Source: Bacteroidota bacterium
GTDB taxonomy: Bacteria > Bacteroidota > Ignavibacteria > UBA10030
DNA length: 64,000 bases
Assembly (NCBI GenBank): GCA_025454835.1
Contig: JALONQ010000013.1
Span: 1 to 64,000 of the forward strand
Direction of reading: 5' to 3'
Positions 1-64,000 of this stretch are shown here, in pieces. A program made the position numbers and the translations under genes. The notes beneath the pieces were generated by a model. It saw only the letters and a program-made list of their open reading frames with translations, searched no databases and was not told where the DNA came from. How positions within the stretch are numbered: position 1 is the first letter of the stretch; every line of letters begins with the position of its first letter.

Positions 1-189
1 CGCCATAGGCGGGACGGGCTGAGCTACCCGTCCAGGGTATTACTTCTAACACAACAAGTCCATTGCTCTACCAATCCGTCACCGACTCCGTCGGTGACGC
101 GATCCGTCACGTTCCGTGACGAGATCTCGTCCCATGAATGGGACGGACCTCGTCCCGCCCGTGGCGGGACGGGCTGAGCTACCCGTCCC
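1..189 (-). repeat. chain-of-hairpins repeat with tRNA D-arm-like loop (cut by window edge)
   Basis: Read on the minus strand, this stretch is a string of hairpins: GACGGG-TAGCTCAG-CCCGTC (about 166-187), CCCGCC/GGCGGG (154-168), GGGACG/CGTCCC (129-143), GTGACG/CGTCAC (105-121) and GTCACCGAC/GTCGGTGAC (78-98). The loop TAGCTCAG matches the start of a tRNA D arm. After the hairpin chain the text resumes with TTGGTAGAGC, the end of a D arm, as if the chain had been inserted into a tRNA D loop. No convincing anticodon or T arm can be folded, so I do not call a tRNA. A second GACGGGCTGAGCTACCCGTC unit begins at about 13 and runs toward the window edge. A related block lies at 17505-17538. Confidence 0.7.
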
Positions 190-244
190 AAAATTCACAG
201 ACTTAGCGAGGTCCGCAGGACCGTGGCTAAGTCTGATGAATTTT
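190..244. repeat. 55-bp palindrome
   Basis: The arms AAAATTCA + CAGACTTAGC and GCTAAGTCTG + TGAATTTT pair almost perfectly around an inner GGTCC/GGACC stem. It lies directly between the hairpin chain and the 3' end of the acyl-CoA dehydrogenase gene. It could act as a transcription barrier for that gene or be another unit of the repeat cluster. The sequence alone does not decide. Confidence 0.75.
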
Positions 245-247
245 GAG

Positions 248-272
248 GACCCCGCCGATGTCCGGCGGGGTC
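248..272 (-). terminator. perfect 10-bp GC hairpin downstream of acyl-CoA dehydrogenase
   Basis: GACCCCGCCG and CGGCGGGGTC form a perfect 10-bp stem with a 5-nt loop, 48 nt past the stop of the minus-strand gene that ends at 321. No T run follows, so intrinsic termination is uncertain. A similar GCCCCGCCGG/TGGCGGGG hairpin sits inside the broken tRNA at about 17390-17416, so this may be a repeat unit and not a terminator. Confidence 0.35.
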
Positions 273-320
273 TGCAATTCAAAGACCAAGAAATATACGA
301 ACTCTTGCGACGTACTTCAA

Positions 321-1466
321 CTAGTTCAAGACGCCGTTCCGCTTGAGCACATCCTTCGCGATGACGAGCTTCTGGATCTCGTTCGTTCCTTCGAAGATCC
401 GGTTGATGCGGGCGTCGCGGTAGAACCGCTCGATCGGCAGCTCGCGCGAATAGCCCATGCCGCCGTGGATTTGCACCGCCATGTCGGCCACACGGTCGAG
501 ACCTTCCGAGCAGAAGAGCTTCACCATCGCCGACTGTCGTGAGATCGACTTTCCAGCTTCATAGTCGTGCGCCGTCCGGTAGACGAGCGATTCCATCGCA
601 TAGATGGTCGTGGCCATCTCGGCCAGCATCCACTGGATGGCCTCGAACTGTGCGATCGGCACGTCGAACTGCTTGCGCGTCTTGGAATACATGGTCGACT
701 GCTCCAGCAGTTCCTTCGCCGCGCCCGTGCACGCCGCCCCCAGACCCAGGCGTCCGGCGTCCAGCGTCTTCATGGCCACGATGAAACCACGTCCGTCGTC
801 GCCGATGATGTTCTCGGCCGGCACGCGCACATCCTGCAGAGCGATGGCCGAGGTGGCGCTCCCCCGGATCCCCATCTTCTTCTCAGGCGCGCCGGACTCA
901 TACCCTTTCCATTTCGTCTCGACGACAAAGCCCGTGATGCCCCGTTCCGTTCGAGCAAAGACCGAGACGACGTCGGCGATGTTGCCGTTCGTGATCCACA
1001 TCTTCTCGCCGTTCAACACCCACTCGTTGCCGTCCTTGACAGCCTTGGTCCGGAGATTGAAGGAATCCGAGCCGGCCAACACCTCCGTCAGCGCGAAGGC
1101 TCCGATCATCTTTCCTTCGGCCAATGGCACGAGGTATTTCTGCTTCAACGCCTCGGTGCCGCCGATGAAGATGGCATTCGACCCGATGGACTGGTGGGCG
1201 CCGATGAACGTCGCCGTCGACATGCATCCCCGGGCGATCTCCTCCTGCATCAGGCAGTAGCCCACCTCGCCAAACCCGCCACCGCCGTACTCCGGCGGGA
1301 ATGAGGCCCCGAGGAACCCCATCTCTCCCATCTTCCGGATCAATTCGAGCGGGATCTGCTCGTTCTCGTCGATCTGCCGCGCGATCGGCTTGATCTCGGC
1401 GTTCACAAACTCGCGGGCCGTATCCCGCAGCATTTTCTGTTCTTCGGTCAATTGAAACATGCTCAT
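321..1466 (-). CDS. acyl-CoA dehydrogenase
   Basis: FAD-dependent acyl-CoA dehydrogenase of about 381 residues, the usual length. It catalyses alpha,beta-desaturation of acyl-CoA in fatty- or branched-acid oxidation, passing electrons to ETF. Visible family features: N-terminal helical domain opening FQLTEEQKMLRDTAREFV; the FALTE stretch and WITNG of the beta domain; a C-terminal helical domain with QIHGGMGYSRELPIERFYRD; and the catalytic-base region RIFEGTNEIQ, whose Glu is the likely base. The frame opens at a GTG at 1475 that overlaps the stop of the SDR gene. I prefer the ATG at 1466 (or 1460), because family members start close to the FxLTEEQ motif. It is co-transcribed with the upstream enoyl-reductase-like SDR, consistent with fatty-acid metabolism. 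Exact chain-length specificity cannot be read from sequence. Confidence 0.93.
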   Translation of the reverse strand: MSMFQLTEEQKMLRDTAREFVNAEIKPIARQIDENEQIPLELIRKMGEMGFLGASFPPEYGGGGFGEVGYCLMQEEIARGCMSTATFIGAHQSIGSNAIFIGGTEALKQKYLVPLAEGKMIGAFALTEVLAGSDSFNLRTKAVKDGNEWVLNGEKMWITNGNIADVVSVFARTERGITGFVVETKWKGYESGAPEKKMGIRGSATSAIALQDVRVPAENIIGDDGRGFIVAMKTLDAGRLGLGAACTGAAKELLEQSTMYSKTRKQFDVPIAQFEAIQWMLAEMATTIYAMESLVYRTAHDYEAGKSISRQSAMVKLFCSEGLDRVADMAVQIHGGMGYSRELPIERFYRDARINRIFEGTNEIQKLVIAKDVLKRNGVLN

Positions 1467-1471
1467 GGCGA

Positions 1472-2308
1472 TCACTCGAGGGGTTTCTGGCCGATATACT
1501 GGGAAACGTCCTCGCCGCCATCCACGCCGATCGTGTTGCCGGAGACGAAACCCGCGCCCTCCTCAGACAGGAGTACGACCAACTTCGCAATATCTTCGGG
1601 CTCCGTCAGCCGCCCGAATGGATTCTTCGCTCGCGCCACCGCGAGCATCTTGTCGCTATTCGGGATCTTTCGAAGCGCCGGCGTATCGGTCACACCGGCC
1701 ATCAGGGCATTGACTGTGATCCCGTACGGTCCCAATTCCATTGCCAGCTGGCGCGAGTGCGATTCGAGGGCCGCCTTTGCGGCCGACACGGCGCCGTAGT
1801 TGGGAATGATGCTGTGTCCGCCTGAGGAGGTCATCGAGAAGACCCGACCCCCCTTTTTCATCAAATGCCGCTGCATGAGTCCCTGCGTCCAATACACGAG
1901 GCTGTGGGCCATCACATCGAGCGTCATCTCCATTTGCGCGCGGCTCATCTCGTCTTCGGGCTTCTTGGCGATGAACGGCTTGAGCGTACCGAAGGCCAGC
2001 GAATGCAGCAGGACCTTGATCGACGCTCCATGCTCTTCTGCGAGTCGCTCTTTGATATCGTCGAGGGTCTCTTGCTGCTTGATGGGATCGGCGGCATTGA
2101 TGTTGTAGAAGACCGCCTTGGAGCCTGCGTGCTTGATCTCCTTGATCACCTCTTGCACCATGGGCATGGTGGCCTGACGATCAAGATGGACTCCAAAGAT
2201 GTTCATGCCGTACCGCGCCAGTTCGATGGCCGTGGCACCGCCAAAACCGCTCGACGCGCCGAGTACCAGCGCCCAATCCGTTGGCTTGAACCGCTTTTCG
2301 GGCTTCAT
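1472..2308 (-). CDS. enoyl-ACP reductase-like SDR family oxidoreductase
   Basis: 278-residue short-chain dehydrogenase/reductase. The Rossmann entry is LVLGASSGFGGATAIEL near residue 15. The catalytic region NYGAVSAAKAAL has Tyr and Lys separated by six residues, the spacing of enoyl-ACP reductases (FabI/FabL) and not the YxxxK of ordinary SDRs. The segment HSLAFGTLKPF and the C-terminal GFVSGNTIGVDGG also fit that group. The likely role is the last reduction step of fatty-acid elongation in the cytoplasm. It ends five bases before the preferred ATG of the acyl-CoA dehydrogenase gene, so the two are probably one transcript. FabI versus FabL, or a related non-biosynthetic reductase, cannot be settled here. 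Confidence 0.85.
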   Translation of the reverse strand: MKPEKRFKPTDWALVLGASSGFGGATAIELARYGMNIFGVHLDRQATMPMVQEVIKEIKHAGSKAVFYNINAADPIKQQETLDDIKERLAEEHGASIKVLLHSLAFGTLKPFIAKKPEDEMSRAQMEMTLDVMAHSLVYWTQGLMQRHLMKKGGRVFSMTSSGGHSIIPNYGAVSAAKAALESHSRQLAMELGPYGITVNALMAGVTDTPALRKIPNSDKMLAVARAKNPFGRLTEPEDIAKLVVLLSEEGAGFVSGNTIGVDGGEDVSQYIGQKPLE

Positions 2309-2365
2309 ACGTAATGGTCCTTAGAATGTGATGTGCTCCGGAACGGCCTTCAATTTACCAAAAAA

Positions 2366-2473
2366 AGGTGGAAGGTGAAAGGAGGTTCCGGAGCGCGCCC
2401 ACCACGAGAATCCTTCCTCCAACCTTCCACCTGTCACCTTCTCACCTCCTCTCTCCTCACACCTCTCACCTGC
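2366..2473. repeat. gene-less inverted heptamer arrays
   Basis: Three heptamers (AGGTGGA, AGGTGAA, AGGAGGT) at 2366-2386 face an inverted set at 2426-2473 (TCCACCT, GTCACCT, TCTCACC and relatives), with about 40 bp between them. It fills the gap between glmS and the SDR gene. The same architecture brackets the four-helix-bundle genes at 50 and 52 kb, but here no gene lies inside. Confidence 0.75.
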
Positions 2474-2478
2474 TTTGT

Positions 2479-4317
2479 CTATTCCACCGTCACGCTTTTC
2501 GCGAGATTGCGCGGCTGGTCCACGTTGGTCCCTCTGGCCACAGCGATGTAGTACGCCAACAGCTGCAGCGGGATGATGTTGACGATCGGCCCGAAGAAGC
2601 CGTAGGTGCGCGGTACTCGTATGACGTGCTCCGCCAACGCGCCGATCTCATGGTCGTCCTCGTTCGCGATGGCGATGATCCTTCCCTTGCGCGCTCTGAC
2701 TTCCTGGATATTGCTCACCACCTTCTCGTAGATCGCATCTCGGGGAACGACCACGACCACCGGCATGTGCTCGTCGATGAGGGCGATGGGACCGTGCTTC
2801 ATTTCCGCAGCCGGATATCCTTCGGCATGGATGTACGAGATCTCCTTGAGTTTCAACGCCCCTTCCAACGCCACCGGGAAGTTGGCACCCCGTCCAAGAA
2901 AGAGGAAGTTCTTGGCGTCCTTGTAGACCTGGGCGATGCGACGGATCTCGTCGGCCTGCGCCACCACCCGCTCGACCTTCTCCGGGATCGCTGCCAATTC
3001 CGTCGTCAACACGCGCGCATCGGCGGCCGACAGACCCCGGGACTTCGCCAGCATGATCGTCATCAGCGACATGGCCGTCAACTGCGACGTGAAGGCCTTC
3101 GTCGAGGCGACGCCGATCTCGGGTCCGGCATGCGTGTAGATCCCTCCGTCCGTCTCGCGGGCAATGGTGCTGCCCACAACGTTCACGATACCGAGCACCA
3201 GGGCTCCATGGCGCTTCGCTTCGCGCATGGCGGCAAGCGTGTCTGCGGTCTCGCCGCTCTGGCTCACGGCGAAAACGACGTCTTCCGGTCCGACGATCGG
3301 CGTCCGGTAGCGATACTCCGACGCATACTCGACCTCGACCGGTATCTTCGCGATCTGCTCGAGAATGTACTCCCCCACCAGACCGGCGTGCCACGACGTT
3401 CCGCAGCCCAGAAAGATGATCCTCCGCGACTTCGCCAAGCGCTCTTGCACATGCTCCAGGCCACCGAGCTTGACAGACCCCTCATCCGCACGCAAGCGTC
3501 CGCGCATCCCGTTCCGGATCGTCTCCGGTTGCTCGTGGATCTCCTTCAGCATGAAGTGCGCGAACCCGCCCCTCTCGATCTGCGACAGATCGAACGTAAC
3601 CTCTTCGATCTCTTTCGTGATCGTCACGTCCTGCAGCGTCGTCGTTCGGATCGCATCAGCCTTGATCTCGGCGATCTCGCCGTCGTTCAAATAGATGACC
3701 TGGCGCGTGTGGGCCACAATGGCCGCCGCATCCGAGGCGACGATCTGCTCCCCGTCGCCGACGCCAATGATGAGCGGGCTTCCGAGTCGCGCCGCCACCA
3801 TCACGCCGGGAGACGCTGTCTCGAGGACAACGAGTCCATACGTCCCGGTCACTTCGCGCAGGGCCGCGCTCACCGCGCTCAGAAGGTCGGGAGCTGTCTT
3901 TCGGAAGTCCTCGATGAGGTGCGCCAACACTTCCGTGTCGGTCGCGCTCCGAAAGAGGTGCCCTCTGGCCTGCAGTCGCTTCTTGAGCGCCGCGTAGTTC
4001 TCGATGATGCCGTTGTGCACCACGGCGATCGACCCGCCACAGTCGGTATGCGGATGGGCGTTGACGTCGTTCGGCTCGCCGTGCGTGGCCCAACGAGAGT
4101 GCCCCATGCCGGTCGTCGAACCCGCGAGCGCCTGATCGCCCGCCACCGCCGCAACCAGTTCGGCCACCTTGCCCGCCCGCTTGCGCACGACAATGCCCGC
4201 GGGATGAACGACGGCCACACCCGCAGAATCGTAGCCGCGATACTCCAAGTGTTGAAGCCCGTCGAGGATCACGGGGATGGGGTCTCTCATGCCGACGTAT
4301 CCAACGATCCCGCACAT
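2479..4317 (-). CDS. glmS: glutamine-fructose-6-phosphate aminotransferase (isomerizing)
   Basis: Converts fructose-6-phosphate and glutamine to glucosamine-6-phosphate, the entry step to UDP-GlcNAc for peptidoglycan and surface glycans. It is 612 residues, full length. I start it at the ATG at 4317 because this leaves Cys next to the initiator Met (MCGIVGYVG), and processed GlmS needs an N-terminal catalytic Cys. An AAGGAG ribosome site lies 7 nt upstream. N-terminal class II glutamine amidotransferase domain (RWATHG, HNG), then two SIS domains (GCGTSWHAG, SQSGETADT, GRGANFPVALEGALKLKE) and the usual C-terminal AKSVTVE. Its start follows the pgeF stop by 2 nt, so it is the distal gene of the sensor-kinase/pgeF/glmS operon. 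Confidence 0.98.
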   Translation of the reverse strand: MCGIVGYVGMRDPIPVILDGLQHLEYRGYDSAGVAVVHPAGIVVRKRAGKVAELVAAVAGDQALAGSTTGMGHSRWATHGEPNDVNAHPHTDCGGSIAVVHNGIIENYAALKKRLQARGHLFRSATDTEVLAHLIEDFRKTAPDLLSAVSAALREVTGTYGLVVLETASPGVMVAARLGSPLIIGVGDGEQIVASDAAAIVAHTRQVIYLNDGEIAEIKADAIRTTTLQDVTITKEIEEVTFDLSQIERGGFAHFMLKEIHEQPETIRNGMRGRLRADEGSVKLGGLEHVQERLAKSRRIIFLGCGTSWHAGLVGEYILEQIAKIPVEVEYASEYRYRTPIVGPEDVVFAVSQSGETADTLAAMREAKRHGALVLGIVNVVGSTIARETDGGIYTHAGPEIGVASTKAFTSQLTAMSLMTIMLAKSRGLSAADARVLTTELAAIPEKVERVVAQADEIRRIAQVYKDAKNFLFLGRGANFPVALEGALKLKEISYIHAEGYPAAEMKHGPIALIDEHMPVVVVVPRDAIYEKVVSNIQEVRARKGRIIAIANEDDHEIGALAEHVIRVPRTYGFFGPIVNIIPLQLLAYYIAVARGTNVDQPRNLAKSVTVE

Positions 4318-4319
4318 GG

Positions 4320-5069
4320 TCACGCTCCTTCTGTCTGTATGATCGCCGCCAACATGCGCCCCGATCGGTCGCCGTCACGACGGAACGAATGAAAGACATC
4401 TGCCCCGCAGATCGTGCAGCGCCCATCCACTTCGATCTGTTCTGCTGGCACTCCGGCCAGGACCAACTGGCGTCGGTTCTCCGCGTGAAGGTCCAGCGTC
4501 GTACGGTGGCCCTTCTGCACGACGGCATCACCGTGGAACAGCGCCGACACTTCTGGTCCGACCTCGTAGCAACAAGGCCCGGCCGCCGGTCCGATCCATG
4601 CACGCATCGCACGGGGATCGATGCCCAGGTCCATTCGGAGATGTCCGACGACGTTCGAGAGGATCCGCTGTTTCGTCCCCCTCCAGCCCGCGTGGACAGC
4701 CGCGACGGCCGTGGCGCGATCATCGGCCAGCAAGATCGGCACGCAATCGGCGATCGACACGGCCAGTGCGATCCCTCGTTGGACCGTGAGGAGCGCGTCA
4801 CACGAAGGATGCAGACCCGGACGGTCGACCGGCGTTACCGTGCCGGAGTGACACTGGGCGGCAAACGCCGTGTGCGCTTCATCGCTCCCGATCGCCGCCA
4901 GGAACCGCCGTCGGTTCTCCTTCACGGCCGACACCTCGTCTCCGATGTTCAGACTCAAGTTCATGCCCAGCGGCGCTCCCGAGACGCCGCCATGACGCGT
5001 GCTCATCGCCGCCCGCAGGCGCGGGATCCCCGAGAAGATCGTCGGAAGGACCAGCGGGACCTGAGACAT
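4320..5069 (-). CDS. pgeF: peptidoglycan editing factor PgeF (YfiH/DUF152 family)
   Basis: 249 residues of the multicopper-oxidase-like YfiH family. The E. coli member is a cytoplasmic amidase that removes mis-incorporated L-Ser from UDP-MurNAc precursors; older annotations say polyphenol oxidase or laccase. Family motifs are all present: STRHGGVS near the N terminus, QCHSG, SIADCVPILL, HAGWRG (metal-binding His), GPCCYEVG and the C-terminal HSFRRDG. It lies 3 nt after the histidine-kinase stop and 2 nt before glmS, which places it among cell-wall precursor genes and supports the PgeF name over a phenol oxidase. Confidence 0.95.
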   Translation of the reverse strand: MSQVPLVLPTIFSGIPRLRAAMSTRHGGVSGAPLGMNLSLNIGDEVSAVKENRRRFLAAIGSDEAHTAFAAQCHSGTVTPVDRPGLHPSCDALLTVQRGIALAVSIADCVPILLADDRATAVAAVHAGWRGTKQRILSNVVGHLRMDLGIDPRAMRAWIGPAAGPCCYEVGPEVSALFHGDAVVQKGHRTTLDLHAENRRQLVLAGVPAEQIEVDGRCTICGADVFHSFRRDGDRSGRMLAAIIQTEGA

Positions 5070-5072
5070 GGG

Positions 5073-8000
5073 TCAATACAGCGGAATGATGATGCGGAAC
5101 GTCGCTCCCGGACCGTCGGAGAGAAGATCAATGGAGCCCCCCAGGTCCTCGATCACCGACCGGACGATGGCCAGGCCCAGACCCATCCCCTCGGTCTTCG
5201 TTGAGAAGCTGGGTTCGAAGATCCAGGAGCGCGCCTCGGTGGCAACGCCCGGTCCGGTGTCCCGAATGGTCAGGCGGATCGTCCGACCCGCATTCACTGA
5301 CCGCACGTGGACCTCCCCGCGGCCGTCCATGGCCTGGACGCTGTTGCGGAAGAGATTGATGAAGACCCGTCGCAGCTCGTCAGCATCGGCAACCACCACC
5401 GCCGGTTCAGGAGAAAGGTCGAGCGTGAAACGTACCCCCGGGACGTTGCTGAACAGCCGGCTCGCTTCGCGGACGGCATCCAAAAGATCGATGCGCATGA
5501 ACCGGCGTTCGGGCAAGCGCGCGAACCGTGAGAACTCGGTCGCAATGCGCGCAAGGGCCTCGACCTGCTCCAGGACCGTATCGGCGACACGCACCACGAG
5601 CGCATCGCGGTCTTTCGCCCGGTCCTTGAACGCCTGGCGCAGGTGCTGCAACGACAGCTTGATAGGCGTCAGAGGATTCTTGATCTCGTGAGCGACCTGT
5701 TTGGCCATCTCCCTCCACGCCTGCTCCCGCTCCGCCTGAGCGATCCGTCTCCGGCTCTCGTCGAGCTCGCTCGACATGCGGTCGAAGGCGTTCATCAGCG
5801 AGCCGATCTCATCGCGCCGCGCCGTCCGTAGCGAAGGCGGTGTCCGTCCGTCGCGGAGCTGTTCCGTCGCCTTCGTCAGCGTGCGGACAGGACCGGCGAT
5901 CCGTTCCGACAGCCATCCGCCGGCGGCCAGAACGAGGAGAAACACGCCTGCAGCCGTCACGAGGAGAAACGCATTGCGCTCGGCAAGATCCTCGTCGATC
6001 CCGGCTTGTCGGTCGAGGGTCGGAATGGCCACGACCCCTGCCGGCCGCCCCCCGACGTCGAACGTGCCGTAACCGACCGCGTATGTCGTGCCGCCGATCC
6101 GTTCACCGACCAGATGAAACCCGGCCGACCGGAGCTGAAGCCGCGCGAAGACCTCGGCCGGCAGTCTGGCATCGAGAACCCCCGACGTGAACAGCTCAGG
6201 ACGGCTGCTCGCCCGCAATCGCTCTGAGCGGAAAATAGAGAATTCGATCCCGAGATCTGCTGCGACCGACCGGCAGAAGTCATCGTCCAGTCCACGCTCA
6301 AGGTCCTCCTCGCCGAGGAGCGAGACGGACAGGCGCTGTTGCACCAGCGCAAGGTCGCGTCTCAACGTCTCCTCCTGATTGCGCTGGTTCCGTTCCGTTG
6401 AGATGGTCTGATTCGACCAGGCGAGGATCACCAGCGGCACCACCGCGATCGCAGCGAACGCCATGAACAAACGACCTTGAAAACTGGGAAGCCATGAGCG
6501 TGCGGCCGCCCGCCACGATGGCCGGAGCAGAGCGCCGGCAAGGCCCAGTGCCGCGAAGACGAACGCGATCTTCACTGCATGGAAGAGCCACCATCGGACA
6601 TCAACGCCCGGCACTGCAGCCGCCAGGACCCGTCCGGGCACGTGAGGATCGCTGAGGTAGGCCAGACCTGCAGCGGCGCTCCCATCCGTTACACGTATCG
6701 ACCCACCCGGATGGTCACGCAGATGATCACCTACATCGCGCGCTAATTCCGCCCCCTCGGGAATCCAGTATACGTCGCTCCACAACGCCCGTCCTTCTCG
6801 GAACTCTGCAACAGGCGGGGCCGCTTCAAAGGATCCGGCATTCGAGGCCGTCGAAAGAATGATCGACTCCTCCGTCGAAGGCGAGAGGATCAGGGCGACC
6901 GTCCCGTGGACGACATTGTCGTCGCCCCGAACGGTGGTCCAGCCTCCGTAGAAGACGCGGCGCACGCCGCCGGCGGACAGGTCGATCGTTTGCACCGACT
7001 CCTCATCCGCATCGAAGACAGCTCGCAAGACCCCTTGCTGGTCGAAGGTACCGATGCCGGACATGAATCGGTCTCGCTCGATGCCGTCTTCGTCAAACAA
7101 GGCCACGCCGGAATTGAGCCGTTGTTGACTGAGCAGCGTCCGCGACCAGACGCGGAACGCCGAGCGCCCCGAGGCCGCATGGTCGGATTCGAACAGCATG
7201 GACGCCGCATCCCGGTCCATGGAGAGAGATCGGAGATCGGACCCGACCATGAAGCTGAACCACGAGTCTCCCGGTTGGATCTGCTCTCGCAGCATCCGTT
7301 CGGCCGCCTGCCATTGGCGCTCACCCACCTCATGGTCCAGCACCGGCAGCGCCAGAAGCAGGACCGCCAGGGCATGAGGGACCCACCGGACCGCGCGGGG
7401 GAGTTCCAGGCGCTCTTCCGCCACGATGATCAACACCGCCCCCGACCACGCGATCGCAACGACCCACCATGGTACGATGGAATAACTTCCGATCTGACCG
7501 ATCACGATGATCATCAGGCCGGTGAGCACCGAGGTGGCCGCCAGCGCGATCGGCCACGGACGAATGCCGGCCGCCTGTAGTGCCGCCGTCCAGGTCCGAA
7601 CGCTCCACGTCCAGATCGTCCGGAACGTCAACGTCACGAAGAACAGCGAGACCATCAGCAGGGAAGCGGCCAGCGACGGCACAAGCGACGATGCATCGTA
7701 GAGCGACAACGTGGAGTCGACCACGAGACTCCGCACGACAACGACGTACCCACGCGTCAGGAGAGCGGCGGCCACCAGCCATCCTGCAGATGCGGCGAGC
7801 CAGAACCACCTTTCTTGAGGTCCGAACGAGTCGCCGAAGCGCGACCTGAATCCCCGATCGAGCCACCACACCGAAACGAACAAGGTCAGGCCGCTGAGCG
7901 CCAGATCGAGCGGCGTGGCCGCGAAGCCCCCCGGACTCGGGGCGGCGTAAAGCCGGGGATCGACGGCACTTCCCCATGCCCACCGGGCCGGGATCTCGAG

Positions 8001-8837
8001 CCACGTCAACGCCAACCGCACCACCCACGCGACGACGGCCGGCGCCACGGCCCACCAACGCGGGTGGACGATCGCCGCCCGCCTCCATACCCAGGCCAGG
8101 GCCGTCAACAACGCCAACGTCGTCAGCGCTGCGGTCACGTCATCCACCCCGCGGTCTGCTTGACCAGACGCCACGACTGCCGCCGAAGCCACGGTGTCAC
8201 GACCAAAGGCAAGGAGCGGGACATGCCCGGGCTCTGCGGCGAGACCTGACCGAGGAAGGACGACGATGCGCCGGCCCGATAGATCGGCGATGCGACCGGC
8301 GAAGGTCGGAGTCCCGAACAAACGCTCCAGTGACGGCGTCTCTACGGAAAGCGGGCGATGGAGCCGCACCTGAAGCCCGGTCCTTGGATCGCTCACCAAC
8401 ACCCGCAACACCACAAGAGCACCAACCCGATCGACGCGAGCCGTTGAAGATCCACTCACCGTGGGTGCCGGCGCTTCAGGACCCGGATTCCACGTCCTCC
8501 CGCTCCAGGCAAGGATGTTCCCCCGGGGGTCCAGAAGTTCCACACCCGTCGACGGATCTTCGTGTCGATCGGCCAGGGTCTCAAAAGCCGATGCCAGTTC
8601 GCCAGTTCCTCCGGTCAGGAGCTGACGAAAGAGGGTCGAATCGCCGAGGAGCGCTCTTCCTTCATCGGCCATCTCCATGGTGACAGACGTGAACGCTCGT
8701 TGAACGGAGGCTGCGCGATCCTTCTCCGTCAGGCCGGCGGCATCCGTTCGGATCAGCGAGGACAGCGCAGCCGCGACGCTCAACGCGACGAACGTCCACG
8801 GCAGCCAGGCCGCCATCGAACGTGGTCCCCGGATCAT
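5073..8837 (-). CDS. giant multi-pass sensor histidine kinase (NtrY-like C terminus)
   Basis: About 1255 residues, far larger than usual histidine kinases. Hydrophobicity by eye gives one N-terminal membrane segment, an extracytoplasmic stretch of about 180 residues, a cluster of seven or so helices (about 220-490), a second extracytoplasmic region (about 510-740), two helices, a third region, one more helix (NAFLLVTAAGVFLLVLAAGG), then HAMP (GPVRTLTKATEQLRDGR). The kinase core is NtrY/PAS-less type: H-box AHEIKNPLTPIKLSLQHLR (phospho-His about 1050), N-box NLFRNSVQAMDG, then DTGPGV and GMGLGLAIVRS. Start: the frame opens at 8876 inside the upstream gene; I chose the ATG at 8837, 9 nt after that gene's stop, but 8819 is also possible. 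No response regulator is adjacent. It is transcribed with pgeF and glmS, which suggests an envelope or cell-wall signal. Confidence 0.88.
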   Translation of the reverse strand: MIRGPRSMAAWLPWTFVALSVAAALSSLIRTDAAGLTEKDRAASVQRAFTSVTMEMADEGRALLGDSTLFRQLLTGGTGELASAFETLADRHEDPSTGVELLDPRGNILAWSGRTWNPGPEAPAPTVSGSSTARVDRVGALVVLRVLVSDPRTGLQVRLHRPLSVETPSLERLFGTPTFAGRIADLSGRRIVVLPRSGLAAEPGHVPLLAFGRDTVASAAVVASGQADRGVDDVTAALTTLALLTALAWVWRRAAIVHPRWWAVAPAVVAWVVRLALTWLEIPARWAWGSAVDPRLYAAPSPGGFAATPLDLALSGLTLFVSVWWLDRGFRSRFGDSFGPQERWFWLAASAGWLVAAALLTRGYVVVVRSLVVDSTLSLYDASSLVPSLAASLLMVSLFFVTLTFRTIWTWSVRTWTAALQAAGIRPWPIALAATSVLTGLMIIVIGQIGSYSIVPWWVVAIAWSGAVLIIVAEERLELPRAVRWVPHALAVLLLALPVLDHEVGERQWQAAERMLREQIQPGDSWFSFMVGSDLRSLSMDRDAASMLFESDHAASGRSAFRVWSRTLLSQQRLNSGVALFDEDGIERDRFMSGIGTFDQQGVLRAVFDADEESVQTIDLSAGGVRRVFYGGWTTVRGDDNVVHGTVALILSPSTEESIILSTASNAGSFEAAPPVAEFREGRALWSDVYWIPEGAELARDVGDHLRDHPGGSIRVTDGSAAAGLAYLSDPHVPGRVLAAAVPGVDVRWWLFHAVKIAFVFAALGLAGALLRPSWRAAARSWLPSFQGRLFMAFAAIAVVPLVILAWSNQTISTERNQRNQEETLRRDLALVQQRLSVSLLGEEDLERGLDDDFCRSVAADLGIEFSIFRSERLRASSRPELFTSGVLDARLPAEVFARLQLRSAGFHLVGERIGGTTYAVGYGTFDVGGRPAGVVAIPTLDRQAGIDEDLAERNAFLLVTAAGVFLLVLAAGGWLSERIAGPVRTLTKATEQLRDGRTPPSLRTARRDEIGSLMNAFDRMSSELDESRRRIAQAEREQAWREMAKQVAHEIKNPLTPIKLSLQHLRQAFKDRAKDRDALVVRVADTVLEQVEALARIATEFSRFARLPERRFMRIDLLDAVREASRLFSNVPGVRFTLDLSPEPAVVVADADELRRVFINLFRNSVQAMDGRGEVHVRSVNAGRTIRLTIRDTGPGVATEARSWIFEPSFSTKTEGMGLGLAIVRSVIEDLGGSIDLLSDGPGATFRIIIPLY

Positions 8838-8845
8838 GGTTGGGA

Positions 8846-9310
8846 TCAGTACAAAGAGAGATGAGTGATCAGCCACCGGGAATCGACGGTGGCAAACGAG
8901 AGATACAGCCGCAACGTGTCCCGGCCCTCACCGCTCACGACGACGGTGCCGGAAGCATAAGGCGAGGCGACCGAAGCTTCAATTCGGTCGATGTCGGCGT
9001 CCCGCACCGCACGCCGGCTCAGAAAGCCGGTGAGCAATTGGAGCGCCTGATTCGACGAGTAGTCTCCACGGCCCATTTCCGGCAGGGCCAACTGGACCGT
9101 CGGCGCCATGAATGATGCAAGAGAAGCGGAAGATGGGGCGCGCAGTCCCTTTTCGAACTCCCGGACCGTCACGCGCAATGATTCCTGCGCTTGCGCAGAG
9201 GGGACGAGCCGCTCCTGCGTGGCGCTGCGGAGCGCGTTGCGTGAATGGCGGACCTGTGCCTCGGCGGGCGTGACGAATGGCAGGCAGATCAGAAGAAGTG
9301 CGTATCGCAT
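8846..9310 (-). CDS. DUF4783-like exported protein
   Basis: 154 residues. Signal peptide MRYALLLICLPFVTPAEA with cleavage before QVRH. The mature part resembles DUF4783 of Bacteroidota/Chlorobiota: a segment SFMAPTVQLALPEMGRGDYS followed by QALQLLTGFL, then a beta-rich C-terminal half ending in LYLSFATVDSRWLITHLSLY. This is an NTF2-like fold by resemblance; no function is established. It ends 9 nt before the preferred start of the giant histidine kinase, so it may supply or modulate that kinase's extracytoplasmic input. The family assignment is from pattern memory, moderately sure. Confidence 0.75.
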   Translation of the reverse strand: MRYALLLICLPFVTPAEAQVRHSRNALRSATQERLVPSAQAQESLRVTVREFEKGLRAPSSASLASFMAPTVQLALPEMGRGDYSSNQALQLLTGFLSRRAVRDADIDRIEASVASPYASGTVVVSGEGRDTLRLYLSFATVDSRWLITHLSLY

Positions 9311-9356
9311 AGCGTGGGGGCAACTTATCGGAAAACGCGGAGAGAATCAAACCTGG

Positions 9357-9393
9357 ACAAAACGAGGGCGCCGCCCGATCGGACGGCGCCCTC
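9357..9393 (-). terminator. intrinsic terminator after the FN3 lipoprotein gene
   Basis: On the minus strand GAGGGCGCCG pairs with CGGCGCCCTC (10 bp, 10-nt loop), followed by GTTTTG. It begins about 9 nt after the stop at 9402 and separates that gene from the kinase operon. Confidence 0.8.
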
Positions 9394-9401
9394 AGCATGC
9401 C

Positions 9402-10205
9402 TCATTCTTCTGCAGGACCTCGAAACGGTTCCAAGGGCCCCCGTCGTGCGCGCTGTTCGCGAGCGGCCTTGAGCTCCGTATTGCCGGCCGCCGTCTGGTA
9501 GGCCCAGTCGAACACGATCCGGGTGGTCGACACCTCGCGGATCCGCACCTTGGCGTAGTGGTCGTCCCAAGTCCAGATGACGTAGGTGTGTCCGACGATC
9601 GCTTCGGCGCTCTTTGTCGGCGACCAGCCGTTCACCGGGGCCGTGGAGATCTCGTCGAGCGAGCCGGTGTATCCCATGTCCTGAATATCAGAGTCGCTCC
9701 AGACGATCAACGACGTACGCCCGGCGCTGTATTCATAGAAGAAGTCGGTAAGATCGTCGTTGTAGTTGCCGACGGAGTAGGTGGAGAAATCGTATCCGCT
9801 GCGTGACGCATCGGCACGGTATTCCAGCAACACGACGTTGAGACCTTCGGGACGCGGCGTATCGTATACGACGTCCGTGCTCAACTCGCTCTCGTTGCGG
9901 GCGAAGTCGTACGCCGTCAGCGCGTAGTAAACGGTCCTGCCGTTCACGGCACCGTGGTCCACGAAATGCGTCTGGTCGGTGCTCCCGAGCACTTCATAGC
10001 GCCCGTCGTACCGATCGCTGTACCAGATCTTGTAGCCGGCGACGTCCGGTTCGGTGTTGGCAAGCCATTGGATCTCGACGGCGTTGTCGAGGGAGATGGT
10101 GACGATGCCGCGGGGGGCTGCCGGCGGAACGGTGTCGATGTCGTTCATGTCGTCACATCCAGCCAACAAAGCCGCAGCGAGCAGCGTGACAGCGAAGGGT
10201 TTCAT
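9402..10205 (-). CDS. FN3-type lipoprotein of unknown function
   Basis: 267 residues. I start it at 10205 (MKPFAVTLLAAALLAGCDD), which has a CAGGAG ribosome site and a textbook lipobox LLAGC, and not at the upstream in-frame codons. After the lipid anchor comes a fibronectin type III-like domain (residues about 25-110: PPAAPRG, VEIQWLANTEPDVAGYKIWYS, TVYYALTAYDFARNESELS). A C-terminal beta-rich region carries several Trp/Tyr (YVIWTWDDHYAKVRIREVS). It is probably anchored at the outer membrane. It follows pyrC by 119 nt and has its own terminator, so co-transcription with pyr genes is uncertain. No function recognised. Confidence 0.85.
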   Translation of the reverse strand: MKPFAVTLLAAALLAGCDDMNDIDTVPPAAPRGIVTISLDNAVEIQWLANTEPDVAGYKIWYSDRYDGRYEVLGSTDQTHFVDHGAVNGRTVYYALTAYDFARNESELSTDVVYDTPRPEGLNVVLLEYRADASRSGYDFSTYSVGNYNDDLTDFFYEYSAGRTSLIVWSDSDIQDMGYTGSLDEISTAPVNGWSPTKSAEAIVGHTYVIWTWDDHYAKVRIREVSTTRIVFDWAYQTAAGNTELKAAREQRARRGPLEPFRGPAEE

Positions 10206-10324
10206 GGCGACTCCTGATCCTTGGTTCGGGTCTCCAGTGCTCAAGCCGGGTGCCAGAACAGCGAAGCCGATTCCGCGAAGAAATCGGCCCGCCGCTCGTT
10301 GGAACGTCCACAATTACGGACAGT

Positions 10325-11611
10325 TCACGAAGTGCGCCGGTACATCTCCGCGTTGTGAATGATCCCTATTGATCTTCCGGTCAGCGTCATGCCGCTGAAG
10401 GGCGTATTCTTGGATTTCGACCTGAGCCGCGAGGCTTCGACGGTCCAGGTCTCATCAGGATCGATCATCGTGATATTCGCCGGCTGACCCGCTTCGATCT
10501 TCACTTGAGGGAGCCCCACGACAGCTCGCGCGTTCGTCGTCATTTTGGCGATGGCCTGCAATGGGCCGAGGATACCAGGCTTGACGAGCCGCGTCAATGT
10601 CAGGCCGACGGCCGTCTCCAACCCGACGATGCCGAACGGCGCGACGGTGTATTCCACTTCCTTCTCGTCGATCGTATGAGGCGCGTGGTCGGTCGCGATG
10701 ACATCGATCGTCCCGTCCCTCAACCCCTCGATGACCGCTTCCACATCGTCCTTCGTCCGGAGCGGGGGATTCATTTTTGTGTTCGTGTCGTAGGTTAGCA
10801 CCGCCTCGTCCGTCATCGTGAAATGATGCGGCGTCACTTCGGCTGTGACCGAAAGCCCCTTCTTCTTCCCCTCTCGCACCATCTCGATCGCCCCGCGGGT
10901 GCTGATATGAGCAACATGGTATTTCGCTTTCGGCACGTACCGAAGGAGGATCAGATCACGGGCAATGCAGAGCTCTTCGGAGACCGAAGGTATGCCCGAC
11001 AGACCGGCCCGGGTTGAGACGAAGCCCTCGTGGACGCACCCTCCCTTCGTCATCGTCGGTTCTTCAGCATGCTGAATGACAACGATGCCGAACATCGATG
11101 AATACTCGAGCACGCGGCGCATGATCTCGGCATTGGCGATCGGTGCGCCGTCGTCGGAGAGGCCGACGGCTCCAGCCTCCACGAGCTCCGCGATCGGTGC
11201 CAGTTCTTCGCCCTTCCGCGCCTTCGTGGCCGCCGCGATCGGATAGACGTCCACGATGCCTCCGAGCACCTCGCGTCCCTTCTGACGGACATAGCGGGCG
11301 ACTGATTCGTCGTCGATCGCCGGATTCGTATTCGGCATGCAGCAGACGGCCGTGAAGCCCCCTTCCCGGGCCGACTGGCAGCCGGTCTCAATCGTTTCCT
11401 TGTGCTCGAAACCAGGCTCGCGCAAATGGACGTGGATGTCGATCAGACCCGGCGTCACCCATTTCCCCTTCATCGGGATGAGTTCCGCGTTCTTCACCGA
11501 CAGCGACGGTCCCACTTGCTCGATGCGTCCGTCGACGATATGGATGTCACGCTCGGCGTCGAGGCCCGACGCGGGGTCCAGCACGCGTCCGCCTTTGAGA
11601 AGGATGTTCAT
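10325..11611 (-). CDS. pyrC: dihydroorotase
   Basis: 428-residue class I dihydroorotase of the amidohydrolase superfamily, third step of de novo pyrimidine synthesis (carbamoyl-aspartate to dihydroorotate). Metal-binding and substrate motifs are clear: GLIDIHVHLREPG (HxH), CCMPNTNPA, GLSDDGAP, IQHAEEP, VAHISTRGAIE, TAEVTPHHF, KMNPPLR and ATDHAPH. Start ATG at 11611 has AAGGAG upstream and lies 1 nt after the pyrB stop, so translation is coupled. Regulation is presumably by the PyrR attenuator ahead of pyrR. Confidence 0.97.
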   Translation of the reverse strand: MNILLKGGRVLDPASGLDAERDIHIVDGRIEQVGPSLSVKNAELIPMKGKWVTPGLIDIHVHLREPGFEHKETIETGCQSAREGGFTAVCCMPNTNPAIDDESVARYVRQKGREVLGGIVDVYPIAAATKARKGEELAPIAELVEAGAVGLSDDGAPIANAEIMRRVLEYSSMFGIVVIQHAEEPTMTKGGCVHEGFVSTRAGLSGIPSVSEELCIARDLILLRYVPKAKYHVAHISTRGAIEMVREGKKKGLSVTAEVTPHHFTMTDEAVLTYDTNTKMNPPLRTKDDVEAVIEGLRDGTIDVIATDHAPHTIDEKEVEYTVAPFGIVGLETAVGLTLTRLVKPGILGPLQAIAKMTTNARAVVGLPQVKIEAGQPANITMIDPDETWTVEASRLRSKSKNTPFSGMTLTGRSIGIIHNAEMYRRTS

Positions 11612-11612
11612 G

Positions 11613-12563
11613 TCAGGCTCCTTTCTCTGGGGATGTCGCGGCCGAGCCGGTCGTCCCGAGGAGATACAGGATCGCCATCCGTACGGCCACGCCGTTCGTG
11701 ACCTGTTCGAGGATGACCGAATGCTCGCTGTCGGCCAGGTCGGCCGAGAGCTCGACGTCGCGGTTGATCGGACCGGGATGCATGATCGTGAGCGAACGCT
11801 CCGCCTTCTCCGTCTTGTCGCGGGTCACGCCGAAATAGCGGTGATACTCGCGCAGTGAGGGGAACAGGCCGCTCTTCTGACGTTCCAGCTGAATACGAAG
11901 CACATTCAGCGCATCGACCTGCGGGATCACCTCCTCCAGACGGTAGTAGACCTTTACGCCCCACCGTTCGATCTCGCGAGGCATGAGCGGGCGGGGACCG
12001 CATACCGAGACCTCCGCCCCCATCGTCTTGAGCCCGTGGATATTCGACCGGGCGACGCGGCTGTGGAGAATGTCGCCGACGATGCAGACGCGCAGACCCT
12101 CGAGCGTTCCATGCTTCTCACGAAGCGTGTGCATATCGAGCAGGCCTTGCGTGGGATGCTCATGCTGACCGTCGCCCGCGTTGATGATGTTGGCCTCTAC
12201 GACCCGGCTGAGGAAGTGCGGAGCGCCGGCGGAGGCGTGGCGAATGACGACCATGTCGATCTTCATCGCTTCGATGTTGCGGGCGGTGTCCTTCAGGGTC
12301 TCCCCTTTGGACACGCTGCTCCCGGCCGTCGTGAACGACACGACATCGGCTGAGAGGCGACGTTCCGCCAGCTCGAACGATAGGCGCGTTCGTGTGGAGC
12401 TTTCGAAGAACATGTTCGCGATCGTCTTGCCTTGGAGCGGCGGGACCTTCTTGATCGGCCGTTCGAGCACCTCGCGGAACGAGCGCGCGGTGTCGAGAAT
12501 GAGGGTCAGCTCTTCTTTGCTCATGCCCTCGAGCTGCAACAGATGCCGTGATGCAAGCTTCAT
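11613..12563 (-). CDS. pyrB: aspartate carbamoyltransferase catalytic subunit
   Basis: 316 residues. Transfers the carbamoyl group from carbamoyl phosphate to aspartate, the committed step of pyrimidine synthesis. Carbamoyl-phosphate site FFESSTRTRLSFELAERRL, the mobile-loop region after SSVSKGETLKD, HPTQGLLDM, and the aspartate-site HPGPINRDVEL are all present. It overlaps pyrR by 4 nt (ATGA) and pyrC follows by 1 nt. No pyrI regulatory subunit is present in the window, as is common when control is by PyrR. Confidence 0.97.
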   Translation of the reverse strand: MKLASRHLLQLEGMSKEELTLILDTARSFREVLERPIKKVPPLQGKTIANMFFESSTRTRLSFELAERRLSADVVSFTTAGSSVSKGETLKDTARNIEAMKIDMVVIRHASAGAPHFLSRVVEANIINAGDGQHEHPTQGLLDMHTLREKHGTLEGLRVCIVGDILHSRVARSNIHGLKTMGAEVSVCGPRPLMPREIERWGVKVYYRLEEVIPQVDALNVLRIQLERQKSGLFPSLREYHRYFGVTRDKTEKAERSLTIMHPGPINRDVELSADLADSEHSVILEQVTNGVAVRMAILYLLGTTGSAATSPEKGA

Positions 12564-13114
12564 GAACGTGCCTCCTTTCCCGCCGCGTCGGAGAGATAGA
12601 CGGCGTCCTCACCGTCTAGTTCGACCATGCGCACCTGGACCTCCTGCGCAAGGGAGGTGGGAATGCTCTTTCCCACATAGTCGGCCTTGATCGGAAGTTC
12701 ACGATGCCCGCGGTCGACAAGGACGAGCAGCTGGATCGATCGGGGCCGGCCAAGGTCCATGATGGCGTTGAGCGCCGAGCGTATCGTGCGTCCCGTATAC
12801 AGCACGTCGTCGACGAGGATCAGGGTCTTCCCCGTCACATCGAAGATGATGTCGGTGCTTTGCAGCAGCGGCTGGTCGAGACGGCCCCGAAGATCGTCGC
12901 GATAGAGCGTGATGTCGAGAATGCCGACCGGAATCGGCTGGCCCTCGATCTCCTCCACGAGCTTGGCCACGCGGCGAGCGAGAAACTCGCCCCGCGTGCG
13001 GATGCCGATGACAGCGAGCTGTTCGGCGCCCCGGTTCGATTCAATGACCTCGTGCGCGAGTCGAGTGACCGTCCGACGCATGCCGGCGGCATCGATGAGG
13101 CGGTTGGCGGACAT
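12560..13114 (-). CDS. pyrR: bifunctional pyr operon attenuator / uracil phosphoribosyltransferase
   Basis: 184 residues, type I phosphoribosyltransferase fold. PRPP loop LILVDDVLYTGRTIRSAL is exact for PyrR, with the N-terminal GIRTRGEFLARR and the later LLVLVDRGHRELPI also typical. UMP-bound PyrR binds the pyr leader RNA and lets a terminator form; it also has uracil phosphoribosyltransferase activity. First gene of pyrRBC, with GGGAG ahead of the ATG at 13114. A PyrR-type RNA loop and a terminator lie just upstream (13126-13237), so the protein very likely regulates its own operon. Confidence 0.97.
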   Translation of the reverse strand: MSANRLIDAAGMRRTVTRLAHEVIESNRGAEQLAVIGIRTRGEFLARRVAKLVEEIEGQPIPVGILDITLYRDDLRGRLDQPLLQSTDIIFDVTGKTLILVDDVLYTGRTIRSALNAIMDLGRPRSIQLLVLVDRGHRELPIKADYVGKSIPTSLAQEVQVRMVELDGEDAVYLSDAAGKEARS

Positions 13115-13125
13115 GATGGCTCCCT

Positions 13126-13165
13126 AAGAAACGCGAAAGCCCCCTTCGAGGCGTCGAAGGAGGCT
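13126..13165 (-). terminator. attenuator terminator upstream of pyrR
   Basis: Minus-strand hairpin AGCCTCCTTCGA / TCGAAGGGGGCT with loop CGCC, followed by TTTCGCGTTTCTT. It lies about 12 nt before the pyrR start and about 50 nt after a PyrR-binding-type loop, the order expected for transcription attenuation. Confidence 0.85.
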
Positions 13166-13210
13166 GAGGGGGAACCACCGATTCCGCCATGCGTGGCGGG
13201 TCGTATCAGC

Positions 13211-13237
13211 ATCCTTCTCTGCCTCGCGGGACAGGAT
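13211..13237 (-). promoter_or_regulatory. PyrR-binding loop (anti-antiterminator) of the pyr leader
   Basis: The minus-strand RNA folds as AUCCU...AGGAU and CUG...CAG around the loop UCCCGCGAGG (13222-13231). This matches the known PyrR recognition pattern UCCnGnGAGG at every fixed base. UMP-loaded PyrR binding would favour the downstream terminator and shut off pyrRBC. Confidence 0.8.
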
Positions 13238-13300
13238 TAAAGGATGAACAACGTGTGTGAATATACGACGGCGTGACCCGGGATGCAATGCCGTCGACGC

Positions 13301-13642
13301 TCACCTCCCGCGTGACGGAAGGTTGGCCGGAGAGCGGTCCCGATCGTTCGTCGGCGGGTCGGGTGTCCGCCGCGGGCCCGACTCTCGGTGCACCGACGAC
13401 GGGGGGGCCGGCATCGGTGTCAACACGTGTATCACGACCGGCTCGGGAGGCGACGGACAGCATGGGCCTGGATCGACTGGCGGATGGGGACGAGGCGGAA
13501 GTGGCGGGTCTGGCTGTGGATCTGTAGGCCTTGGCTGTTCCGCCAGCGCCGGATCGTCGTCTGGCTCGACGAGGAGGCGTGTGTAGCAACCGGTTCCCAG
13601 AAGCAAGAGGGACAGCAGCGTTGCAAGCAGGAGCGTTCGCAT
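13301..13642 (-). CDS. small proline-rich lipoprotein
   Basis: 113 residues from the ATG at 13642, which has a GGAGGA ribosome site; longer in-frame extensions lack one. Starts MRTLLLATLLSLLLLGTGCY, a lipoprotein signal with Cys near residue 19. The mature chain is dominated by proline with alternating acidic and basic residues (DPQPDPPLPPRPHPP), including a CCPSPPEP stretch, and has no recognisable domain. Such Pro-rich tethers can span from membrane to cell wall. It stands alone between the pyr leader and the HmuY-like gene. Real by codon use, ribosome site and signal; function unknown. Confidence 0.65.
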   Translation of the reverse strand: MRTLLLATLLSLLLLGTGCYTRLLVEPDDDPALAEQPRPTDPQPDPPLPPRPHPPVDPGPCCPSPPEPVVIHVLTPMPAPPSSVHRESGPRRTPDPPTNDRDRSPANLPSRGR

Positions 13643-13828
13643 GAGATCCTCCGCCGAGATACACATGCACATGCAAACAAGATGCCAACGAGAGAGATGT
13701 CGATCCAATGCCATGATCGAGCAGGACCTGACGGCATTCGTCCTTCCGGCCGCTCACAGTGTTCACGATCCTGACCGAACTGCTCTCTTCTTCCGATGCC
13801 CGGCCGACGCATGGTCACAGCAACAGCG

Positions 13829-13868
13829 ACGCCTCCGCCCGTCGGTATCGACGAACGGAGGCGTTTTT
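13829..13868 (+). terminator. hairpin with T run on the plus strand
   Basis: ACGCCTCCG (13829-13837) pairs with CGGAGGCGT (13856-13864), followed by TTTT. The T run is on the plus strand although no plus gene precedes it. On the minus strand the same hairpin follows the HmuY-like stop at 13885 without a T run. It may serve as a two-way barrier. Confidence 0.5.
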
Positions 13869-13884
13869 GCCCCGGCACAACCGA

Positions 13885-14433
13885 TCAGTATTTGACGTAA
13901 TCGATCGTCATGAAGCCTGAGGTGCCAGTCTCATTGTAGTAGCTGATCATCTTGAACTTCACGCGCTTGCTCGTTCCGTACTGCACAACGAACGTCCGAT
14001 TCGCGTACGGGTTCAGCCGGTGCGTTGTGCCGTCGTAGTTGAGGCAGTTCATGCCGATGACCGAAGATCCGGCGGCGTCGGTAGAGAGTCCCGCCACGGT
14101 CGCCGCGTTCACGAGCGAGAACTCAGATCCATCGACGATCTTGGCCGTGACGCCGCGGGCGGCATTCAAGGCGATGTACGGATACTTGATCGCGGGCATG
14201 GACGTATCGACGACCATATACGAATAGCTCATTCTGATGTCCCACGCGCCCGCCGAATCCGTTACCGCCCCCGTCTCGAAGCTGAAGTACGTCGGGACGG
14301 TCTTCACGTTGTTTGTCGTGGTGAATCGGACCGCGGTCTCCGTTGCGGTCACAGGATTGTCGTCCTTCGTGTCGCAGCCAACGACGAAGACCAGGGTGAT
14401 CGCGATGGTCAACAGCAGCATCGGGTTCTTCAT
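13885..14433 (-). CDS. HmuY-like heme-binding lipoprotein
   Basis: 182 residues. Lipoprotein signal MKNPMLLLTIAITLVFVVGC (lipobox VVGC). The body carries HmuY-family signposts: TYFSFETGAV followed by AWDIRMSYSYMVVD, and near the end KRVKFKMISYYNETGTSGFMT with a terminal DYVKY. HmuY proteins are surface lipoproteins that bind heme and hand it to a TonB-dependent receptor. The next gene downstream in the genome direction (14464-16632) is such a receptor, and it is transcribed immediately before this one, which supports the assignment. Ligand identity (heme or another iron chelate) is inferred. Confidence 0.8.
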   Translation of the reverse strand: MKNPMLLLTIAITLVFVVGCDTKDDNPVTATETAVRFTTTNNVKTVPTYFSFETGAVTDSAGAWDIRMSYSYMVVDTSMPAIKYPYIALNAARGVTAKIVDGSEFSLVNAATVAGLSTDAAGSSVIGMNCLNYDGTTHRLNPYANRTFVVQYGTSKRVKFKMISYYNETGTSGFMTIDYVKY

Positions 14434-14463
14434 GATTCGTTCCTTGAGAGGTGAGGTTGTTGG

Positions 14464-16632
14464 TCAATAGATCGAGGCATTGAAGCCGGCAAAGTACTGA
14501 CGCGGCTTCATCTGCCCATAGGGGAATTGGGTGACGTCGAACAGATTGTTGATGCCGACGAAAAACTCGACGGAGGCCAGGGGACGCGCCGCAAGGCGAA
14601 CGTCGGTGACGGCATGGGCGGGCACGTAGGTGAACTGCGGGGCCTCTCCGGCCGAGTAGATGTCCCGGTTGAGCTGATCGTCGCTGACCGGCTTTCGGTC
14701 GCTCCACCTCGTCCGGAGGTCGATCGACGCATCCCAGAACGGAAGCTTGGTGTTGACCTTCGCCGTCACGGTGTGTGGTGTCCGGAACGGGAGTTTGAAC
14801 CCGCGACCGTCCACGGCCCTGACGTAGTTGTAGCCAAGGCTGAACATCGTGCCACTGAATGGAACGAGGTCAACGTCCACATCGACCCCTTCGGTCACGG
14901 CCCGCTCGACGTTTCGGTACGACAGGACGGTCGTCATGCCGGGTCCGCCCGGAGTGAGGACATAGTAGTCGATGAGGTTCTTGAGCGTGTTGCGGAAGTA
15001 GGACAGCCGGAACCAGACCAGGTCGCCTCGGTCGTACTGAAGACCGGCCGTCAGGCCGCGTGAGTCCTCCGGCATCAATCCCGGTTCACCTTTGACGGCA
15101 TAGCCGATCGAGCTGTGGTCAAAGTCGATGTAGAGCTCCATGAGGCTCGGCTCACGATACCCGCGTCCGTATGATGCCCGTAGGGTCGTGTGTTCCGTGA
15201 CGGGGACCATCACGCTGACCCGAGGGGCGAGGACAGTCGAGAACGCGGAATTGTGGCTGTAACGTGCCCCGAAGGCGAGCGTGCCCACGCCCAGATTCCA
15301 TTCGTCCTCAGCGTAGACAACCTGATTCGACACCGACCGGGTACCGCCCGCCAGACGCGACGAGAGCAATGATTCCTTTCCGTACTCCAGCCCCATCGTC
15401 AGGATGCTGTTATGGTAGGGAACGACCGTCCCTTGGACGCGGTAGGTCTGGACGAGCTCGCGCGCATAGCTGTCGCGCGTCAGAAATCCCGACGCCGTGG
15501 TCTCCCAGGAGCGCCGATCATTCTGCGACTTGTTCGCCGACACCTTCAGAGACGCTTCGGGAGAGAAGGTATAGGTCCCGTTGCCGCCAAGCGTCAGCTT
15601 CTGGTTCGTCGAATAGTCGCGCAGATACGTGATGCCCAGGTCGCCCGCCAGCCAGTCGAGCCGGTCGCGATAGTGGTCGGCCTTGAGCTCCACCACCAGC
15701 CGTTCGGTGACCTGTCCGACCGTTTTGAGGTTCAGGTTGGTCCGTTGCGAACCCGGCATCTCCTGGAAGCGATCGGGGATCACGTAGTCGACACCGGCGA
15801 ATCGATTGTGAGAGACGTTGGCGAGGAGGCGCATCGAGCGTCCGACTCCAAGAAGATCGGCGAACGCGTGGGAACCGGAGAGAGTATAGTCCTGCCGGCC
15901 CAGCGTCCCCCCCGTTGCCGAGAGATTCAGCTCGGTCCGGTCGGAGTTCTTGGTGAGGATGTTGATGACCCCGCCGAGGGCGTCCGATCCGTAGATCGAC
16001 GACAGCGGACCCTTGACCACTTCGATGCGGTCCACCATGGTGATCGGCACCTGCGCCAGATCGATCGCGCCGTCCACTTTGCCCGAGATCCGTTCGCCGT
16101 CGACGAGGACGAGCACGTGGCTGTCGTAGAGCCCGTGCAGCGAGGCGTTCTGGATCTGGCCGATGCCTGTCTCGATCTCAACGCCTGTGTGGTTCTGCAG
16201 CACTTCGGCCAGGTTCTTGCTGCCGATCACATCCAACTCACGCGCTCCGATGACCTCCGTAAGAACGGGCGCGTCCTTGAGGATGTGACGATTGAGGGTG
16301 CCGGTCACGACCACGGCATCGAGATGGAACGGAGACGCGGAAAGGCGGACCGACACATCGGTGGTCGTACCCGGCCTGATCGAGACGTCCTTGAGACGTT
16401 CGCGCCGATAGCCGACGTGCGACACCTCGACGGTGTAGGTACCGGCGGGGACACTCGGAAACTCGAACATTCCCTTCGCGTCGGTCACCGTGCCCACCGA
16501 CGTGCCCAGCAGCACGACCGTGGCGCCGACCGCGGGGCGGGACTCATCGTCAAACACGACGGATCCTCGCAGTGTCCCCTGATCTGCGGGTGAACCCACA
16601 AGGGTTCCCAGCAGGAGGAGTACTCCCAGCAT
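14464..16632 (-). CDS. TonB-dependent receptor (HmuR/FecA-like) with carboxypeptidase-regulatory-like N terminus
   Basis: 722 residues, outer-membrane beta-barrel. Signal peptide, then a carboxypeptidase-regulatory-like domain (TLRGSVVFDDESRPAVGATV to about residue 105), a TonB box-like DAVVVTG, the plug (VLVLVDGERISG, VDRIEVVKGPLSSIYGSDAL, GGVINILTKN), and a barrel with repeated Tyr/Arg strands that ends in NASIY, an aromatic C terminus as needed for Bam-mediated insertion. Imports a ligand into the periplasm using TonB/ExbBD, which are not in this window. Pairing with the HmuY-like lipoprotein gene 30 nt downstream suggests heme or heme-like iron uptake. No Fur-type site was identified. Confidence 0.92.
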   Translation of the reverse strand: MLGVLLLLGTLVGSPADQGTLRGSVVFDDESRPAVGATVVLLGTSVGTVTDAKGMFEFPSVPAGTYTVEVSHVGYRRERLKDVSIRPGTTTDVSVRLSASPFHLDAVVVTGTLNRHILKDAPVLTEVIGARELDVIGSKNLAEVLQNHTGVEIETGIGQIQNASLHGLYDSHVLVLVDGERISGKVDGAIDLAQVPITMVDRIEVVKGPLSSIYGSDALGGVINILTKNSDRTELNLSATGGTLGRQDYTLSGSHAFADLLGVGRSMRLLANVSHNRFAGVDYVIPDRFQEMPGSQRTNLNLKTVGQVTERLVVELKADHYRDRLDWLAGDLGITYLRDYSTNQKLTLGGNGTYTFSPEASLKVSANKSQNDRRSWETTASGFLTRDSYARELVQTYRVQGTVVPYHNSILTMGLEYGKESLLSSRLAGGTRSVSNQVVYAEDEWNLGVGTLAFGARYSHNSAFSTVLAPRVSVMVPVTEHTTLRASYGRGYREPSLMELYIDFDHSSIGYAVKGEPGLMPEDSRGLTAGLQYDRGDLVWFRLSYFRNTLKNLIDYYVLTPGGPGMTTVLSYRNVERAVTEGVDVDVDLVPFSGTMFSLGYNYVRAVDGRGFKLPFRTPHTVTAKVNTKLPFWDASIDLRTRWSDRKPVSDDQLNRDIYSAGEAPQFTYVPAHAVTDVRLAARPLASVEFFVGINNLFDVTQFPYGQMKPRQYFAGFNASIY

Positions 16633-16735
16633 AGTCTTCTCCCCTCCGGGAAAGGCGTTGCCATACCCGGGTGTGTTGCGGTGTCAGGTTCAGTTGAGAA
16701 AAGCGGCCGAGCTCGTTTCAGCGCGGCGCAGGCGG

Positions 16736-17089
16736 TCAGCAGACGGCAGGAGGCGCGCGAGGGATCCGGTGCGAGATCGCGGCGGGTGCACACGCGGCGG
16801 GATGGGACGAGGGGAATTGTCGGCCGACGACAACAAGGTCGGCGACATCGATCAACCTGGCTGAAGGCAATGCAGCCGACGCCGGATCGGTCAGTCGGAG
16901 GCCATGGGGTGACGAGACAAGGTCCCCATTTTCGAGTCCCTGCCCGACCTCACGGAAGACAGAGGGAGCCGGATTCGAGTGTCGGCTCGTGAGCTTTCCG
17001 ACCTGCCACACGCCGAGGGCTAGAGCCCACGGGTAGATGAGGAAGATCGACAGCAGCAGCGGACTGATGGAGAATGGAAGCGGGAACAT
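16736..17089 (-). CDS. possible small membrane-anchored protein upstream of the TonB receptor
   Basis: 117-residue open frame starting MFPLPFSISPLLLSIFLIYP, one hydrophobic helix (about residues 8-27), followed by a hydrophilic, Pro/Ala/Ser-rich tail. It precedes the TonB receptor by about 100 nt in the same direction. There is no clear ribosome site and no family resemblance. The tail composition is close to what random GC-rich DNA would give, so it may be spurious. The rest of 16633-17274 holds no other recognisable gene. Confidence 0.35.
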   Translation of the reverse strand: MFPLPFSISPLLLSIFLIYPWALALGVWQVGKLTSRHSNPAPSVFREVGQGLENGDLVSSPHGLRLTDPASAALPSARLIDVADLVVVGRQFPSSHPAACAPAAISHRIPRAPPAVC

Positions 17090-17274
17090 GATCAGTTACT
17101 CTTGCAACTCGTATGCCAGCGAGCCGCCAAGGGACCGCTCACAAAGGCGCGGATTCCATGAAACAAGTCCACATGCTATTGGATGCAAGATCACGCCAGT
17201 CGAGAGATAGGAAAAACCGCAGTCATCTGTTGTCATTTCTAGGAATGAAATGAACTTGAGGTGAGAGCGCATCC

Positions 17275-17310
17275 CTCAAAATACAAAAGCGGCTCCGAGA
17301 TCAGAGCCGC
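17275..17310 (-). terminator. intrinsic terminator downstream of tRNA-Val
   Basis: Minus-strand GCGGCTC/GAGCCGC stem (17289-17310, 8-nt loop) followed by TTTTGTATTTT. It ends the minus-strand transcript carrying tRNA-Val and the broken tRNA copy. Confidence 0.8.
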
Positions 17311-17364
17311 CTAAGCGGTTTCTTCGACTTCCGACTTCTTCCTTCTACATTCTCACTTGTTCCG

Positions 17365-17538
17365 TGGGCGCTACTGGGATCGAACCAGTGACCCCCGCCA
17401 AGAATCCGGCGGGGCCCTCGGTCGCCGAAAAGCAACGTCCTACGGCTTACGCGTGTGAGGCGTACGCTCTGAACCAGCCCGTCACCCGCTGTGCGGGTGA
17501 CGAGGCCTCGTCCCGCCGAAGGCGGGACGGGCTGAGCT
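17365..17538 (-). pseudogene. broken tRNA (Val CAC-like) split by hairpin inserts
   Basis: Pieces of a tRNA occur in order on the minus strand. AGCTCAG (17532-17538) is followed by a hairpin chain starting CCCGTCCCGCC and ending GTGACGGG. Next comes CTGGTTCAGAGC plus an anticodon arm TACGC-CTCACAC-GCGTA (17447-17477), then a second insert with a GCCCCGCC/GGCGGGG hairpin. Last is a T arm ACTGG-TTCGATC-CCAGT and acceptor AGCGCCC (17365-17392). The D-end/anticodon piece (17447-17476) is identical over 30 nt to the intact tRNA-Val 120 bp away, whereas the T arm and acceptor differ from it. No matching 5' acceptor strand is visible, so it should be non-functional unless spliced. Confidence 0.7.
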
Positions 17539-17568
17539 TCTCATGCAGGACCGACCCAGGAGGGCGTG

Positions 17569-17643
17569 TGGGCGAAGTAGGGATCGAACCTACGACCTTA
17601 CGCGTGTGAGGCGTACGCTCTGAACCAACTGAGCTATTCGCCC
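17569..17643 (-). tRNA. tRNA-Val (anticodon CAC)
   Basis: A complete cloverleaf of 75 nt: acceptor GGGCGAA/TTCGCCC, D stem GCTC/GAGC, anticodon stem TACGC/GCGTA with loop CTCACAC (anticodon CAC, reads GUG), variable AGGTC, T stem GTAGG/CCTAC with loop TTCGATC, discriminator A. CCA is not encoded. A broken relative lies immediately downstream, then a terminator. Confidence 0.96.
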
Positions 17644-17714
17644 AAAGCCTGATTCTGTTTCGAGATCGCGCCGCCTGTCGGGCGAGATAATAATACTGAG
17701 AATGTGCGAGAGAA

Positions 17715-18434
17715 TCAACGTTTCATTCTCACCCAGAGACCTCGAGGACTCCCTTCGAGCTTCGCTCCTCCACCGACATAGTCCTGATACTCGACGGCGA
17801 GTGTGTCTGAATTCAGATCTTTCGTCGGGTCTCGCACCACCGCGTGGATCATCAGGCTCATTGAAGCCGACCCTCCGAAGTGCCCGACCTTTCCATTTAG
17901 GCGGACTACGCCGAATGACCTTCCGCTCGTCCGGTCCGTCATGGCAAACGGAGTCAACTGATCGGTCGGGTAGTCATCACGGGTGCGTTGCACAAAGAAC
18001 TTACCGTCCTTCAGCGTTATGTTGAAATGCGCATTCCCGAAGGTCCCGGTTCGTTGCTCTCGCCAGAGACCGACAAAACGATCCGTTCCCGTGACGCCGC
18101 CAGCCGTGTCCTTGCCCACTGCCTGAGGAGCCGGGCGGACTGCGGGGGCAAACGCTTCAGGCACAGGGACCGTCCGAAAAGCCCTCTTGTCGAGTGTGGT
18201 CTTCTGACCCCTCTTCACCTCAACCTTGAATTCCTCAGAGGCACTCCCCGAGCGCGGCAGAACGACCGCATACGTCGCAGGCCGCAGCTCGACGATCTCG
18301 AGTCCCTCCTCGGCCGAACGGATCATCCCGTAGTACTGACCGTCAAGATAGACGGTCACACCCGAGTCGGCGAGAATGATCAAGGAGCCGGTGCGGTTGC
18401 TCTGCGCGCGTCCGACGTGCAATACCATCGTCAC
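17715..18434 (-). CDS. PEGA-domain-like exported protein, unusual start
   Basis: 239 residues as read from the GTG at 18434. The N-terminal part (GSLIILADSGVTVYLDGQYY to about residue 85) looks like a PEGA/surface beta-sandwich domain with the usual VYLDGQxxG turn. The C-terminal half (from about residue 115) is a beta-rich domain resembling lipocalin-like or DUF surface modules, not recognised. From GTG or the ATG at 18428 the signal peptide is truncated (TMVLHVGRAQS). Seven codons upstream in frame, an ATT at 18455 preceded by GGAGG would give IFLSFFLVTMVLHVGRAQS, a proper export signal; an in-frame TAG lies shortly before. So the true start may be AUU or the sequence may hold an error. Function unknown. 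Confidence 0.72.
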   Translation of the reverse strand: MTMVLHVGRAQSNRTGSLIILADSGVTVYLDGQYYGMIRSAEEGLEIVELRPATYAVVLPRSGSASEEFKVEVKRGQKTTLDKRAFRTVPVPEAFAPAVRPAPQAVGKDTAGGVTGTDRFVGLWREQRTGTFGNAHFNITLKDGKFFVQRTRDDYPTDQLTPFAMTDRTSGRSFGVVRLNGKVGHFGGSASMSLMIHAVVRDPTKDLNSDTLAVEYQDYVGGGAKLEGSPRGLWVRMKR

Positions 18435-18523
18435 AAGGAAGAATGAAAGGAAAATCGTCCTCCAAACGACGATGCGCTATCGTGGCCTCTCATCGTACTC
18501 TCCTTTTCGTTCAGTTCCGTTGG

Positions 18524-19726
18524 CTACTGTGCACCCGCAACTCGGTTCGCGATGACGTCACCGATCGCAAGCGAAGCCGTCGCCGCCGGAGACGGCGCGT
18601 TACACACATGCAGCACCGGACCGTGCTCCACGAACGAGAAATCGTCCATCAGCGCTCCGTTCCTTTCGGAAGCCTGCGCCCGAACACCAGCCCCTCCCGG
18701 CATCAGATCATCTTCGCGGACCTCGGGCACCATTCGCTGGAGTGCCTTCGTGAAGGCCTTCTTGCTGAACGAACGATAGTATTCACCCAATCCGGTCTTC
18801 CAGTACTTTCGCGCCACGGCATGGAAGCCTGGCCAGGTGAGCGTTTCCCACAGGTCGTTCAAATCGATGTCGGTCTTTCGATAACCTTCGCGCTTCAATG
18901 CCAACACCGCATTGGGACCCGCTTCGAGACCCCCGTCGATCATGCGAGTGAAGTGGACACCCAGGAATGGGAACCGAGGATCGGGCACGGGATAGATGAG
19001 GCCACGTACGATCTCGACGCGCTCCTGGCGAACCTTGTAGTACTCACCCCGAAACGGGACGATCCGGATCGCCACGTCGCGATCGGTCATCCGGGCCACG
19101 CGATCAGAGTGAAGTCCGGCGCACGTGACCACGCGGTCGGCCGTCCACTCTGCCCGGTCCGTTCGCACGACCACGTCGCCTCGAGGTCGGATCTCGATGC
19201 CGATCACCTTCTCCCCCAGCCGCACATCACTCCCTCGATCTCGAAGTACATCCGCGAGGCGTTCCGCAACTCTCGTGTAATCCACGATGCCCGTCTGCGG
19301 GACCCACAGCGCTCTCAGTCCGCGAGCGTTCGGTTCCACCGCCGCGATCTCAGCCCCTTCGAGCCACCTCAACCCTTCCAGTCCATTTTCGCGGCCGCGG
19401 CGTGCGATCTCCTCCAATCCCGGCAGTTCCCCCGGAGATGTTGCAAGAACGATCTTTCCGCAGATGCGGTGCGGCACGTCGTGCGTCCGGCAGAAGTCGA
19501 CGAGATCGCGCGAACCTTGAACGCACAGTCGAGCTTTGAGACTACCGGGCTTGTAGTAGATCCCTGAATGGATCACGCCGCTGTTGTTCCCCGTCTGGTG
19601 GGCGGCGACGGACGTTTCCTTTTCGATCACGGTAACGGTCCAACCGGGTCGTGAGGTCACGAGCCGGTACGCTGTGGCCAGTCCGACGATCCCTCCGCCG
19701 ACGACGATCACCCGGGTCTGATTCAC
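18524..19726 (-). CDS. lhgO: L-2-hydroxyglutarate oxidase
   Basis: 400-residue FAD-dependent oxidoreductase of the DAO/LhgO family; oxidises L-2-hydroxyglutarate to 2-oxoglutarate, passing electrons to the membrane quinone pool in E. coli. FAD-binding VVGGGIVGLATAYRL at the N terminus, then HQTGNNSGVIHSGIYYKPGSLKARLC, which is highly characteristic of LhgO; RGEYYKV and the C-terminal NAPSPAATASLAIGD also match. The start GTG overlaps the uvrC stop (GTGA), so it is translationally coupled to a DNA-repair gene, an unexpected partner. Role could be metabolite repair of L-2HG formed by promiscuous dehydrogenases. Confidence 0.94.
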   Translation of the reverse strand: MNQTRVIVVGGGIVGLATAYRLVTSRPGWTVTVIEKETSVAAHQTGNNSGVIHSGIYYKPGSLKARLCVQGSRDLVDFCRTHDVPHRICGKIVLATSPGELPGLEEIARRGRENGLEGLRWLEGAEIAAVEPNARGLRALWVPQTGIVDYTRVAERLADVLRDRGSDVRLGEKVIGIEIRPRGDVVVRTDRAEWTADRVVTCAGLHSDRVARMTDRDVAIRIVPFRGEYYKVRQERVEIVRGLIYPVPDPRFPFLGVHFTRMIDGGLEAGPNAVLALKREGYRKTDIDLNDLWETLTWPGFHAVARKYWKTGLGEYYRSFSKKAFTKALQRMVPEVREDDLMPGGAGVRAQASERNGALMDDFSFVEHGPVLHVCNAPSPAATASLAIGDVIANRVAGAQ

Positions 19727-21654
19727 GATGTCGCTCCGTCTTCCGCTGACGACAGACCATCTTCGCCGTCGCTTTCGAAGAATTCCTTGATCTTTGCGGC
19801 CACCTTCTCCCCAACCACCTCGGCCAACTGCTCCACCGACGCAAATCGCACCCCCTGCACCGAGCCGAAGGCCTCGAGGAGTTCGGTGGCACGCTTGCGG
19901 CCGATGCCGTCAATGAGGTCCAATTCTGTCGAGAGCACGCGCTTGGAGCGCACGACCCGATGGTAGGCCAAGGCAAATCGATGCGCTTCGTCCCGAAGCT
20001 GCTGGAGCAGCTTCAGGGATGATGAGGTCTTCGGAAGGACGATCGGATCCGAAACGCCGGGCAGGAAGATCTCTTCGAGGCGCTTCGCCAGACCGATCAC
20101 CGGGACCTGGGGCAGACCGACCTCGTGCAGGACCTGCACGGCGCTGGACAGTTGCCCCTTGCCTCCATCGATAACGATCAGGTCGGGCATGGGGGCCTCA
20201 CCCGAAGCGACGCGCCGATATCGCCGGCCGATCACTTCCCGCATCGTCTCGAAGTCGTCGGGACCCTCCACCGATCGTATCTTGAACTTGCGGTATTCGC
20301 TCTTGCGCGGCTTGCCGTCGACAAACACGACCATCGACGAGACCGGGTCGCTCCCTTGGATGTTCGAATTGTCGAAGCACTCGATGCGGCGCGGCGCCGA
20401 CGCCAGGCGAAGGTCCTGCTGGAGCGCCTTGACGACATGCGGCATGGACTCTCCGCGCTTCAGGCGTTGGACCTCCAGTTCATCCAGCCAGAACCGCGCA
20501 TTGTTTCGCACGAGCGCGATCAGTTTCCCCTTTTCACCCCCCGCCGGTGCATCAAAGCGAACGTCGCGCCCGCCGCGTTGCCGAAGCCACGCCGACAGGA
20601 GGGCCGAGCTCTCTCCGAGCGGAGAGGAAACGAGGATCTCCGTCGGCAGGTCCTCTTCTTCCGCATACAGCCGTTCGATCAGCCGTTCGAGCAGCTCGGG
20701 CTCTGCCACGTCCTTGGCGCGAGACATGTACACGTGCCGACTGCCTACCACCTTCCCTTCCCGCACTTTGAACTGTACCCCGCACGCGTCGTCGTCTGCA
20801 GAGACCACGGCGAGGACGTCACGGTCCACGTCTCGGGCCTCCACGATCCGCTGCTGCTCCTCATAAACGGCCAGCGCCTTCATCTTGTCGCGCCAGAGGG
20901 CTGCGTCTTCAAAACGGAGTGCGTCTGCCGCCATCGTCATCTCACGCTCGATGGCTTCGACGGCGGGGCGCGTCCTGCCCCGCAACACGTGAGCGACCTG
21001 ATCGATCATCGACTGATAGCGCTCATGCGTCGCCAGCCCTTCACATGGGCCTTCGCACTTCTTGATATGGTAGTCGAGACACACCTTGACCTTGCCCGCG
21101 GCGATGGACGAGTCGGTCAGGTCGTAGTTGCACGAACGGATCATGAAGATACTGCGCACCGTCTTCAGGGCGAAGCGCATCGTCTTGACGTCGGTATACG
21201 GCCCGAACATACGGGCGCCGGGAACGCGCCGACGGGTGACGAAGACCCGGGGGAACGGCTCTCTGGTGATGACGATGTAGGGGAACGATTTGTCGTCCTT
21301 GAGCAGCACATTGTAGCGCGGACGCAACTGCTTGATGAGGTTGGCCTCGAGGATCAGCGCCTCCACCTCGGTCGTGGTGACGGTCAACTCCACGTCTGCC
21401 ACCTTGCGTACCATCGCGTCGATGCGGGGCTCTGCAGCGCGGGAGCGCTGAAAGTACTGACGCACGCGGCTGCGGAGATTGGAGGCCTTTCCGACGTACA
21501 GCACTTTGCCGTCGGCCGCCTTGAACTGGTAGACTCCCGGTTGTGTGGGCAGCGAGTCGACCTTCTCGGCCAAGGTCAGATCATGGACACCCACCACCAC
21601 GGGTTCAGGGGCCCGTTCCGGCCCGGCCTGGCCGTTGGGGACGAGGTTCTTCAC
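19723..21654 (-). CDS. uvrC: excinuclease ABC subunit C
   Basis: 643 residues, full-length UvrC, the endonuclease that makes both incisions in nucleotide excision repair with UvrAB. GIY-YIG domain at the N terminus (PGVYQFKAADGKVLYVGKAS, then RSRVRQYF), the Cys-containing segment CLDYHIKKCEGPC, a UVR-like helical region (AIEREMTMAADALRFEDAA), the RNase H-like C-terminal nuclease (IECFDNSNIQGSDPVSSMV), and helix-hairpin-helix motifs at the end (DLIDGIGRKRATELLEAFG). Starts at a GTG 3 nt after the stop of the S1/P1-like gene and overlaps lhgO at its end, so it is inside a five-gene run with short or no spacing. Confidence 0.97.
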   Translation of the reverse strand: MKNLVPNGQAGPERAPEPVVVGVHDLTLAEKVDSLPTQPGVYQFKAADGKVLYVGKASNLRSRVRQYFQRSRAAEPRIDAMVRKVADVELTVTTTEVEALILEANLIKQLRPRYNVLLKDDKSFPYIVITREPFPRVFVTRRRVPGARMFGPYTDVKTMRFALKTVRSIFMIRSCNYDLTDSSIAAGKVKVCLDYHIKKCEGPCEGLATHERYQSMIDQVAHVLRGRTRPAVEAIEREMTMAADALRFEDAALWRDKMKALAVYEEQQRIVEARDVDRDVLAVVSADDDACGVQFKVREGKVVGSRHVYMSRAKDVAEPELLERLIERLYAEEEDLPTEILVSSPLGESSALLSAWLRQRGGRDVRFDAPAGGEKGKLIALVRNNARFWLDELEVQRLKRGESMPHVVKALQQDLRLASAPRRIECFDNSNIQGSDPVSSMVVFVDGKPRKSEYRKFKIRSVEGPDDFETMREVIGRRYRRVASGEAPMPDLIVIDGGKGQLSSAVQVLHEVGLPQVPVIGLAKRLEEIFLPGVSDPIVLPKTSSSLKLLQQLRDEAHRFALAYHRVVRSKRVLSTELDLIDGIGRKRATELLEAFGSVQGVRFASVEQLAEVVGEKVAAKIKEFFESDGEDGLSSAEDGATS

Positions 21655-21657
21655 GGC

Positions 21658-22815
21658 TTAATGAAGGAGGAGGAGTTTTCGTACATCGGCGCGATCTCGC
21701 CCTGCGTCGGAGAGTCGCACGAGATACAGCCCGCTGGCCATGCGCTGCCTGGAGGCATCGAAAACGAGGTGGTTCAGACCTGACGGGAACGCACCATCTG
21801 CGAGCGTTGCGACCAGCCTTCCATCCAGCCCGATCAGGTCCAGCCGGATGCTGGTGGGACGGTCGAGCACGAACGAGACGGTCGTCGAGGGATTGAACGG
21901 ATTCGGGTACGGATCGAGCAGACGAAACGATGCGGGCTGAAGTTCTCGGTCTTCCACGGATGTGACCGCCGAGAGGTCGGGACGTCCGGCATCGACCCAC
22001 GCCGTGTAGAGCAGACTTGAGAACGCCACCGACCCCTTCTGGAAGCGGTCTCTCGTGATCGACCCGGTCCTCTGCCAGAGCGCATCCAGGTAGGCCGCGG
22101 GCGCCGAACCGCTGCCATTCCACCCCGTGGCGATCCGCGCCGCCAGGTCCGAAGCGTAGAGCGTGTCGACGAGCGTCTGAGAATCGTACACGAAACCAAG
22201 AGCGAACGCCACGACATCAGGAACGTACGAGACCGAATCCGGTTCGATCGTGAGGGACGAGCTGTATCGGTTGACCATCGACGTCTCGTACCGGCTGTGA
22301 AGGCCGTAGCTCCCGGGAAGCGACGCCCGTCCGTTGTAGTCGACGGTGCAATGCAGCGGGTTGTGACCGTCGCCGACGTAATGGCCCAGGTCCGAAGCCG
22401 TGCTCCAGACCTTGCGAAGGTCGCGCCGTCGCAGTGCGGCGGTCAGCGTATCGACGGCATCGCCAATCGCCCATGGGAGCGTTCCGTTCTGTGTCACGCG
22501 ATAGCTCCCGTATTGCGCGATCAACGCGGAGAGGTCGGTCGTGAGAGAGCGGGTCGCGTGCTCAGGATAGTCGTCGACGTCGATATAGTGTTTTGGCCCA
22601 TCAGAAGGAACGGCCAGATATCCATTTGAACCGGAGCGGCGCCAATCGGCGACGGATGCGGAATCTGAGAGCCACGCTTTCTGCGAGATGAACGCCGCCA
22701 TGTCTGGCGGCAGGTGCCGGACCGATTCCCCGTTGATGACGCGATGACCCGTCGCTCCCCACCCTCCGGCGAGAAAGAGCATCACGATGGCCGCGGATGA
22801 TCGGAGGATCTTCAT
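21658..22815 (-). CDS. T9SS-exported S1/P1-nuclease-like (zinc-dependent) protein
   Basis: 385 residues. Signal peptide ending at GGWG. The mature N terminus WGATGH matches the Trp-x-x-x-x-His start that places the first zinc ligands in S1/P1 nucleases and phospholipase C-type enzymes. Further candidate ligands are in KHYIDVDD, SDLGHYVGDGHNPLH (HxxxDxxxPxH-like) and HSRYE. A C-terminal T9SS sorting domain (about 300-385) starts at LDPYPNPFNPSTTVSF and ends in VRKLLLLH. So the protein is exported by T9SS and probably surface-attached or released, degrading nucleic acid or nucleotides for nutrient or phosphate recovery. Specificity is not readable. Overlaps the EamA gene by ATGA. Confidence 0.85.
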   Translation of the reverse strand: MKILRSSAAIVMLFLAGGWGATGHRVINGESVRHLPPDMAAFISQKAWLSDSASVADWRRSGSNGYLAVPSDGPKHYIDVDDYPEHATRSLTTDLSALIAQYGSYRVTQNGTLPWAIGDAVDTLTAALRRRDLRKVWSTASDLGHYVGDGHNPLHCTVDYNGRASLPGSYGLHSRYETSMVNRYSSSLTIEPDSVSYVPDVVAFALGFVYDSQTLVDTLYASDLAARIATGWNGSGSAPAAYLDALWQRTGSITRDRFQKGSVAFSSLLYTAWVDAGRPDLSAVTSVEDRELQPASFRLLDPYPNPFNPSTTVSFVLDRPTSIRLDLIGLDGRLVATLADGAFPSGLNHLVFDASRQRMASGLYLVRLSDAGRDRADVRKLLLLH

Positions 22816-23750
22816 GAGACGGCGGAACGTGTGGTGCGCGACAGGAGTCCGCGCAAGCCCGGAGCGTTGGCCACCAGAACACCGAGAAGGACAAGCGCAC
22901 TTCCGCCCAGCACTTCGCCCCCCAAGCGTTCGTTCAGGACGAAGGAACCGAGCGTGACAGCAAGGATGGGCGTGATGAATGCGGACAGCGCCAGCACAAC
23001 GGGATGCATGTGCTTCACCAACCAGTAATAGATGACGAACGTCACCACTGTGCCAAAGGCCGCCAAGTAGAGGACGGAGATGACGGCCCTCGCATCGAAT
23101 CTCGCCGTCGAGAGGTCTTCCAGCGCGAGGCTGGCCGCGCCCAAGACGATCGCTCCGACCACCATGTTCCCGTAGGTCAGCGTGGCAGAATGCAGATGCG
23201 CCGCCTTCAACCGGATCGTGATGAGGGCGTACGCCTGGAGCCCGGCACTCAATACCACAGCTGCCATGCCCATCGGAGAAGCATGATCAGCGAACAACTC
23301 GGACCAGAAGATCGACAGAACGCCGGCGAAGCCGAGGAGAATGCCCGTCACGCTGGTGATCGTCAAGCGGTCGCCGGGGATGCGGAGTCGGGCGGCGATC
23401 GCGACGAAGAAGGGGAACGTGGCAAAGAGGATGGCGGACATGCCCGACGAGATCTGACCTTGACCCCAATAGACGAGTCCGAACGGGACGGCGGAACTCA
23501 GCATCCCTGTCTCGAACATCAGCCACCAATACGCCGTTGTCCGTGGAGGACGCTCGCCCTGCTGCCACATGACCAGACGGAGGAGGAAAGACGCGGCGAC
23601 GAAACGGAGGGCCGCCCCAAGGAACGGCGGGATCGAATCGAGCCCCTCTTTGATCGCCAGCCAGGTCGAACCCCAGATGAGGCAGATCACGATGAATCCG
23701 GCGATCATCCGCCCGCGGGACGGGGCCGCCTTCTCCGGACGCTGATCCAT
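22812..23750 (-). CDS. EamA-family (DMT superfamily) permease, copy 2
   Basis: 312 residues with about ten hydrophobic segments in two EamA repeats. Opens with VICLIWGSTWLAIKEGLDSI, shared almost word for word with its upstream neighbour, so the pair arose by tandem duplication. Second repeat contains VTFVIYYWLVKHMHPVVLAL and ITPILAVTLGSFVLNERLGG, the family's end-of-repeat signature. Members export amino acids, nucleosides or other small metabolites, but substrates cannot be inferred. It starts right after the stop of copy 1 with no spacer and overlaps the nuclease-like gene by 4 nt. Confidence 0.93.
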   Translation of the reverse strand: MDQRPEKAAPSRGRMIAGFIVICLIWGSTWLAIKEGLDSIPPFLGAALRFVAASFLLRLVMWQQGERPPRTTAYWWLMFETGMLSSAVPFGLVYWGQGQISSGMSAILFATFPFFVAIAARLRIPGDRLTITSVTGILLGFAGVLSIFWSELFADHASPMGMAAVVLSAGLQAYALITIRLKAAHLHSATLTYGNMVVGAIVLGAASLALEDLSTARFDARAVISVLYLAAFGTVVTFVIYYWLVKHMHPVVLALSAFITPILAVTLGSFVLNERLGGEVLGGSALVLLGVLVANAPGLRGLLSRTTRSAVS

Positions 23751-24686
23751 CTACTTCGGCCCCTCAGCTTCCGGTTTCCGGATCATCGATCGCAGGCCCG
23801 GCACATTGGCGAACAGAACTCCCGCAAGAACGAGCAATCCGCCCAGCAGAACGCGAGCGCCCAGATGTTCGTCGAGCACGACCGCCCCAAGACTGACGGC
23901 GATGAACGGCGTCACGAAGGCCGTCAGCGACAGCAGTACAGGGTTGACGTGTTTGACGAGCCAGAAGTACGTGATGAAGGTGATGACGCTCCCGAACGCG
24001 GCAAGGTAGAGCGTGGAAACGATGGCCCGCTGGTCGATGACAAGGGTGGAGTAGTCCTCCACCAAGAAACTGCTCACGCTCAGGACGGCGGCACCTATGA
24101 TCATCCCTCCGAATGTCAGCGTGGCCGGATGGATATCCCGGCCCTTCAGCCGGACGCTGACGAGTGCCCATGCCTGTAGAGCCGCTCCGATCACGATGCA
24201 CGCCATGCCGATAGGCGAGAATCCGTGCTCCACGTCCAGTTCGCCCGAGAAGATCGCCAGGACCCCCACGAACCCGAGGACGATACCGATGACGCGCATG
24301 AGCGGCAATCGCTCGCCCGGAACGCGGAAGCGCGCCGCGAGGGCGACGAAGAACGGGTACGTAGCGAACAGGACCGAAGAGAGTCCCGACGGAATGAGCC
24401 GCTGGCCCCAGTACATGAACGCGAACGGGATCGAATACGTCAGGAGGCCCGTTTCGAGGATCAGCATCCAATACTTGCGGTCGATCGGGATTCGTTCTCC
24501 CTGCTGGGCCATCACCAACCGAAGCAGGATCGACGCCAGGATGAACCGAACGCCCGCCGACAGGAACGGGGGCACGGATGCGAGCCCCTCCTTGATGGCG
24601 AGCCATGTCGAGCCCCAGATCAGGCAAACGACGATCAGACCGCCGATGATCTGTGCCTTGGAGACTTGTCGACCTGACGATGACAC
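23751..24686 (-). CDS. EamA-family (DMT superfamily) permease, copy 1
   Basis: 311 residues, ten predicted membrane helices, two EamA repeats. Starts at a GTG 4 nt after the DUF1015 stop. The N-terminal VVCLIWGSTWLAIKEGLASV and the second-repeat ITFITYFWLVKHVNPVLLSL and VTPFIAVSLGAVVLDEHLGA parallel the adjacent copy at 22812-23750 residue for residue, with clear divergence in the loops. This suggests an old duplication with possible change of substrate. It belongs to the same minus-strand run as DUF1015, the nuclease-like gene, uvrC and lhgO. Confidence 0.93.
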   Translation of the reverse strand: MSSSGRQVSKAQIIGGLIVVCLIWGSTWLAIKEGLASVPPFLSAGVRFILASILLRLVMAQQGERIPIDRKYWMLILETGLLTYSIPFAFMYWGQRLIPSGLSSVLFATYPFFVALAARFRVPGERLPLMRVIGIVLGFVGVLAIFSGELDVEHGFSPIGMACIVIGAALQAWALVSVRLKGRDIHPATLTFGGMIIGAAVLSVSSFLVEDYSTLVIDQRAIVSTLYLAAFGSVITFITYFWLVKHVNPVLLSLTAFVTPFIAVSLGAVVLDEHLGARVLLGGLLVLAGVLFANVPGLRSMIRKPEAEGPK

Positions 24687-24690
24687 GCGG

Positions 24691-25971
24691 TCACTCTGCC
24701 ATGAGGTTGAGAACGAGGCCGGAGAGCAACTTCGGATAGAAATACGTCGACTTCTGCGGCATCACATGGCCCGCGCGGGCCGCCGAGCGGACCTCTTCGA
24801 GCTTCGTAGCGTTCAGGATGAACGAAAGCTGCGCCTTGCCCGTCCGCGTGGCCTCGACCGCTTCCTCGGCCCCTTTCACGTAGTCGAGGTTGAGCTTCTT
24901 CTCCTGGGCCTCAGCGGAGATGCCGAGAAGATCGCGCAGTACGACGGTGTGGAGCAGCGTCACGTCAAGTTCCTTGACCTCGTTCGGTATCTCATCGGGA
25001 ACCACCTGGGCTGCGGTCAGCGTGGGTTTGAGCGAAGCCATCCAGAACTTGTCTCCGTCGGCACAGACCATGCCAAAGGACCGGGTGGACGCCGACGCGA
25101 GCGCCGCCTGCAACATCGACAGGGAGTTCATTTCCCTGATCAGGAAGAGCCTCTCCAGATGCTTCAACAAGGCCGGTCGGTCGAACGAGGGGAGAGAATG
25201 AACGAGCCGGTGCGTCGGATAGATGACGAGCCCCTCATCTTCGAGATTGCAGAAGAACATCATGATATAGTTGAACAGCTCGTTGCCCGTGTATCCGGGG
25301 GTCTTCGAGCGCATCAGGTCCCGATACGCCAATCCGGTCTCGTAGCGATGATGTCCGTCGGCGATCAGCACCTGCTTGTCGGCCATGATCCGGGTGACCT
25401 CGTTGACGATCTCGTGATCTTCAATGGCCCACATCTTGTTCTCGACCTCTTCGAATGTCACCTCCATCGTGGGAGGCTTGCGCGACGATCCGTTCAGCGC
25501 CGCATCCACCAGCTTCTCCCGGTCCCAATACAACGAGAACACCTGGCTGAAATTCGAATTCGTCGCCTGGAACAGCTTGAAGCGGTCCTCCTTGGCCTTC
25601 GACAGCGTCTTCTCGTGCGGAAGGACGATCCGCTTGTCGAATTCTTCGAGACGGCAGAGCGCAATGAAGCCTTTCCGCGTGATCGGCGTCCCGTTCGGAC
25701 CCGCAAAGCTCTGATGGAGGAGGTAGAGCGCCGGCTTGGCGTCTCGAACCAGCACGTGTTCTACCTGCCAGGCTTTCAGCGTTGCCGCTGCGGCAGCGTA
25801 CCGGTCCGCTTCGCGGCCCAGGATCAACCGGATGACGTTGTTCGGGTGCGTTGCATAGTATCGTTCCTGCTGTTCCGGCGAGATCACATCATACGGCGGC
25901 GCGACAACGGACGGCAGCGGGGCCTTGGAAGGATCGTAGCGAAGAGCACGAAAAGGACGAATGGTGGGCAT
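24691..25971 (-). CDS. DUF1015 family protein
   Basis: 426 residues. Whole-length match by pattern to DUF1015 (sometimes called a SerC-associated conserved protein): the N-terminal RPFRALRYDP and VAPPYDVISPEQ, LYLLHQSF, the middle LPHEKTLSKAKEDRFKLFQA and ADGHHRYETGLAYRD are signature stretches. No enzymatic activity is firmly established for the family; the conserved HEKT and DGHHRYET segments suggest a phosphate- or nucleotide-binding enzyme. No signal peptide, so cytoplasmic. First gene of a run that continues into the EamA pair; a heptamer repeat array lies upstream. Confidence 0.93.
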   Translation of the reverse strand: MPTIRPFRALRYDPSKAPLPSVVAPPYDVISPEQQERYYATHPNNVIRLILGREADRYAAAAATLKAWQVEHVLVRDAKPALYLLHQSFAGPNGTPITRKGFIALCRLEEFDKRIVLPHEKTLSKAKEDRFKLFQATNSNFSQVFSLYWDREKLVDAALNGSSRKPPTMEVTFEEVENKMWAIEDHEIVNEVTRIMADKQVLIADGHHRYETGLAYRDLMRSKTPGYTGNELFNYIMMFFCNLEDEGLVIYPTHRLVHSLPSFDRPALLKHLERLFLIREMNSLSMLQAALASASTRSFGMVCADGDKFWMASLKPTLTAAQVVPDEIPNEVKELDVTLLHTVVLRDLLGISAEAQEKKLNLDYVKGAEEAVEATRTGKAQLSFILNATKLEEVRSAARAGHVMPQKSTYFYPKLLSGLVLNLMAE

Positions 25972-26006
25972 AGATGGTCTTATGAGGACGGTGAAGAACT
26001 AGGTAG

Positions 26007-26090
26007 AATGAATAGAGAATAGAGAATGGAGAATGGAGAATGGAGAATGGAGAATGGAGAATGGAGAATGGAGAATGGAGAATAGTGAAT
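26007..26090. repeat. tandem heptamer array (GGAGAAT)n
   Basis: Twelve consecutive heptamers: eight perfect GGAGAAT copies at 26028-26083, flanked by AATGAAT, two AGAGAAT and one AGTGAAT. It occupies the gap between era and the DUF1015 gene. The same heptamer occurs at 32935-32955, downstream of dacB. Confidence 0.97.
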
Positions 26091-26119
26091 CCTCAATAGG
26101 AAATCGGTGATAGAGAGCA

Positions 26120-28145
<2,026 letters not shown>

Positions 28146-28163
28146 GCACGCGTGCTGGAGCGC

Positions 28164-31262
<3,099 letters not shown>

Positions 31263-31492
31263 ACGTTCGTGGTCGTTCTTTGCTATGAACAATAAATATA
31301 GGGATTCACGCCTGGAGATGAAAGGAATGCTTGATAAACCTGCCCGAATGAGCGAAATTGTGGCGGGCGGGAAACAATCACCGCCAAGAACCCGCCTGAA
31401 CGACCTGTCCGCCGCTGTTATGCCATTCCCGGCCAGGCGGGCGTAGTCGGGCAGGCCACTTCAGCGGGCAGGCACCAAGAACGCAAAGAGAA

Positions 31493-32959
31493 ATGAAGAA
31501 GATATTGTTCACCGTGCTTTTTGCCGTCAGCGCCGCCGGATGTGCCGGCGGCTTTCCCTTCGGCGGAAGCGACCCGCTGGAAAGACTGAGGGCCGACATC
31601 GATGCCGTCCTGGCCGACTCGATCTTCCAGTCCACCGTCCCCAGCGTGCGCGTCGTCGACCCCTCGAGCGGCGAAGTGCTCTACGACCGCAACAGCCACA
31701 TGCTGATCCGGCCGGCCTCGAACATGAAGCTCGTGACGAGCGCGGCAGGTCTGCACGTGCTGGGAACGAAGTACACCTTCAAGACCTCGATCGGATGGGA
31801 TTCGCTCGGCGCCGACGGCACGGTGCGAGGCGATCTGTATCTGCGCGGCTACGGCAATCCAGACCTGACCACGAACGACCTCGACAGCCTGGCCCGCCAG
31901 GTCGCGCGCGCGGGCATTCGAACCGTACTGGGCAACATCGTCGTGGATGTCTCCTTCTTCGACAGCCTGCAATGGGGCACAGGATGGATGTGGGATGACG
32001 ATCCGGCGCCGTATCAGGCATACGTCTCCCCCCTCTCGCTGAACAAGAACTGCGTCGAACTGCTGATCGAGCCGGACTCCGTGACGAATTCTGTGCGCGT
32101 CTCCGTCATCCCCGAGACTCGCTACGTCCACGTCCGGTCGGAATTGACGATCGCTGTCGACTCGGTGCAGATCCCGATGACTGTCACGCGTCCCGCCACG
32201 GAGCCGCCGAATACGCTTGTCATCTCGGGAGAGATCCTTCGGACCTCCCGGCCTCGTCGTGAGCAGGTGACGATCGTCTGGCCGGAAATATATGCCGGCA
32301 CCGTCTTTCAAGAACGATTGGCCGCCGCCGGCGTGAACGCCGGAGGTCGCGTCGTGCGGGGGCGCCTCCCCGGGCCCGCCGCCGAGAGGCTCTGGCACGA
32401 GTGGGGCATGGACTCGATGGTCATCAACCTGAACAAGGTGAGCGACAATCTGTCGGCGGAGATGACGCTCAAGACGATCGCGGCAACGGCAGGTTCGCCC
32501 CCCGGCTCCGCACGCGCCGGCGTCTGGACCGTGAACCGGTTCTTGTCGCTCTGCGGCCTCGACACGACCAACCACTCCATGGTGGACGGTTCAGGATTGT
32601 CGCACTACAACTTGCTGCGCATCGATCTGCTCACCAACCTGCTTGTCTCGATGTATCGCCGGGACGACCTCTTCCCTCTCTACTACACCTCACTTCCGAT
32701 CGGGGGCGTGGACGGGACGTTGCGCGGACGGATGAGGGCGACACTGGCCGAGGGGAACGTGCACGCCAAGACCGGTTCGATCGCCGGGGTCAGCTCGCTT
32801 TCGGGCTACGTGACAGACCGCGACGGGCGGATGCTCGTGTTCGGCATGACGATGCAGGATTTTGTCTGGTCGTCACGGCACTACCGGATGGCGCAGGACC
32901 GGATATGTGGGATTCTAGCGGAGTTCAGTCGAAGAGGGAGAATGGAGAATGGGAAATAG
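31493..32959 (+). CDS. dacB: D-alanyl-D-alanine carboxypeptidase/endopeptidase (PBP4, S13)
   Basis: 488 residues, exported lipoprotein-like signal (MKKILFTVLFAVSAAGCAGG). Peptidase S13 of penicillin-binding type: SxxK motif PASNMKLVTSA (catalytic Ser about 75), SxN motif VSDNLSAEM, and KTG motif HAKTGSIAGVSS, with the inserted domains typical of PBP4 between them. Trims stem peptides and cuts cross-links in periplasmic peptidoglycan. A weak AAAGAG site precedes the ATG. The last codons (RGRMENGK) are encoded by a GGAGAAT heptamer array, so repeat DNA supplies the C-terminal tail and the stop. First gene of the plus-strand block. Confidence 0.95.
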   Translation: MKKILFTVLFAVSAAGCAGGFPFGGSDPLERLRADIDAVLADSIFQSTVPSVRVVDPSSGEVLYDRNSHMLIRPASNMKLVTSAAGLHVLGTKYTFKTSIGWDSLGADGTVRGDLYLRGYGNPDLTTNDLDSLARQVARAGIRTVLGNIVVDVSFFDSLQWGTGWMWDDDPAPYQAYVSPLSLNKNCVELLIEPDSVTNSVRVSVIPETRYVHVRSELTIAVDSVQIPMTVTRPATEPPNTLVISGEILRTSRPRREQVTIVWPEIYAGTVFQERLAAAGVNAGGRVVRGRLPGPAAERLWHEWGMDSMVINLNKVSDNLSAEMTLKTIAATAGSPPGSARAGVWTVNRFLSLCGLDTTNHSMVDGSGLSHYNLLRIDLLTNLLVSMYRRDDLFPLYYTSLPIGGVDGTLRGRMRATLAEGNVHAKTGSIAGVSSLSGYVTDRDGRMLVFGMTMQDFVWSSRHYRMAQDRICGILAEFSRRGRMENGK

Positions 32960-33042
32960 AACATGGGAAGGCAGAGGCCGTGTGCGCTGCGTGAGTGCCT
33001 TCCTATTCTCTCTTCTCCATTTTCGATTCTCTTCTTCTCGAA
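32935..33042. repeat. inverted heptamer element overlapping the dacB 3' end
   Basis: GGAGAAT, GGAGAAT, GGGAAAT and GGGAAGGCA on the left face TGCCTTCC, ATTCTCT, CTTCTCC and ATTCTCT on the right, with about 25 bp between. It lies between dacB and the next gene, and the dacB stop codon (32957-32959) is inside the left array. Compact gene-less version of the elements at 50 and 52 kb. Confidence 0.8.
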
Positions 33043-33058
33043 CTAACATTGAAATCCA

Positions 33059-33724
33059 ATGAACACCCGCTTTGCCTCCTACGAAGCCGTCCGGATCCTG
33101 GTGCCGGGATTGACGTTCGCGCTGTTGATGGCCCTCTACGCCTGGGCCTTCCTTGAGCCCTGGCTCGGAGGTCCATGGCCGGTCGGCCCGCAACTGGCGG
33201 CCTTCGGGTTTGCCACTCTCGCCGCCGGCGTCACGATGTATGCCCGTGAATCGACGAAACGCCGACGGGCGTTCCAAGAGAACCAGCCGAGCACTCACCT
33301 GCAACAGATCGCCCGCGGACTCAAGGGGGCCGAGGCGCTGAGCGACGACGAGGCACGCCGAGTCTACTTTCATCTGCTCAATCATCACATCCCTCCCGTC
33401 GCTCACGACAAGATCTTCTTCTTCAGCACGGTCTACCACATCATGGTCCACATTCGCCGCATCACCTTCTGGTTCGGCGTCGTCTCTTTCGTGTCGGTCG
33501 CCTGGCACCTGAGCCAAGGCGGCGCGCTTCCAGGTGCCGCGGGGCTTGTCGTCTTCACCGTGTCGGTCTGGATCGTCTACGCCCTCAACATCGGGTCGAA
33601 CAAGGCCGACCGGAATGTGCAAGAAAGCTACCACGATCAGATCTTGTGGATGGACCAGAACCGTCCCTTGATCGAGAAGCTGCTGCGCTCACGGCGGCTT
33701 TATTCGAAGCCGGGGGACGAATGA
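33059..33724 (+). CDS. membrane protein of unknown function
   Basis: 221 residues. Hydrophobic segments at about 12-31 (VPGLTFALLMALYAWAFL), 43-60, 135-153 (ITFWFGVVSFVSVAWHL) and 160-180 (AAGLVVFTVSVWIVYAL), with a basic, helical cytoplasmic-looking loop (about 65-120: HLQQIARGLKGAEALSDDEARR) that carries HHIPP and HDK. No family recognised. Its stop overlaps the prmA start (ATGA), so expression is coupled to a ribosomal-protein methyltransferase; no functional link is evident. Codon use and coupling make it a real gene. Confidence 0.85.
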   Translation: MNTRFASYEAVRILVPGLTFALLMALYAWAFLEPWLGGPWPVGPQLAAFGFATLAAGVTMYARESTKRRRAFQENQPSTHLQQIARGLKGAEALSDDEARRVYFHLLNHHIPPVAHDKIFFFSTVYHIMVHIRRITFWFGVVSFVSVAWHLSQGGALPGAAGLVVFTVSVWIVYALNIGSNKADRNVQESYHDQILWMDQNRPLIEKLLRSRRLYSKPGDE

Positions 33725-34590
33725 GCGCCTGGATCAGGATCACGATCACGGCTTCCGAGCGCGACCAGGAGGTGTTGGTGGCAGAGTTGACCGCCGTCGG
33801 CCTCGAAGGATTTGTGCAGGAATCCGATCGGCTTGAGGCATACGCCTCCGTGGGACGCTGGACTCGCAGGCTCGAAGCCTCCATCGAGTCCATCTGCCGA
33901 CGCGCTTCGCGTCGGACGAGACGGAGGGTCGCCGTCGCCGCCGTAGAACGCCTGCGCGACCAGAATTGGAATGCGATGTGGGAACGCTCGGCTGGAATCG
34001 TTGAAGCGACACCCCGCATCGTCATCAAGCCAAGCTGGAAGCTGCTGAGGAAGCGCGATCGCGGAAAGATTGTTCTGCATATCGACCCGAAGATGTCATT
34101 TGGGACGGGACATCATGAGACCACGCGGATCTGTCTTGGTGCCCTCGAGCGGTCTGTCGAGAAAGGGGCCAGCGTGCTGGATGTCGGAACTGGAACCGGC
34201 GTGCTTGCCATTGCCGCCGTGAAGCTGGGAGCCAAGCGGGCCGTGGGCTTGGACAACGATCCCTGGTGCTTCGACAACGCCCGGGAGAATATCGTCCGTA
34301 ACCGCGTTCGCGATCGCGTGCGCATCATCCTCGGCGGCGTGGAGAAGATCCCCGATCGACGATACGATCTTGTCGTGGCCAACATCGACCTCCCCACCAT
34401 CACCCGGACGCTCCGCCGGATCGTTCGAGCGGTACGACCAGCCGGCACGCTCGTCCTTTCCGGGTTGCTGGTCACGGACATTCCTGCCATTTCCCGCCTC
34501 CTGATGAAGCATCCTTCCTTACAGCCCACCGACCTTGTGGCGGAGGGAGAATGGGTGGGGGTGGTCATGAAAAAAGATGAACGCAGATGA
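33721..34590 (+). CDS. prmA: ribosomal protein L11 methyltransferase
   Basis: 289 residues from the ATG at 33721, which overlaps the previous stop by 4 nt; a longer in-frame start lies inside that gene and is disfavoured. PrmA methylates lysines and the N terminus of ribosomal protein L11. N-terminal substrate domain, then IDPKMSFGTGHHETTRICL, SAM motif SVLDVGTGTGVLAIAAVKLG, DNDPWCFDNARENI, and the ANI-D motif DLVVANIDLPTI (NPPY-like position). The final codons and stop lie in the left arm of a palindrome (34579-34652), so the C-terminal KDERR is repeat-encoded. Confidence 0.94.
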   Translation: MSAWIRITITASERDQEVLVAELTAVGLEGFVQESDRLEAYASVGRWTRRLEASIESICRRASRRTRRRVAVAAVERLRDQNWNAMWERSAGIVEATPRIVIKPSWKLLRKRDRGKIVLHIDPKMSFGTGHHETTRICLGALERSVEKGASVLDVGTGTGVLAIAAVKLGAKRAVGLDNDPWCFDNARENIVRNRVRDRVRIILGGVEKIPDRRYDLVVANIDLPTITRTLRRIVRAVRPAGTLVLSGLLVTDIPAISRLLMKHPSLQPTDLVAEGEWVGVVMKKDERR

Positions 34591-34652
34591 CACAGAAGAA
34601 GGGGATGTACGCAGATCAGTGATCATCCCCTTCTTCAGCGCCATCAGCGTTC
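34579..34652. repeat. 74-bp palindrome between prmA and the ppx/gppA-like gene
   Basis: Outer arms GAACGC/GCGTTC and an inner perfect 13-bp stem GAAGAAGGGGATG/CATCCCCTTCTTC (34595-34607 and 34624-34636). It contains the prmA stop and ends 17 nt before the next start. It could end prmA transcripts, but no T run follows. Looks like another small inserted element. Confidence 0.85.
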
Positions 34653-34669
34653 CCGCTTCTTGACCTCTC

Positions 34670-35575
34670 ATGCGTATCGCCGCCATCGATATCGGCACCA
34701 ACACCGTCTTGATGCTGGTGGCGGACCTTTCGGCGGAACGTACTGTCTCCGTGGTCCGCGACGAGCACGCTATCGCACGGCTTGGGCAGGGGGTCGATCG
34801 GGAGCGGCGCATTTCTCCTGAAGCGCTCCGCCGCGCCGACGACACCCTGCGGCATCATCTTGCCCTCGCTTCTGACCTGAAGGTCGACCGGATCGTCGCC
34901 GTCGGCACGAGCGCGTTGCGCGACGCCGCGAATCGTGACGGGATCCTGGCCCACTGGCAAAAGGAATTCGGGATCGACGTGCAAGTGATCCCCAGTGAAG
35001 AAGAAGCCAGACTGACATTTCTGGGTGTCTTCGCGGGGACGAGAACAGGGGATGGAATGCACGCCGTGCTCGATATCGGGGGCGGCAGCACCGAGTTCAC
35101 GCTCGGCCGTGACGGTGGCGTGATCGATCGATTCAGCGTGGATCTTGGGGCGGTGCGTCTGACGGAGCGATTCTGGGAGAGCTTCCCCCCCGCTCATGGG
35201 CATCTTAAAGAAGCACGGCAGCAGATCCGGCAGACGTTGTTGGGGTCACGGTCTTCCCTTCCGAGGGCCCGCTGGTATGCCGTTGCAGGCACTCCCACCA
35301 CCCTGGCGGCCATCGCTCAGTCCCTGACCTTCTTCGATCCTGCCGCCATCGACGGGTTCCGCCTCACGCGATCCTACGTCTCCGAGGCCGCCGCTTCGAT
35401 CCTGACGTTGACGCACGATGAGCTGCTCCGCCATCCGCAGATCCATCCCCAGCGGGCTGACATCATGGGGGCTGGGGTGCTGATCCTGGAGGGGGTCATG
35501 CAGTTGTACGGGCTGGAAGATGTGACGGTGAGCGTGCGGGGGCTCAGGTATGGGGTGGCTTTGACCGCAACCTGA
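34670..35575 (+). CDS. Ppx/GppA-family phosphatase
   Basis: 301 residues, about the size of the catalytic core of exopolyphosphatase/pppGpp phosphatases. Actin-like ATPase fold with phosphate loop 1 IDIGTNTVLMLVADL, VGTSALRDAANRDG, the catalytic-region EEEARLTFLGV, phosphate loop 2 LDIGGGSTEFTLG, and the C-terminal YAVAGTPTTLAAI and LRYGVALTA. Hydrolyses polyphosphate or (p)ppGpp; short Bacteroidota/Chlorobiota members are usually called exopolyphosphatase, but the substrate is not resolved by sequence. It ends convergently, 69 nt from the cysteine desulfurase stop. Confidence 0.92.
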   Translation: MRIAAIDIGTNTVLMLVADLSAERTVSVVRDEHAIARLGQGVDRERRISPEALRRADDTLRHHLALASDLKVDRIVAVGTSALRDAANRDGILAHWQKEFGIDVQVIPSEEEARLTFLGVFAGTRTGDGMHAVLDIGGGSTEFTLGRDGGVIDRFSVDLGAVRLTERFWESFPPAHGHLKEARQQIRQTLLGSRSSLPRARWYAVAGTPTTLAAIAQSLTFFDPAAIDGFRLTRSYVSEAAASILTLTHDELLRHPQIHPQRADIMGAGVLILEGVMQLYGLEDVTVSVRGLRYGVALTAT

Positions 35576-35644
35576 AGGCTGCAGATACGCTCCCGTGCCC
35601 GCGACCTTCAGCTCACGAGCATACGCCGCCAACCTTGAACGACG

Positions 35645-36835
35645 CTACCGTGCGCCTCTCCCCTTCGCCATCCGCACCACTTCCTGCAGCGCCTCGGCGG
35701 CATAATCGATGTCGTCCTCGGTCGTCGACCGCCCCAGCGAGAAGCGAACGGTAGCTCGAGCCGTCCGCTCGTCGCGACCCATGGCCATCAGCACGTGAGA
35801 TGCCTGTAGCGTGCCAGAAGTGCAGGCCGATCCGCTTGTCACGGCAACCCCGCGCAGGTCCATCCCGGCGATGAGCGCTTCCCCGTCGATCGCATAGTCG
35901 TCCCATGGGAACGACACGCTGAGGATATGATGAAGCCTCGTCGTCGGATGTCCGTTCACGAGGATGTTCGGGTAAGACCTGCGTATCAGGGCGAGCAGCC
36001 GCTCCCGAAGCGCCTCCTGCGCTGTTGCATCGGCCATTCGCTGGACCGAGGCGATCGAGACCGCTTTCGCAAATCCCGCCGCCAACGGCACATTCTCCGT
36101 TCCCGCCCTTCGGTTCATCTCCTGCGCCCCTCCCACCACCTGCGCACGATACGGCGTCCCCTTTCGGACGACCATGGCTCCGATACCTTTGGGACCGTAG
36201 AGTTTGTGGGCCGTCAGCGACACCAGGTCCGCAGACACCTCCCGAAGATCAAAAGGCAACTTCCCGAAGGACTGAACCGCATCCGTATGGAAGGCCGCTC
36301 CGTGATCGTGGGCGATCCGAGCGATCTCGCCGATCGGCTGAACGGTGCCGACTTCGTTGTTCGCGTGCATGACGGAGACGAGCGCGGTCCTCGAGGAAAA
36401 GGCGGCTCGTATGGAGTCGGCGGAGACAAGCCCATCTGCATCCACGGGAAGAACGGTCACACGAACACCTTGGCCTTCAAGCCGCTCCGCGGCCGCCAGG
36501 ACCGCATGATGCTCGACGACGCTGACGATCAGATGGTCCTTCCCATCTTCCATCGTCGCCGCAAGGACCCCGCGAAGGGCCGAGTTGTCCGATTCAGTCC
36601 CGCCGCTCGTGAAGAACACTTCTTCGTGGCTCACCCCCAGAGCACCGGCAAGAGATTCGCGCGACTCTTCGAGCAGCGTCTTGGCACGCCGGCCATACGC
36701 ATGGACAGAGGAAGCGTTCCCCGGAACATCCCGGAACGCAGCGGTCATGGCGTCAATGACCTCCGGCGCAACCGGAGTCGTCGCGGAATGATCCAAGTAG
36801 ACAGTTCTCACGTGAGATCCCGATGGAAGAGACAT
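35645..36835 (-). CDS. cysteine desulfurase (NifS/IscS class V aminotransferase)
   Basis: 396 residues from the ATG at 36835 (MSLPSGSHVRTVYLDHSATT); a GTG at 36811 directly before RTVYLDHSATT is an alternative, and earlier in-frame codons give an unlikely tail. PLP enzyme that takes sulfur from cysteine for Fe-S clusters, thiolated tRNA and cofactors. VYLDHSATTP at the N terminus, HHAVL, HTDAVQSFGKLP, PLP-lysine SLTAHKLYGPKGIGA, and the persulfide Cys in TSGSACTSGTLQAS (IscS/NifS-type loop). No iscU, iscR or suf neighbours here, so the assembly system it serves is unknown. Confidence 0.95.
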   Translation of the reverse strand: MSLPSGSHVRTVYLDHSATTPVAPEVIDAMTAAFRDVPGNASSVHAYGRRAKTLLEESRESLAGALGVSHEEVFFTSGGTESDNSALRGVLAATMEDGKDHLIVSVVEHHAVLAAAERLEGQGVRVTVLPVDADGLVSADSIRAAFSSRTALVSVMHANNEVGTVQPIGEIARIAHDHGAAFHTDAVQSFGKLPFDLREVSADLVSLTAHKLYGPKGIGAMVVRKGTPYRAQVVGGAQEMNRRAGTENVPLAAGFAKAVSIASVQRMADATAQEALRERLLALIRRSYPNILVNGHPTTRLHHILSVSFPWDDYAIDGEALIAGMDLRGVAVTSGSACTSGTLQASHVLMAMGRDERTARATVRFSLGRSTTEDDIDYAAEALQEVVRMAKGRGAR

Positions 36836-36847
36836 GGCAGACACAAC

Positions 36848-36889
36848 AAGATACAAGAGGCAAGATATGAGAGGCAAGAGACGAGGAAG
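36848..36889. repeat. solo heptamer array (AAGANRC-like)
   Basis: Six consecutive heptamers: AAGATAC, AAGAGGC, AAGATAT, GAGAGGC, AAGAGAC, GAGGAAG. It lies between the cysteine desulfurase start and the Spy-like gene's terminator. No inverted partner is seen, so it may be half of an element. Confidence 0.8.
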
Positions 36890-36904
36890 CGGCAGATCTC
36901 AAAC

Positions 36905-36944
36905 AGTACAAAGGAAAGCCCCCTGAACAGCATCCCGGGGGGCT
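36905..36944 (-). terminator. intrinsic terminator of the sigma/anti-sigma/Spy-like operon
   Basis: Minus-strand AGCCCCC/GGGGGCT stem (36917-36944) followed by TTCCTTTGT, about 60 nt past the stop at 37006. The heptamer array 36848-36889 lies just beyond. Confidence 0.75.
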
Positions 36945-37005
36945 CTCACGGCGGTTCGATCCGATCCTCGATTCGCGCTGGTGTCGGGCTTCGTCCCCTC
37001 GCCGT

Positions 37006-37488
37006 TCAGTTCCTCCCCCTCCACCGGTCCTGCGCCGACTCCCGCATCAGTTCCCGCAGGTCTTGGTTGAAGTTGCGCTCGAACACCACATATCGAGCCA
37101 CCTGCGATCGGGTGAGGATCTCTCCGAGCTTGTCGGCGAACTTCAGCCGGAGGTCGATCACCTGCTTCTCCGCCTTGAGAACGTCTCTGAGCTTGGCATC
37201 GATCTCCGCTTCCGGAGCGTTCTTCTTCAACAGGGACTGCAGATCGTCGATCAGATCGCCCCGCGACTTGCCCACGGCGCGTAACTCATCCTGGTGCTCG
37301 TTGTAGCGCGCGAAGAACCGTATGGAGGTCTCTTCGTCGAGCGCCAACGCCTCTTGCATTCGGAGCTTCTTCAGTTGTTCCACCCGCTGGCCAGCGGGAC
37401 CGCGCATGGGTCGCTGGTCTTGAGCGATCGATTCGACCGCGAGGAGCAGGATCATGACGATCGTCACGCAGAGATGAAAGCACTTCAT
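37006..37488 (-). CDS. Spy/CpxP-like periplasmic protein
   Basis: 160 residues. Signal peptide MKCFHLCVTIVMILLLAVESIA. Mature part is highly charged and helical (QRVEQLKKLRMQEALALDEE, LDEETSIRFFARYNEHQDEL, EKQVIDLRLKFADKLGEILTRSQVARYVVFERNF), the pattern of small LTxxQ-type Spy/CpxP periplasmic helical proteins; the segment ILTRSQVARY fills the LTxxQ position. It overlaps the anti-sigma stop/start by 4 nt and is the last gene of the ECF operon. Spy-like proteins act as periplasmic chaperones or stress sensors, so it probably belongs to an envelope stress response driven by the sigma factor. Confidence 0.82.
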   Translation of the reverse strand: MKCFHLCVTIVMILLLAVESIAQDQRPMRGPAGQRVEQLKKLRMQEALALDEETSIRFFARYNEHQDELRAVGKSRGDLIDDLQSLLKKNAPEAEIDAKLRDVLKAEKQVIDLRLKFADKLGEILTRSQVARYVVFERNFNQDLRELMRESAQDRWRGRN

Positions 37489-38078
37489 AGGATCACCCTT
37501 TCAGAAAGCTTCGATATCAACTCGTCGGTCTCCGACTCGTCGAGGTCCGCGACAACTTCCGAGACCGTGGTCGGTTCAAGGTCCTCCAACCCCGTCTCTT
37601 GCAGATCTCGCCCTATCGACGCCAACGCCCGGTCCGAGAGAAGTGGCTCAACAACCTGGGCCAGGTCCGACGACAGCTCGGCCAGGTCGAAGCCGAGGTA
37701 ATCGACGGCTTCGTTCGCTCCGACGGCAAGTCGGTCGGTCGTGACCGGAGGTGGAACTGCGCTGCGGACCAGGAAGATGATCACAAGCGCTCCGGCCGCC
37801 AACGGTATCGCGGGGCGAAGGATGTCGAAGAACGGCCGGACCCAGTTCGTGCGTACCGGATGCAGACGCTTCTCCATGATCTTCGACGGGAGTGCGGCGA
37901 AGTAGCCGTCAGGCACCGCAGGACGACGACGACGCTGCGGGCCGCCGAGGAGCGCGATGTCCTCCCAAGCTCCACGGCACGACGGACACACGGCAAGATG
38001 GCGTTCGATGCGCTCGCGCTCCTCCTGAGGGAGGTCGTCGCGGAACAGTCCGGGAAGGTCGATGTCAACGTGTTCCAT
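37485..38078 (-). CDS. zinc-finger anti-sigma factor
   Basis: 197 residues. N-terminal putative zinc-finger (zf-HC2, ZAS) domain: ERIERHLAVCPSCRG gives HxxxCxxC, with LPGLFRDDLPQEER before it. One membrane helix (ILRPAIPLAAGALVIIFLV, about 92-110). Periplasmic C-terminal part with acidic repeats (DLAELSSDLAQVVEPLLSD). It should hold the ECF sigma factor at the membrane until an extracytoplasmic signal releases it. Overlaps the sigma gene by 14 nt and the Spy-like gene by 4 nt, typical of a co-regulated trio. Confidence 0.92.
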   Translation of the reverse strand: MEHVDIDLPGLFRDDLPQEERERIERHLAVCPSCRGAWEDIALLGGPQRRRRPAVPDGYFAALPSKIMEKRLHPVRTNWVRPFFDILRPAIPLAAGALVIIFLVRSAVPPPVTTDRLAVGANEAVDYLGFDLAELSSDLAQVVEPLLSDRALASIGRDLQETGLEDLEPTTVSEVVADLDESETDELISKLSERVIL

Positions 38079-38622
38079 GTTGTCTCTTTACGTGCTCGGC
38101 CACCTTGCGGATGGCGTGAAAGAAGTTGGCTTTGAGTCCCCCGACGCTCGTATGGAGGATTTCGGCGATCTCTTCGTAGGAGAGATCCTCATAGTATCGC
38201 AAGACGAAGACGGTCCGCTGTTTCGGTGGCAGTTGTTGAGCTGCCGACTCGATCAGTTGACGTTGCTCGTCCGCTTCGACGCGGCCGTCGGGTCCGATGT
38301 CATCATGAGACGCAATATCGCCGATGTCATCGAGACGGAAGAAATCGGCTACCCGCTTTCGCCGGATCGCGTTGAGGGAAAGGTTGACGGCGATCCGGTA
38401 CAGCCAGGTGTAGAGCGAAGAGTCACCTCGAAAGCCGCGCAAGTTCCGTGCTGCCTTGATGAAGACGTCCTGGACAACATCATCGGCATCGTCATGGTCG
38501 TTCAGGAACCGCCGGACGACCCAGTAGATCCTCTCCTGGTAGCGCAAGACGATCTCGTTGAACGCGGGCTCACGACCCTGGCGGAATTGCTCGACTAGCT
38601 CTTGGTCGGAGATCGCGGTCAT
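38065..38622 (-). CDS. ECF-type RNA polymerase sigma factor
   Basis: 185 residues. Region 2: AFNEIVLRYQERIYWVVRRF, DADDVVQDVFIKAARNL (the D-D-VQDVF -10-recognition stretch), WLYRIAVNLSLNAIRRKR. Region 4: QLPPKQRTVFVLRYYEDLSY, then EEIAEILHTSVGGLKANFFHAIRKVAEHV, a helix-turn-helix for -35 recognition. Directs RNA polymerase to a stress regulon, normally with autoregulation. First gene of sigma/anti-sigma/Spy-like. Promoter region is occupied by heptamer and MITE-like repeats (38674-38990), so its natural promoter must lie within about 50 nt or be read from those repeats. Confidence 0.95.
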   Translation of the reverse strand: MTAISDQELVEQFRQGREPAFNEIVLRYQERIYWVVRRFLNDHDDADDVVQDVFIKAARNLRGFRGDSSLYTWLYRIAVNLSLNAIRRKRVADFFRLDDIGDIASHDDIGPDGRVEADEQRQLIESAAQQLPPKQRTVFVLRYYEDLSYEEIAEILHTSVGGLKANFFHAIRKVAEHVKRQHGTR

Positions 38623-38673
38623 GCGTTCATGAGGTGTCCAGAGAATTGGACACGGGAGGGGGAAAATCGTTTA

Positions 38674-38701
38674 AGGTTGAAGGTGAAGGGTGAAGGGTTA
38701 C
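38674..38701. repeat. short heptamer array (AGGTGAA-like)
   Basis: Four consecutive heptamers, AGGTTGA, AGGTGAA, GGGTGAA, GGGTTAC, ending exactly where the MITE-like element starts. The heptamer resembles the one in the 2.4-kb array. Confidence 0.75.
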
Positions 38702-38866
38702 TCGAAGCAGTCTCAAAAATCCAAATCTCACAGATTCAAGCATTACGCGCAGCGACCGCAGCGGAAGCAGTGCTCGCAGCGGTGAAAAGTCGGTAGTTAT
38801 CATTAACGTTGCGGCCGCCGCCACCGCCGCGAATGCCGCGCGAAACATTTTTGAGATGGCTTCTCG
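38702..38866. repeat. MITE-like element, copy 1 (about 165 bp)
   Basis: Termini are inverted: TCGAAGCAGTCTCAAAAAT at the left and, read on the minus strand, CGAGAAGCCATCTCAAAAAT at the right. Subterminal CGCAGCGACCGCAGCG faces GTTGCGGCCGCCG in opposite orientation. No coding potential. The right end (minus strand) matches the left end of the element at 49006 in about 22 of 26 positions. Fills, together with heptamer arrays on both sides, the 380-bp gap between the sigma gene and the C25 gene. Confidence 0.75.
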
Positions 38867-38990
38867 TTACTGATTACTGGTTACTGGTTACAGGTTGCAA
38901 GTTGCAGGTTACAGGCTACAGGTTACAGGTTGCAAGTTGCAGGTTACTGGTTACTGATTTCTGGCTACTGATTGCTGGTTTTTGGTTCCA
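38865..38990. repeat. tandem degenerate heptamer array (GGTTACN)18
   Basis: Eighteen heptamers in perfect 7-bp register, such as GATTACT, GGTTACT, GGTTACA, GGTTGCA, AGTTGCA and GGCTACA. Inside it, a five-heptamer block (GGTTACA, GGTTGCA, AGTTGCA, GGTTACA) recurs, so it grew by duplication of multi-heptamer units. It starts at the MITE-like right end and stops 13 bp before the C25 stop codon. Confidence 0.95.
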
Positions 38991-39002
38991 CGCGAGGGGG
39001 CA

Positions 39003-42000
39003 TTACCGCACTTTCGCCAGTTTTGCGGTCTCCAGAAGCCATTTTTCGCCAGTCTTGAGCTTGAGAACCGCTAGATAGACCCCATTGGCTACATCCTCGC
39101 CGTCGCCGTCGCGGCCGTCCCACGGGACGGTGTTGAATCCCGCCCGGACCTGTCCCGCGGCGATCGGGATCTCGCGGATCAGCCGTCCCGCCACGGTGTA
39201 GATGCGCACGCTTCCGTCGTCGGGCAACGACTGTCCGGTGAGGTTGAACGTGAGGTCGGTACCCGCAGCGAACGGATTCGGGTACGGCGCGAGGTCACGA
39301 ATGGCTGAGGATGTCTCGACCCTGAACGTAAGCGAGAACGCGGCCGTATCGGCAAGATTGCCTGATCCGTCCGTGACCTGGACCGACAAGGTATGCGTTC
39401 CGCGCCCCAATCGGGGTCGAAGGATCGCCACCGCTTTCTTCTCCGACCACTGCGACTCGAAGGAACTGTCCGGCGTTGTGGTCGAGAGCGATACGCGGCG
39501 TCCGTTCAACCGCAGATCGACGAGCGACGGCGAGGCGATCGGCACCGCCCCATCGTCGGCAATGTCGATGCGGATGTCCGGCTGGGGACGGACATAGTCT
39601 CCGTTGACGATCGCGCCGCCATCGATGGTCACGACAAATCGCGGACGCGACGTGTCAGGAAAAACGTAGGCTGAACGATGCACAATATCATTCCCCCGCT
39701 CCCACTGCGGAACCGCGAACAGCGGGTCCAGCACCACCTCCAGATCCACCGGGCCGCGCACGGAAGAGGTCGAAAGCTCTGCGGCGACCGTGTCGGCCTG
39801 CGAAACGGCCAACGCAGGCCGTCGACCAGAGGCCATCATCTCACCCGTCGGAAGCCAACGCCATCGCACGCGGTAGGGCACAGAATCGGCCGGAGCCCCG
39901 CCAATGTTGCGCACGGGGATCAGCACGCGCAAAGGTTCACCCGAGGCCACCGAATCGCTTTCAAAGATGACCCTGGAGGCTGCCGTCGCCAATTCGGGCA
40001 ACCCCCCATGCTGAACGCGCCAGGCGGTCAGCCTGGGTGATGCGCCTCCGGGAGAGCGGCGGGCTTCCGCCAGCAAGCGGACCGAGCGAATCCCCTCCGG
40101 CCACGAAAGCGGTCCCGGCTCGATCGTAAGGGTATCGACGACACCCGCGACGCCCGATCGAATCGCGCGCATGACCACGCTGGCCCCGTTGCCCGTATCG
40201 GATACTGACCAAGCGACGCCATGCCAGCGGCCCGCCGGGCCGATCGCCGCCGAGACGACCATCCCTGCATTGGCCCGGATCTCGATCGTGTCCCGAACCG
40301 TGACGGCACCCTGAAACTCGTCAGTGCGCGCCTCTGGGACCGAGCCGACGGGCGCGCCTTTCCATCCGCTGATCGCCCACGAGCCCCGGAACCCGAGCAG
40401 CCTGATCATGGCGCTGCCGATCGACTCTAGCTCCCGGTTGAGCCGTTCCGTCTTGTTGACGCTTCCTTCATCCGACACGGCAACGAGAACGCGACGGCCC
40501 GAGGGGATCGAGCGCAGGTATTCGATGAGCGGCTCCGCCTTCATCGTGTCGGGAGTGTCAGAGTAGATGCTGAACGACCCGAACGACAACAGGCGTCCGT
40601 TCGTCTCGTCCACGACCGCCACGTTGAAGCCCCGGTTGACGAAGCCCTGCGAGATATCGGCATCGTTCAGCCAGACGGCAGCATCGACGCCGTCGCTGAA
40701 TCCGGCCGAGAAGACCCGCACCGGGACGCGTCGTTCTTCCAAGCGCCACCCGTCCGCCAGCAAGGCACCTTCCCCTGTCGAGCCATCCCATCCCGACACC
40801 CCATCCTGCACCCACGACTCCGACGCACCGGTCGTGAAGGATCGCGTCGACCATGGCGTCGCCGATATCCCCGTCACGATACGCGTCCTGATAAAGTAGC
40901 GTCGTCCTGTCGTCAGCACACCGGCCGGGATCGGATGAACGACACCCATCGGTTCGGCCGGGAGGCTCGTCCACCGTCGCAAGAAGCCGCCTGCGAACGC
41001 CGCCGTGGAATCGAGTTCGACCTCAACCGTGGCCGCGGATGGCGTCGAGACGGGCTGGAGAATGACGACGCGAACGGAATCCGGGTGGCGCCGTTCCATC
41101 TCCAGAGGCGCGAGGACCTGGAACCTGGAAGACGAGACCACGTATCGGATCTCGGCGGAGTTGCCCTTCAGCGTCTCCTCGGCCACCGTCGAATCAGGAT
41201 TGACGCTGACCGTCACCGTCAGAAAGCCTGGAGTCCGAAGTGAGGCGGCCCCGAACTCGAGCACCGAGACGCGTCGATCAGCAGTGAAGGTCGTCTCGAT
41301 CACGGCGCTCCCGGCTTCGGAAAGGACGGTCAGGCGCAATGGCACGGCGGCGTTCGAAAGGAGACCGATGTTGCGGACGACGCATTCCACGCGCACGATC
41401 GAATCCTGCTCGGAGGGCTCGGCGGGGGTGACCGTCAGCAGACGGTCGTCGACCACAAACTCGGGCCAACGCGCGATGCGCAACCGCGTCAGCGGATCGC
41501 CGATGAGGGTCCACTGATGCAGGGCCTGCTGCGTCGTCAGCGAGGCCGTACCGACCTTCCAGAGCTCTTGTTTGGCGGCGAGGTGCAGCGCGCCCAGACG
41601 GCGCTCCCCTTGCGAGAACGACTTGAAGATCCCGTCGGCAAGGATCCTGAGCGGAGATTCGTAACCGAATCCGCTGCTCCCGATGTAGGCCGCTGCGCGG
41701 GCGGTCGTCGAGCGGACGACGAGCTCGCTGAACGACTCGACGAACGGTTCCGCGAACCGGGCCGTGCTGCAACTGATATCGGTGATAAGGTGGGCCTTCT
41801 GCTCGGCATTGGCCAGCTGATCAGGGCGGCTGACGCCGTTGGCCCACACGTCCGTACCGGCGTGACCATAGAAATTGATCCACACGGCCCCGGAATCCAG
41901 CAGGCGTCGGACCTCCTCTGTTTGCTCCAGGTCGACGACCTGATCGATGGTCCGGTAGATCCGCGCCTGCGTGGCGGCCAGAGGCGGCGACTGCAGATAC

Positions 42001-43670
42001 GACGAGAACATCAGGTCAGAGAACTGCTGGAATCTCTTCGTCTCGATCGTATCAAAACCGGCGGCGAAGAACAGGAATCGCCGGTTCCAATCGCTGATCG
42101 GCTGCGCCTCGTATGCGATCAAGGCATCGACCAACGAGTCGGCCTCGGAGATGGTCCGTACCGGGATACGCCCGACCGCCTTCCGTGCCTTGTATCGATC
42201 GACCGTGTCGACCACGTACAACATGTCCGAAACGGGATTGCCCAGCGTTGGGATCAACCCTCGGCGTCCGGTGCCGAAGTGGTCTTTCGGGTCCCACGTT
42301 CCGTCGCCGAAGAGCAACACCGACCCGTACGCCGGCGGCGCCCACGTTGTGTCGATCGTCAGCAGGAATCGACGCAAAGGATCAGGCCCCCAGCGGCCGT
42401 TGCCAAAGGCGTCGACGATGTCCTCCAACGTGACGACCTGCACGCGGAGCCCCTGGGTGAGGGCCCGGTGTTGCCGCAATCGTTCGGCCGCCGAAACGAG
42501 GGCTTTGGGCGCGATGATGACATGGTCGGCTCCGGCCGGACGGTCCAGCGGATCGGGAACGGTCACGAGCCGCGTGCCATCGACGTGGGACATGTCGGAC
42601 CGGCGCACCATGACGTAGGAGCGTCCGGCCTTTACCGTGTCGTCGAACTGCCAACGACTTCCGTTCCATGTCGCCCGCGGCCATCGTTCAATCTGATCGT
42701 CGGGGGCGAGCCGGAGGACCGTGATGGGGTCCGACGACGACCCCAACAGGACAAAACGCACGACACGCGCGTTCAGCGCAGTGCGCGGAACGTACGTGAT
42801 CGCGCTTCCGAACGGGCGCAGGTCTTGCGGGGCGGTGAGCTCACACCAGTCGAGGTACACCTCGTTCACGGCAGCTCCCGTGGTCAAAGAGGCCACCGCG
42901 ACCACATTGGTTCCCCGAACCAACGCGGGGGTCGGAACCTGAAGCGTGGCGAGCAGCGACTCATAGCCGTTCAGCTGAACCGTGTCGAGCACCAGGCCAT
43001 TGATGCTGACCGCCAGCCGATGCGTCGGCAGAGCGCTCGCCGCGGTCGAACTGTGGACCTGGAGGCGAAGGACGGACCCTTCTCCCGTCGACGTGAAGTC
43101 AGGCAGATCGATGGGAATCAACGCGGTCGAACCAGCCCGGACCCGCTGCCAGTACCAGCCTTCGCCGAACACGGTCTCGGTCGAGTTGTTGAAGGGAAGT
43201 CCGCGATCTCCGTAGTAGTAGAGACTGTCGCGTTCTGCACGCACGGTACGTCCGGGGGCGAGGACGACGGTGTCGGGGGCCATGACGGACGTATCTGGCC
43301 TTATGAACGGCAACGGCTCCAGCCCGGCAACCAGCCAGGTCCAGGCCGTGTCGGTGTGCGGGTCGGGCTCGCCGCCGGGCCCGCGTGCCGGAGGGAGGAC
43401 GATGTAGACTGAATCGTCCTGCGCCGCGACGATCCGCCGACCGTCGCGGTAGACCGCGTAGGTGGCGTTCGTCGCAGGCAAACGAGCGGTCGTGGTGGCC
43501 ACGACCCATCGGGTGGAGGGGATCTTGACGGAGGGACGTCCGACGAGGGGCGACTGGCCGGTCGAATCGGTCCACGAGGGGGCCGCCGTGGCGACGGCAC
43601 AGAACGCGATCAAGCTCAGGGAACGAAGAGCGAGCTGGAAGCGCCGGAGCAACAAGGCCGACCGTGTCAC
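39003..43670 (-). CDS. peptidase C25 (gingipain/PorU-like) protein with T9SS C-terminal domain
   Basis: 1555 residues from a GTG at 43670 that overlaps the stop of the WecG-type gene (GTGA) and gives a clean signal peptide (MTRSALLLRRF, then SLIAFCAVATA). N-terminal beta-rich prodomain-like region (about 35-370), then the C25 cysteine-peptidase domain (about 380-730): DHVIIAPKAL, SVLLFGDGTWDP, catalytic His603 in FYGHAG and Cys634 in DISCSTARF. After it come several Ig/CARDB-like modules (about 745 on: RVECVVRNIGLLSNAAVPL, RVLIPVRNIGGAPADSVPY). The last 90 residues are a FlgD-like/T9SS domain (PYPNPFAAGTDLTF to VANGVYLAVLKLKTGEKW). Candidate roles are the T9SS sortase (PorU/PorU2-type) that links cargo to surface glycolipid, or a secreted protease. 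Its coupling to glycan genes favours the sortase idea. Confidence 0.9.
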   Translation of the reverse strand: MTRSALLLRRFQLALRSLSLIAFCAVATAAPSWTDSTGQSPLVGRPSVKIPSTRWVVATTTARLPATNATYAVYRDGRRIVAAQDDSVYIVLPPARGPGGEPDPHTDTAWTWLVAGLEPLPFIRPDTSVMAPDTVVLAPGRTVRAERDSLYYYGDRGLPFNNSTETVFGEGWYWQRVRAGSTALIPIDLPDFTSTGEGSVLRLQVHSSTAASALPTHRLAVSINGLVLDTVQLNGYESLLATLQVPTPALVRGTNVVAVASLTTGAAVNEVYLDWCELTAPQDLRPFGSAITYVPRTALNARVVRFVLLGSSSDPITVLRLAPDDQIERWPRATWNGSRWQFDDTVKAGRSYVMVRRSDMSHVDGTRLVTVPDPLDRPAGADHVIIAPKALVSAAERLRQHRALTQGLRVQVVTLEDIVDAFGNGRWGPDPLRRFLLTIDTTWAPPAYGSVLLFGDGTWDPKDHFGTGRRGLIPTLGNPVSDMLYVVDTVDRYKARKAVGRIPVRTISEADSLVDALIAYEAQPISDWNRRFLFFAAGFDTIETKRFQQFSDLMFSSYLQSPPLAATQARIYRTIDQVVDLEQTEEVRRLLDSGAVWINFYGHAGTDVWANGVSRPDQLANAEQKAHLITDISCSTARFAEPFVESFSELVVRSTTARAAAYIGSSGFGYESPLRILADGIFKSFSQGERRLGALHLAAKQELWKVGTASLTTQQALHQWTLIGDPLTRLRIARWPEFVVDDRLLTVTPAEPSEQDSIVRVECVVRNIGLLSNAAVPLRLTVLSEAGSAVIETTFTADRRVSVLEFGAASLRTPGFLTVTVSVNPDSTVAEETLKGNSAEIRYVVSSSRFQVLAPLEMERRHPDSVRVVILQPVSTPSAATVEVELDSTAAFAGGFLRRWTSLPAEPMGVVHPIPAGVLTTGRRYFIRTRIVTGISATPWSTRSFTTGASESWVQDGVSGWDGSTGEGALLADGWRLEERRVPVRVFSAGFSDGVDAAVWLNDADISQGFVNRGFNVAVVDETNGRLLSFGSFSIYSDTPDTMKAEPLIEYLRSIPSGRRVLVAVSDEGSVNKTERLNRELESIGSAMIRLLGFRGSWAISGWKGAPVGSVPEARTDEFQGAVTVRDTIEIRANAGMVVSAAIGPAGRWHGVAWSVSDTGNGASVVMRAIRSGVAGVVDTLTIEPGPLSWPEGIRSVRLLAEARRSPGGASPRLTAWRVQHGGLPELATAASRVIFESDSVASGEPLRVLIPVRNIGGAPADSVPYRVRWRWLPTGEMMASGRRPALAVSQADTVAAELSTSSVRGPVDLEVVLDPLFAVPQWERGNDIVHRSAYVFPDTSRPRFVVTIDGGAIVNGDYVRPQPDIRIDIADDGAVPIASPSLVDLRLNGRRVSLSTTTPDSSFESQWSEKKAVAILRPRLGRGTHTLSVQVTDGSGNLADTAAFSLTFRVETSSAIRDLAPYPNPFAAGTDLTFNLTGQSLPDDGSVRIYTVAGRLIREIPIAAGQVRAGFNTVPWDGRDGDGEDVANGVYLAVLKLKTGEKWLLETAKLAKVR

Positions 43671-44452
43671 TGAATCGACCGCCCCTGAACGAGTGTGGAC
43701 CAGAAGAAGTGCGGAATCCCGAAGGCGTAGCGAGGGCCGAGGCGGATAGGTTCTTGCAGCACGCGATAGATCCATTCCATGCCCCGTCGGCGCATCCAGA
43801 GCGGTGCGCGGCGTTTGAGGCCCGAGATGAAGTCGAACGAAGCTCCCACGGTCATAGCGACGGGCACGCGCAAGCGATCGCGATTTCGTTCGAGGAAGAC
43901 CTCTTGCTTCGGAGCGCCCAGGGCCACGAACAACGCGTCGGCCCCCGAGCGATTGACCTGATCCACGATCGAGCCTTCGGCCAGCTGCGTCACGTCGTCA
44001 ACGACCTCGGGCTCGTACACACCGGCGATGCGAAGGCCCGGATGTCGCCGGGCGAGGATTTCGGCGGACGCGGCGGCAACCCCGTGGCGCCCGCCCAGCA
44101 AGAATACGCTCTTCCCCTCGCGCGCCAGGAGCGCGACGATCGTCTCCATCAGGTCCGTACCCGTGAAGCGATGGTGAAGCGGAGCGCGCATCGCACGAGA
44201 CACGAGGATCACGCCCACGCCGTCGAGGGGAACCAACGCTCGTTTGAGGATCGACGCCACCGTCGGCTGGACCAAGGCCGTGAGGTAGACATGCGGATTC
44301 AGCGGCACGATGCTCAATGGCGTGCCAGCACCGATGACGTCGACGACATACCTTGCCACGACCTCCATCGGGTGGTCGGAAACGTCCAGTCCAAGGAACC
44401 GAGACCGTTTCAAATGCGGTTGGCGCTCTGTGCGTTCGTGGTGCTCCGGCAT
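43667..44452 (-). CDS. WecG/TagA/CpsF family glycosyltransferase
   Basis: 261 residues, GT26 family. Transfers N-acetyl-mannosamine-type sugars to a lipid-linked acceptor at the cytoplasmic membrane, the second or later step in ECA, teichoic-acid linker or capsule synthesis. Motifs: STPLSIVPLN-like TPLSIVPLNPHVYL, VPLDGVGVILVSR (D-G-x-G), SVFLLGGRHGVA, ALGAPKQEVFLERNRD, and VGASFDFISGLKRRAP with WMRRRGMEWIYRVLQEP. The stop overlaps the C25 start. The preceding GT2 gene ends 102 nt upstream, so this may be the start of a wecG-C25 unit or part of the longer glycan operon. Confidence 0.94.
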   Translation of the reverse strand: MPEHHERTERQPHLKRSRFLGLDVSDHPMEVVARYVVDVIGAGTPLSIVPLNPHVYLTALVQPTVASILKRALVPLDGVGVILVSRAMRAPLHHRFTGTDLMETIVALLAREGKSVFLLGGRHGVAAASAEILARRHPGLRIAGVYEPEVVDDVTQLAEGSIVDQVNRSGADALFVALGAPKQEVFLERNRDRLRVPVAMTVGASFDFISGLKRRAPLWMRRRGMEWIYRVLQEPIRLGPRYAFGIPHFFWSTLVQGRSIQ

Positions 44453-44554
44453 GCCGACTTCGAGTGACGTGGTATCGCCGCGACGGACCGCCTGGGTGGC
44501 GTACCGTCGGACTCTCGCAAGTATACGGAAGATTCTTCTGAGAAAAGCCCCGGG

Positions 44555-46393
44555 CTATTGGAGTGATCGATAGTACCGATGCGCACCTGCCCGAAGGCCG
44601 GCTATCATCCGGAGCACGCCCTTGCCACCCGCCCGCAGCACAAGACCCTGTCGGATGCTTCGCAGGATGCTCCAGACGACCAAGCCGGGAATCTGCCAAC
44701 GGTCTCGGTGCCGCAAGAAAAGCAGCATGAGGTTGCGATGGACGGACCAGTAGTATTGGGCGGGGTCCCTCTTTCGTGCGTCGGCGTTGCCATCGGGCTG
44801 AGGTTCGTGCCGCACGACGCTCTTGTCGGAGAACCAGAAGGTGCCCCCCCGATGCGCGATCTGTTCACAGACCTCGGGCTCTTCCATGATCGACGTCCCG
44901 GCAAGCGAACCGTCGAACCCCGTCGACTGCCGGAATCGATCGGCACGGAAGGACATGTTCCCTCCGACCAACATGCCAACCGGCTCGCTTCCGCGCGCGT
45001 CGAAGCCGGTCACGATGCGTCCGAACGACGTGATCCGCAGCTTGCCGAGGCGGCTCCGATCCTCCTCCCCCGTTTCGACCAGCCGACAGGAGACGCCTGC
45101 GACGGGCCTGGCTCTGAACGCCGACACATGGGCCGCGACGAGGTGTTCGTCCGGAACGACGTCGTCGTCCATGAACAGCAACCATTCTCCACGAGCGATG
45201 CGGGCACCGGAGTTCTTGGCGATGGAACGATTGGGGACCTCGGAACGTAGCATTGTCACAGGGAATGGCATTCCGGGTGGCACGCCGCGGAACGTCTCCG
45301 GCGATTGGTCGACGATGATGATCTCGCACGCGCGGTACGTCTGCTTCGCGAGGGCCTCAAGCAGTCGCCGCAGGCTGGCCGGCCGCCGGTAGGTGGGAAT
45401 GATCACCGACACCAGTCCCGGCTCGACGGGCCGCGCCGACCGCGCCCCGTCGGGCAGATACCTCTCGCCCGCGACGTCTCGCCGGAAGGCGCTCCACCAC
45501 TCTCGTCCCCGGTGGTGACGCGACAGCGAACCGAGCAGGCATTGGGCGAGGATGATCCTGCGCCACCATACGTACCGGCGGCGGGCATGCTTCGCGTAGA
45601 ACAGGAGCATTCCCTTCAACATCATGGCGAGGCGCTCATCGGGCACGCGCGAGAAGGAATGCCCTCCCACATGGCGGACCTCGGCCGCCGGGTCCCAGAG
45701 AAGCAGGTACTCCAATGAGCGGAACCTCAAGCTCAGGTCGGCGTCCTCATAGAAGAAGGTATAGTCTTCGTCGAAACCTCCGACGAGGTCGAATGCTTGA
45801 CGGCGAATGAGGAGGCAACAGCCCTCGGTGAATGTCAGGGGCTCCGGACCCTGCGCGGATCGTTGTCCGAGCGTCCATTGCTGATGGCGGCCGGCGATCC
45901 ATGATGCGTCTGCCCGGGAACGGTCACGGTCCGACCATCGATGCCGGGACAGGAAGACGCACGCCCGAAGCATCGACATCCGGCGAATGCGCGTGCGATT
46001 GACCCCCTCCCGGTCGAGCACGCTCGGGACGACGACGGCAGTTTCAGGATGGGCGGCCAGCGTTTCCAGCATTTGCCGGACCGAACCCTTCCCCATTTCG
46101 GTATCTGGATTGACGACGAGGAGCCAACGACCTCCGGCCTCAGCTGCAGCATGATTGATGGCGCCGCCGTAGGAACGGTTCTCCGGCAAGACGAGACATC
46201 GGGCCTCGGGTGCGCTTCGCCGCACGGAGGCCAGCGTGTCGTCTGCGCTGCCATGGTCGACGACAGTGATCTGCGAGCCTTCGAGGCCGTTCGCCAGCAA
46301 AGAATCCACGCACGCTCCGATGACCTCGGCCGAGTTCCAGGTCACGATGGCGACCCTGACGTCTGAGAGCCGTACGCCCGATGCGTCGCTCAT
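44555..46393 (-). CDS. glycosyltransferase with two GT2 domains
   Basis: 612 residues from the ATG at 46393, which overlaps the GT9 stop (ATGA). Domain 1 (about 10-300) is a rhamnosyltransferase-like GT2: VAIVTWNSAEVI, VVDHGSADDT, ENRSYGGAINHA, VVNPDTEMG (DxD-type), and GGFDEDYTFFYEDADLSLR. Domain 2 (about 325-560) is a second GT2: LVSVIIPTYRRPASLRRLLE, IIIVDQSPE, LLFMDDDVVPDEHLV. A fusion of two transferases suggests two successive sugar additions by one polypeptide, as in bifunctional capsule or hyaluronan-type synthases, though donors cannot be deduced. Short amphipathic stretch at 575-610 may associate with the membrane. Confidence 0.9.
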   Translation of the reverse strand: MSDASGVRLSDVRVAIVTWNSAEVIGACVDSLLANGLEGSQITVVDHGSADDTLASVRRSAPEARCLVLPENRSYGGAINHAAAEAGGRWLLVVNPDTEMGKGSVRQMLETLAAHPETAVVVPSVLDREGVNRTRIRRMSMLRACVFLSRHRWSDRDRSRADASWIAGRHQQWTLGQRSAQGPEPLTFTEGCCLLIRRQAFDLVGGFDEDYTFFYEDADLSLRFRSLEYLLLWDPAAEVRHVGGHSFSRVPDERLAMMLKGMLLFYAKHARRRYVWWRRIILAQCLLGSLSRHHRGREWWSAFRRDVAGERYLPDGARSARPVEPGLVSVIIPTYRRPASLRRLLEALAKQTYRACEIIIVDQSPETFRGVPPGMPFPVTMLRSEVPNRSIAKNSGARIARGEWLLFMDDDVVPDEHLVAAHVSAFRARPVAGVSCRLVETGEEDRSRLGKLRITSFGRIVTGFDARGSEPVGMLVGGNMSFRADRFRQSTGFDGSLAGTSIMEEPEVCEQIAHRGGTFWFSDKSVVRHEPQPDGNADARKRDPAQYYWSVHRNLMLLFLRHRDRWQIPGLVVWSILRSIRQGLVLRAGGKGVLRMIAGLRAGAHRYYRSLQ

Positions 46394-47511
46394 TCGTACG
46401 ATGCCCTTCCGCGCACTGCACGGTCCACCTGCTCGACCGTGATCTCTGTAAGGCAGTAGACCCGGTCGCGGTGACATCGCCAATTGCACTCATAGCAATC
46501 CTGCTGCGCATGGCAAACCACGGCGGAGCCGTACGGAAAATACCTCGAGAAGTGCCCGCCTCCCAGCACCACCACCGCCGGCACTCCCAGGCGCGCCGCC
46601 ATATGGCTGGGGGCTGAATCGATGCCGACCAGAATGTCGCCCGCGGCGATCCAACGGGCCAATTCAAGCGTGTTCGATGCCACATGGACAGCGACCGAAC
46701 CCCGGGTGCGCGTTGAGATCCACCGCAACAGGCCCGCCTCGAAGGGACCCCCGACCAATCTCGGTTCGAACACGGCGTCGGAGGCCAAGCGGTCGGCCAG
46801 GTCTGCCCACCGCTCCGCCGGCCACTGACGGATCGACGCCGACCCGCCTGGCGCCAGAAGCACAGCACGACCCTTCCGCCCTGGCCCGCCCGTTGCAGGC
46901 CCACGCACAAAGCCGTCCAGCGCATAGCGCTTGTTCCAGTCGACAGGACCCCACCCTTCGAGCGAAGCCCAGCGGTCGTACTTCGACCGCTCCGGGATGT
47001 GATCGGGCACCTCGACGACGTTCGTGTGGCGCACGTCGAATCGCCGAAGCTCGGCGCCGTGGATCATCTCGTCATTCCCGCTCAGACACGCCGTCCGAGG
47101 AGCGCCGGTGGCGAATGTCAGCTCTTCGCTTGTCGGCGATCGGTGAAATCCAAGCGACAACGCCCGTTCCGGCGACCGGGCGCGAAGCGACGTCCAGATC
47201 TTCCAGCGATACACCGGGTCGAGCCGGTACCGGACGGCATCGTAGCCGAACACCTCGTCCACCGCTCCGGTCGCTTCTGCCAGCGGGCGGGCGGCTTCGG
47301 AGCAGACCAGCAAGGTCCGCGCCGGCGCGACGCGCATCCGGATGGATTCCAACAACGGCAGGGAGAACAGCAGGTCTCCGACGCCGTCGCCACGGACGAG
47401 CACCACCTCAGACCGGGCCCGGACTGCGGCGCGGGGGTGGAGACGCTCGAAGAGGTCGAACCATGCGCGGCCAGCCGACCGTTTGAGCGCGCGAAGCCGG
47501 GCGTCCATCAT
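46390..47511 (-). CDS. glycosyltransferase family 9 (heptosyltransferase-like)
   Basis: 373 residues, GT9 (GT-B fold). VVLVRGDGVGDLLFSLPLLE at the N terminus is the WaaF/WaaC-type acceptor-side motif, and LAPGGSASIRQWPAERWADLAD, VGIDSAPSHMAARLGVPAVVVL (the S-x-x-H-x-A donor motif) lie in the C-terminal half. The Cys-rich tail CYECNWRCHRDRVYCLTEI is a feature of Bacteroidota-type GT9 members. ADP-heptose is the usual donor, giving an LPS-core or glycan-linker role; the true donor is unknown. Coupled by ATGA to the flippase upstream and the double GT2 downstream. Confidence 0.92.
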   Translation of the reverse strand: MMDARLRALKRSAGRAWFDLFERLHPRAAVRARSEVVLVRGDGVGDLLFSLPLLESIRMRVAPARTLLVCSEAARPLAEATGAVDEVFGYDAVRYRLDPVYRWKIWTSLRARSPERALSLGFHRSPTSEELTFATGAPRTACLSGNDEMIHGAELRRFDVRHTNVVEVPDHIPERSKYDRWASLEGWGPVDWNKRYALDGFVRGPATGGPGRKGRAVLLAPGGSASIRQWPAERWADLADRLASDAVFEPRLVGGPFEAGLLRWISTRTRGSVAVHVASNTLELARWIAAGDILVGIDSAPSHMAARLGVPAVVVLGGGHFSRYFPYGSAVVCHAQQDCYECNWRCHRDRVYCLTEITVEQVDRAVRGRASYE

Positions 47512-48938
47512 GACGCATCCCCTTCAGCCGGAATGAGCGGACGCCGCAATCGGGTCCAGACAAGCGCGGAGACGAACGCTCCGACGACGACCGCACGCAC
47601 CACCACCGACGGATCCGGTGCAACCGACAGCATGCGCAGGATCGATTCCAACCCGAGACCGGAGGCCAGCGCCGCCACGAACCATCCCGGCGGCGATGCC
47701 AACCGGCGCCGCTCGGCGGACGGCCACCGGGAGACCGCCGCGAGGAGGACCGTTGCGTGCACGGCGAGGATCGCCGCCATGAACGCCTCGACGCCGATGA
47801 TATTCCACAGCAGGCCGAAGACCGCCGCGCCGAACGCGAATGCGAGCGCCATCGCCCGGGGGAGCCCCTGCGTGTTGCCGAACACTGGCATCAGTCTGAT
47901 CAGGACGAGCCCCGCCGCTTCCGTGGCCACGATGGGCCCGGTCCAGCGAACCAGCGGCGCCGCTCCGTCATAGAGAGGGCCGAAGACCCATTGCGTCAGG
48001 ACGGGAGCTCCGGCGATCGTCAGCCATGCACCCGCGATCCCGATCGCCAGTGTGCGCCACGTGAGGTCGGCGACGGTTTCGATCTGCCATGCCCGATCGC
48101 GATGACCGGCGGAGAGCAACGGAAACGCGGTCGACCACACGGCATTCCCGATCAGCCCACCGGCGACGAGCAACCGTGCCGCCACCCAGAAGTTCCCAAG
48201 GTCTTCGATGCCTTGGAGCCATCCGACGGCGAGTCCGACCGCCGGCAGAAGCAGGCCGATGGGCAGGATCGCGAAGAAGACCGGCAGGGCCTGGAGGGCA
48301 AGCTCTCGCTCCCCTCCCGGTCGCCACGCGGGAGTCACACCCGTGAGGCGAAGGGTGAGCGGCGTGGCCACGGCGACGGCCATGAGGGTCGAGAGGAGCA
48401 CGGCGGTGGCGACCATCCACGGCACGGCCTCTGCCGAGATGACGAGCACGACGAGCGCCAGCAGCGTGAACGATTGGATGGTCTTTTCGAGGGCGAAGAG
48501 CGCCGGACGGCCGAGGGTCTGTGCCAACCACGTGGCGCCGAAAGCGGTCGGAATGAGCCCGGCAGCGTAGACGACCGAGAGTACCGTGAGCTCCCGAGGT
48601 CCGGTCATGGCCGAAACGGCGACGATCACGACGATACCCGCCATGGCGAGTGCCAGCCGGAGCCGCCAGACGCGCCCCAGGATCTCGCCGGCAGCGTCAT
48701 GATCGCGTGCGACGGCAGCGCCCGCCACCGTGACCAATCCGAAATCGACGATGGGCATGGCGAGGGCCGTCAGGCTGGCGGCGAAGGCGAGGAGTCCGTA
48801 GACCTCTGGGGGAAAGACGCGTGACAGCAGGATAAATGCCAGCGTGGCGGCGACGCGCGAAGCGGCCTCACCGATCACGACGGAAGAGGCGTTCAGCGCC
48901 AGCGAGGGGGCGGGTGATCTGTCACGCGTCGGCAACAC
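47508..48938 (-). CDS. Wzx-type polysaccharide flippase (MOP superfamily)
   Basis: 476 residues, GTG start, about 13-14 hydrophobic segments distributed over the full length (for example VYGLLAFAASLTALAMPIV, LAMAGIVVIVAVSAMTG, VFFAILPIGLLLPAVGLAVG). Matches the polysaccharide transport MOP/oligosaccharidyl-lipid flippase pattern (RVAATLAFILLSRVFPPEVYGLLAFA near the N terminus). It would move lipid-linked repeat units to the periplasmic face. First gene of the 43.7-48.9 kb operon: flippase, GT9, double GT2, WecG-type, C25. A second set of glycan genes including a polymerase lies at 49-64 kb. Confidence 0.88.
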   Translation of the reverse strand: MLPTRDRSPAPSLALNASSVVIGEAASRVAATLAFILLSRVFPPEVYGLLAFAASLTALAMPIVDFGLVTVAGAAVARDHDAAGEILGRVWRLRLALAMAGIVVIVAVSAMTGPRELTVLSVVYAAGLIPTAFGATWLAQTLGRPALFALEKTIQSFTLLALVVLVISAEAVPWMVATAVLLSTLMAVAVATPLTLRLTGVTPAWRPGGERELALQALPVFFAILPIGLLLPAVGLAVGWLQGIEDLGNFWVAARLLVAGGLIGNAVWSTAFPLLSAGHRDRAWQIETVADLTWRTLAIGIAGAWLTIAGAPVLTQWVFGPLYDGAAPLVRWTGPIVATEAAGLVLIRLMPVFGNTQGLPRAMALAFAFGAAVFGLLWNIIGVEAFMAAILAVHATVLLAAVSRWPSAERRRLASPPGWFVAALASGLGLESILRMLSVAPDPSVVVRAVVVGAFVSALVWTRLRRPLIPAEGDAS

Positions 48939-49005
48939 GTCGGGAGATCTTTAGAAGCGGAGTGCGTGAACGAAGTGCGTCTCTGCAGGAGGGTCCGGAA
49001 TTGAG
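48939..49005. other. 5' region of the flippase operon; no gene
   Basis: The whole gap 48939-49262 holds no gene. These first 67 bp are upstream of the flippase start and contain no clear ribosome site or promoter match. The remainder is two adjacent palindromic elements (49006-49148 and 49148-49262), so any promoter for the flippase operon must be in this short piece or inside repeat DNA. Confidence 0.5.
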
Positions 49006-49148
49006 TAGAAGCTATCTCATAAATGTGTCTCGCAACGTCGCAACGACGGCAGCGAAAGGATTAATGGCGATTTCGCGCCAGGTTCAATAAATCTTGGGAC
49101 GTTGCAGTCGCTGCGTCGTGGCGAGAAGTTGTTTTGAGACAGGTTCTA
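49006..49148. repeat. MITE-like element, copy 2 (143 bp)
   Basis: Ends are inverted over about 50 bp with roughly three-quarters identity: TAGAAGCTATCTCATAAATG at the left, and on the minus strand TAGAACCTGTCTCAAAACAA at the right. Subterminal arms TCGCAACGACGGCAGCG and ACGACGCAGCGACTGCAACG also face each other. No coding potential. Related to the element at 38702-38866. Confidence 0.8.
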
Positions 49149-49262
49149 GGCAGTAAGCACACACTGGCAGTCAGGATCAGGATGAGACCCAACGTCACCG
49201 AACACAAGGTCCTGATCTTTGTACTTCGCCTGACCTGGACCCGAACGGCACGTGCCTACTGC
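49148..49262. repeat. second palindromic element abutting the UXS stop
   Basis: Left TAGGCAGTAAGCAC and GGATCAGGA face right TCCTGATC and GTGCCTACTGCTTA. The right end runs into the UXS stop codon (49263-49265). Internal text shows a loose seven-base rhythm. It joins the MITE-like copy 2 with no spacer. Confidence 0.6.
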
Positions 49263-50207
49263 TTACAGTTTCAGTTTTCCCCTGAAATACCGTTCCGTCA
49301 GTTTCAGCCCTTCGGCCCGGCTCACGCTCGGTTCCCAGCCGAGGATGTTCTTGGCGCGGGTGATGTCGGGCTGGCGGACCTTTGGATCGTCCTGCGGCAA
49401 TGGGCGATAGACGATCTTGCTCTTGCTCTTCGCCAGCTCGACGATCTCCTCGGCCAGTTGGCGCATCGTCACTTCGTCAGGATTGCCGATATTAACGGGC
49501 AGAACCTCGTTGGACATCATGAGTCGAAAGATGCCATCGATCAGGTCCGTCACGTAGCAGACCGAGCGGGTCTGGCTGCCGTCGCCGAAGACGGTCACGT
49601 CCTCGTTCCGGAGCGCCTGGGTCATGAATGCCGGGATCGCCCGTCCGTCGACGAGGCGCATCCGCTCGCCGTACGTGTTGAAGATGCGGACGATGCGCGT
49701 CTCGACCTGGTGGTAGCGATGGTAGGCCATCGTCATCGCCTCGGCAAATCGTTTGGCCTCGTCGTACACGCCGCGCGGTCCGACGGGATTGACATTGCCC
49801 CAGTACGACTCGGGCTGCGGGTGGACGAGCGGATCGCCGTAGGTCTCGGACGTCGACGCGAGCAAGTACCGGGCGTTCTTGGCCTTCGCGAGGCCGAGCG
49901 TCTTGTGCGTACCGAGACTGCCGACCTTGAGCGTTTGGATCGGATACTTGAGATAGTCGAGCGGGCTGGCGGGCGACGCGAAATGCCACACGAAGTCGAC
50001 GTGCCCTTCGACCGTCACGTAGTTCGTGACGTCATACTGGACGAACGTGAACCGCTGGTTCCCCAGCAGATGCACGATGTTATCAGCACTTCCGGTGATG
50101 AGGTTATCGATGCAGATGACCCGATGTCCTTCGGCCAAGAGGCGATCACAAAGGTTCGAGCCCAGAAAACCGGCGCCACCGGTTACGACGGAGACTGGAG
50201 AGGTCAT
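49263..50207 (-). CDS. UDP-glucuronate decarboxylase (UDP-xylose synthase)
   Basis: 314 residues, extended SDR fold. Rossmann [18 protein letters not shown], the UXS-typical [20 protein letters not shown], catalytic Ser/Thr region [18 protein letters not shown], catalytic [10 protein letters not shown] (YxxxK), and [11 protein letters not shown]. Converts UDP-glucuronic acid to UDP-xylose, needed for xylose-containing surface glycans. UDP-glucose dehydrogenase at 50724-52031 supplies its substrate, so the two form a two-step UDP-xylose branch. A heptamer array lies 7-41 nt upstream of its ATG, and its stop touches another repeat. Confidence 0.94.
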
Positions 50208-50213
50208 CGAAAA

Positions 50214-50248
50214 GTTAAGAGTAGGGAGAAATGAGTATGGAGAGAATT
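50214..50248. repeat. left heptamer array of cassette A (GAGTAGG-type)
   Basis: Five heptamers in register, readable as GAGTAGG, GAGAAAT, GAGTATG, GAGAGAA from 50219. They face the array at 50696-50730 in inverted orientation, with the four-helix-bundle gene between. Confidence 0.85.
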
Positions 50249-50260
50249 GCGCGTGCTTGG

Positions 50261-50650
50261 CTACTCAGGCGGTTGTTGGCGGGTCGAGAATCTCTCAGGA
50301 TGAGCCATCATTCCGCTGAGCATTCGCTGCAATTCCTCATATCGTTCGATGAAGTAGCGGTGTTTTTCACCCAATACGTAACCACAATCTAACGACATAT
50401 CGAGAGAGACCTCTGTTTCGTCAGCTTCTGCCGACGAATCCACGAGCTTGTTGAAAAAGGCCTTCGGATACACCCTTCTCCGCCAGGCCTCTGCAATGTT
50501 GCGTGGAACTGACCGTGAAGACTTGCGGATCTGAGCCGTCAGGTCGTAACGCTCTTCTTTCGGAAACGACTTGGTTTCGTTGAAGATCTCCAATGCAAGC
50601 TGGTAAGCCAATTGGTAGACCTTCAGGTCCCTGAATCCTCGGTACGCCAT
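50261..50650 (-). CDS. four-helix-bundle protein (S23/IVS-encoded family), cassette A
   Basis: 129 residues, almost entirely helical. Family signposts: [50 protein letters not shown] and a final helix [16 protein letters not shown]. The family was named from proteins encoded in intervening sequences of 23S rRNA in Leptospira and Coxiella, and relatives include the Avd accessory of diversity-generating retroelements. No reverse transcriptase, variable repeat or rRNA is near here. A GGGAGG ribosome site precedes the ATG. Flanked by inverted heptamer arrays (50214-50248 and 50696-50730), and placed between two functionally linked genes (uxs and ugd), so it looks like an inserted cassette. Function unknown; perhaps nucleic-acid binding. 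Confidence 0.93.
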
Positions 50651-50695
50651 TCCCCCCTCCCTTGTTAAGCGAAAGCCGCGGATCCGAACACCTTC

Positions 50696-50730
50696 TTTCT
50701 CCCTACTCCCTTCTCCTTACTCCCTACTCG
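50696..50730. repeat. right heptamer array of cassette A
   Basis: TTTCTCC, CTACTCC, CTTCTCC, TTACTCC, CTACTCG in register. Read on the minus strand they give GAGTAGG, GAGTAAG, GAGAAGG, GAGTAGG, GAGAAAG, an inverted match to 50214-50248. The stop codon of ugd (50724-50726) is inside the last heptamer. Confidence 0.9.
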
Positions 50731-52031
50731 GAGCTCCTCCCGATCCCATAGTACGTAAATCCCAGCGCCTTCATCTCTTTCGGGTCGTAGATGTTTCGGC
50801 CGTCGAAGATGACCGGTTTCTTCAACTGGGCCTTGATCGTCTTGAAATCGGGGGTGCGGAACTCATTCCATTCCGTGACGATCACAAGGGCATCGGCTCC
50901 CTTGAGGGCCTCCATCGCCTTGTCAACATACTCGATCCTGTTGTGGAAGATCGACCGTGCGCGTGTCATGGCGATGGGGTCGTGCGCACGCACTTTGGCC
51001 CCCATCTCCAGCAGGCCGTTCACGATCGGGATCGACGGGGCTTCGCGCATATCGTCGGTCTGTGGCTTGAAGGCCAGCCCCCAGACGGCGAAGGTCTTGC
51101 CTTGCAGCGACTTGCCAAAATGCTTGGCTACTTTCCAGAGCAGCACGCGCTTCTGACGTTCATTGACGTCGTCGACGGCACGCAGGATCTTGAACTCGAA
51201 CTCGTGTTCGTGGGCCGTTTTGACGAGCGCCTTGACGTCCTTCGGGAAGCACGAGCCGCCGTAGCCGACGCCGGAGAACAGGAAGAGCTGCCCCACCCGG
51301 GGGTCGCTTCCGATCCCACGCCGCACGGCGTCAATGTCAGCCCCCGTCTTCTCGCACAGATTGGCCAGCTCGTTCATGAACGAGATCTTCGTGGCCAGAA
51401 AGGCATTTGCCGCATACTTCGTCATCTCCGCGCTGCGTTCATCCATCACCAGCACCGGATTGCCCGTCCTGACGAACGGAGCGTAGAGTTCCGTCATCAC
51501 TTGCGCGGCCCGCTTGCTCCGCGTGCCGATCACGATCCGGTCGGGCTTGAGGGAGTCCTGGACCGCCGCTCCCTCCTTCAGAAATTCCGGGTTCGACACG
51601 ACATCGACCCCCGTCTTCCCCTTCTTGCGCATGATCGAGCGGATCTTGTCGACCGTGCCGACCGGAACGGTGCTCTTCGAGACCACGATCTTCTCGCCAA
51701 CGATGAGGTCGGCGATGTCCTCCGAGACCTTCATGACATGGGTGAGATCGGCCGATCCGTCCTCCGACTGCGGGGTCGGCAGACAGAGGAAGATCACGTC
51801 GGACCGTTCGACTGCCGACTTCAGGTTCGTCGTAAACTCCAACCGTTTGTCTTCGACATTTCGCAGGACCATCTCTTCGAGGCCCGGTTCGTAGATCGGG
51901 ATCTGCCCCTTGCGCAGGGAGGCGATCTTCTTTTCGTCGATGTCCATGCACAGGACCTGATTGCCCGTGTCGGCGAAGACAGCGCCCTGGACAAGGCCGA
52001 CGTAGCCGGTTCCGATGATGGAGATTTTCAT
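50724..52031 (-). CDS. ugd: UDP-glucose 6-dehydrogenase
   Basis: 435 residues, full length. Oxidises UDP-glucose to UDP-glucuronate with two NAD. GTGYVGLVQGAVFADTGNQV (NAD fold), LCLPTPQSEDGSADL, KSTVPVGT, NPEFLKEGAAV, catalytic-Cys segment FSGVGYGGSCFPKDV (the Cys), then GLAFKPQTDDMREAPS and the C-terminal NIYDPKEMKALGF. Provides substrate for the UXS enzyme downstream. It is flanked by repeat arrays: one about 39 nt upstream of its ATG (52070-52104) and one covering its stop (50724-50730). Confidence 0.96.
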   Translation of the reverse strand: MKISIIGTGYVGLVQGAVFADTGNQVLCMDIDEKKIASLRKGQIPIYEPGLEEMVLRNVEDKRLEFTTNLKSAVERSDVIFLCLPTPQSEDGSADLTHVMKVSEDIADLIVGEKIVVSKSTVPVGTVDKIRSIMRKKGKTGVDVVSNPEFLKEGAAVQDSLKPDRIVIGTRSKRAAQVMTELYAPFVRTGNPVLVMDERSAEMTKYAANAFLATKISFMNELANLCEKTGADIDAVRRGIGSDPRVGQLFLFSGVGYGGSCFPKDVKALVKTAHEHEFEFKILRAVDDVNERQKRVLLWKVAKHFGKSLQGKTFAVWGLAFKPQTDDMREAPSIPIVNGLLEMGAKVRAHDPIAMTRARSIFHNRIEYVDKAMEALKGADALVIVTEWNEFRTPDFKTIKAQLKKPVIFDGRNIYDPKEMKALGFTYYGIGRSSE

Positions 52032-52069
52032 GGAAGAAGAACCTTGATAAGACTACTTGATCGATTTCG

Positions 52070-52104
52070 GTGAGACGTGAAATGTGAAAAGTGGGACGTG
52101 AAAG
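52070..52104. repeat. left heptamer array of cassette B (GTGANNN-type)
   Basis: GTGAGAC, GTGAAAT, GTGAAAA, GTGGGAC, GTGAAAG in perfect register. Their inverted counterparts lie at 52607-52634, on the other side of the second four-helix-bundle gene. Confidence 0.9.
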
Positions 52105-52205
52105 CGCCATGAAAATACCCAAAAAACCGCTCATAGGCACGCCCAAATCCGTTCAAGGAATCGGGCTGCGGCGGTTCTCTGTCATTTCTGCCGTTTCAGC
52201 GCAGG

Positions 52206-52577
52206 TCATCTTATTGAGCGGATCAATCCGCTGAGAAGTTGCTCGACCGAGGTCATGTTCTCGTCGATCTCCAATGTTTGCTGCTCGCTTATGTATCCAA
52301 GCATGGCAGACACTTCCACCTGTGCATCGAGCTCACTGAGCGATGCTCTGACAATATTGAGGAATCGGAGCTTGTCACCTTTCGTTGCACGAGTAAGTCC
52401 TTCTGCGATGTTGGATGGCACAGAGATCACAGCTCTACGCATTTGAGCATTTAGTCCGAAGTCCTCCTCTCGCGGTAAGTCTTTGACCACCCGGTAGATC
52501 AGCATTACGAGCTCGAGGGATTTCTTCCAAAGAATGAGTTTCTTGTGGGGCTTGTCAGCCCGGCTGTTACCCATGCT
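52206..52577 (-). CDS. four-helix-bundle protein (S23/IVS-encoded family), cassette B
   Basis: 123 residues from the ATG at 52577, which has a strong AAGGAGG ribosome site; an upstream in-frame ATG at 52613 lies in the repeat array and is less likely. Family motifs: KLILWKKSLELVMLIYRVVK, LPREEDFGLNAQMRRA, VISVPSNIAEGL and a closing TSVEQLLSGLIRSIR helix. Distantly related to the cassette A protein (shared VPxNIAE core). No DGR components or rRNA nearby. It lies between ugd and the initiating phosphoglycosyltransferase and is bracketed by inverted heptamer arrays whose heptamer differs from that of cassette A. Function unknown. Confidence 0.93.
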   Translation of the reverse strand, partial: SMGNSRADKPHKKLILWKKSLELVMLIYRVVKDLPREEDFGLNAQMRRAVISVPSNIAEGLTRATKGDKLRFLNIVRASLSELDAQVEVSAMLGYISEQQTLEIDENMTSVEQLLSGLIRSIR

Positions 52578-52606
52578 CCCCTCCTTCGGCAGGTATTCCT
52601 TGCAAC

Positions 52607-52634
52607 GTTTCACATCTTACATCTCACTTCTCAC
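52607..52634. repeat. right heptamer array of cassette B
   Basis: GTTTCAC, ATCTTAC, ATCTCAC, TTCTCAC in register. On the minus strand they read GTGAGAA, GTGAGAT, GTAAGAT, GTGAAAC, an inverted match to 52070-52104. It lies about 30 nt upstream of the gene start. Confidence 0.9.
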
Positions 52635-52661
52635 GAGGGCTTCCAAACGCCATCATTCGCC

Positions 52662-54167
52662 TCAATACGCTCCCTTCCCGAACAGCACCACGGGGATCGT
52701 GGCGAACAGGATCTCCAGGTCGAACAGCAACGAGTGGTTCTCAACGTAGTAGAGGTCGAGCATGACCATCTCCTTGAACCCGATGCTGCTGCGTCCGGAG
52801 ATCTGCCACAGTCCCGTCATGCCAGGCTTGATCTTGTCGCGGTCCTTGATCGACGACCAGAATTCCTCACCTTCCTTCACCAGCTCAAAGTCCTCGACCG
52901 GAAGCGGTCGCGGCCCGACGAGGCTCATGTCGCCCTTGAGCACGTTGAGAAGTTGCGGCAGCTCGTCGATGCTGTACCGTCGGATGAACCGCCCCACGCG
53001 GGTGATGCGCGGGTCCGCGCGCATCTTGAAGAGCGCACCGTCGGACTCGTTGTGCTGGCGCAGGTCCGCCTTGAGCGCATCGGCGTTCTTGACCATGCTC
53101 CGGAACTTCAGGAACCCGAACGTCTTACCACCACGAAGAGCGGCGCGCGTCTGGGTGAAGAAGATCGGCCGGCCCGAATCGAGCAGGATCAACAGCGATG
53201 TCAGGAAGAACACCGGCGACAGCAGGAGGAGGATCATGGCCGAGCCGACGATGTCGAATGTGCGCTTGCCGACGTGATGGACCGCTTCGACACGGGTGCG
53301 GGGCGGCGCGTAGAGCGTGATGCCCGCAATGTCGTACACACGCGCCAAACGCAGGAGGGCATCGTGCTCGATCGACAGGACCTTCAGCTTCACGTCCTTC
53401 TCACGGCAGACCCTGAGGACGGCGGCAAATCCGTTCGTCAGGACCGAAGGCGTTGGGACAAAGATGCGCTCGATACGCTGTTCGACAACGGCCGATTCGA
53501 GCTCCTTCAGGCTGTAGAGCGGCAGTCCGCGAAGCTTCGACCGATCGTCTTCGGTGATCTCGGACCTGGTCCTGGTGACGATCCCGCGAACGTCGTATCC
53601 CAGCTCGGGCACTCCTTCGAACCGGTCCAGCAGTTCCTCCACCTCGCCGTCGTATCCTGCGAGCAGTACGGGCCTTCTCCCCAATCCACGGCGTTGCAGC
53701 TGCTCATGGGCGGCGTTCAGCGCGGCGCGGCCGATGACGAAGAAGCCGGGCAACGCCATGAAGAACAGCAGGGCAAACCGTCTGGGGAACTCCGAGACCT
53801 GGAACAGAAAGAACGAGGCCAGAACGACCAGGAGCGCTACGACATAAGCGCGCGAGGCGAGCAGGTACTGCTTGCGATGGCTCAGGTGGAAGGCGCCGCG
53901 ATAGAGGCCGATGAGCAGGCCAAAGCCGACCATGACCGTCCCGAAGTAGACGGAGAAGGCCACGAGCAAGGCGGTCGAAAATCGCTCTCCGTTCGGGACG
54001 AGGGCATGGAGCCACCCGGCCGCGAGAGAGGCCCCGAGAATCGCCAGCGCATCTGCGAGGATCGTCAGAACGATGAAGATCGAGCGCCAGTTGCGTCGAA
54101 TGGACGACCGCAACCAAGCCAGCAATCCGAAGTGGTCGGCGTATCTCAGAGATCTAGCCCGGAACAT
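52662..54167 (-). CDS. exopolysaccharide polyprenyl-phosphate hexose-1-phosphotransferase (WbaP/WcaJ type)
   Basis: 501 residues. Four or five N-terminal membrane helices (about 30-150, for example SIFIVLTILADALAILGASL), a CoA-binding-like middle domain (about 165-280: RRPVLLAGYDGEVEELLDRF), one more hydrophobic hairpin (FDIVGSAMILLLLSPVFFLT) and the catalytic PglC-like domain: KFRSMVKNAD, RVGRFIRRYSIDELPQLLNVLKGD (D-E motif), SLVGPRPLP, KPGMTGLWQISGRS. Attaches the first sugar-1-phosphate to undecaprenyl phosphate, starting glycan repeat-unit synthesis. Its start is preceded by a 580-bp gene-free region rich in palindromes. Confidence 0.95.
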   Translation of the reverse strand: MFRARSLRYADHFGLLAWLRSSIRRNWRSIFIVLTILADALAILGASLAAGWLHALVPNGERFSTALLVAFSVYFGTVMVGFGLLIGLYRGAFHLSHRKQYLLASRAYVVALLVVLASFFLFQVSEFPRRFALLFFMALPGFFVIGRAALNAAHEQLQRRGLGRRPVLLAGYDGEVEELLDRFEGVPELGYDVRGIVTRTRSEITEDDRSKLRGLPLYSLKELESAVVEQRIERIFVPTPSVLTNGFAAVLRVCREKDVKLKVLSIEHDALLRLARVYDIAGITLYAPPRTRVEAVHHVGKRTFDIVGSAMILLLLSPVFFLTSLLILLDSGRPIFFTQTRAALRGGKTFGFLKFRSMVKNADALKADLRQHNESDGALFKMRADPRITRVGRFIRRYSIDELPQLLNVLKGDMSLVGPRPLPVEDFELVKEGEEFWSSIKDRDKIKPGMTGLWQISGRSSIGFKEMVMLDLYYVENHSLLFDLEILFATIPVVLFGKGAY

Positions 54168-54750
54168 GAGAGGAGCAAATGCGACGAAGGTTACGAAAAA
54201 CTCCCGTCAGATGCCCCTCGTGTGACTTCGGTCACAGCTCGAACCGGCGCTTAGGACCCTCATCCAGCGCGCTTCCTGAACTCCCATGCCAACCACAGCC
54301 ATCCATCGCTCCCTGCATTAAACGCAAGAATTGCGACCTGCTCGGAAGGATGGCCGGAGGCCCACGACACCGTCGCCGCGAAGCCCCGCCTGCCTCTGTG
54401 AGTTCTTGAAGGCGGGCAGGTCGACCCTTTCACTCAGAGTCTGTTGCAAAAGCGGGTCGTTCGGAATGACGAAGGTGAGAGCCCATACCGTGATGCCGAA
54501 ACCGCTTTGCACAAGACATCTGATACAAGGTATTCGCCTGCCTGCCCTCTACGTTCTCGTCCAGTCAGGCAGGGAATCTCGTATTTCGACGGGCCTTGAT
54601 GGCCTCAAAGCCAGATTCCGAACCCCGCCTGCCTTGGAAGAACCGATAAGCGGCGGGCAGGCTGCCCACAGCAGGCAGGTCGGCCACTCCCGTTGGAGAT
54701 CAAGGGCAAAGCGCGACCGTTCGGAATGACGAGAGAGATCTCCCTTCTCG
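54168..54750. other. gene-free region packed with short palindromic repeats
   Basis: No credible gene. Two copies of a module beginning CCCCGCCTGCC and ending GGCGGGCAGG lie at 54384-54420 and 54629-54663, with TTCTT or GAAGAA in the middle. GCCTGCCTGCC-type and GGCAGG pairs recur at 54537-54583 and 54660-54685. The motif GTTCGGAATGACGA appears at about 54458 and 54719. Similar GC modules occur at 61163-61205 and near 31400-31470. A promoter for the phosphoglycosyltransferase gene is expected near 54200 but was not identified. Confidence 0.7.
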
Positions 54751-55587
54751 TCACTCCTCCGGATAGTACGTCCAGTGCCCCGACAGGGACTTGCCCGTGT
54801 ACGCTCCGGAGCTGGCCCGTTGGCCCGGATGATGGTCCCGCTCCGACCAAGGGCCGATGTAGAAATCACCCAGCGGCAGGCCGGTCCCCGCTCCGATGAG
54901 GCCCGGAGGGGTCGTGTTGAAGTAACGCCGCCACCAGGTCTCGGAGTAGAACAGCGCGCAGTAGTCTGTGCCGACGCTTTCGTCGATGAACAGGTAGCCT
55001 TCCGGCACAAGCCGCGGCCAGAGATATCGCACGCAGGTGTGGAGGCTGGCCTCGAGATCGACGTCGACGAATGCGACCAGTACGGGCCCTTGCTGCTTGG
55101 GCAGCGTTTCCTCAAACCAACCTTCGACGAACTCGCAGCATTCGATGGCGCCGTGCCGGCGTATGTTCGAGGTCACCTCGCCGAGCGTCCCCACGTAGTC
55201 CCCTTCACTGTAATGACGCGCCTCCCGGTCGCCCGGCACGGCCGGCGGAAGCCCGCGGAACGAATCGCACACGACGAGCGTACGTCCTGTGATCCGGCAG
55301 ACGAGCGAAAGGTTCGTGCTCGATCCCCCCTTCCAACTGCCGCACTCGACGACGACGCCTGGGACTGTCGGCGGCGTCTCAAGGATCTTGAGGGCGATCG
55401 CCAGATGCGTTCGAAAGGTCGTTCCCGTCGGAATGCGCCGGGTGTTGAAGAACATCCTCAGGCCCAGCCAAAGCTTCCGACCCAGCGTCATGCGATACGA
55501 CGGATGGATCTTCGTGGACTGCAAGATCAGGAAGATGCTCGCCGGAATCGTGAGCAGGAAGTGGAGCTTGGCCAAGAGACGCGTCAT
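54751..55587 (-). CDS. TylF/MycF-type O-methyltransferase
   Basis: 278 residues from the ATG at 55587 (MTRLLAKLHFLLTIPASIFL), 17 nt after the DUF362 stop; the frame remains open far upstream but overlaps that gene. Class I SAM fold: VPGVVVECGSWKGGSSTNLSLV, TLVVCDSFRGLPP, and the metal-site segment FVDVDLEASLHTCVRYLWPRL, ending GYLFIDESVG, as in macrocin O-methyltransferase (TylF), a Mg-dependent sugar 3-O-methylase. The N-terminal hydrophobic stretch could anchor it to the membrane. In this context it probably methylates a sugar of the surface glycan. Confidence 0.9.
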   Translation of the reverse strand: MTRLLAKLHFLLTIPASIFLILQSTKIHPSYRMTLGRKLWLGLRMFFNTRRIPTGTTFRTHLAIALKILETPPTVPGVVVECGSWKGGSSTNLSLVCRITGRTLVVCDSFRGLPPAVPGDREARHYSEGDYVGTLGEVTSNIRRHGAIECCEFVEGWFEETLPKQQGPVLVAFVDVDLEASLHTCVRYLWPRLVPEGYLFIDESVGTDYCALFYSETWWRRYFNTTPPGLIGAGTGLPLGDFYIGPWSERDHHPGQRASSGAYTGKSLSGHWTYYPEE

Positions 55588-55604
55588 GGGGATCGTCGGA
55601 AGGA

Positions 55605-57089
55605 TCAGGCGGGCACGGTCGAAGCAGCCTGCTCGACCTTGCCCCGCCATCCGCTCGAAGGAACGAACCGGATGGGCGTCGCCTGTTGCATGAAAGCCGT
55701 GAGCGATGTCGTCCCCCGCTCGGCGCCGATCAGCACGTCGGCCGGCCCGAAGTCGGCGAGGGGGAGGTCTTCGCAAGAGAAAGCGTTCCCGACCGCGGGG
55801 ACCTTCTCGGGGTCGTAGCCCATCATCCACGTCGCGACATAGTCGACGGCGGCTGGATTGATGCCGGCCAGCAGCATACCGGCGGGAACGGGGCGCGGCG
55901 CCAACGGACCCTCATGGTCGCCGCCAATGAACCCGTCGACAACCGTCAAGTATCTTCGTTTCGTGGCGCGTGTCGGCCGGCCGGTGGCCGGCTCTCCGTA
56001 GAAGAACGCCCGGTTGATGTCGAGGATGGTTCTCCAAAGAGTGTCGTTGCCGTACCATCCACCCGAGCCCTCCCATCGTTCTTCCCACGGATAGAAGAGA
56101 TGGAATCCTCTGGACGCATGGTAGAGGAGGCGCTTGAACAGTCCCCGCTCCATTCTCCAGAGACGATGATGCAAGCTCCAATACAGGGGCTCGAACGCGT
56201 GGCGATGCGGGTATTCGTCCGACCCGATCCGGGGTGAGCCCAGACGGAAGTGCGGCAAGTAATCCTTGTGACCGATCACGCCCACCAGGTTCTTCAGCGA
56301 GAGCGTGACCCCCGCCTTCACATGGCTCTTCATCTTCGGCAGGTTGATCACGCAATCGGCGTTGAGGATGTCCTTCGGGATCAGGTACTTGTTCACGGTC
56401 GCGTTGTGCACGCGCCGCATGCGGACGACGTCGTGGTCGGAAACGGCGAACCGGTCGGCATGATGGATGATCGGCATCAACAGACTTCGGTCCGCCAGGT
56501 CGATCTCGACGTAGTCGTCGATCGTGTTCTGCTCGCTTCGGCCCTCGAGGAATCCACCGTCCATGTGGGCCACCACAAGCCGGTAGTCACGGGTCTGGAA
56601 GTTGACGCCGTGTGAACGGTAGAATTGCCGGACGCCATCGATGCCGGCAACGGCGAGCGCCGCGGGCCAGTCCGTGGCCTGAATGGGACAATCGCCCACG
56701 ACGATCGAACCGCTCCCCTTCAGTGCCAGGAGCACATAGTCCGCCACCGCCCGGAGCACCGACCCGTGCGTGACGAGGCAATCGGTGTCGGTGACGCCCA
56801 CTTTGAAGGCGGCGTTGACGTGCGAAACAAGATTGGGTTTGAGGACGACCTTCGACCCGGGTGCCAGCAGCTCGCCCAGGGGGTTCCATGCGGGAGTTCC
56901 GTATCGGTCGCGGTCGAGACCCATCTGTCGCCAGAGATCCCGCACCATGGCGTAGACCGGGTTCGGCTCGGCGCCGATCGCCTCAAAGGGCGCTTCGGGG
57001 TACCGTTCCGACGGATGATACGGCGAGATCGACGGATAGACGGGCGCTTCCTGCGTTCGGACGAACCCCACGAGCCGTTCAGACAGCAT
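55605..57089 (-). CDS. DUF362 domain-containing protein
   Basis: 494 residues. DUF362 motifs: SKVVLKPNLVSHVNAAFKVG, SIVVGDCPIQATDW, INLPKMKSHVKAGVTLSLKN, GVIGHKD, and near the end TVVDGFIGGDHEGPLAPRP with GMLLAGINPAAVDYVATWMM. The family is often linked to Fe-S proteins, but no CxxCxxC ferredoxin cluster is visible here. In glycan clusters DUF362 members are of unknown activity. It overlaps the nucleotidyltransferase gene by 11 nt and is followed by the O-methyltransferase, so it is probably part of sugar or lipid-intermediate modification. Confidence 0.92.
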   Translation of the reverse strand: MLSERLVGFVRTQEAPVYPSISPYHPSERYPEAPFEAIGAEPNPVYAMVRDLWRQMGLDRDRYGTPAWNPLGELLAPGSKVVLKPNLVSHVNAAFKVGVTDTDCLVTHGSVLRAVADYVLLALKGSGSIVVGDCPIQATDWPAALAVAGIDGVRQFYRSHGVNFQTRDYRLVVAHMDGGFLEGRSEQNTIDDYVEIDLADRSLLMPIIHHADRFAVSDHDVVRMRRVHNATVNKYLIPKDILNADCVINLPKMKSHVKAGVTLSLKNLVGVIGHKDYLPHFRLGSPRIGSDEYPHRHAFEPLYWSLHHRLWRMERGLFKRLLYHASRGFHLFYPWEERWEGSGGWYGNDTLWRTILDINRAFFYGEPATGRPTRATKRRYLTVVDGFIGGDHEGPLAPRPVPAGMLLAGINPAAVDYVATWMMGYDPEKVPAVGNAFSCEDLPLADFGPADVLIGAERGTTSLTAFMQQATPIRFVPSSGWRGKVEQAASTVPA

Positions 57090-57780
57090 CGTCGATCATC
57101 CCGTCCTGCTGTAACTCGGCAAAGTGGTCCTGCGTTTCGATCGCACGCCAGTACTCCTTGATCTCATACGTCATCACCGTCTTCCGGTCGCGAACGAGGC
57201 CCATCATGACGTCGGGCATGGTCGTGAACGTATCGTCGGGGATGCGGTCGAGCACCGACGCGCTGATGCAGTATATGCCGGCGCTGACCGGTTGCCGCAG
57301 TACGGGCTTCTCCGTGACGGACACCAGCCGCTGTCCGTCGAGCTCCAGCACGCCGAACGGGGATTGATACTCATGCATGACGATCCCGACCGTCACCTCG
57401 GCCTTCGCCGCACGGTGGGCTTCGGCCATCTTGCGGAAGTCGAGCTTCGTGACGATATCGCCGTTCATCAGAAAGAAGGCCTCCTCCGAACGCAACCGCT
57501 CCCGCAGGAGCGAGAGGCAACCGGCGGTGCCCAGCGGCTTCTCTTCTTCGACGAAGCTGAGCGGCAGGTGGAACGACTCGGCGTGCTGGCAGTAGGCGCG
57601 GATGAGCTGCGATTGGTAGCCGATCGACAGGATCACCTCGGTGGGGCCGAACGTCCGGAGGTGCGCCATCGTGTGCTCGAGGAGGGTGCTCTTCCCGATC
57701 GGCAGTAACGGCTTGGGCACGATGAACGTGTACGGCCGCAGACGGGTGCCGAGGCCTCCGGCGAGAATGACGAACTTCAT
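57079..57780 (-). CDS. sugar-phosphate nucleotidyltransferase
   Basis: 233 residues from the ATG at 57780. N-terminal LAGGLGTRLRPYTFIVPKPLLPIG is the pyrophosphorylase signature (RmlA/GMP/HddC superfamily); also VEEEKPLGTAGCLSLL and FFLMNGDIVTKLDF (metal Asp), with a C-terminal IETQDHFAEL. It makes an NDP-sugar, nucleotide not readable. It is a short form without the left-handed beta-helix. The 4,6-dehydratase-like SDR gene sits 8 nt upstream and is likely to use its product. This pairing resembles the PtmE/LegB arrangement in legionaminic-acid routes, though the other Leg enzymes are absent here. Confidence 0.92.
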   Translation of the reverse strand: MKFVILAGGLGTRLRPYTFIVPKPLLPIGKSTLLEHTMAHLRTFGPTEVILSIGYQSQLIRAYCQHAESFHLPLSFVEEEKPLGTAGCLSLLRERLRSEEAFFLMNGDIVTKLDFRKMAEAHRAAKAEVTVGIVMHEYQSPFGVLELDGQRLVSVTEKPVLRQPVSAGIYCISASVLDRIPDDTFTTMPDVMMGLVRDRKTVMTYEIKEYWRAIETQDHFAELQQDGMIDDAV

Positions 57781-57788
57781 GTCGGGCC

Positions 57789-58778
57789 TCAGATGTTGTA
57801 GATCTCGGTCTTGAACTCGTCCATGTGCGCCCGGATCCACTCGATCGTCAGCTCGAGCCCGCGCTCCAGGCTGTACGTCGGTTCCCATCCGGCCAGTTGC
57901 TTCGCCTTGGAAACGTCCGCCAGGAGCCGCTGCACTTCGCTCTTGTCGGGTCGTGCCCGGGAGGCGTCGAACTCGAGCCGGGCTCCGGTACCCACCTTCT
58001 GTACGATGAGTTGGGCCAGGTCGTCGATGGAGATCTCACGCCCGGTGCCGAGGTTGATCGCCTGCCCGATCGAGTGACTGCTCTCAGCGATGCGGAGGAA
58101 CCCCTGCACCGTGTCGGCGACGTACGTGAAGTCGCGCGTCGTGGTCGTCGTTCCCACCTTGATCACGTCACCCTTCAACGCCTGCGAGATGAGGGAAGGG
58201 ATGACGGCCCGGGCCGACTGGCGCGGTCCGTACGTATTGAACGGGCGCACGATCGAGACCGGCAGGCCGAACGAGTAGTGGAAGCTCAGGGCAATGTTGT
58301 CGGTGGCGATCTTGCTGGCGGAGTACGGCGATTGCGGCTGGTACGGATGCGACTCCGAGATCGGGACCGACCGGGCGGAACCATAGACCTCGCTCGTCGA
58401 CGTCTGCACGAAACGCTCCATGCCGTTCTCTTTGGCGACGAGGAGCAGGTTGAGCGTACTAAGGATGTTGTTCTCGATGACCTCTTGCGGGTTCACATAC
58501 GAATACGGAATGCCGACGTAGGCCGCCAGGTTGAAGATGACCTGTCGGCCTTCCAGCATCGGCCGCAACACGGCGAGGTCGCGCAATTCCGCCCGGACGA
58601 CGTTCAAATGTCCGCGCAGCTCCGGGGCGACCATGCTCAAGTGGCCAATGCTGCCTTTCGAATTATATCGCACGATCGCCAGCACGTCGGCTCCGCGCCG
58701 CAACAGTTCTTCCGTCAGGTGGCTTCCGATAAAACCCCCGGCCCCGGTGACGACGACCTTTCTGCCTTTCCAATCCAT
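57789..58778 (-). CDS. NAD-dependent NDP-sugar 4,6-dehydratase-like SDR (LegB-like)
   Basis: 329 residues from the ATG at 58778 with GAGAGG upstream; a GTG two codons earlier also opens the frame. Extended SDR: VVVTGAGGFIGSHLTEEL, NLAAYVGIPYSYVNP, STSEVYGSARSVPI, YSASKIATDNIAL (YxxxK), IVRPFNTYGPRQS, and DFTYVADTVQG. The AAxxxIPYSY and YNSKGSIGH stretches resemble LegB (GDP-GlcNAc 4,6-dehydratase) more than RmlB. Follows the GT4 gene by 9 nt and precedes the nucleotidyltransferase. Product sugar uncertain. Confidence 0.9.
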   Translation of the reverse strand: MDWKGRKVVVTGAGGFIGSHLTEELLRRGADVLAIVRYNSKGSIGHLSMVAPELRGHLNVVRAELRDLAVLRPMLEGRQVIFNLAAYVGIPYSYVNPQEVIENNILSTLNLLLVAKENGMERFVQTSTSEVYGSARSVPISESHPYQPQSPYSASKIATDNIALSFHYSFGLPVSIVRPFNTYGPRQSARAVIPSLISQALKGDVIKVGTTTTTRDFTYVADTVQGFLRIAESSHSIGQAINLGTGREISIDDLAQLIVQKVGTGARLEFDASRARPDKSEVQRLLADVSKAKQLAGWEPTYSLERGLELTIEWIRAHMDEFKTEIYNI

Positions 58779-58787
58779 GGACACCTC

Positions 58788-59900
58788 TCAGTGATCGCTC
58801 TGCACTTCAGCATAGACCGCCTGGATCTCGACGACCATGCGCTCGACCGTGAACAGTCGCTCAACGCGTTCCCGTCCCGCTCTCCCCATGGAGCCTACGA
58901 GGGTCGGGTCCTTCAGGAGTCGCTCGACGAAGCCGGCCATGGACACCGCATCGCCGGCCGGGAACAGAAATCCCGTGACCCCCGCCTCCACAAGGTCCGA
59001 AACGCCCGTCACATCAGACGCAACGACCGGTTTGCGGAAGCTCATCGCCTCGGCCAATGAGTATCCGAACGACTCGTAATACGATGAATGGACCAGAATG
59101 TCGAAAGAGCGCATCCAGCCCAATGCTTCGGGGACCCATCCCAGGAATTCAACGACGTGCTCAAGCTGCTGCTCCCGCACCCGGGTTCGGCACGCCTCCA
59201 GAAGGTCGCCGTCGCCGACCCAGACGAACCGCACGCGGTGTCCGCGCGACGCCAGGATGGAGGCGGCCGTGATGAACGTGTCAGGGTCCTTCGGATATGT
59301 GAGCCGGGCCACGGCCCCCACGGTGAACCTGCCGTCCCCCGGTTGGGCGACCCCCTCGTCCGAGGAAGGCACGTCGATGCCGGCGTTCACGGCGCGGACC
59401 TTCCCCCGGGGAACGATCCCGTGCTCGATGATCGCACGGCGTTCAGAGGCCGAATCGGCTATCACCAGGTCCGTGAACAGCGCGGCAAATCGTTCCAGAT
59501 GAAGATACCAACGGGAGATCTGGAAAGCCATCATGTGCGGTTGGTAGATCGTCCTGGCCGACGGCCGTGCGAGCTTCGACGCCAGCCGTGACAAGAAGCC
59601 GGCCTTGGAGCTATGGGCGTGGACAATGTCATACGGATGCGCGCGAAAGTACCGAAAGAGCGCCACGAAGGCCCGCAGGTCTGCGCGAAGGCTCACTTCT
59701 CGCACCATCGGGATCTCGACGAGCGTGATGCCCCGCTGGCGCATCCATGCGAGGTCCGCGAAGAACGACTTGTCGGCCCTTGCCGTCGCGTAGATGTAGG
59801 TCACCCGGTACGACGCCAGGTCGATGCGCTGAAGCAGGTCGGCGCAGTACTTGCGCGTGCCGCCCAGCGTCGATTCGAGGACGATGATCAGATGTTTCAT
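58788..59900 (-). CDS. glycosyltransferase family 4
   Basis: 370 residues, GT-B fold. N-terminal ESTLGGTRKYCADLL (G-G loop for acceptor side), HAHSSKAGFLSRLAS, then the Glyco_trans_1 C-terminal part VGAVARLTYPKDPDTFITAA, VEFLGWVPEALGWMRSFDIL, and ESFGYSLAEAMSFRKPVVAS (the E-x7-E motif). Retaining transferase of the EPS/LPS type; donor and acceptor unknown. Overlaps the upstream GT4 gene by 4 nt and precedes the SDR by 9 nt. Confidence 0.94.
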   Translation of the reverse strand: MKHLIIVLESTLGGTRKYCADLLQRIDLASYRVTYIYATARADKSFFADLAWMRQRGITLVEIPMVREVSLRADLRAFVALFRYFRAHPYDIVHAHSSKAGFLSRLASKLARPSARTIYQPHMMAFQISRWYLHLERFAALFTDLVIADSASERRAIIEHGIVPRGKVRAVNAGIDVPSSDEGVAQPGDGRFTVGAVARLTYPKDPDTFITAASILASRGHRVRFVWVGDGDLLEACRTRVREQQLEHVVEFLGWVPEALGWMRSFDILVHSSYYESFGYSLAEAMSFRKPVVASDVTGVSDLVEAGVTGFLFPAGDAVSMAGFVERLLKDPTLVGSMGRAGRERVERLFTVERMVVEIQAVYAEVQSDH

Positions 59901-61132
59901 GGCATCGTGCCGCTGAGGGTGCCGGCCGCCCGACCGTGGACAACGTCATCGATGAATCCGTGCACCTGTGCGCTCACCGCGTCGTACCCGAAGCGCTCAA
60001 GGCAGGTGCGGAAACCCTCATGACCCACCGCGTCGGAGCGGTGGCGGTCATTCAACGCGCGCCGGATCACCGCCGCCACCTCAACCGCGCCGTAGCCGTC
60101 GGCGAAGTAGATGTCGCGGCCGTCTTCGAAGTAGCGCGTCATGTCGCCGAACCGTGTCGAGGCGATAGGCCGTTGCGAGGCGCAATACTCTGAGATCTTG
60201 CCGGGGAACCCCGCCCGCGAGATCACGCTGTCGGGGCGCGGAAGCACCAGCACCTCGTGCCGGCGGAGCTCATCCAACGCCTCGGTGGCCGGCCTCGGAC
60301 CCAGGAACCGCACCCGTTCGCCGAGGCGCAGAGCTTCCACGAGCGCGCGCAGCCGCTGACGGTACTCAGGCGCGTTCGCATCGCCGATGACGGTCAGCGT
60401 GAGCCCCGGCCGCTCTCGGGCCAGAGCGGCGACGGCCTCGAACAGGACCTCGATGCCTTCGTCGGCGATGAGCGATCCGAGGTACGCCAGCGAATCGGGA
60501 CGCCGGTCGACGATCGTTCGGGCTTCGCCGGGCCTCAAGATCGACGCCAGCGGCACCATGAGCATGGGCGCATGCCCGCCGCGCTGGACGATCTTCTCGC
60601 GCAGGTAGGTCGACACACACAGGAACCCGTCGGCCCACCGAAACAGCGTCCGGTCCGACACCCGCGTCTGCCAGGCGTTGATCCGCCGGAACCAACTGCG
60701 CCGCCATCCCAGCGCGTGCTCGTCGAATCGTTCGTCGCAGACGTCGAAGATCACCCGCACGCCCCGAAGCTTCGCCGACAGGATCACGAGTCCGGTGTCG
60801 ATGAACGACGTATTATACAGCACCACAGCATGGGGCACCGGGCCGAACAGCAGAGGCAGGGCCAGCAACAAGTTCGCCTTCAGCTTGGCCGCAACGACCC
60901 CGGCCTCGGTCGCCGGCCGGGCAACGGTTCGGCTGATGAACTCGAATGGAACGCCGTTCGCCTCGCCGGTCGCGCTGGTGTTCTGTCCCACACCCACGTA
61001 ACCGTAGGCGTATGGGATCTTCAGAGCCACATCGACGCCCCTCTCCGCCAATCCCGACATAAGATTCCGCAATCGAGGCGTGATGCCGCGACCTTCGGGG
61101 AAATCGGCTATGGCGATGAACCAGACCTTCAT
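59897..61132 (-). CDS. glycosyltransferase family 4
   Basis: 411 residues from the ATG at 61132 (MKVWFIAIADFPEGRGITPR). The frame stays open upstream into repeat DNA and that extension is not believed. GT-B glycosyltransferase: N-terminal TPRLRNLMSGLAERG, middle DERFDEHALGWRRSWFRRIN, C-terminal LAYLGSLIADEGIEVLFEAV, RVRFLGPRPATEALDELRRH, and SRAGFPGKISEYCASQRPI. The C-terminal E-x7-E is imperfect, so it may be a divergent GT4. First gene of the transcript that runs to 54751; a 390-bp repeat-filled gap lies upstream. Confidence 0.92.
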   Translation of the reverse strand: MKVWFIAIADFPEGRGITPRLRNLMSGLAERGVDVALKIPYAYGYVGVGQNTSATGEANGVPFEFISRTVARPATEAGVVAAKLKANLLLALPLLFGPVPHAVVLYNTSFIDTGLVILSAKLRGVRVIFDVCDERFDEHALGWRRSWFRRINAWQTRVSDRTLFRWADGFLCVSTYLREKIVQRGGHAPMLMVPLASILRPGEARTIVDRRPDSLAYLGSLIADEGIEVLFEAVAALARERPGLTLTVIGDANAPEYRQRLRALVEALRLGERVRFLGPRPATEALDELRRHEVLVLPRPDSVISRAGFPGKISEYCASQRPIASTRFGDMTRYFEDGRDIYFADGYGAVEVAAVIRRALNDRHRSDAVGHEGFRTCLERFGYDAVSAQVHGFIDDVVHGRAAGTLSGTMP

Positions 61133-61162
61133 GGTACGAGCAGGAAGCTTAGAAACGTTTCG

Positions 61163-61205
61163 CGCCTGCCTGCCTGCAAAAGGCTCACTTCTCGGCAGGC
61201 AGGCG
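61163..61205. repeat. GC palindrome (CGCCTGCCTGCC)
   Basis: Perfect 12-bp arms CGCCTGCCTGCC (61163-61174) and GGCAGGCAGGCG (61194-61205) around a 19-nt loop. Same core as the modules at 54384-54685. The gap 61133-61525 that contains it has no gene; further on (61220-61310) it holds facing ACGCAGCGTCCGCAGCG and GCGTCGTTGC stretches. Confidence 0.85.
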
Positions 61206-61420
61206 GCGGTCGCCACGTGCTTTGGATATCTCTTACGCAGCGTCCGCAGCGTAAAGCGAAGCACAATCGGCCCTTTGCGGACCTTGCAGTCTTTGCGTCG
61301 TTGCCCGTCCCGTTCATGCGGGATGATGCTTTGTCACCACACCGCGTCGAAGGGCGAGAAAGTCCACCAAATCGGACTATTCAGCCGTCCACTAGCAGGG
61401 TGCGGAAAGACCCCAAGGAC

Positions 61421-61490
61421 GTCACGCTGAGCGGAGTCGAAGCGTGCGTAATGAGTCACGATGCAGGTTTCGACTTCGCTCAACCTGACG
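61421..61490. repeat. REP-like palindrome pair (GAGCGGAGTCGAAG type)
   Basis: CACGCTGAGCGGAGTCGAAGCGTG (shown with arms CACGCT and AGCGTG) at 61423-61446 is followed by TTTCGACTTCGCTCAACCTGACG at 61468-61490 in the opposite sense. This type of intergenic palindrome is seen in many unrelated bacteria. It lies between the polymerase stop (61526) and the downstream GT4 gene. Confidence 0.65.
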
Positions 61491-61525
61491 AGACGACCCA
61501 ATTCTCCGAGCTTTTCGGCACCCCG

Positions 61526-62857
61526 TTATCTGTGGACGCCAACCAACGACTTCTGGCCACCCTCGGCCGCCTCGTTCTCCAACGCCGCAATACCCATCAG
61601 GATCGGGTATGCCAGGATGCCTTCGTCCAGACCGGAGATATTGCTCACCAACCCGGTCAGGAGCAGGAGCATCAGCGACCCTCCCAGCGCCAGCGACCAG
61701 ACCACGATCACCTCCGAAGCCGAGGACTTGGCCAGACGATACAGCCTGCGGGCGAGTGAGAGATAGAAGAGCGCCACGATGGCCGTGAAGATCGCCCCAT
61801 ACTCGACCAACATGCCGATGAAGTAGTTCGTCCGCCAGGAAAACGCGCCGATGACCCCTGAGACCTCGATGTCGCCGACGTACCGTGTCGACAGCTCGGT
61901 GGCACTCCCTTCAACGCTGCGACGGATCGCCATCGACGAGCCATAGTTACCCGGACCGACGCCGTAGACGAGGGCCTGCGGCACCTCTTCGAAAACGAAG
62001 GGCAGCTGCAGATAGGCCAACACCGTTCCGAGATCTTCGAGCCGGTTCTCCGTGAGGATGTTCGCCCGGAGCCCTTCGCCGCCCGTGGAGCTCAGCAGGT
62101 CTCGGCCGACGAGAAAGCCGACGACGAGCACGGCGGTCAGGATGAACGCCGGCATCAGCCGACGGCGCGCCTTTCGTTCCCCCCGACGGAACAGGAGCAC
62201 GGCCAGCAGGAGGAACACCATGAAGATCATCGATTTCTCGTTGAGCGGCATGAAGGCCACGAAGAAGAGGGCTCCGGCAGCCAGCAGGTCGAGGTACCGC
62301 CGCCGAACGGCGAACGACGCCGCGGCCACGAGAACGCCGCAGTAGAGCAGGTTGGCGTAGAGATGCGCGTCGCGGAAGAAGGCGTGCACGTTATCGCCGT
62401 TGCCATCCTCCACGAAAAAGGTCAGCACCTGGTAGAGCCACAACGGCAGGCTCAACAGCAGGAGCAGCGCCATCGTCCGCACGATCGACCGAAGGTCCTC
62501 CCCGCGCAGGTCGAGCCATCGCGCCGTCTGATAGACCATGAGCGGCGAGAGAAAGAGGAACATGCCCTGGAAGATATCCACCGGAGTGCTGCCGTTCAGC
62601 GCTCCTGCGAGGAACGCCAACGTGACCAGGATGAGCGGGAACCGCACGTGGTCGAGACGACGGCGCCATCCTTCCTTCCAGGCGTTCCGGAAGGCCACCG
62701 CGAAGAACAGGCCGATGAATCCAACCTCGAAGAACCGGAACTCCCGCGGCAGGTCCACGACGTGCATCCAGTCGTAGTCGGCCACGTGGTCCAGCATCCG
62801 CGCATTGGTCCACAGTACGCCGATGAGAATGATGCCGTAGATGAAGGTGCGTTTCAT
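61526..62857 (-). CDS. O-antigen ligase/polymerase-like membrane protein (Wzy type)
   Basis: 443 residues, about 11-12 hydrophobic segments (for example FIYGIILIGVLW, FPLILVTLAFLAGAL, FVAFMPLNEKSMIFMVFLLL, VIVVWSLALGGSLMLLLLTG) and a large periplasmic loop (about 265-345) containing YGVGPGNYGSSM, a usual mark of the O-antigen ligase/polymerase (WaaL/Wzy) superfamily (G-x-G-P-x-N). It would polymerise flipped repeat units in the periplasm, or ligate them to a lipid core. Overlaps the GT4 gene upstream by 4 nt. With the flippase at 47.5 kb and the initiating transferase at 52.7 kb it completes a Wzx/Wzy-like set. Confidence 0.85.
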   Translation of the reverse strand: MKRTFIYGIILIGVLWTNARMLDHVADYDWMHVVDLPREFRFFEVGFIGLFFAVAFRNAWKEGWRRRLDHVRFPLILVTLAFLAGALNGSTPVDIFQGMFLFLSPLMVYQTARWLDLRGEDLRSIVRTMALLLLLSLPLWLYQVLTFFVEDGNGDNVHAFFRDAHLYANLLYCGVLVAAASFAVRRRYLDLLAAGALFFVAFMPLNEKSMIFMVFLLLAVLLFRRGERKARRRLMPAFILTAVLVVGFLVGRDLLSSTGGEGLRANILTENRLEDLGTVLAYLQLPFVFEEVPQALVYGVGPGNYGSSMAIRRSVEGSATELSTRYVGDIEVSGVIGAFSWRTNYFIGMLVEYGAIFTAIVALFYLSLARRLYRLAKSSASEVIVVWSLALGGSLMLLLLTGLVSNISGLDEGILAYPILMGIAALENEAAEGGQKSLVGVHR

Positions 62858-64000
62858 GCCCGTCGCACGCCTTTGATCGGCGTGCTCGCCAGGACCTCCT
62901 CATAGATCGCCATCAGCGACCGTACGAACCGTTCTTCGCCGTATCTCATCCTGGCCCGCTCGCAGCCAAGCCTGGCATGCTCTTCGGCGAGCGGTTGGTT
63001 CCGCACGTACTGCCGCATGGCCCCGGTCAACGCGGCGACGTCGCGCACGGGCACCAGCAGTCCCGTCCGGTCCCGCTCGATCATGAACGGGATCCCTCCG
63101 ACGTCGGTGCCGATGACCGGAACGCCGGCGACGAGGGCTTCGGCGACGACATTCGGGCTCGTGTCGGAATACGACGGCAGGACGAGCATCGACGCCCCGG
63201 CGAACAGCTTGGCGATGCCTTCGGCGGGTAGCTGGCCGTGCAGGGCCACGCGACCGGCGCCGGGTCCGGCGGCGATCATCGGCCGGAGGATGCCGTCGAC
63301 GTAGCCGTGCGTGCCCGTCCCGACGAGGTGCATCTCCAATGAGGGGAATTCCCCGGCCAGCGCATGGAACGCGCCGATCAGTTCCTCCACCCCCTTGGTG
63401 TTGATGAGGGTGCCGACGAAGACCACGCTGTTCCGTCGCCGATCCGGCTGGCGCTGCACCGCGAAATACGCCTCGTGGATGATGTTCTCCAACAGGTAGA
63501 GCTTGGCGTCGGGATTGAGCGACCGGATGAACGTTTCGACGAACGGGGCCTTCATGATCACGTGCCGCGCCCGACGGATCGTGTAGCGTTCGATGAACTG
63601 GACGATCGCGTGCTCGAAGTATCGACGAGAGAGACGGCGGTATTGCTGAAACAGGTTGCTGACGATCGCTTGCATCGAGATGACGGCCGGGTAGCCGCTC
63701 GTCAGCGCGATGTACGAGAAGAGGTTCTCGGTCCCCTGGCCGTGCACGAGGTCCGGCTTGATCGCGTCGAGCTCACGGTAGTATTTCCACCGGTCGAGCT
63801 GGTAAAGGACCACGGGGCGCGGGATCTGCGGGAACGGAGCGTGCAGATAGTGGTAGTGCACGCCCCCTTCCACGAACCGGTAGTCCTTCGGGAACCGTTT
63901 CTCGTGTGAGACGACGTGGAGCTCAACGTCGGTGTGCCGGGCGATGGCCCGTGTAGCGTTCCGGATCCAGGTCGCCGGATGGAAGGCCGACGTGTCCAGC
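62854..64000 (-). CDS. glycosyltransferase family 4 (5' end outside the window)
   Basis: At least 381 residues. The frame remains open through the window edge at 64000 (upstream reading includes DTSAFHPATWIRNATRAIAR and DVELHVVSHEKRFPKDYRF), so the start lies outside. GT-B: VHGQGTENLFSYIALTSGYP, a central RHVIMKAPFVETFIRSLNPD, and C-terminal VVFVGTLINTKGVEELIGAF, GRVALHGQLPAEGIAKLFAG, SYSDTSPNVVAEALVAGVPV (a variant of the E-x7-E motif) and VGGIPFMIERDRTGLLVPV. Role in glycan assembly; donor unknown. Overlaps the polymerase gene by 4 nt. Confidence 0.93.
   Translation of the reverse strand, partial: LDTSAFHPATWIRNATRAIARHTDVELHVVSHEKRFPKDYRFVEGGVHYHYLHAPFPQIPRPVVLYQLDRWKYYRELDAIKPDLVHGQGTENLFSYIALTSGYPAVISMQAIVSNLFQQYRRLSRRYFEHAIVQFIERYTIRRARHVIMKAPFVETFIRSLNPDAKLYLLENIIHEAYFAVQRQPDRRRNSVVFVGTLINTKGVEELIGAFHALAGEFPSLEMHLVGTGTHGYVDGILRPMIAAGPGAGRVALHGQLPAEGIAKLFAGASMLVLPSYSDTSPNVVAEALVAGVPVIGTDVGGIPFMIERDRTGLLVPVRDVAALTGAMRQYVRNQPLAEEHARLGCERARMRYGEERFVRSLMAIYEEVLASTPIKGVRRA

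What the first reader, a model, noticed from the sequence alone, without database searches (positions are those of the whole stretch)
52070..52634. Cassette B: a second four-helix-bundle gene with its own, different inverted heptamers
The arrays GTGAGAC/GTGAAAT... (left) and their reverse complements (right) enclose another S23-family gene only 1.6 kb from cassette A. The heptamer family differs from that of A, yet within B left and right match. So the arrays are copied or corrected as a pair within each cassette, an odd homogenising behaviour that suggests a mechanism recognising 7-bp period and not a fixed sequence.
Basis: partly seen in the sequence, partly recalled or inferred. Interest (0 to 1): 0.72.

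Follow-up and report, generated by a model that had tools for sequence, protein, structure and literature searches.

The report
Small gene bracketed by cognate heptamers
A small bacterial gene family of unknown function (S23/IVP) sits, in this genome and across many phyla, between two mirror-image arrays of 7- or 8-letter repeats whose word differs from gene copy to copy, goes with the protein and recurs as stray arrays elsewhere in the genome, which suggests that each protein reads its own word and may explain heptamer arrays reported since about 1990.

Summary
Cassette B is a PF05635 (S23/IVP) gene at 52206-52574 (-) between inverted heptamer arrays at 52070-52103 and 52605-52634. In 103 such cassettes from this genome and its relatives the two arms match (median score 19.5 against 10.5 between cassettes); 78 named homologues from many phyla behave the same way. 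Solo arrays elsewhere use the resident cassettes' words; a genome with no S23 gene had none in 400 kb. Insertion sites are empty in relatives (UGD-epimerase spacer 14 bp, against 516 bp here). Best explanation: a mobile, IVS-like element whose protein recognises its own repeat word, with gene-less arrays as derivatives, in the logic of REP/RAYT. Recognition is inferred. The published GGGAATC heptamers of Xanthomonas are the word flanking a close homologue of the solved S23 protein XCC0516 (2gsc). I found no earlier report of the link in the open-access library searched.

The parts
52206..52574 (-). S23 / 23S_rRNA_IVP gene of cassette B (122 aa from ATG 52574; the mechanical ORF extends to GTG 52613)
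   Evidence: PF05635 111.7 bits; PDB homologue 2gsc E 4e-28
52605..52634 (-). Cassette B arm upstream of the gene: GTGAGAA GTGAGAT GTAAGAT GTGAAAC (gene sense)
52070..52103 (+). Cassette B arm downstream of the gene: GTGAGAC GTGAAAT GTGAAAA GTGGGAC GTGAAAG read on the + strand (inverted relative to the gene)
50261..50650 (-). S23 / IVP gene of cassette A
   Evidence: PF05635 100.3 bits
50692..50729 (-). Cassette A upstream arm, word GGGAGTA / GGAGTAA
50219..50243 (+). Cassette A downstream arm, GAGTAGGGAGAAATGAGTATGGAGA on the + strand
52662..54167 (-). Host operon gene upstream of B: sugar transferase (Bac_transf)
50724..52031 (-). Host operon gene between B and A: UDP-glucose/GDP-mannose dehydrogenase (UGD)
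49263..50207 (-). Host operon gene downstream of A: NAD-dependent epimerase
26000..26099 (+). Solo heptamer array (GAATGGA)n without a gene; same word as the S23 cassettes at C13:54607 and C5:17719 of the same genome
38856..38985 (+). Solo heptamer array (GTTACAG/GTTACTG)n; matches the word of the S23 cassette at C5:15711

Best explanation
Cassette B is one copy of a mobile, IVS-like genetic element: a gene for a small four-helix-bundle protein of the S23/IVP family bracketed by inverted arrays of a 7- or 8-bp word. The protein recognises its own word as a consensus with degenerate positions, so selection keeps both arms to that consensus and word and protein change together. The arrays act as the element's ends. 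Copies insert in the short spacers between genes of operons. Gene-less derivatives (single arrays or array pairs with no gene) are left or spread elsewhere in the genome, in the logic of REP/RAYT. Shown: matched arms; cassette-specific word and period; correlation of word with protein beyond synonymous saturation; empty and filled sites in relatives; solo arrays carrying resident words and absent from a sampled genome without S23. Inferred: physical recognition, that it is this protein that does the reading, whether it acts on DNA or RNA, and how the element moves. The family has no known catalytic domain and no reverse transcriptase was found in this genome, so movement must borrow another enzyme.
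For: Arms match within and not between cassettes. Word similarity rises with protein identity in pairs from different genomes: 6.2 at 10-30%, 10.4 at 60-70%, 14.2 at 70-90%; permutation maximum 7.96 against 11.25 observed for at least 60%; four-fold site identity is only 0.31, i.e. saturated. Homologues of B in other genomes (58%, 47% and 44% identical) carry GTGAGAN-type arms, and the B-like gene at the same operon position in G014 (49%) has GTGAGATGTGAGAAG in its downstream arm. The A-like gene in G033, another family (52%), has GGAGTAA arms. Position-specific degeneracy is shared by the arms. Period concordance 40/8/0. Solo arrays: 21 of 41 match a resident word at p<0.05, Wilcoxon 8e-7. 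Genome without S23: 0 arrays in 400 kb, against 78 and 38 per Mb in S23-rich genomes. Empty sites: UGD-epimerase 14 and 51 bp, metK-ahcY 24-52 bp. Two 87%-identical S23 genes at unrelated loci share homology starting at the array. GGGAATC arms flank a close homologue of XCC0516 in Xanthomonas.
Against: No binding data. The protein-word correlation could partly reflect descent of whole cassettes with unusually slow arms. Some close pairs (64-66% identity) have different words, so words can switch, and the correlation is near nil below 45% identity. About half of the solo arrays in G000, and 25 of 36 in G031, were not significantly matched to a sampled resident cassette. Only one S23-less genome was sampled for arrays. 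No target-site duplication was defined and no transposition enzyme identified.
Confidence: 0.6

Rival explanations
1. RNA stem, as in rRNA IVSs: the arms are kept complementary because the transcript must form a long stem around the S23 reading frame (for RNase III cleavage or insulation of the operon mRNA); the protein does not read the word.
For: Arm-arm RNA duplexes are far more stable within than between cassettes (-34.3 against -11.1 kcal/mol, 89 of 89); cassettes mostly lie co-directionally in operons (79 of 96); the Coxiella 23S rRNA IVS is excised by RNase III and has GACAGAT heptamers upstream of its S23 frame (PMC4990558).
Against: Mismatches between arms show no excess of G-U compatible changes (119 against 144, p=0.14); shared degenerate positions and the 7/8 period are not needed for pairing; solo arrays without a partner carry the same words; words correlate with proteins.
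Confidence: 0.2
2. Paired copying or gene conversion between the arms: inversion or fold-back repair homogenises the two arrays regardless of sequence.
For: Arms match within cassettes; slight colinearity of heptad variants.
Against: Heptads are as alike within an arm as between arms, and their order is scarcely mirrored; it does not explain words shared between related proteins in different genomes at saturated divergence, nor solo arrays with resident words.
Confidence: 0.08
3. S23 is an autoregulator or nucleoid-type protein that binds heptamer arrays as operators; solo arrays are its regulon and the cassettes are not primarily mobile.
For: Arrays lie next to start and stop codons; word-protein correlation; solo arrays with resident words.
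Against: Sporadic occupation of the same operon spacers with empty sites in relatives, an apparently different S23 subfamily in the same metK-ahcY spacer, gene-less array pairs and multi-copy expansion look like a mobile element.
Confidence: 0.1

Closest known systems
23S rRNA intervening sequences (IVS) of Leptospira, Coxiella, Salmonella
   Same: Same protein family (PF05635/S23p), flanking inverted repeats, sporadic distribution; the Coxiella IVS carries tandem heptamers (GACAGAT) upstream of its S23 frame (PMC4990558).
   Different: Cassettes lie in spacers between protein genes, not in rRNA; many copies per genome, each with its own word, plus solo arrays.
REP / RAYT (REPtrons)
   Same: A gene flanked by inverted copies of a cognate short repeat that also occurs dispersed without the gene (REP/RAYT from general knowledge; the repeat pattern of S23 tested here).
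   Different: RAYTs are Y1 transposases with hairpin repeats; S23 has no known catalytic domain and the repeats are 7/8-bp direct arrays. Y1 loci in these genomes carry REP-type hairpins, not heptamers.
Heptamer repeats GGGAATC of Xanthomonas and GGGGA(C/T)T of Nostoc (PMC4692102); TAACTGA of Beggiatoaceae (PMC4679880); cyanobacterial STRRs
   Same: Intergenic period-7 arrays with partly degenerate units, single or in convergent pairs; the GGGAATC word flanks the S23 gene between accB and accC.
   Different: Those papers report repeats without a protein partner; the term S23 does not occur in either main text.
Avd / bAvd of diversity-generating retroelements
   Same: Homologous four-helix-bundle fold (weak PF22296 match).
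   Different: No reverse transcriptase found in this genome.

Membership tests
S23 / 23S_rRNA_IVP protein family (PF05635) | Profile match over the curated cut-off | tested here: met
   111.7 bits against 33.8, profile 1-106 of 106
S23 / 23S_rRNA_IVP protein family (PF05635) | Sequence homology to a solved S23 four-helix-bundle pentamer | tested here: met
   2gsc (XCC0516) E 4e-28, 2rld E 2e-6; pentamer stated in PMC4990558
23S rRNA IVS element | Located inside an rRNA gene | tested here: not met
   Lies between sugar-transferase and UGD genes
23S rRNA IVS element | S23 frame enclosed by inverted repeats able to form a stem | tested here: met
23S rRNA IVS element | RNase III excision | not testable with these tools
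   needs RNA work
REP/RAYT | Y1 transposase gene in the unit | tested here: not met
   cassette protein matches only PF05635 and weakly bAvd at E<=0.001
REP/RAYT | Cognate repeats dispersed without the gene | tested here: met
   21 of 41 solo arrays match a resident word
Classical transposon with terminal inverted repeats | Inverted ends and empty sites in relatives | tested here: met
Classical transposon with terminal inverted repeats | Target-site duplication | tested here: inconclusive
   spacers compared but too diverged to define a duplication
Classical transposon with terminal inverted repeats | Own transposase | tested here: not met
   no other gene recognised in the unit
Avd of DGR | Associated reverse transcriptase | tested here: not met
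   PF00078: 0 hits in own genome

The most novel reading that the evidence does not exclude
S23/IVP proteins are a family with evolvable sequence specificity, each reading its own 7- or 8-nt repeat word. They and their inverted cognate arrays form a widespread class of bacterial selfish element whose gene-less derivatives are the heptamer arrays (STRRs) reported in cyanobacteria, xanthomonads and other bacteria; rRNA IVSs are one special case of it.
Probability: 0.45. Interest if true: 0.9.

Novelty: new variant of a known kind. Interest (0 to 1): 0.8.

Why it matters
S23/IVP proteins have been called functionally uncharacterised since they were found in rRNA IVSs, and heptamer arrays have been reported for decades without a cause. 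Linking each protein to its own word gives both problems one directly testable answer. If recognition is real, this would be a natural family of word-specific binding proteins with hundreds of self-labelled specificities, because the recognised word flanks each gene, from which a recognition code could be learned.

Tried and rejected
A first word-protein comparison was inflated by neighbouring coding DNA at orthologous loci and was replaced by arms defined only by self-match. Reverse-transcriptase-templated repeat addition rejected for this genome: no RT. Y1 transposase as carrier of the heptamers rejected: its loci have REP-type hairpins. RNA pairing as the sole constraint not supported by the wobble test. 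The first G031 solo-array comparison was spoiled by runs of N and was redone. One Pfam scan failed on a bad coordinate. Structure prediction not run: a solved homologue exists. Literature searches for a previous link between S23 genes and heptamer arrays found none; most subscription papers are not in that library.

Full report
What is there. Cassette B is a PF05635 gene, 52206-52574 on the minus strand (111.7 bits), between a sugar-transferase gene and a UDP-glucose dehydrogenase gene that run in the same direction. Its arms, 52605-52634 and 52070-52103, are period-7 arrays in inverted orientation. In gene sense the upstream arm reads GTGAGAA GTGAGAT GTAAGAT GTGAAAC; the reverse complement of the downstream arm reads GTGAGAC GTGAAAT GTGAAAA GTGGGAC GTGAAAG. 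The match beats Markov shuffles at p = 0.001 and random window segments at p = 0.013, and each arm is periodic at p about 0.001. Cassette A, on the other side of the dehydrogenase gene, has a different word, GGGAGTA.

Is it a rule? The genome has 15 PF05635 genes and 39 of 41 genomes searched have at least one. I collected 106 and could score 103. Scoring the upstream arm against the reverse complement of the downstream arm gave a self median of 19.5 and a between-cassette median of 10.5; self was best of 103 in 45 cases and in the top five in 85. Period 7 dominates both flanks, with period 8 in a minority. Where the period is clear, the two arms always agree: 40 cassettes are 7/7, 8 are 8/8, none mixed. 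Of named homologues of B's subfamily from many phyla, 78 gave self 19.5 against 10.0. Both neighbours are co-directional with the cassette in 79 of 96 cases.

Why do the arms match? Heptads from opposite arms are as similar (0.674) as heptads within one arm (0.692). The order of variants is barely mirrored. The variable positions of the heptad are the same in both arms, in register only (0.58 against -0.26 to -0.03 in other registers), and this is not an artefact of matching words (0.12 for between-cassette pairs with at least 6 of 7 matches). This is what a shared recognition consensus would leave, and not what copying would leave. Word similarity depends on the protein. With arms defined by self-match alone, pairs from different genomes with at least 60% protein identity scored 11.25, against 6.46 +/- 0.34 in permutations (maximum 7.96 of 2000), although four-fold sites of similar pairs (at least 55% identity) are saturated (0.31 identity). 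B's own word recurs in related cassettes of G004, G022 and G016. Because some close pairs differ in word, recognition must be able to switch.

The rest of the genome. In 936 kb of this genome I found 50 period-7 arrays at a threshold that gave 0 for periods 4, 5, 8 and 11; most have no S23 gene. Of 41 solo arrays (at a slightly looser threshold), 21 matched a resident cassette word better than 95% of random foreign sets (Wilcoxon 8e-7). Two are in this window, at 26000-26099 and 38856-38985. In G031, with 11 S23 genes, there were 78 period-7 and 16 period-8 arrays per Mb, and 8-bp arrays matched 8-bp cassettes. In G036, of the same family as G031 but with no S23 gene, 400 kb held none. That is one genome, so it is suggestive and not a proof.

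Movement. The operon of A and B is informative. G027 and G034 have neither cassette; the dehydrogenase-epimerase spacer is 14 and 51 bp, against 516 bp in the window. G033 has an A-type cassette only (52% identity, word GGAGTAA). G014 has a B-type cassette (49%, GTGAGATGTGAGAAG in one arm) and two A-type genes in tandem, one truncated. G006 has a B-type gene in A's position. In the metK-ahcY spacer, relatives show empty spacers of 24-52 bp, single arrays, array pairs without a gene, S23 cassettes, and in G013 an S23-like gene that looks to be of a different subfamily. Two 87%-identical S23 genes at unrelated loci share homology that begins at the array. No reverse transcriptase was found and no transposase belongs to the unit, so the route of movement is unknown.

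DNA or RNA? The arms would pair well as RNA, and the rRNA IVS of Coxiella, which has heptamers upstream of its S23 frame, is cut out by RNase III (PMC4990558). However, mismatches between arms show no bias to G-U pairs (119 against 144), and solo arrays have no need of pairing. I lean towards recognition of the repeat itself, most simply in DNA, but this is not settled.

What is known. The protein is a PF05635 member homologous to 2gsc, XCC0516 of Xanthomonas campestris, a homopentamer according to PMC4990558. A published study described 186 GGGAATC/(GGGANTN) arrays in X. campestris, many in convergent pairs, and similar arrays in Nostoc, without a cause and without mention of S23 (PMC4692102). 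In X. vasicola the S23 gene, about 88% identical to XCC0516 over 89 residues, and in Luteimonas and Rhodanobacter its homologues, lie between what read as accB and accC with GGGAATC-type arms. In a Nostoc plasmid an S23 gene with GGGAGTA arms separates nrdB and nrdA. I did not count GGGAATC arrays in Xanthomonas myself.

Judgement. The proposed homogenising mechanism is replaced by a word-specific reader, probably the S23 protein. Parts and logic resemble rRNA IVSs and REP/RAYT, but it meets the definition of neither.

Noticed in passing
L216-L245 (PF13366 loci in relatives): GxxExxY (PDDEXK_3) genes are also bracketed by matched inverted short-repeat arrays, with cassette-specific words around cores like CACGAAG, CACAGAG and CGCAAAG with 1-3 nt spacers (self 20.2 against between 11.0). 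A parallel system with a nuclease-fold protein.
   Followed up: partly
window 26000-26099, 38856-38985, 38666-38700: Solo heptamer arrays without a gene; the first two match words of S23 cassettes on other contigs.
   Followed up: yes
metK-ahcY spacer, L186-L215: The same intergenic spacer is empty, holds single arrays, gene-less array pairs or S23 cassettes in different relatives: an insertion hot spot.
   Followed up: yes
L121 and L125 (G030): S23 cassettes with AGGGTNTAGGG arms sit inside what looks like a DNA-methylase reading frame; possible IVS-like insertion into a coding gene.
   Followed up: no
L353 (Anabaena sp. 90 plasmid pANA02) and L350 (Pseudanabaena plasmid pPg_01): S23 genes with different words lie between cas6 and cas4 of CRISPR loci in two cyanobacterial plasmids.
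   Followed up: no
L346 (Nostoc edaphicum plasmid pNe_5): S23 gene with GGGAGTA arms between nrdB and nrdA, on the opposite strand to both.
   Followed up: no
L394 (G014) 2033-2619: Two A-type S23 genes in tandem, one truncated.
   Followed up: no
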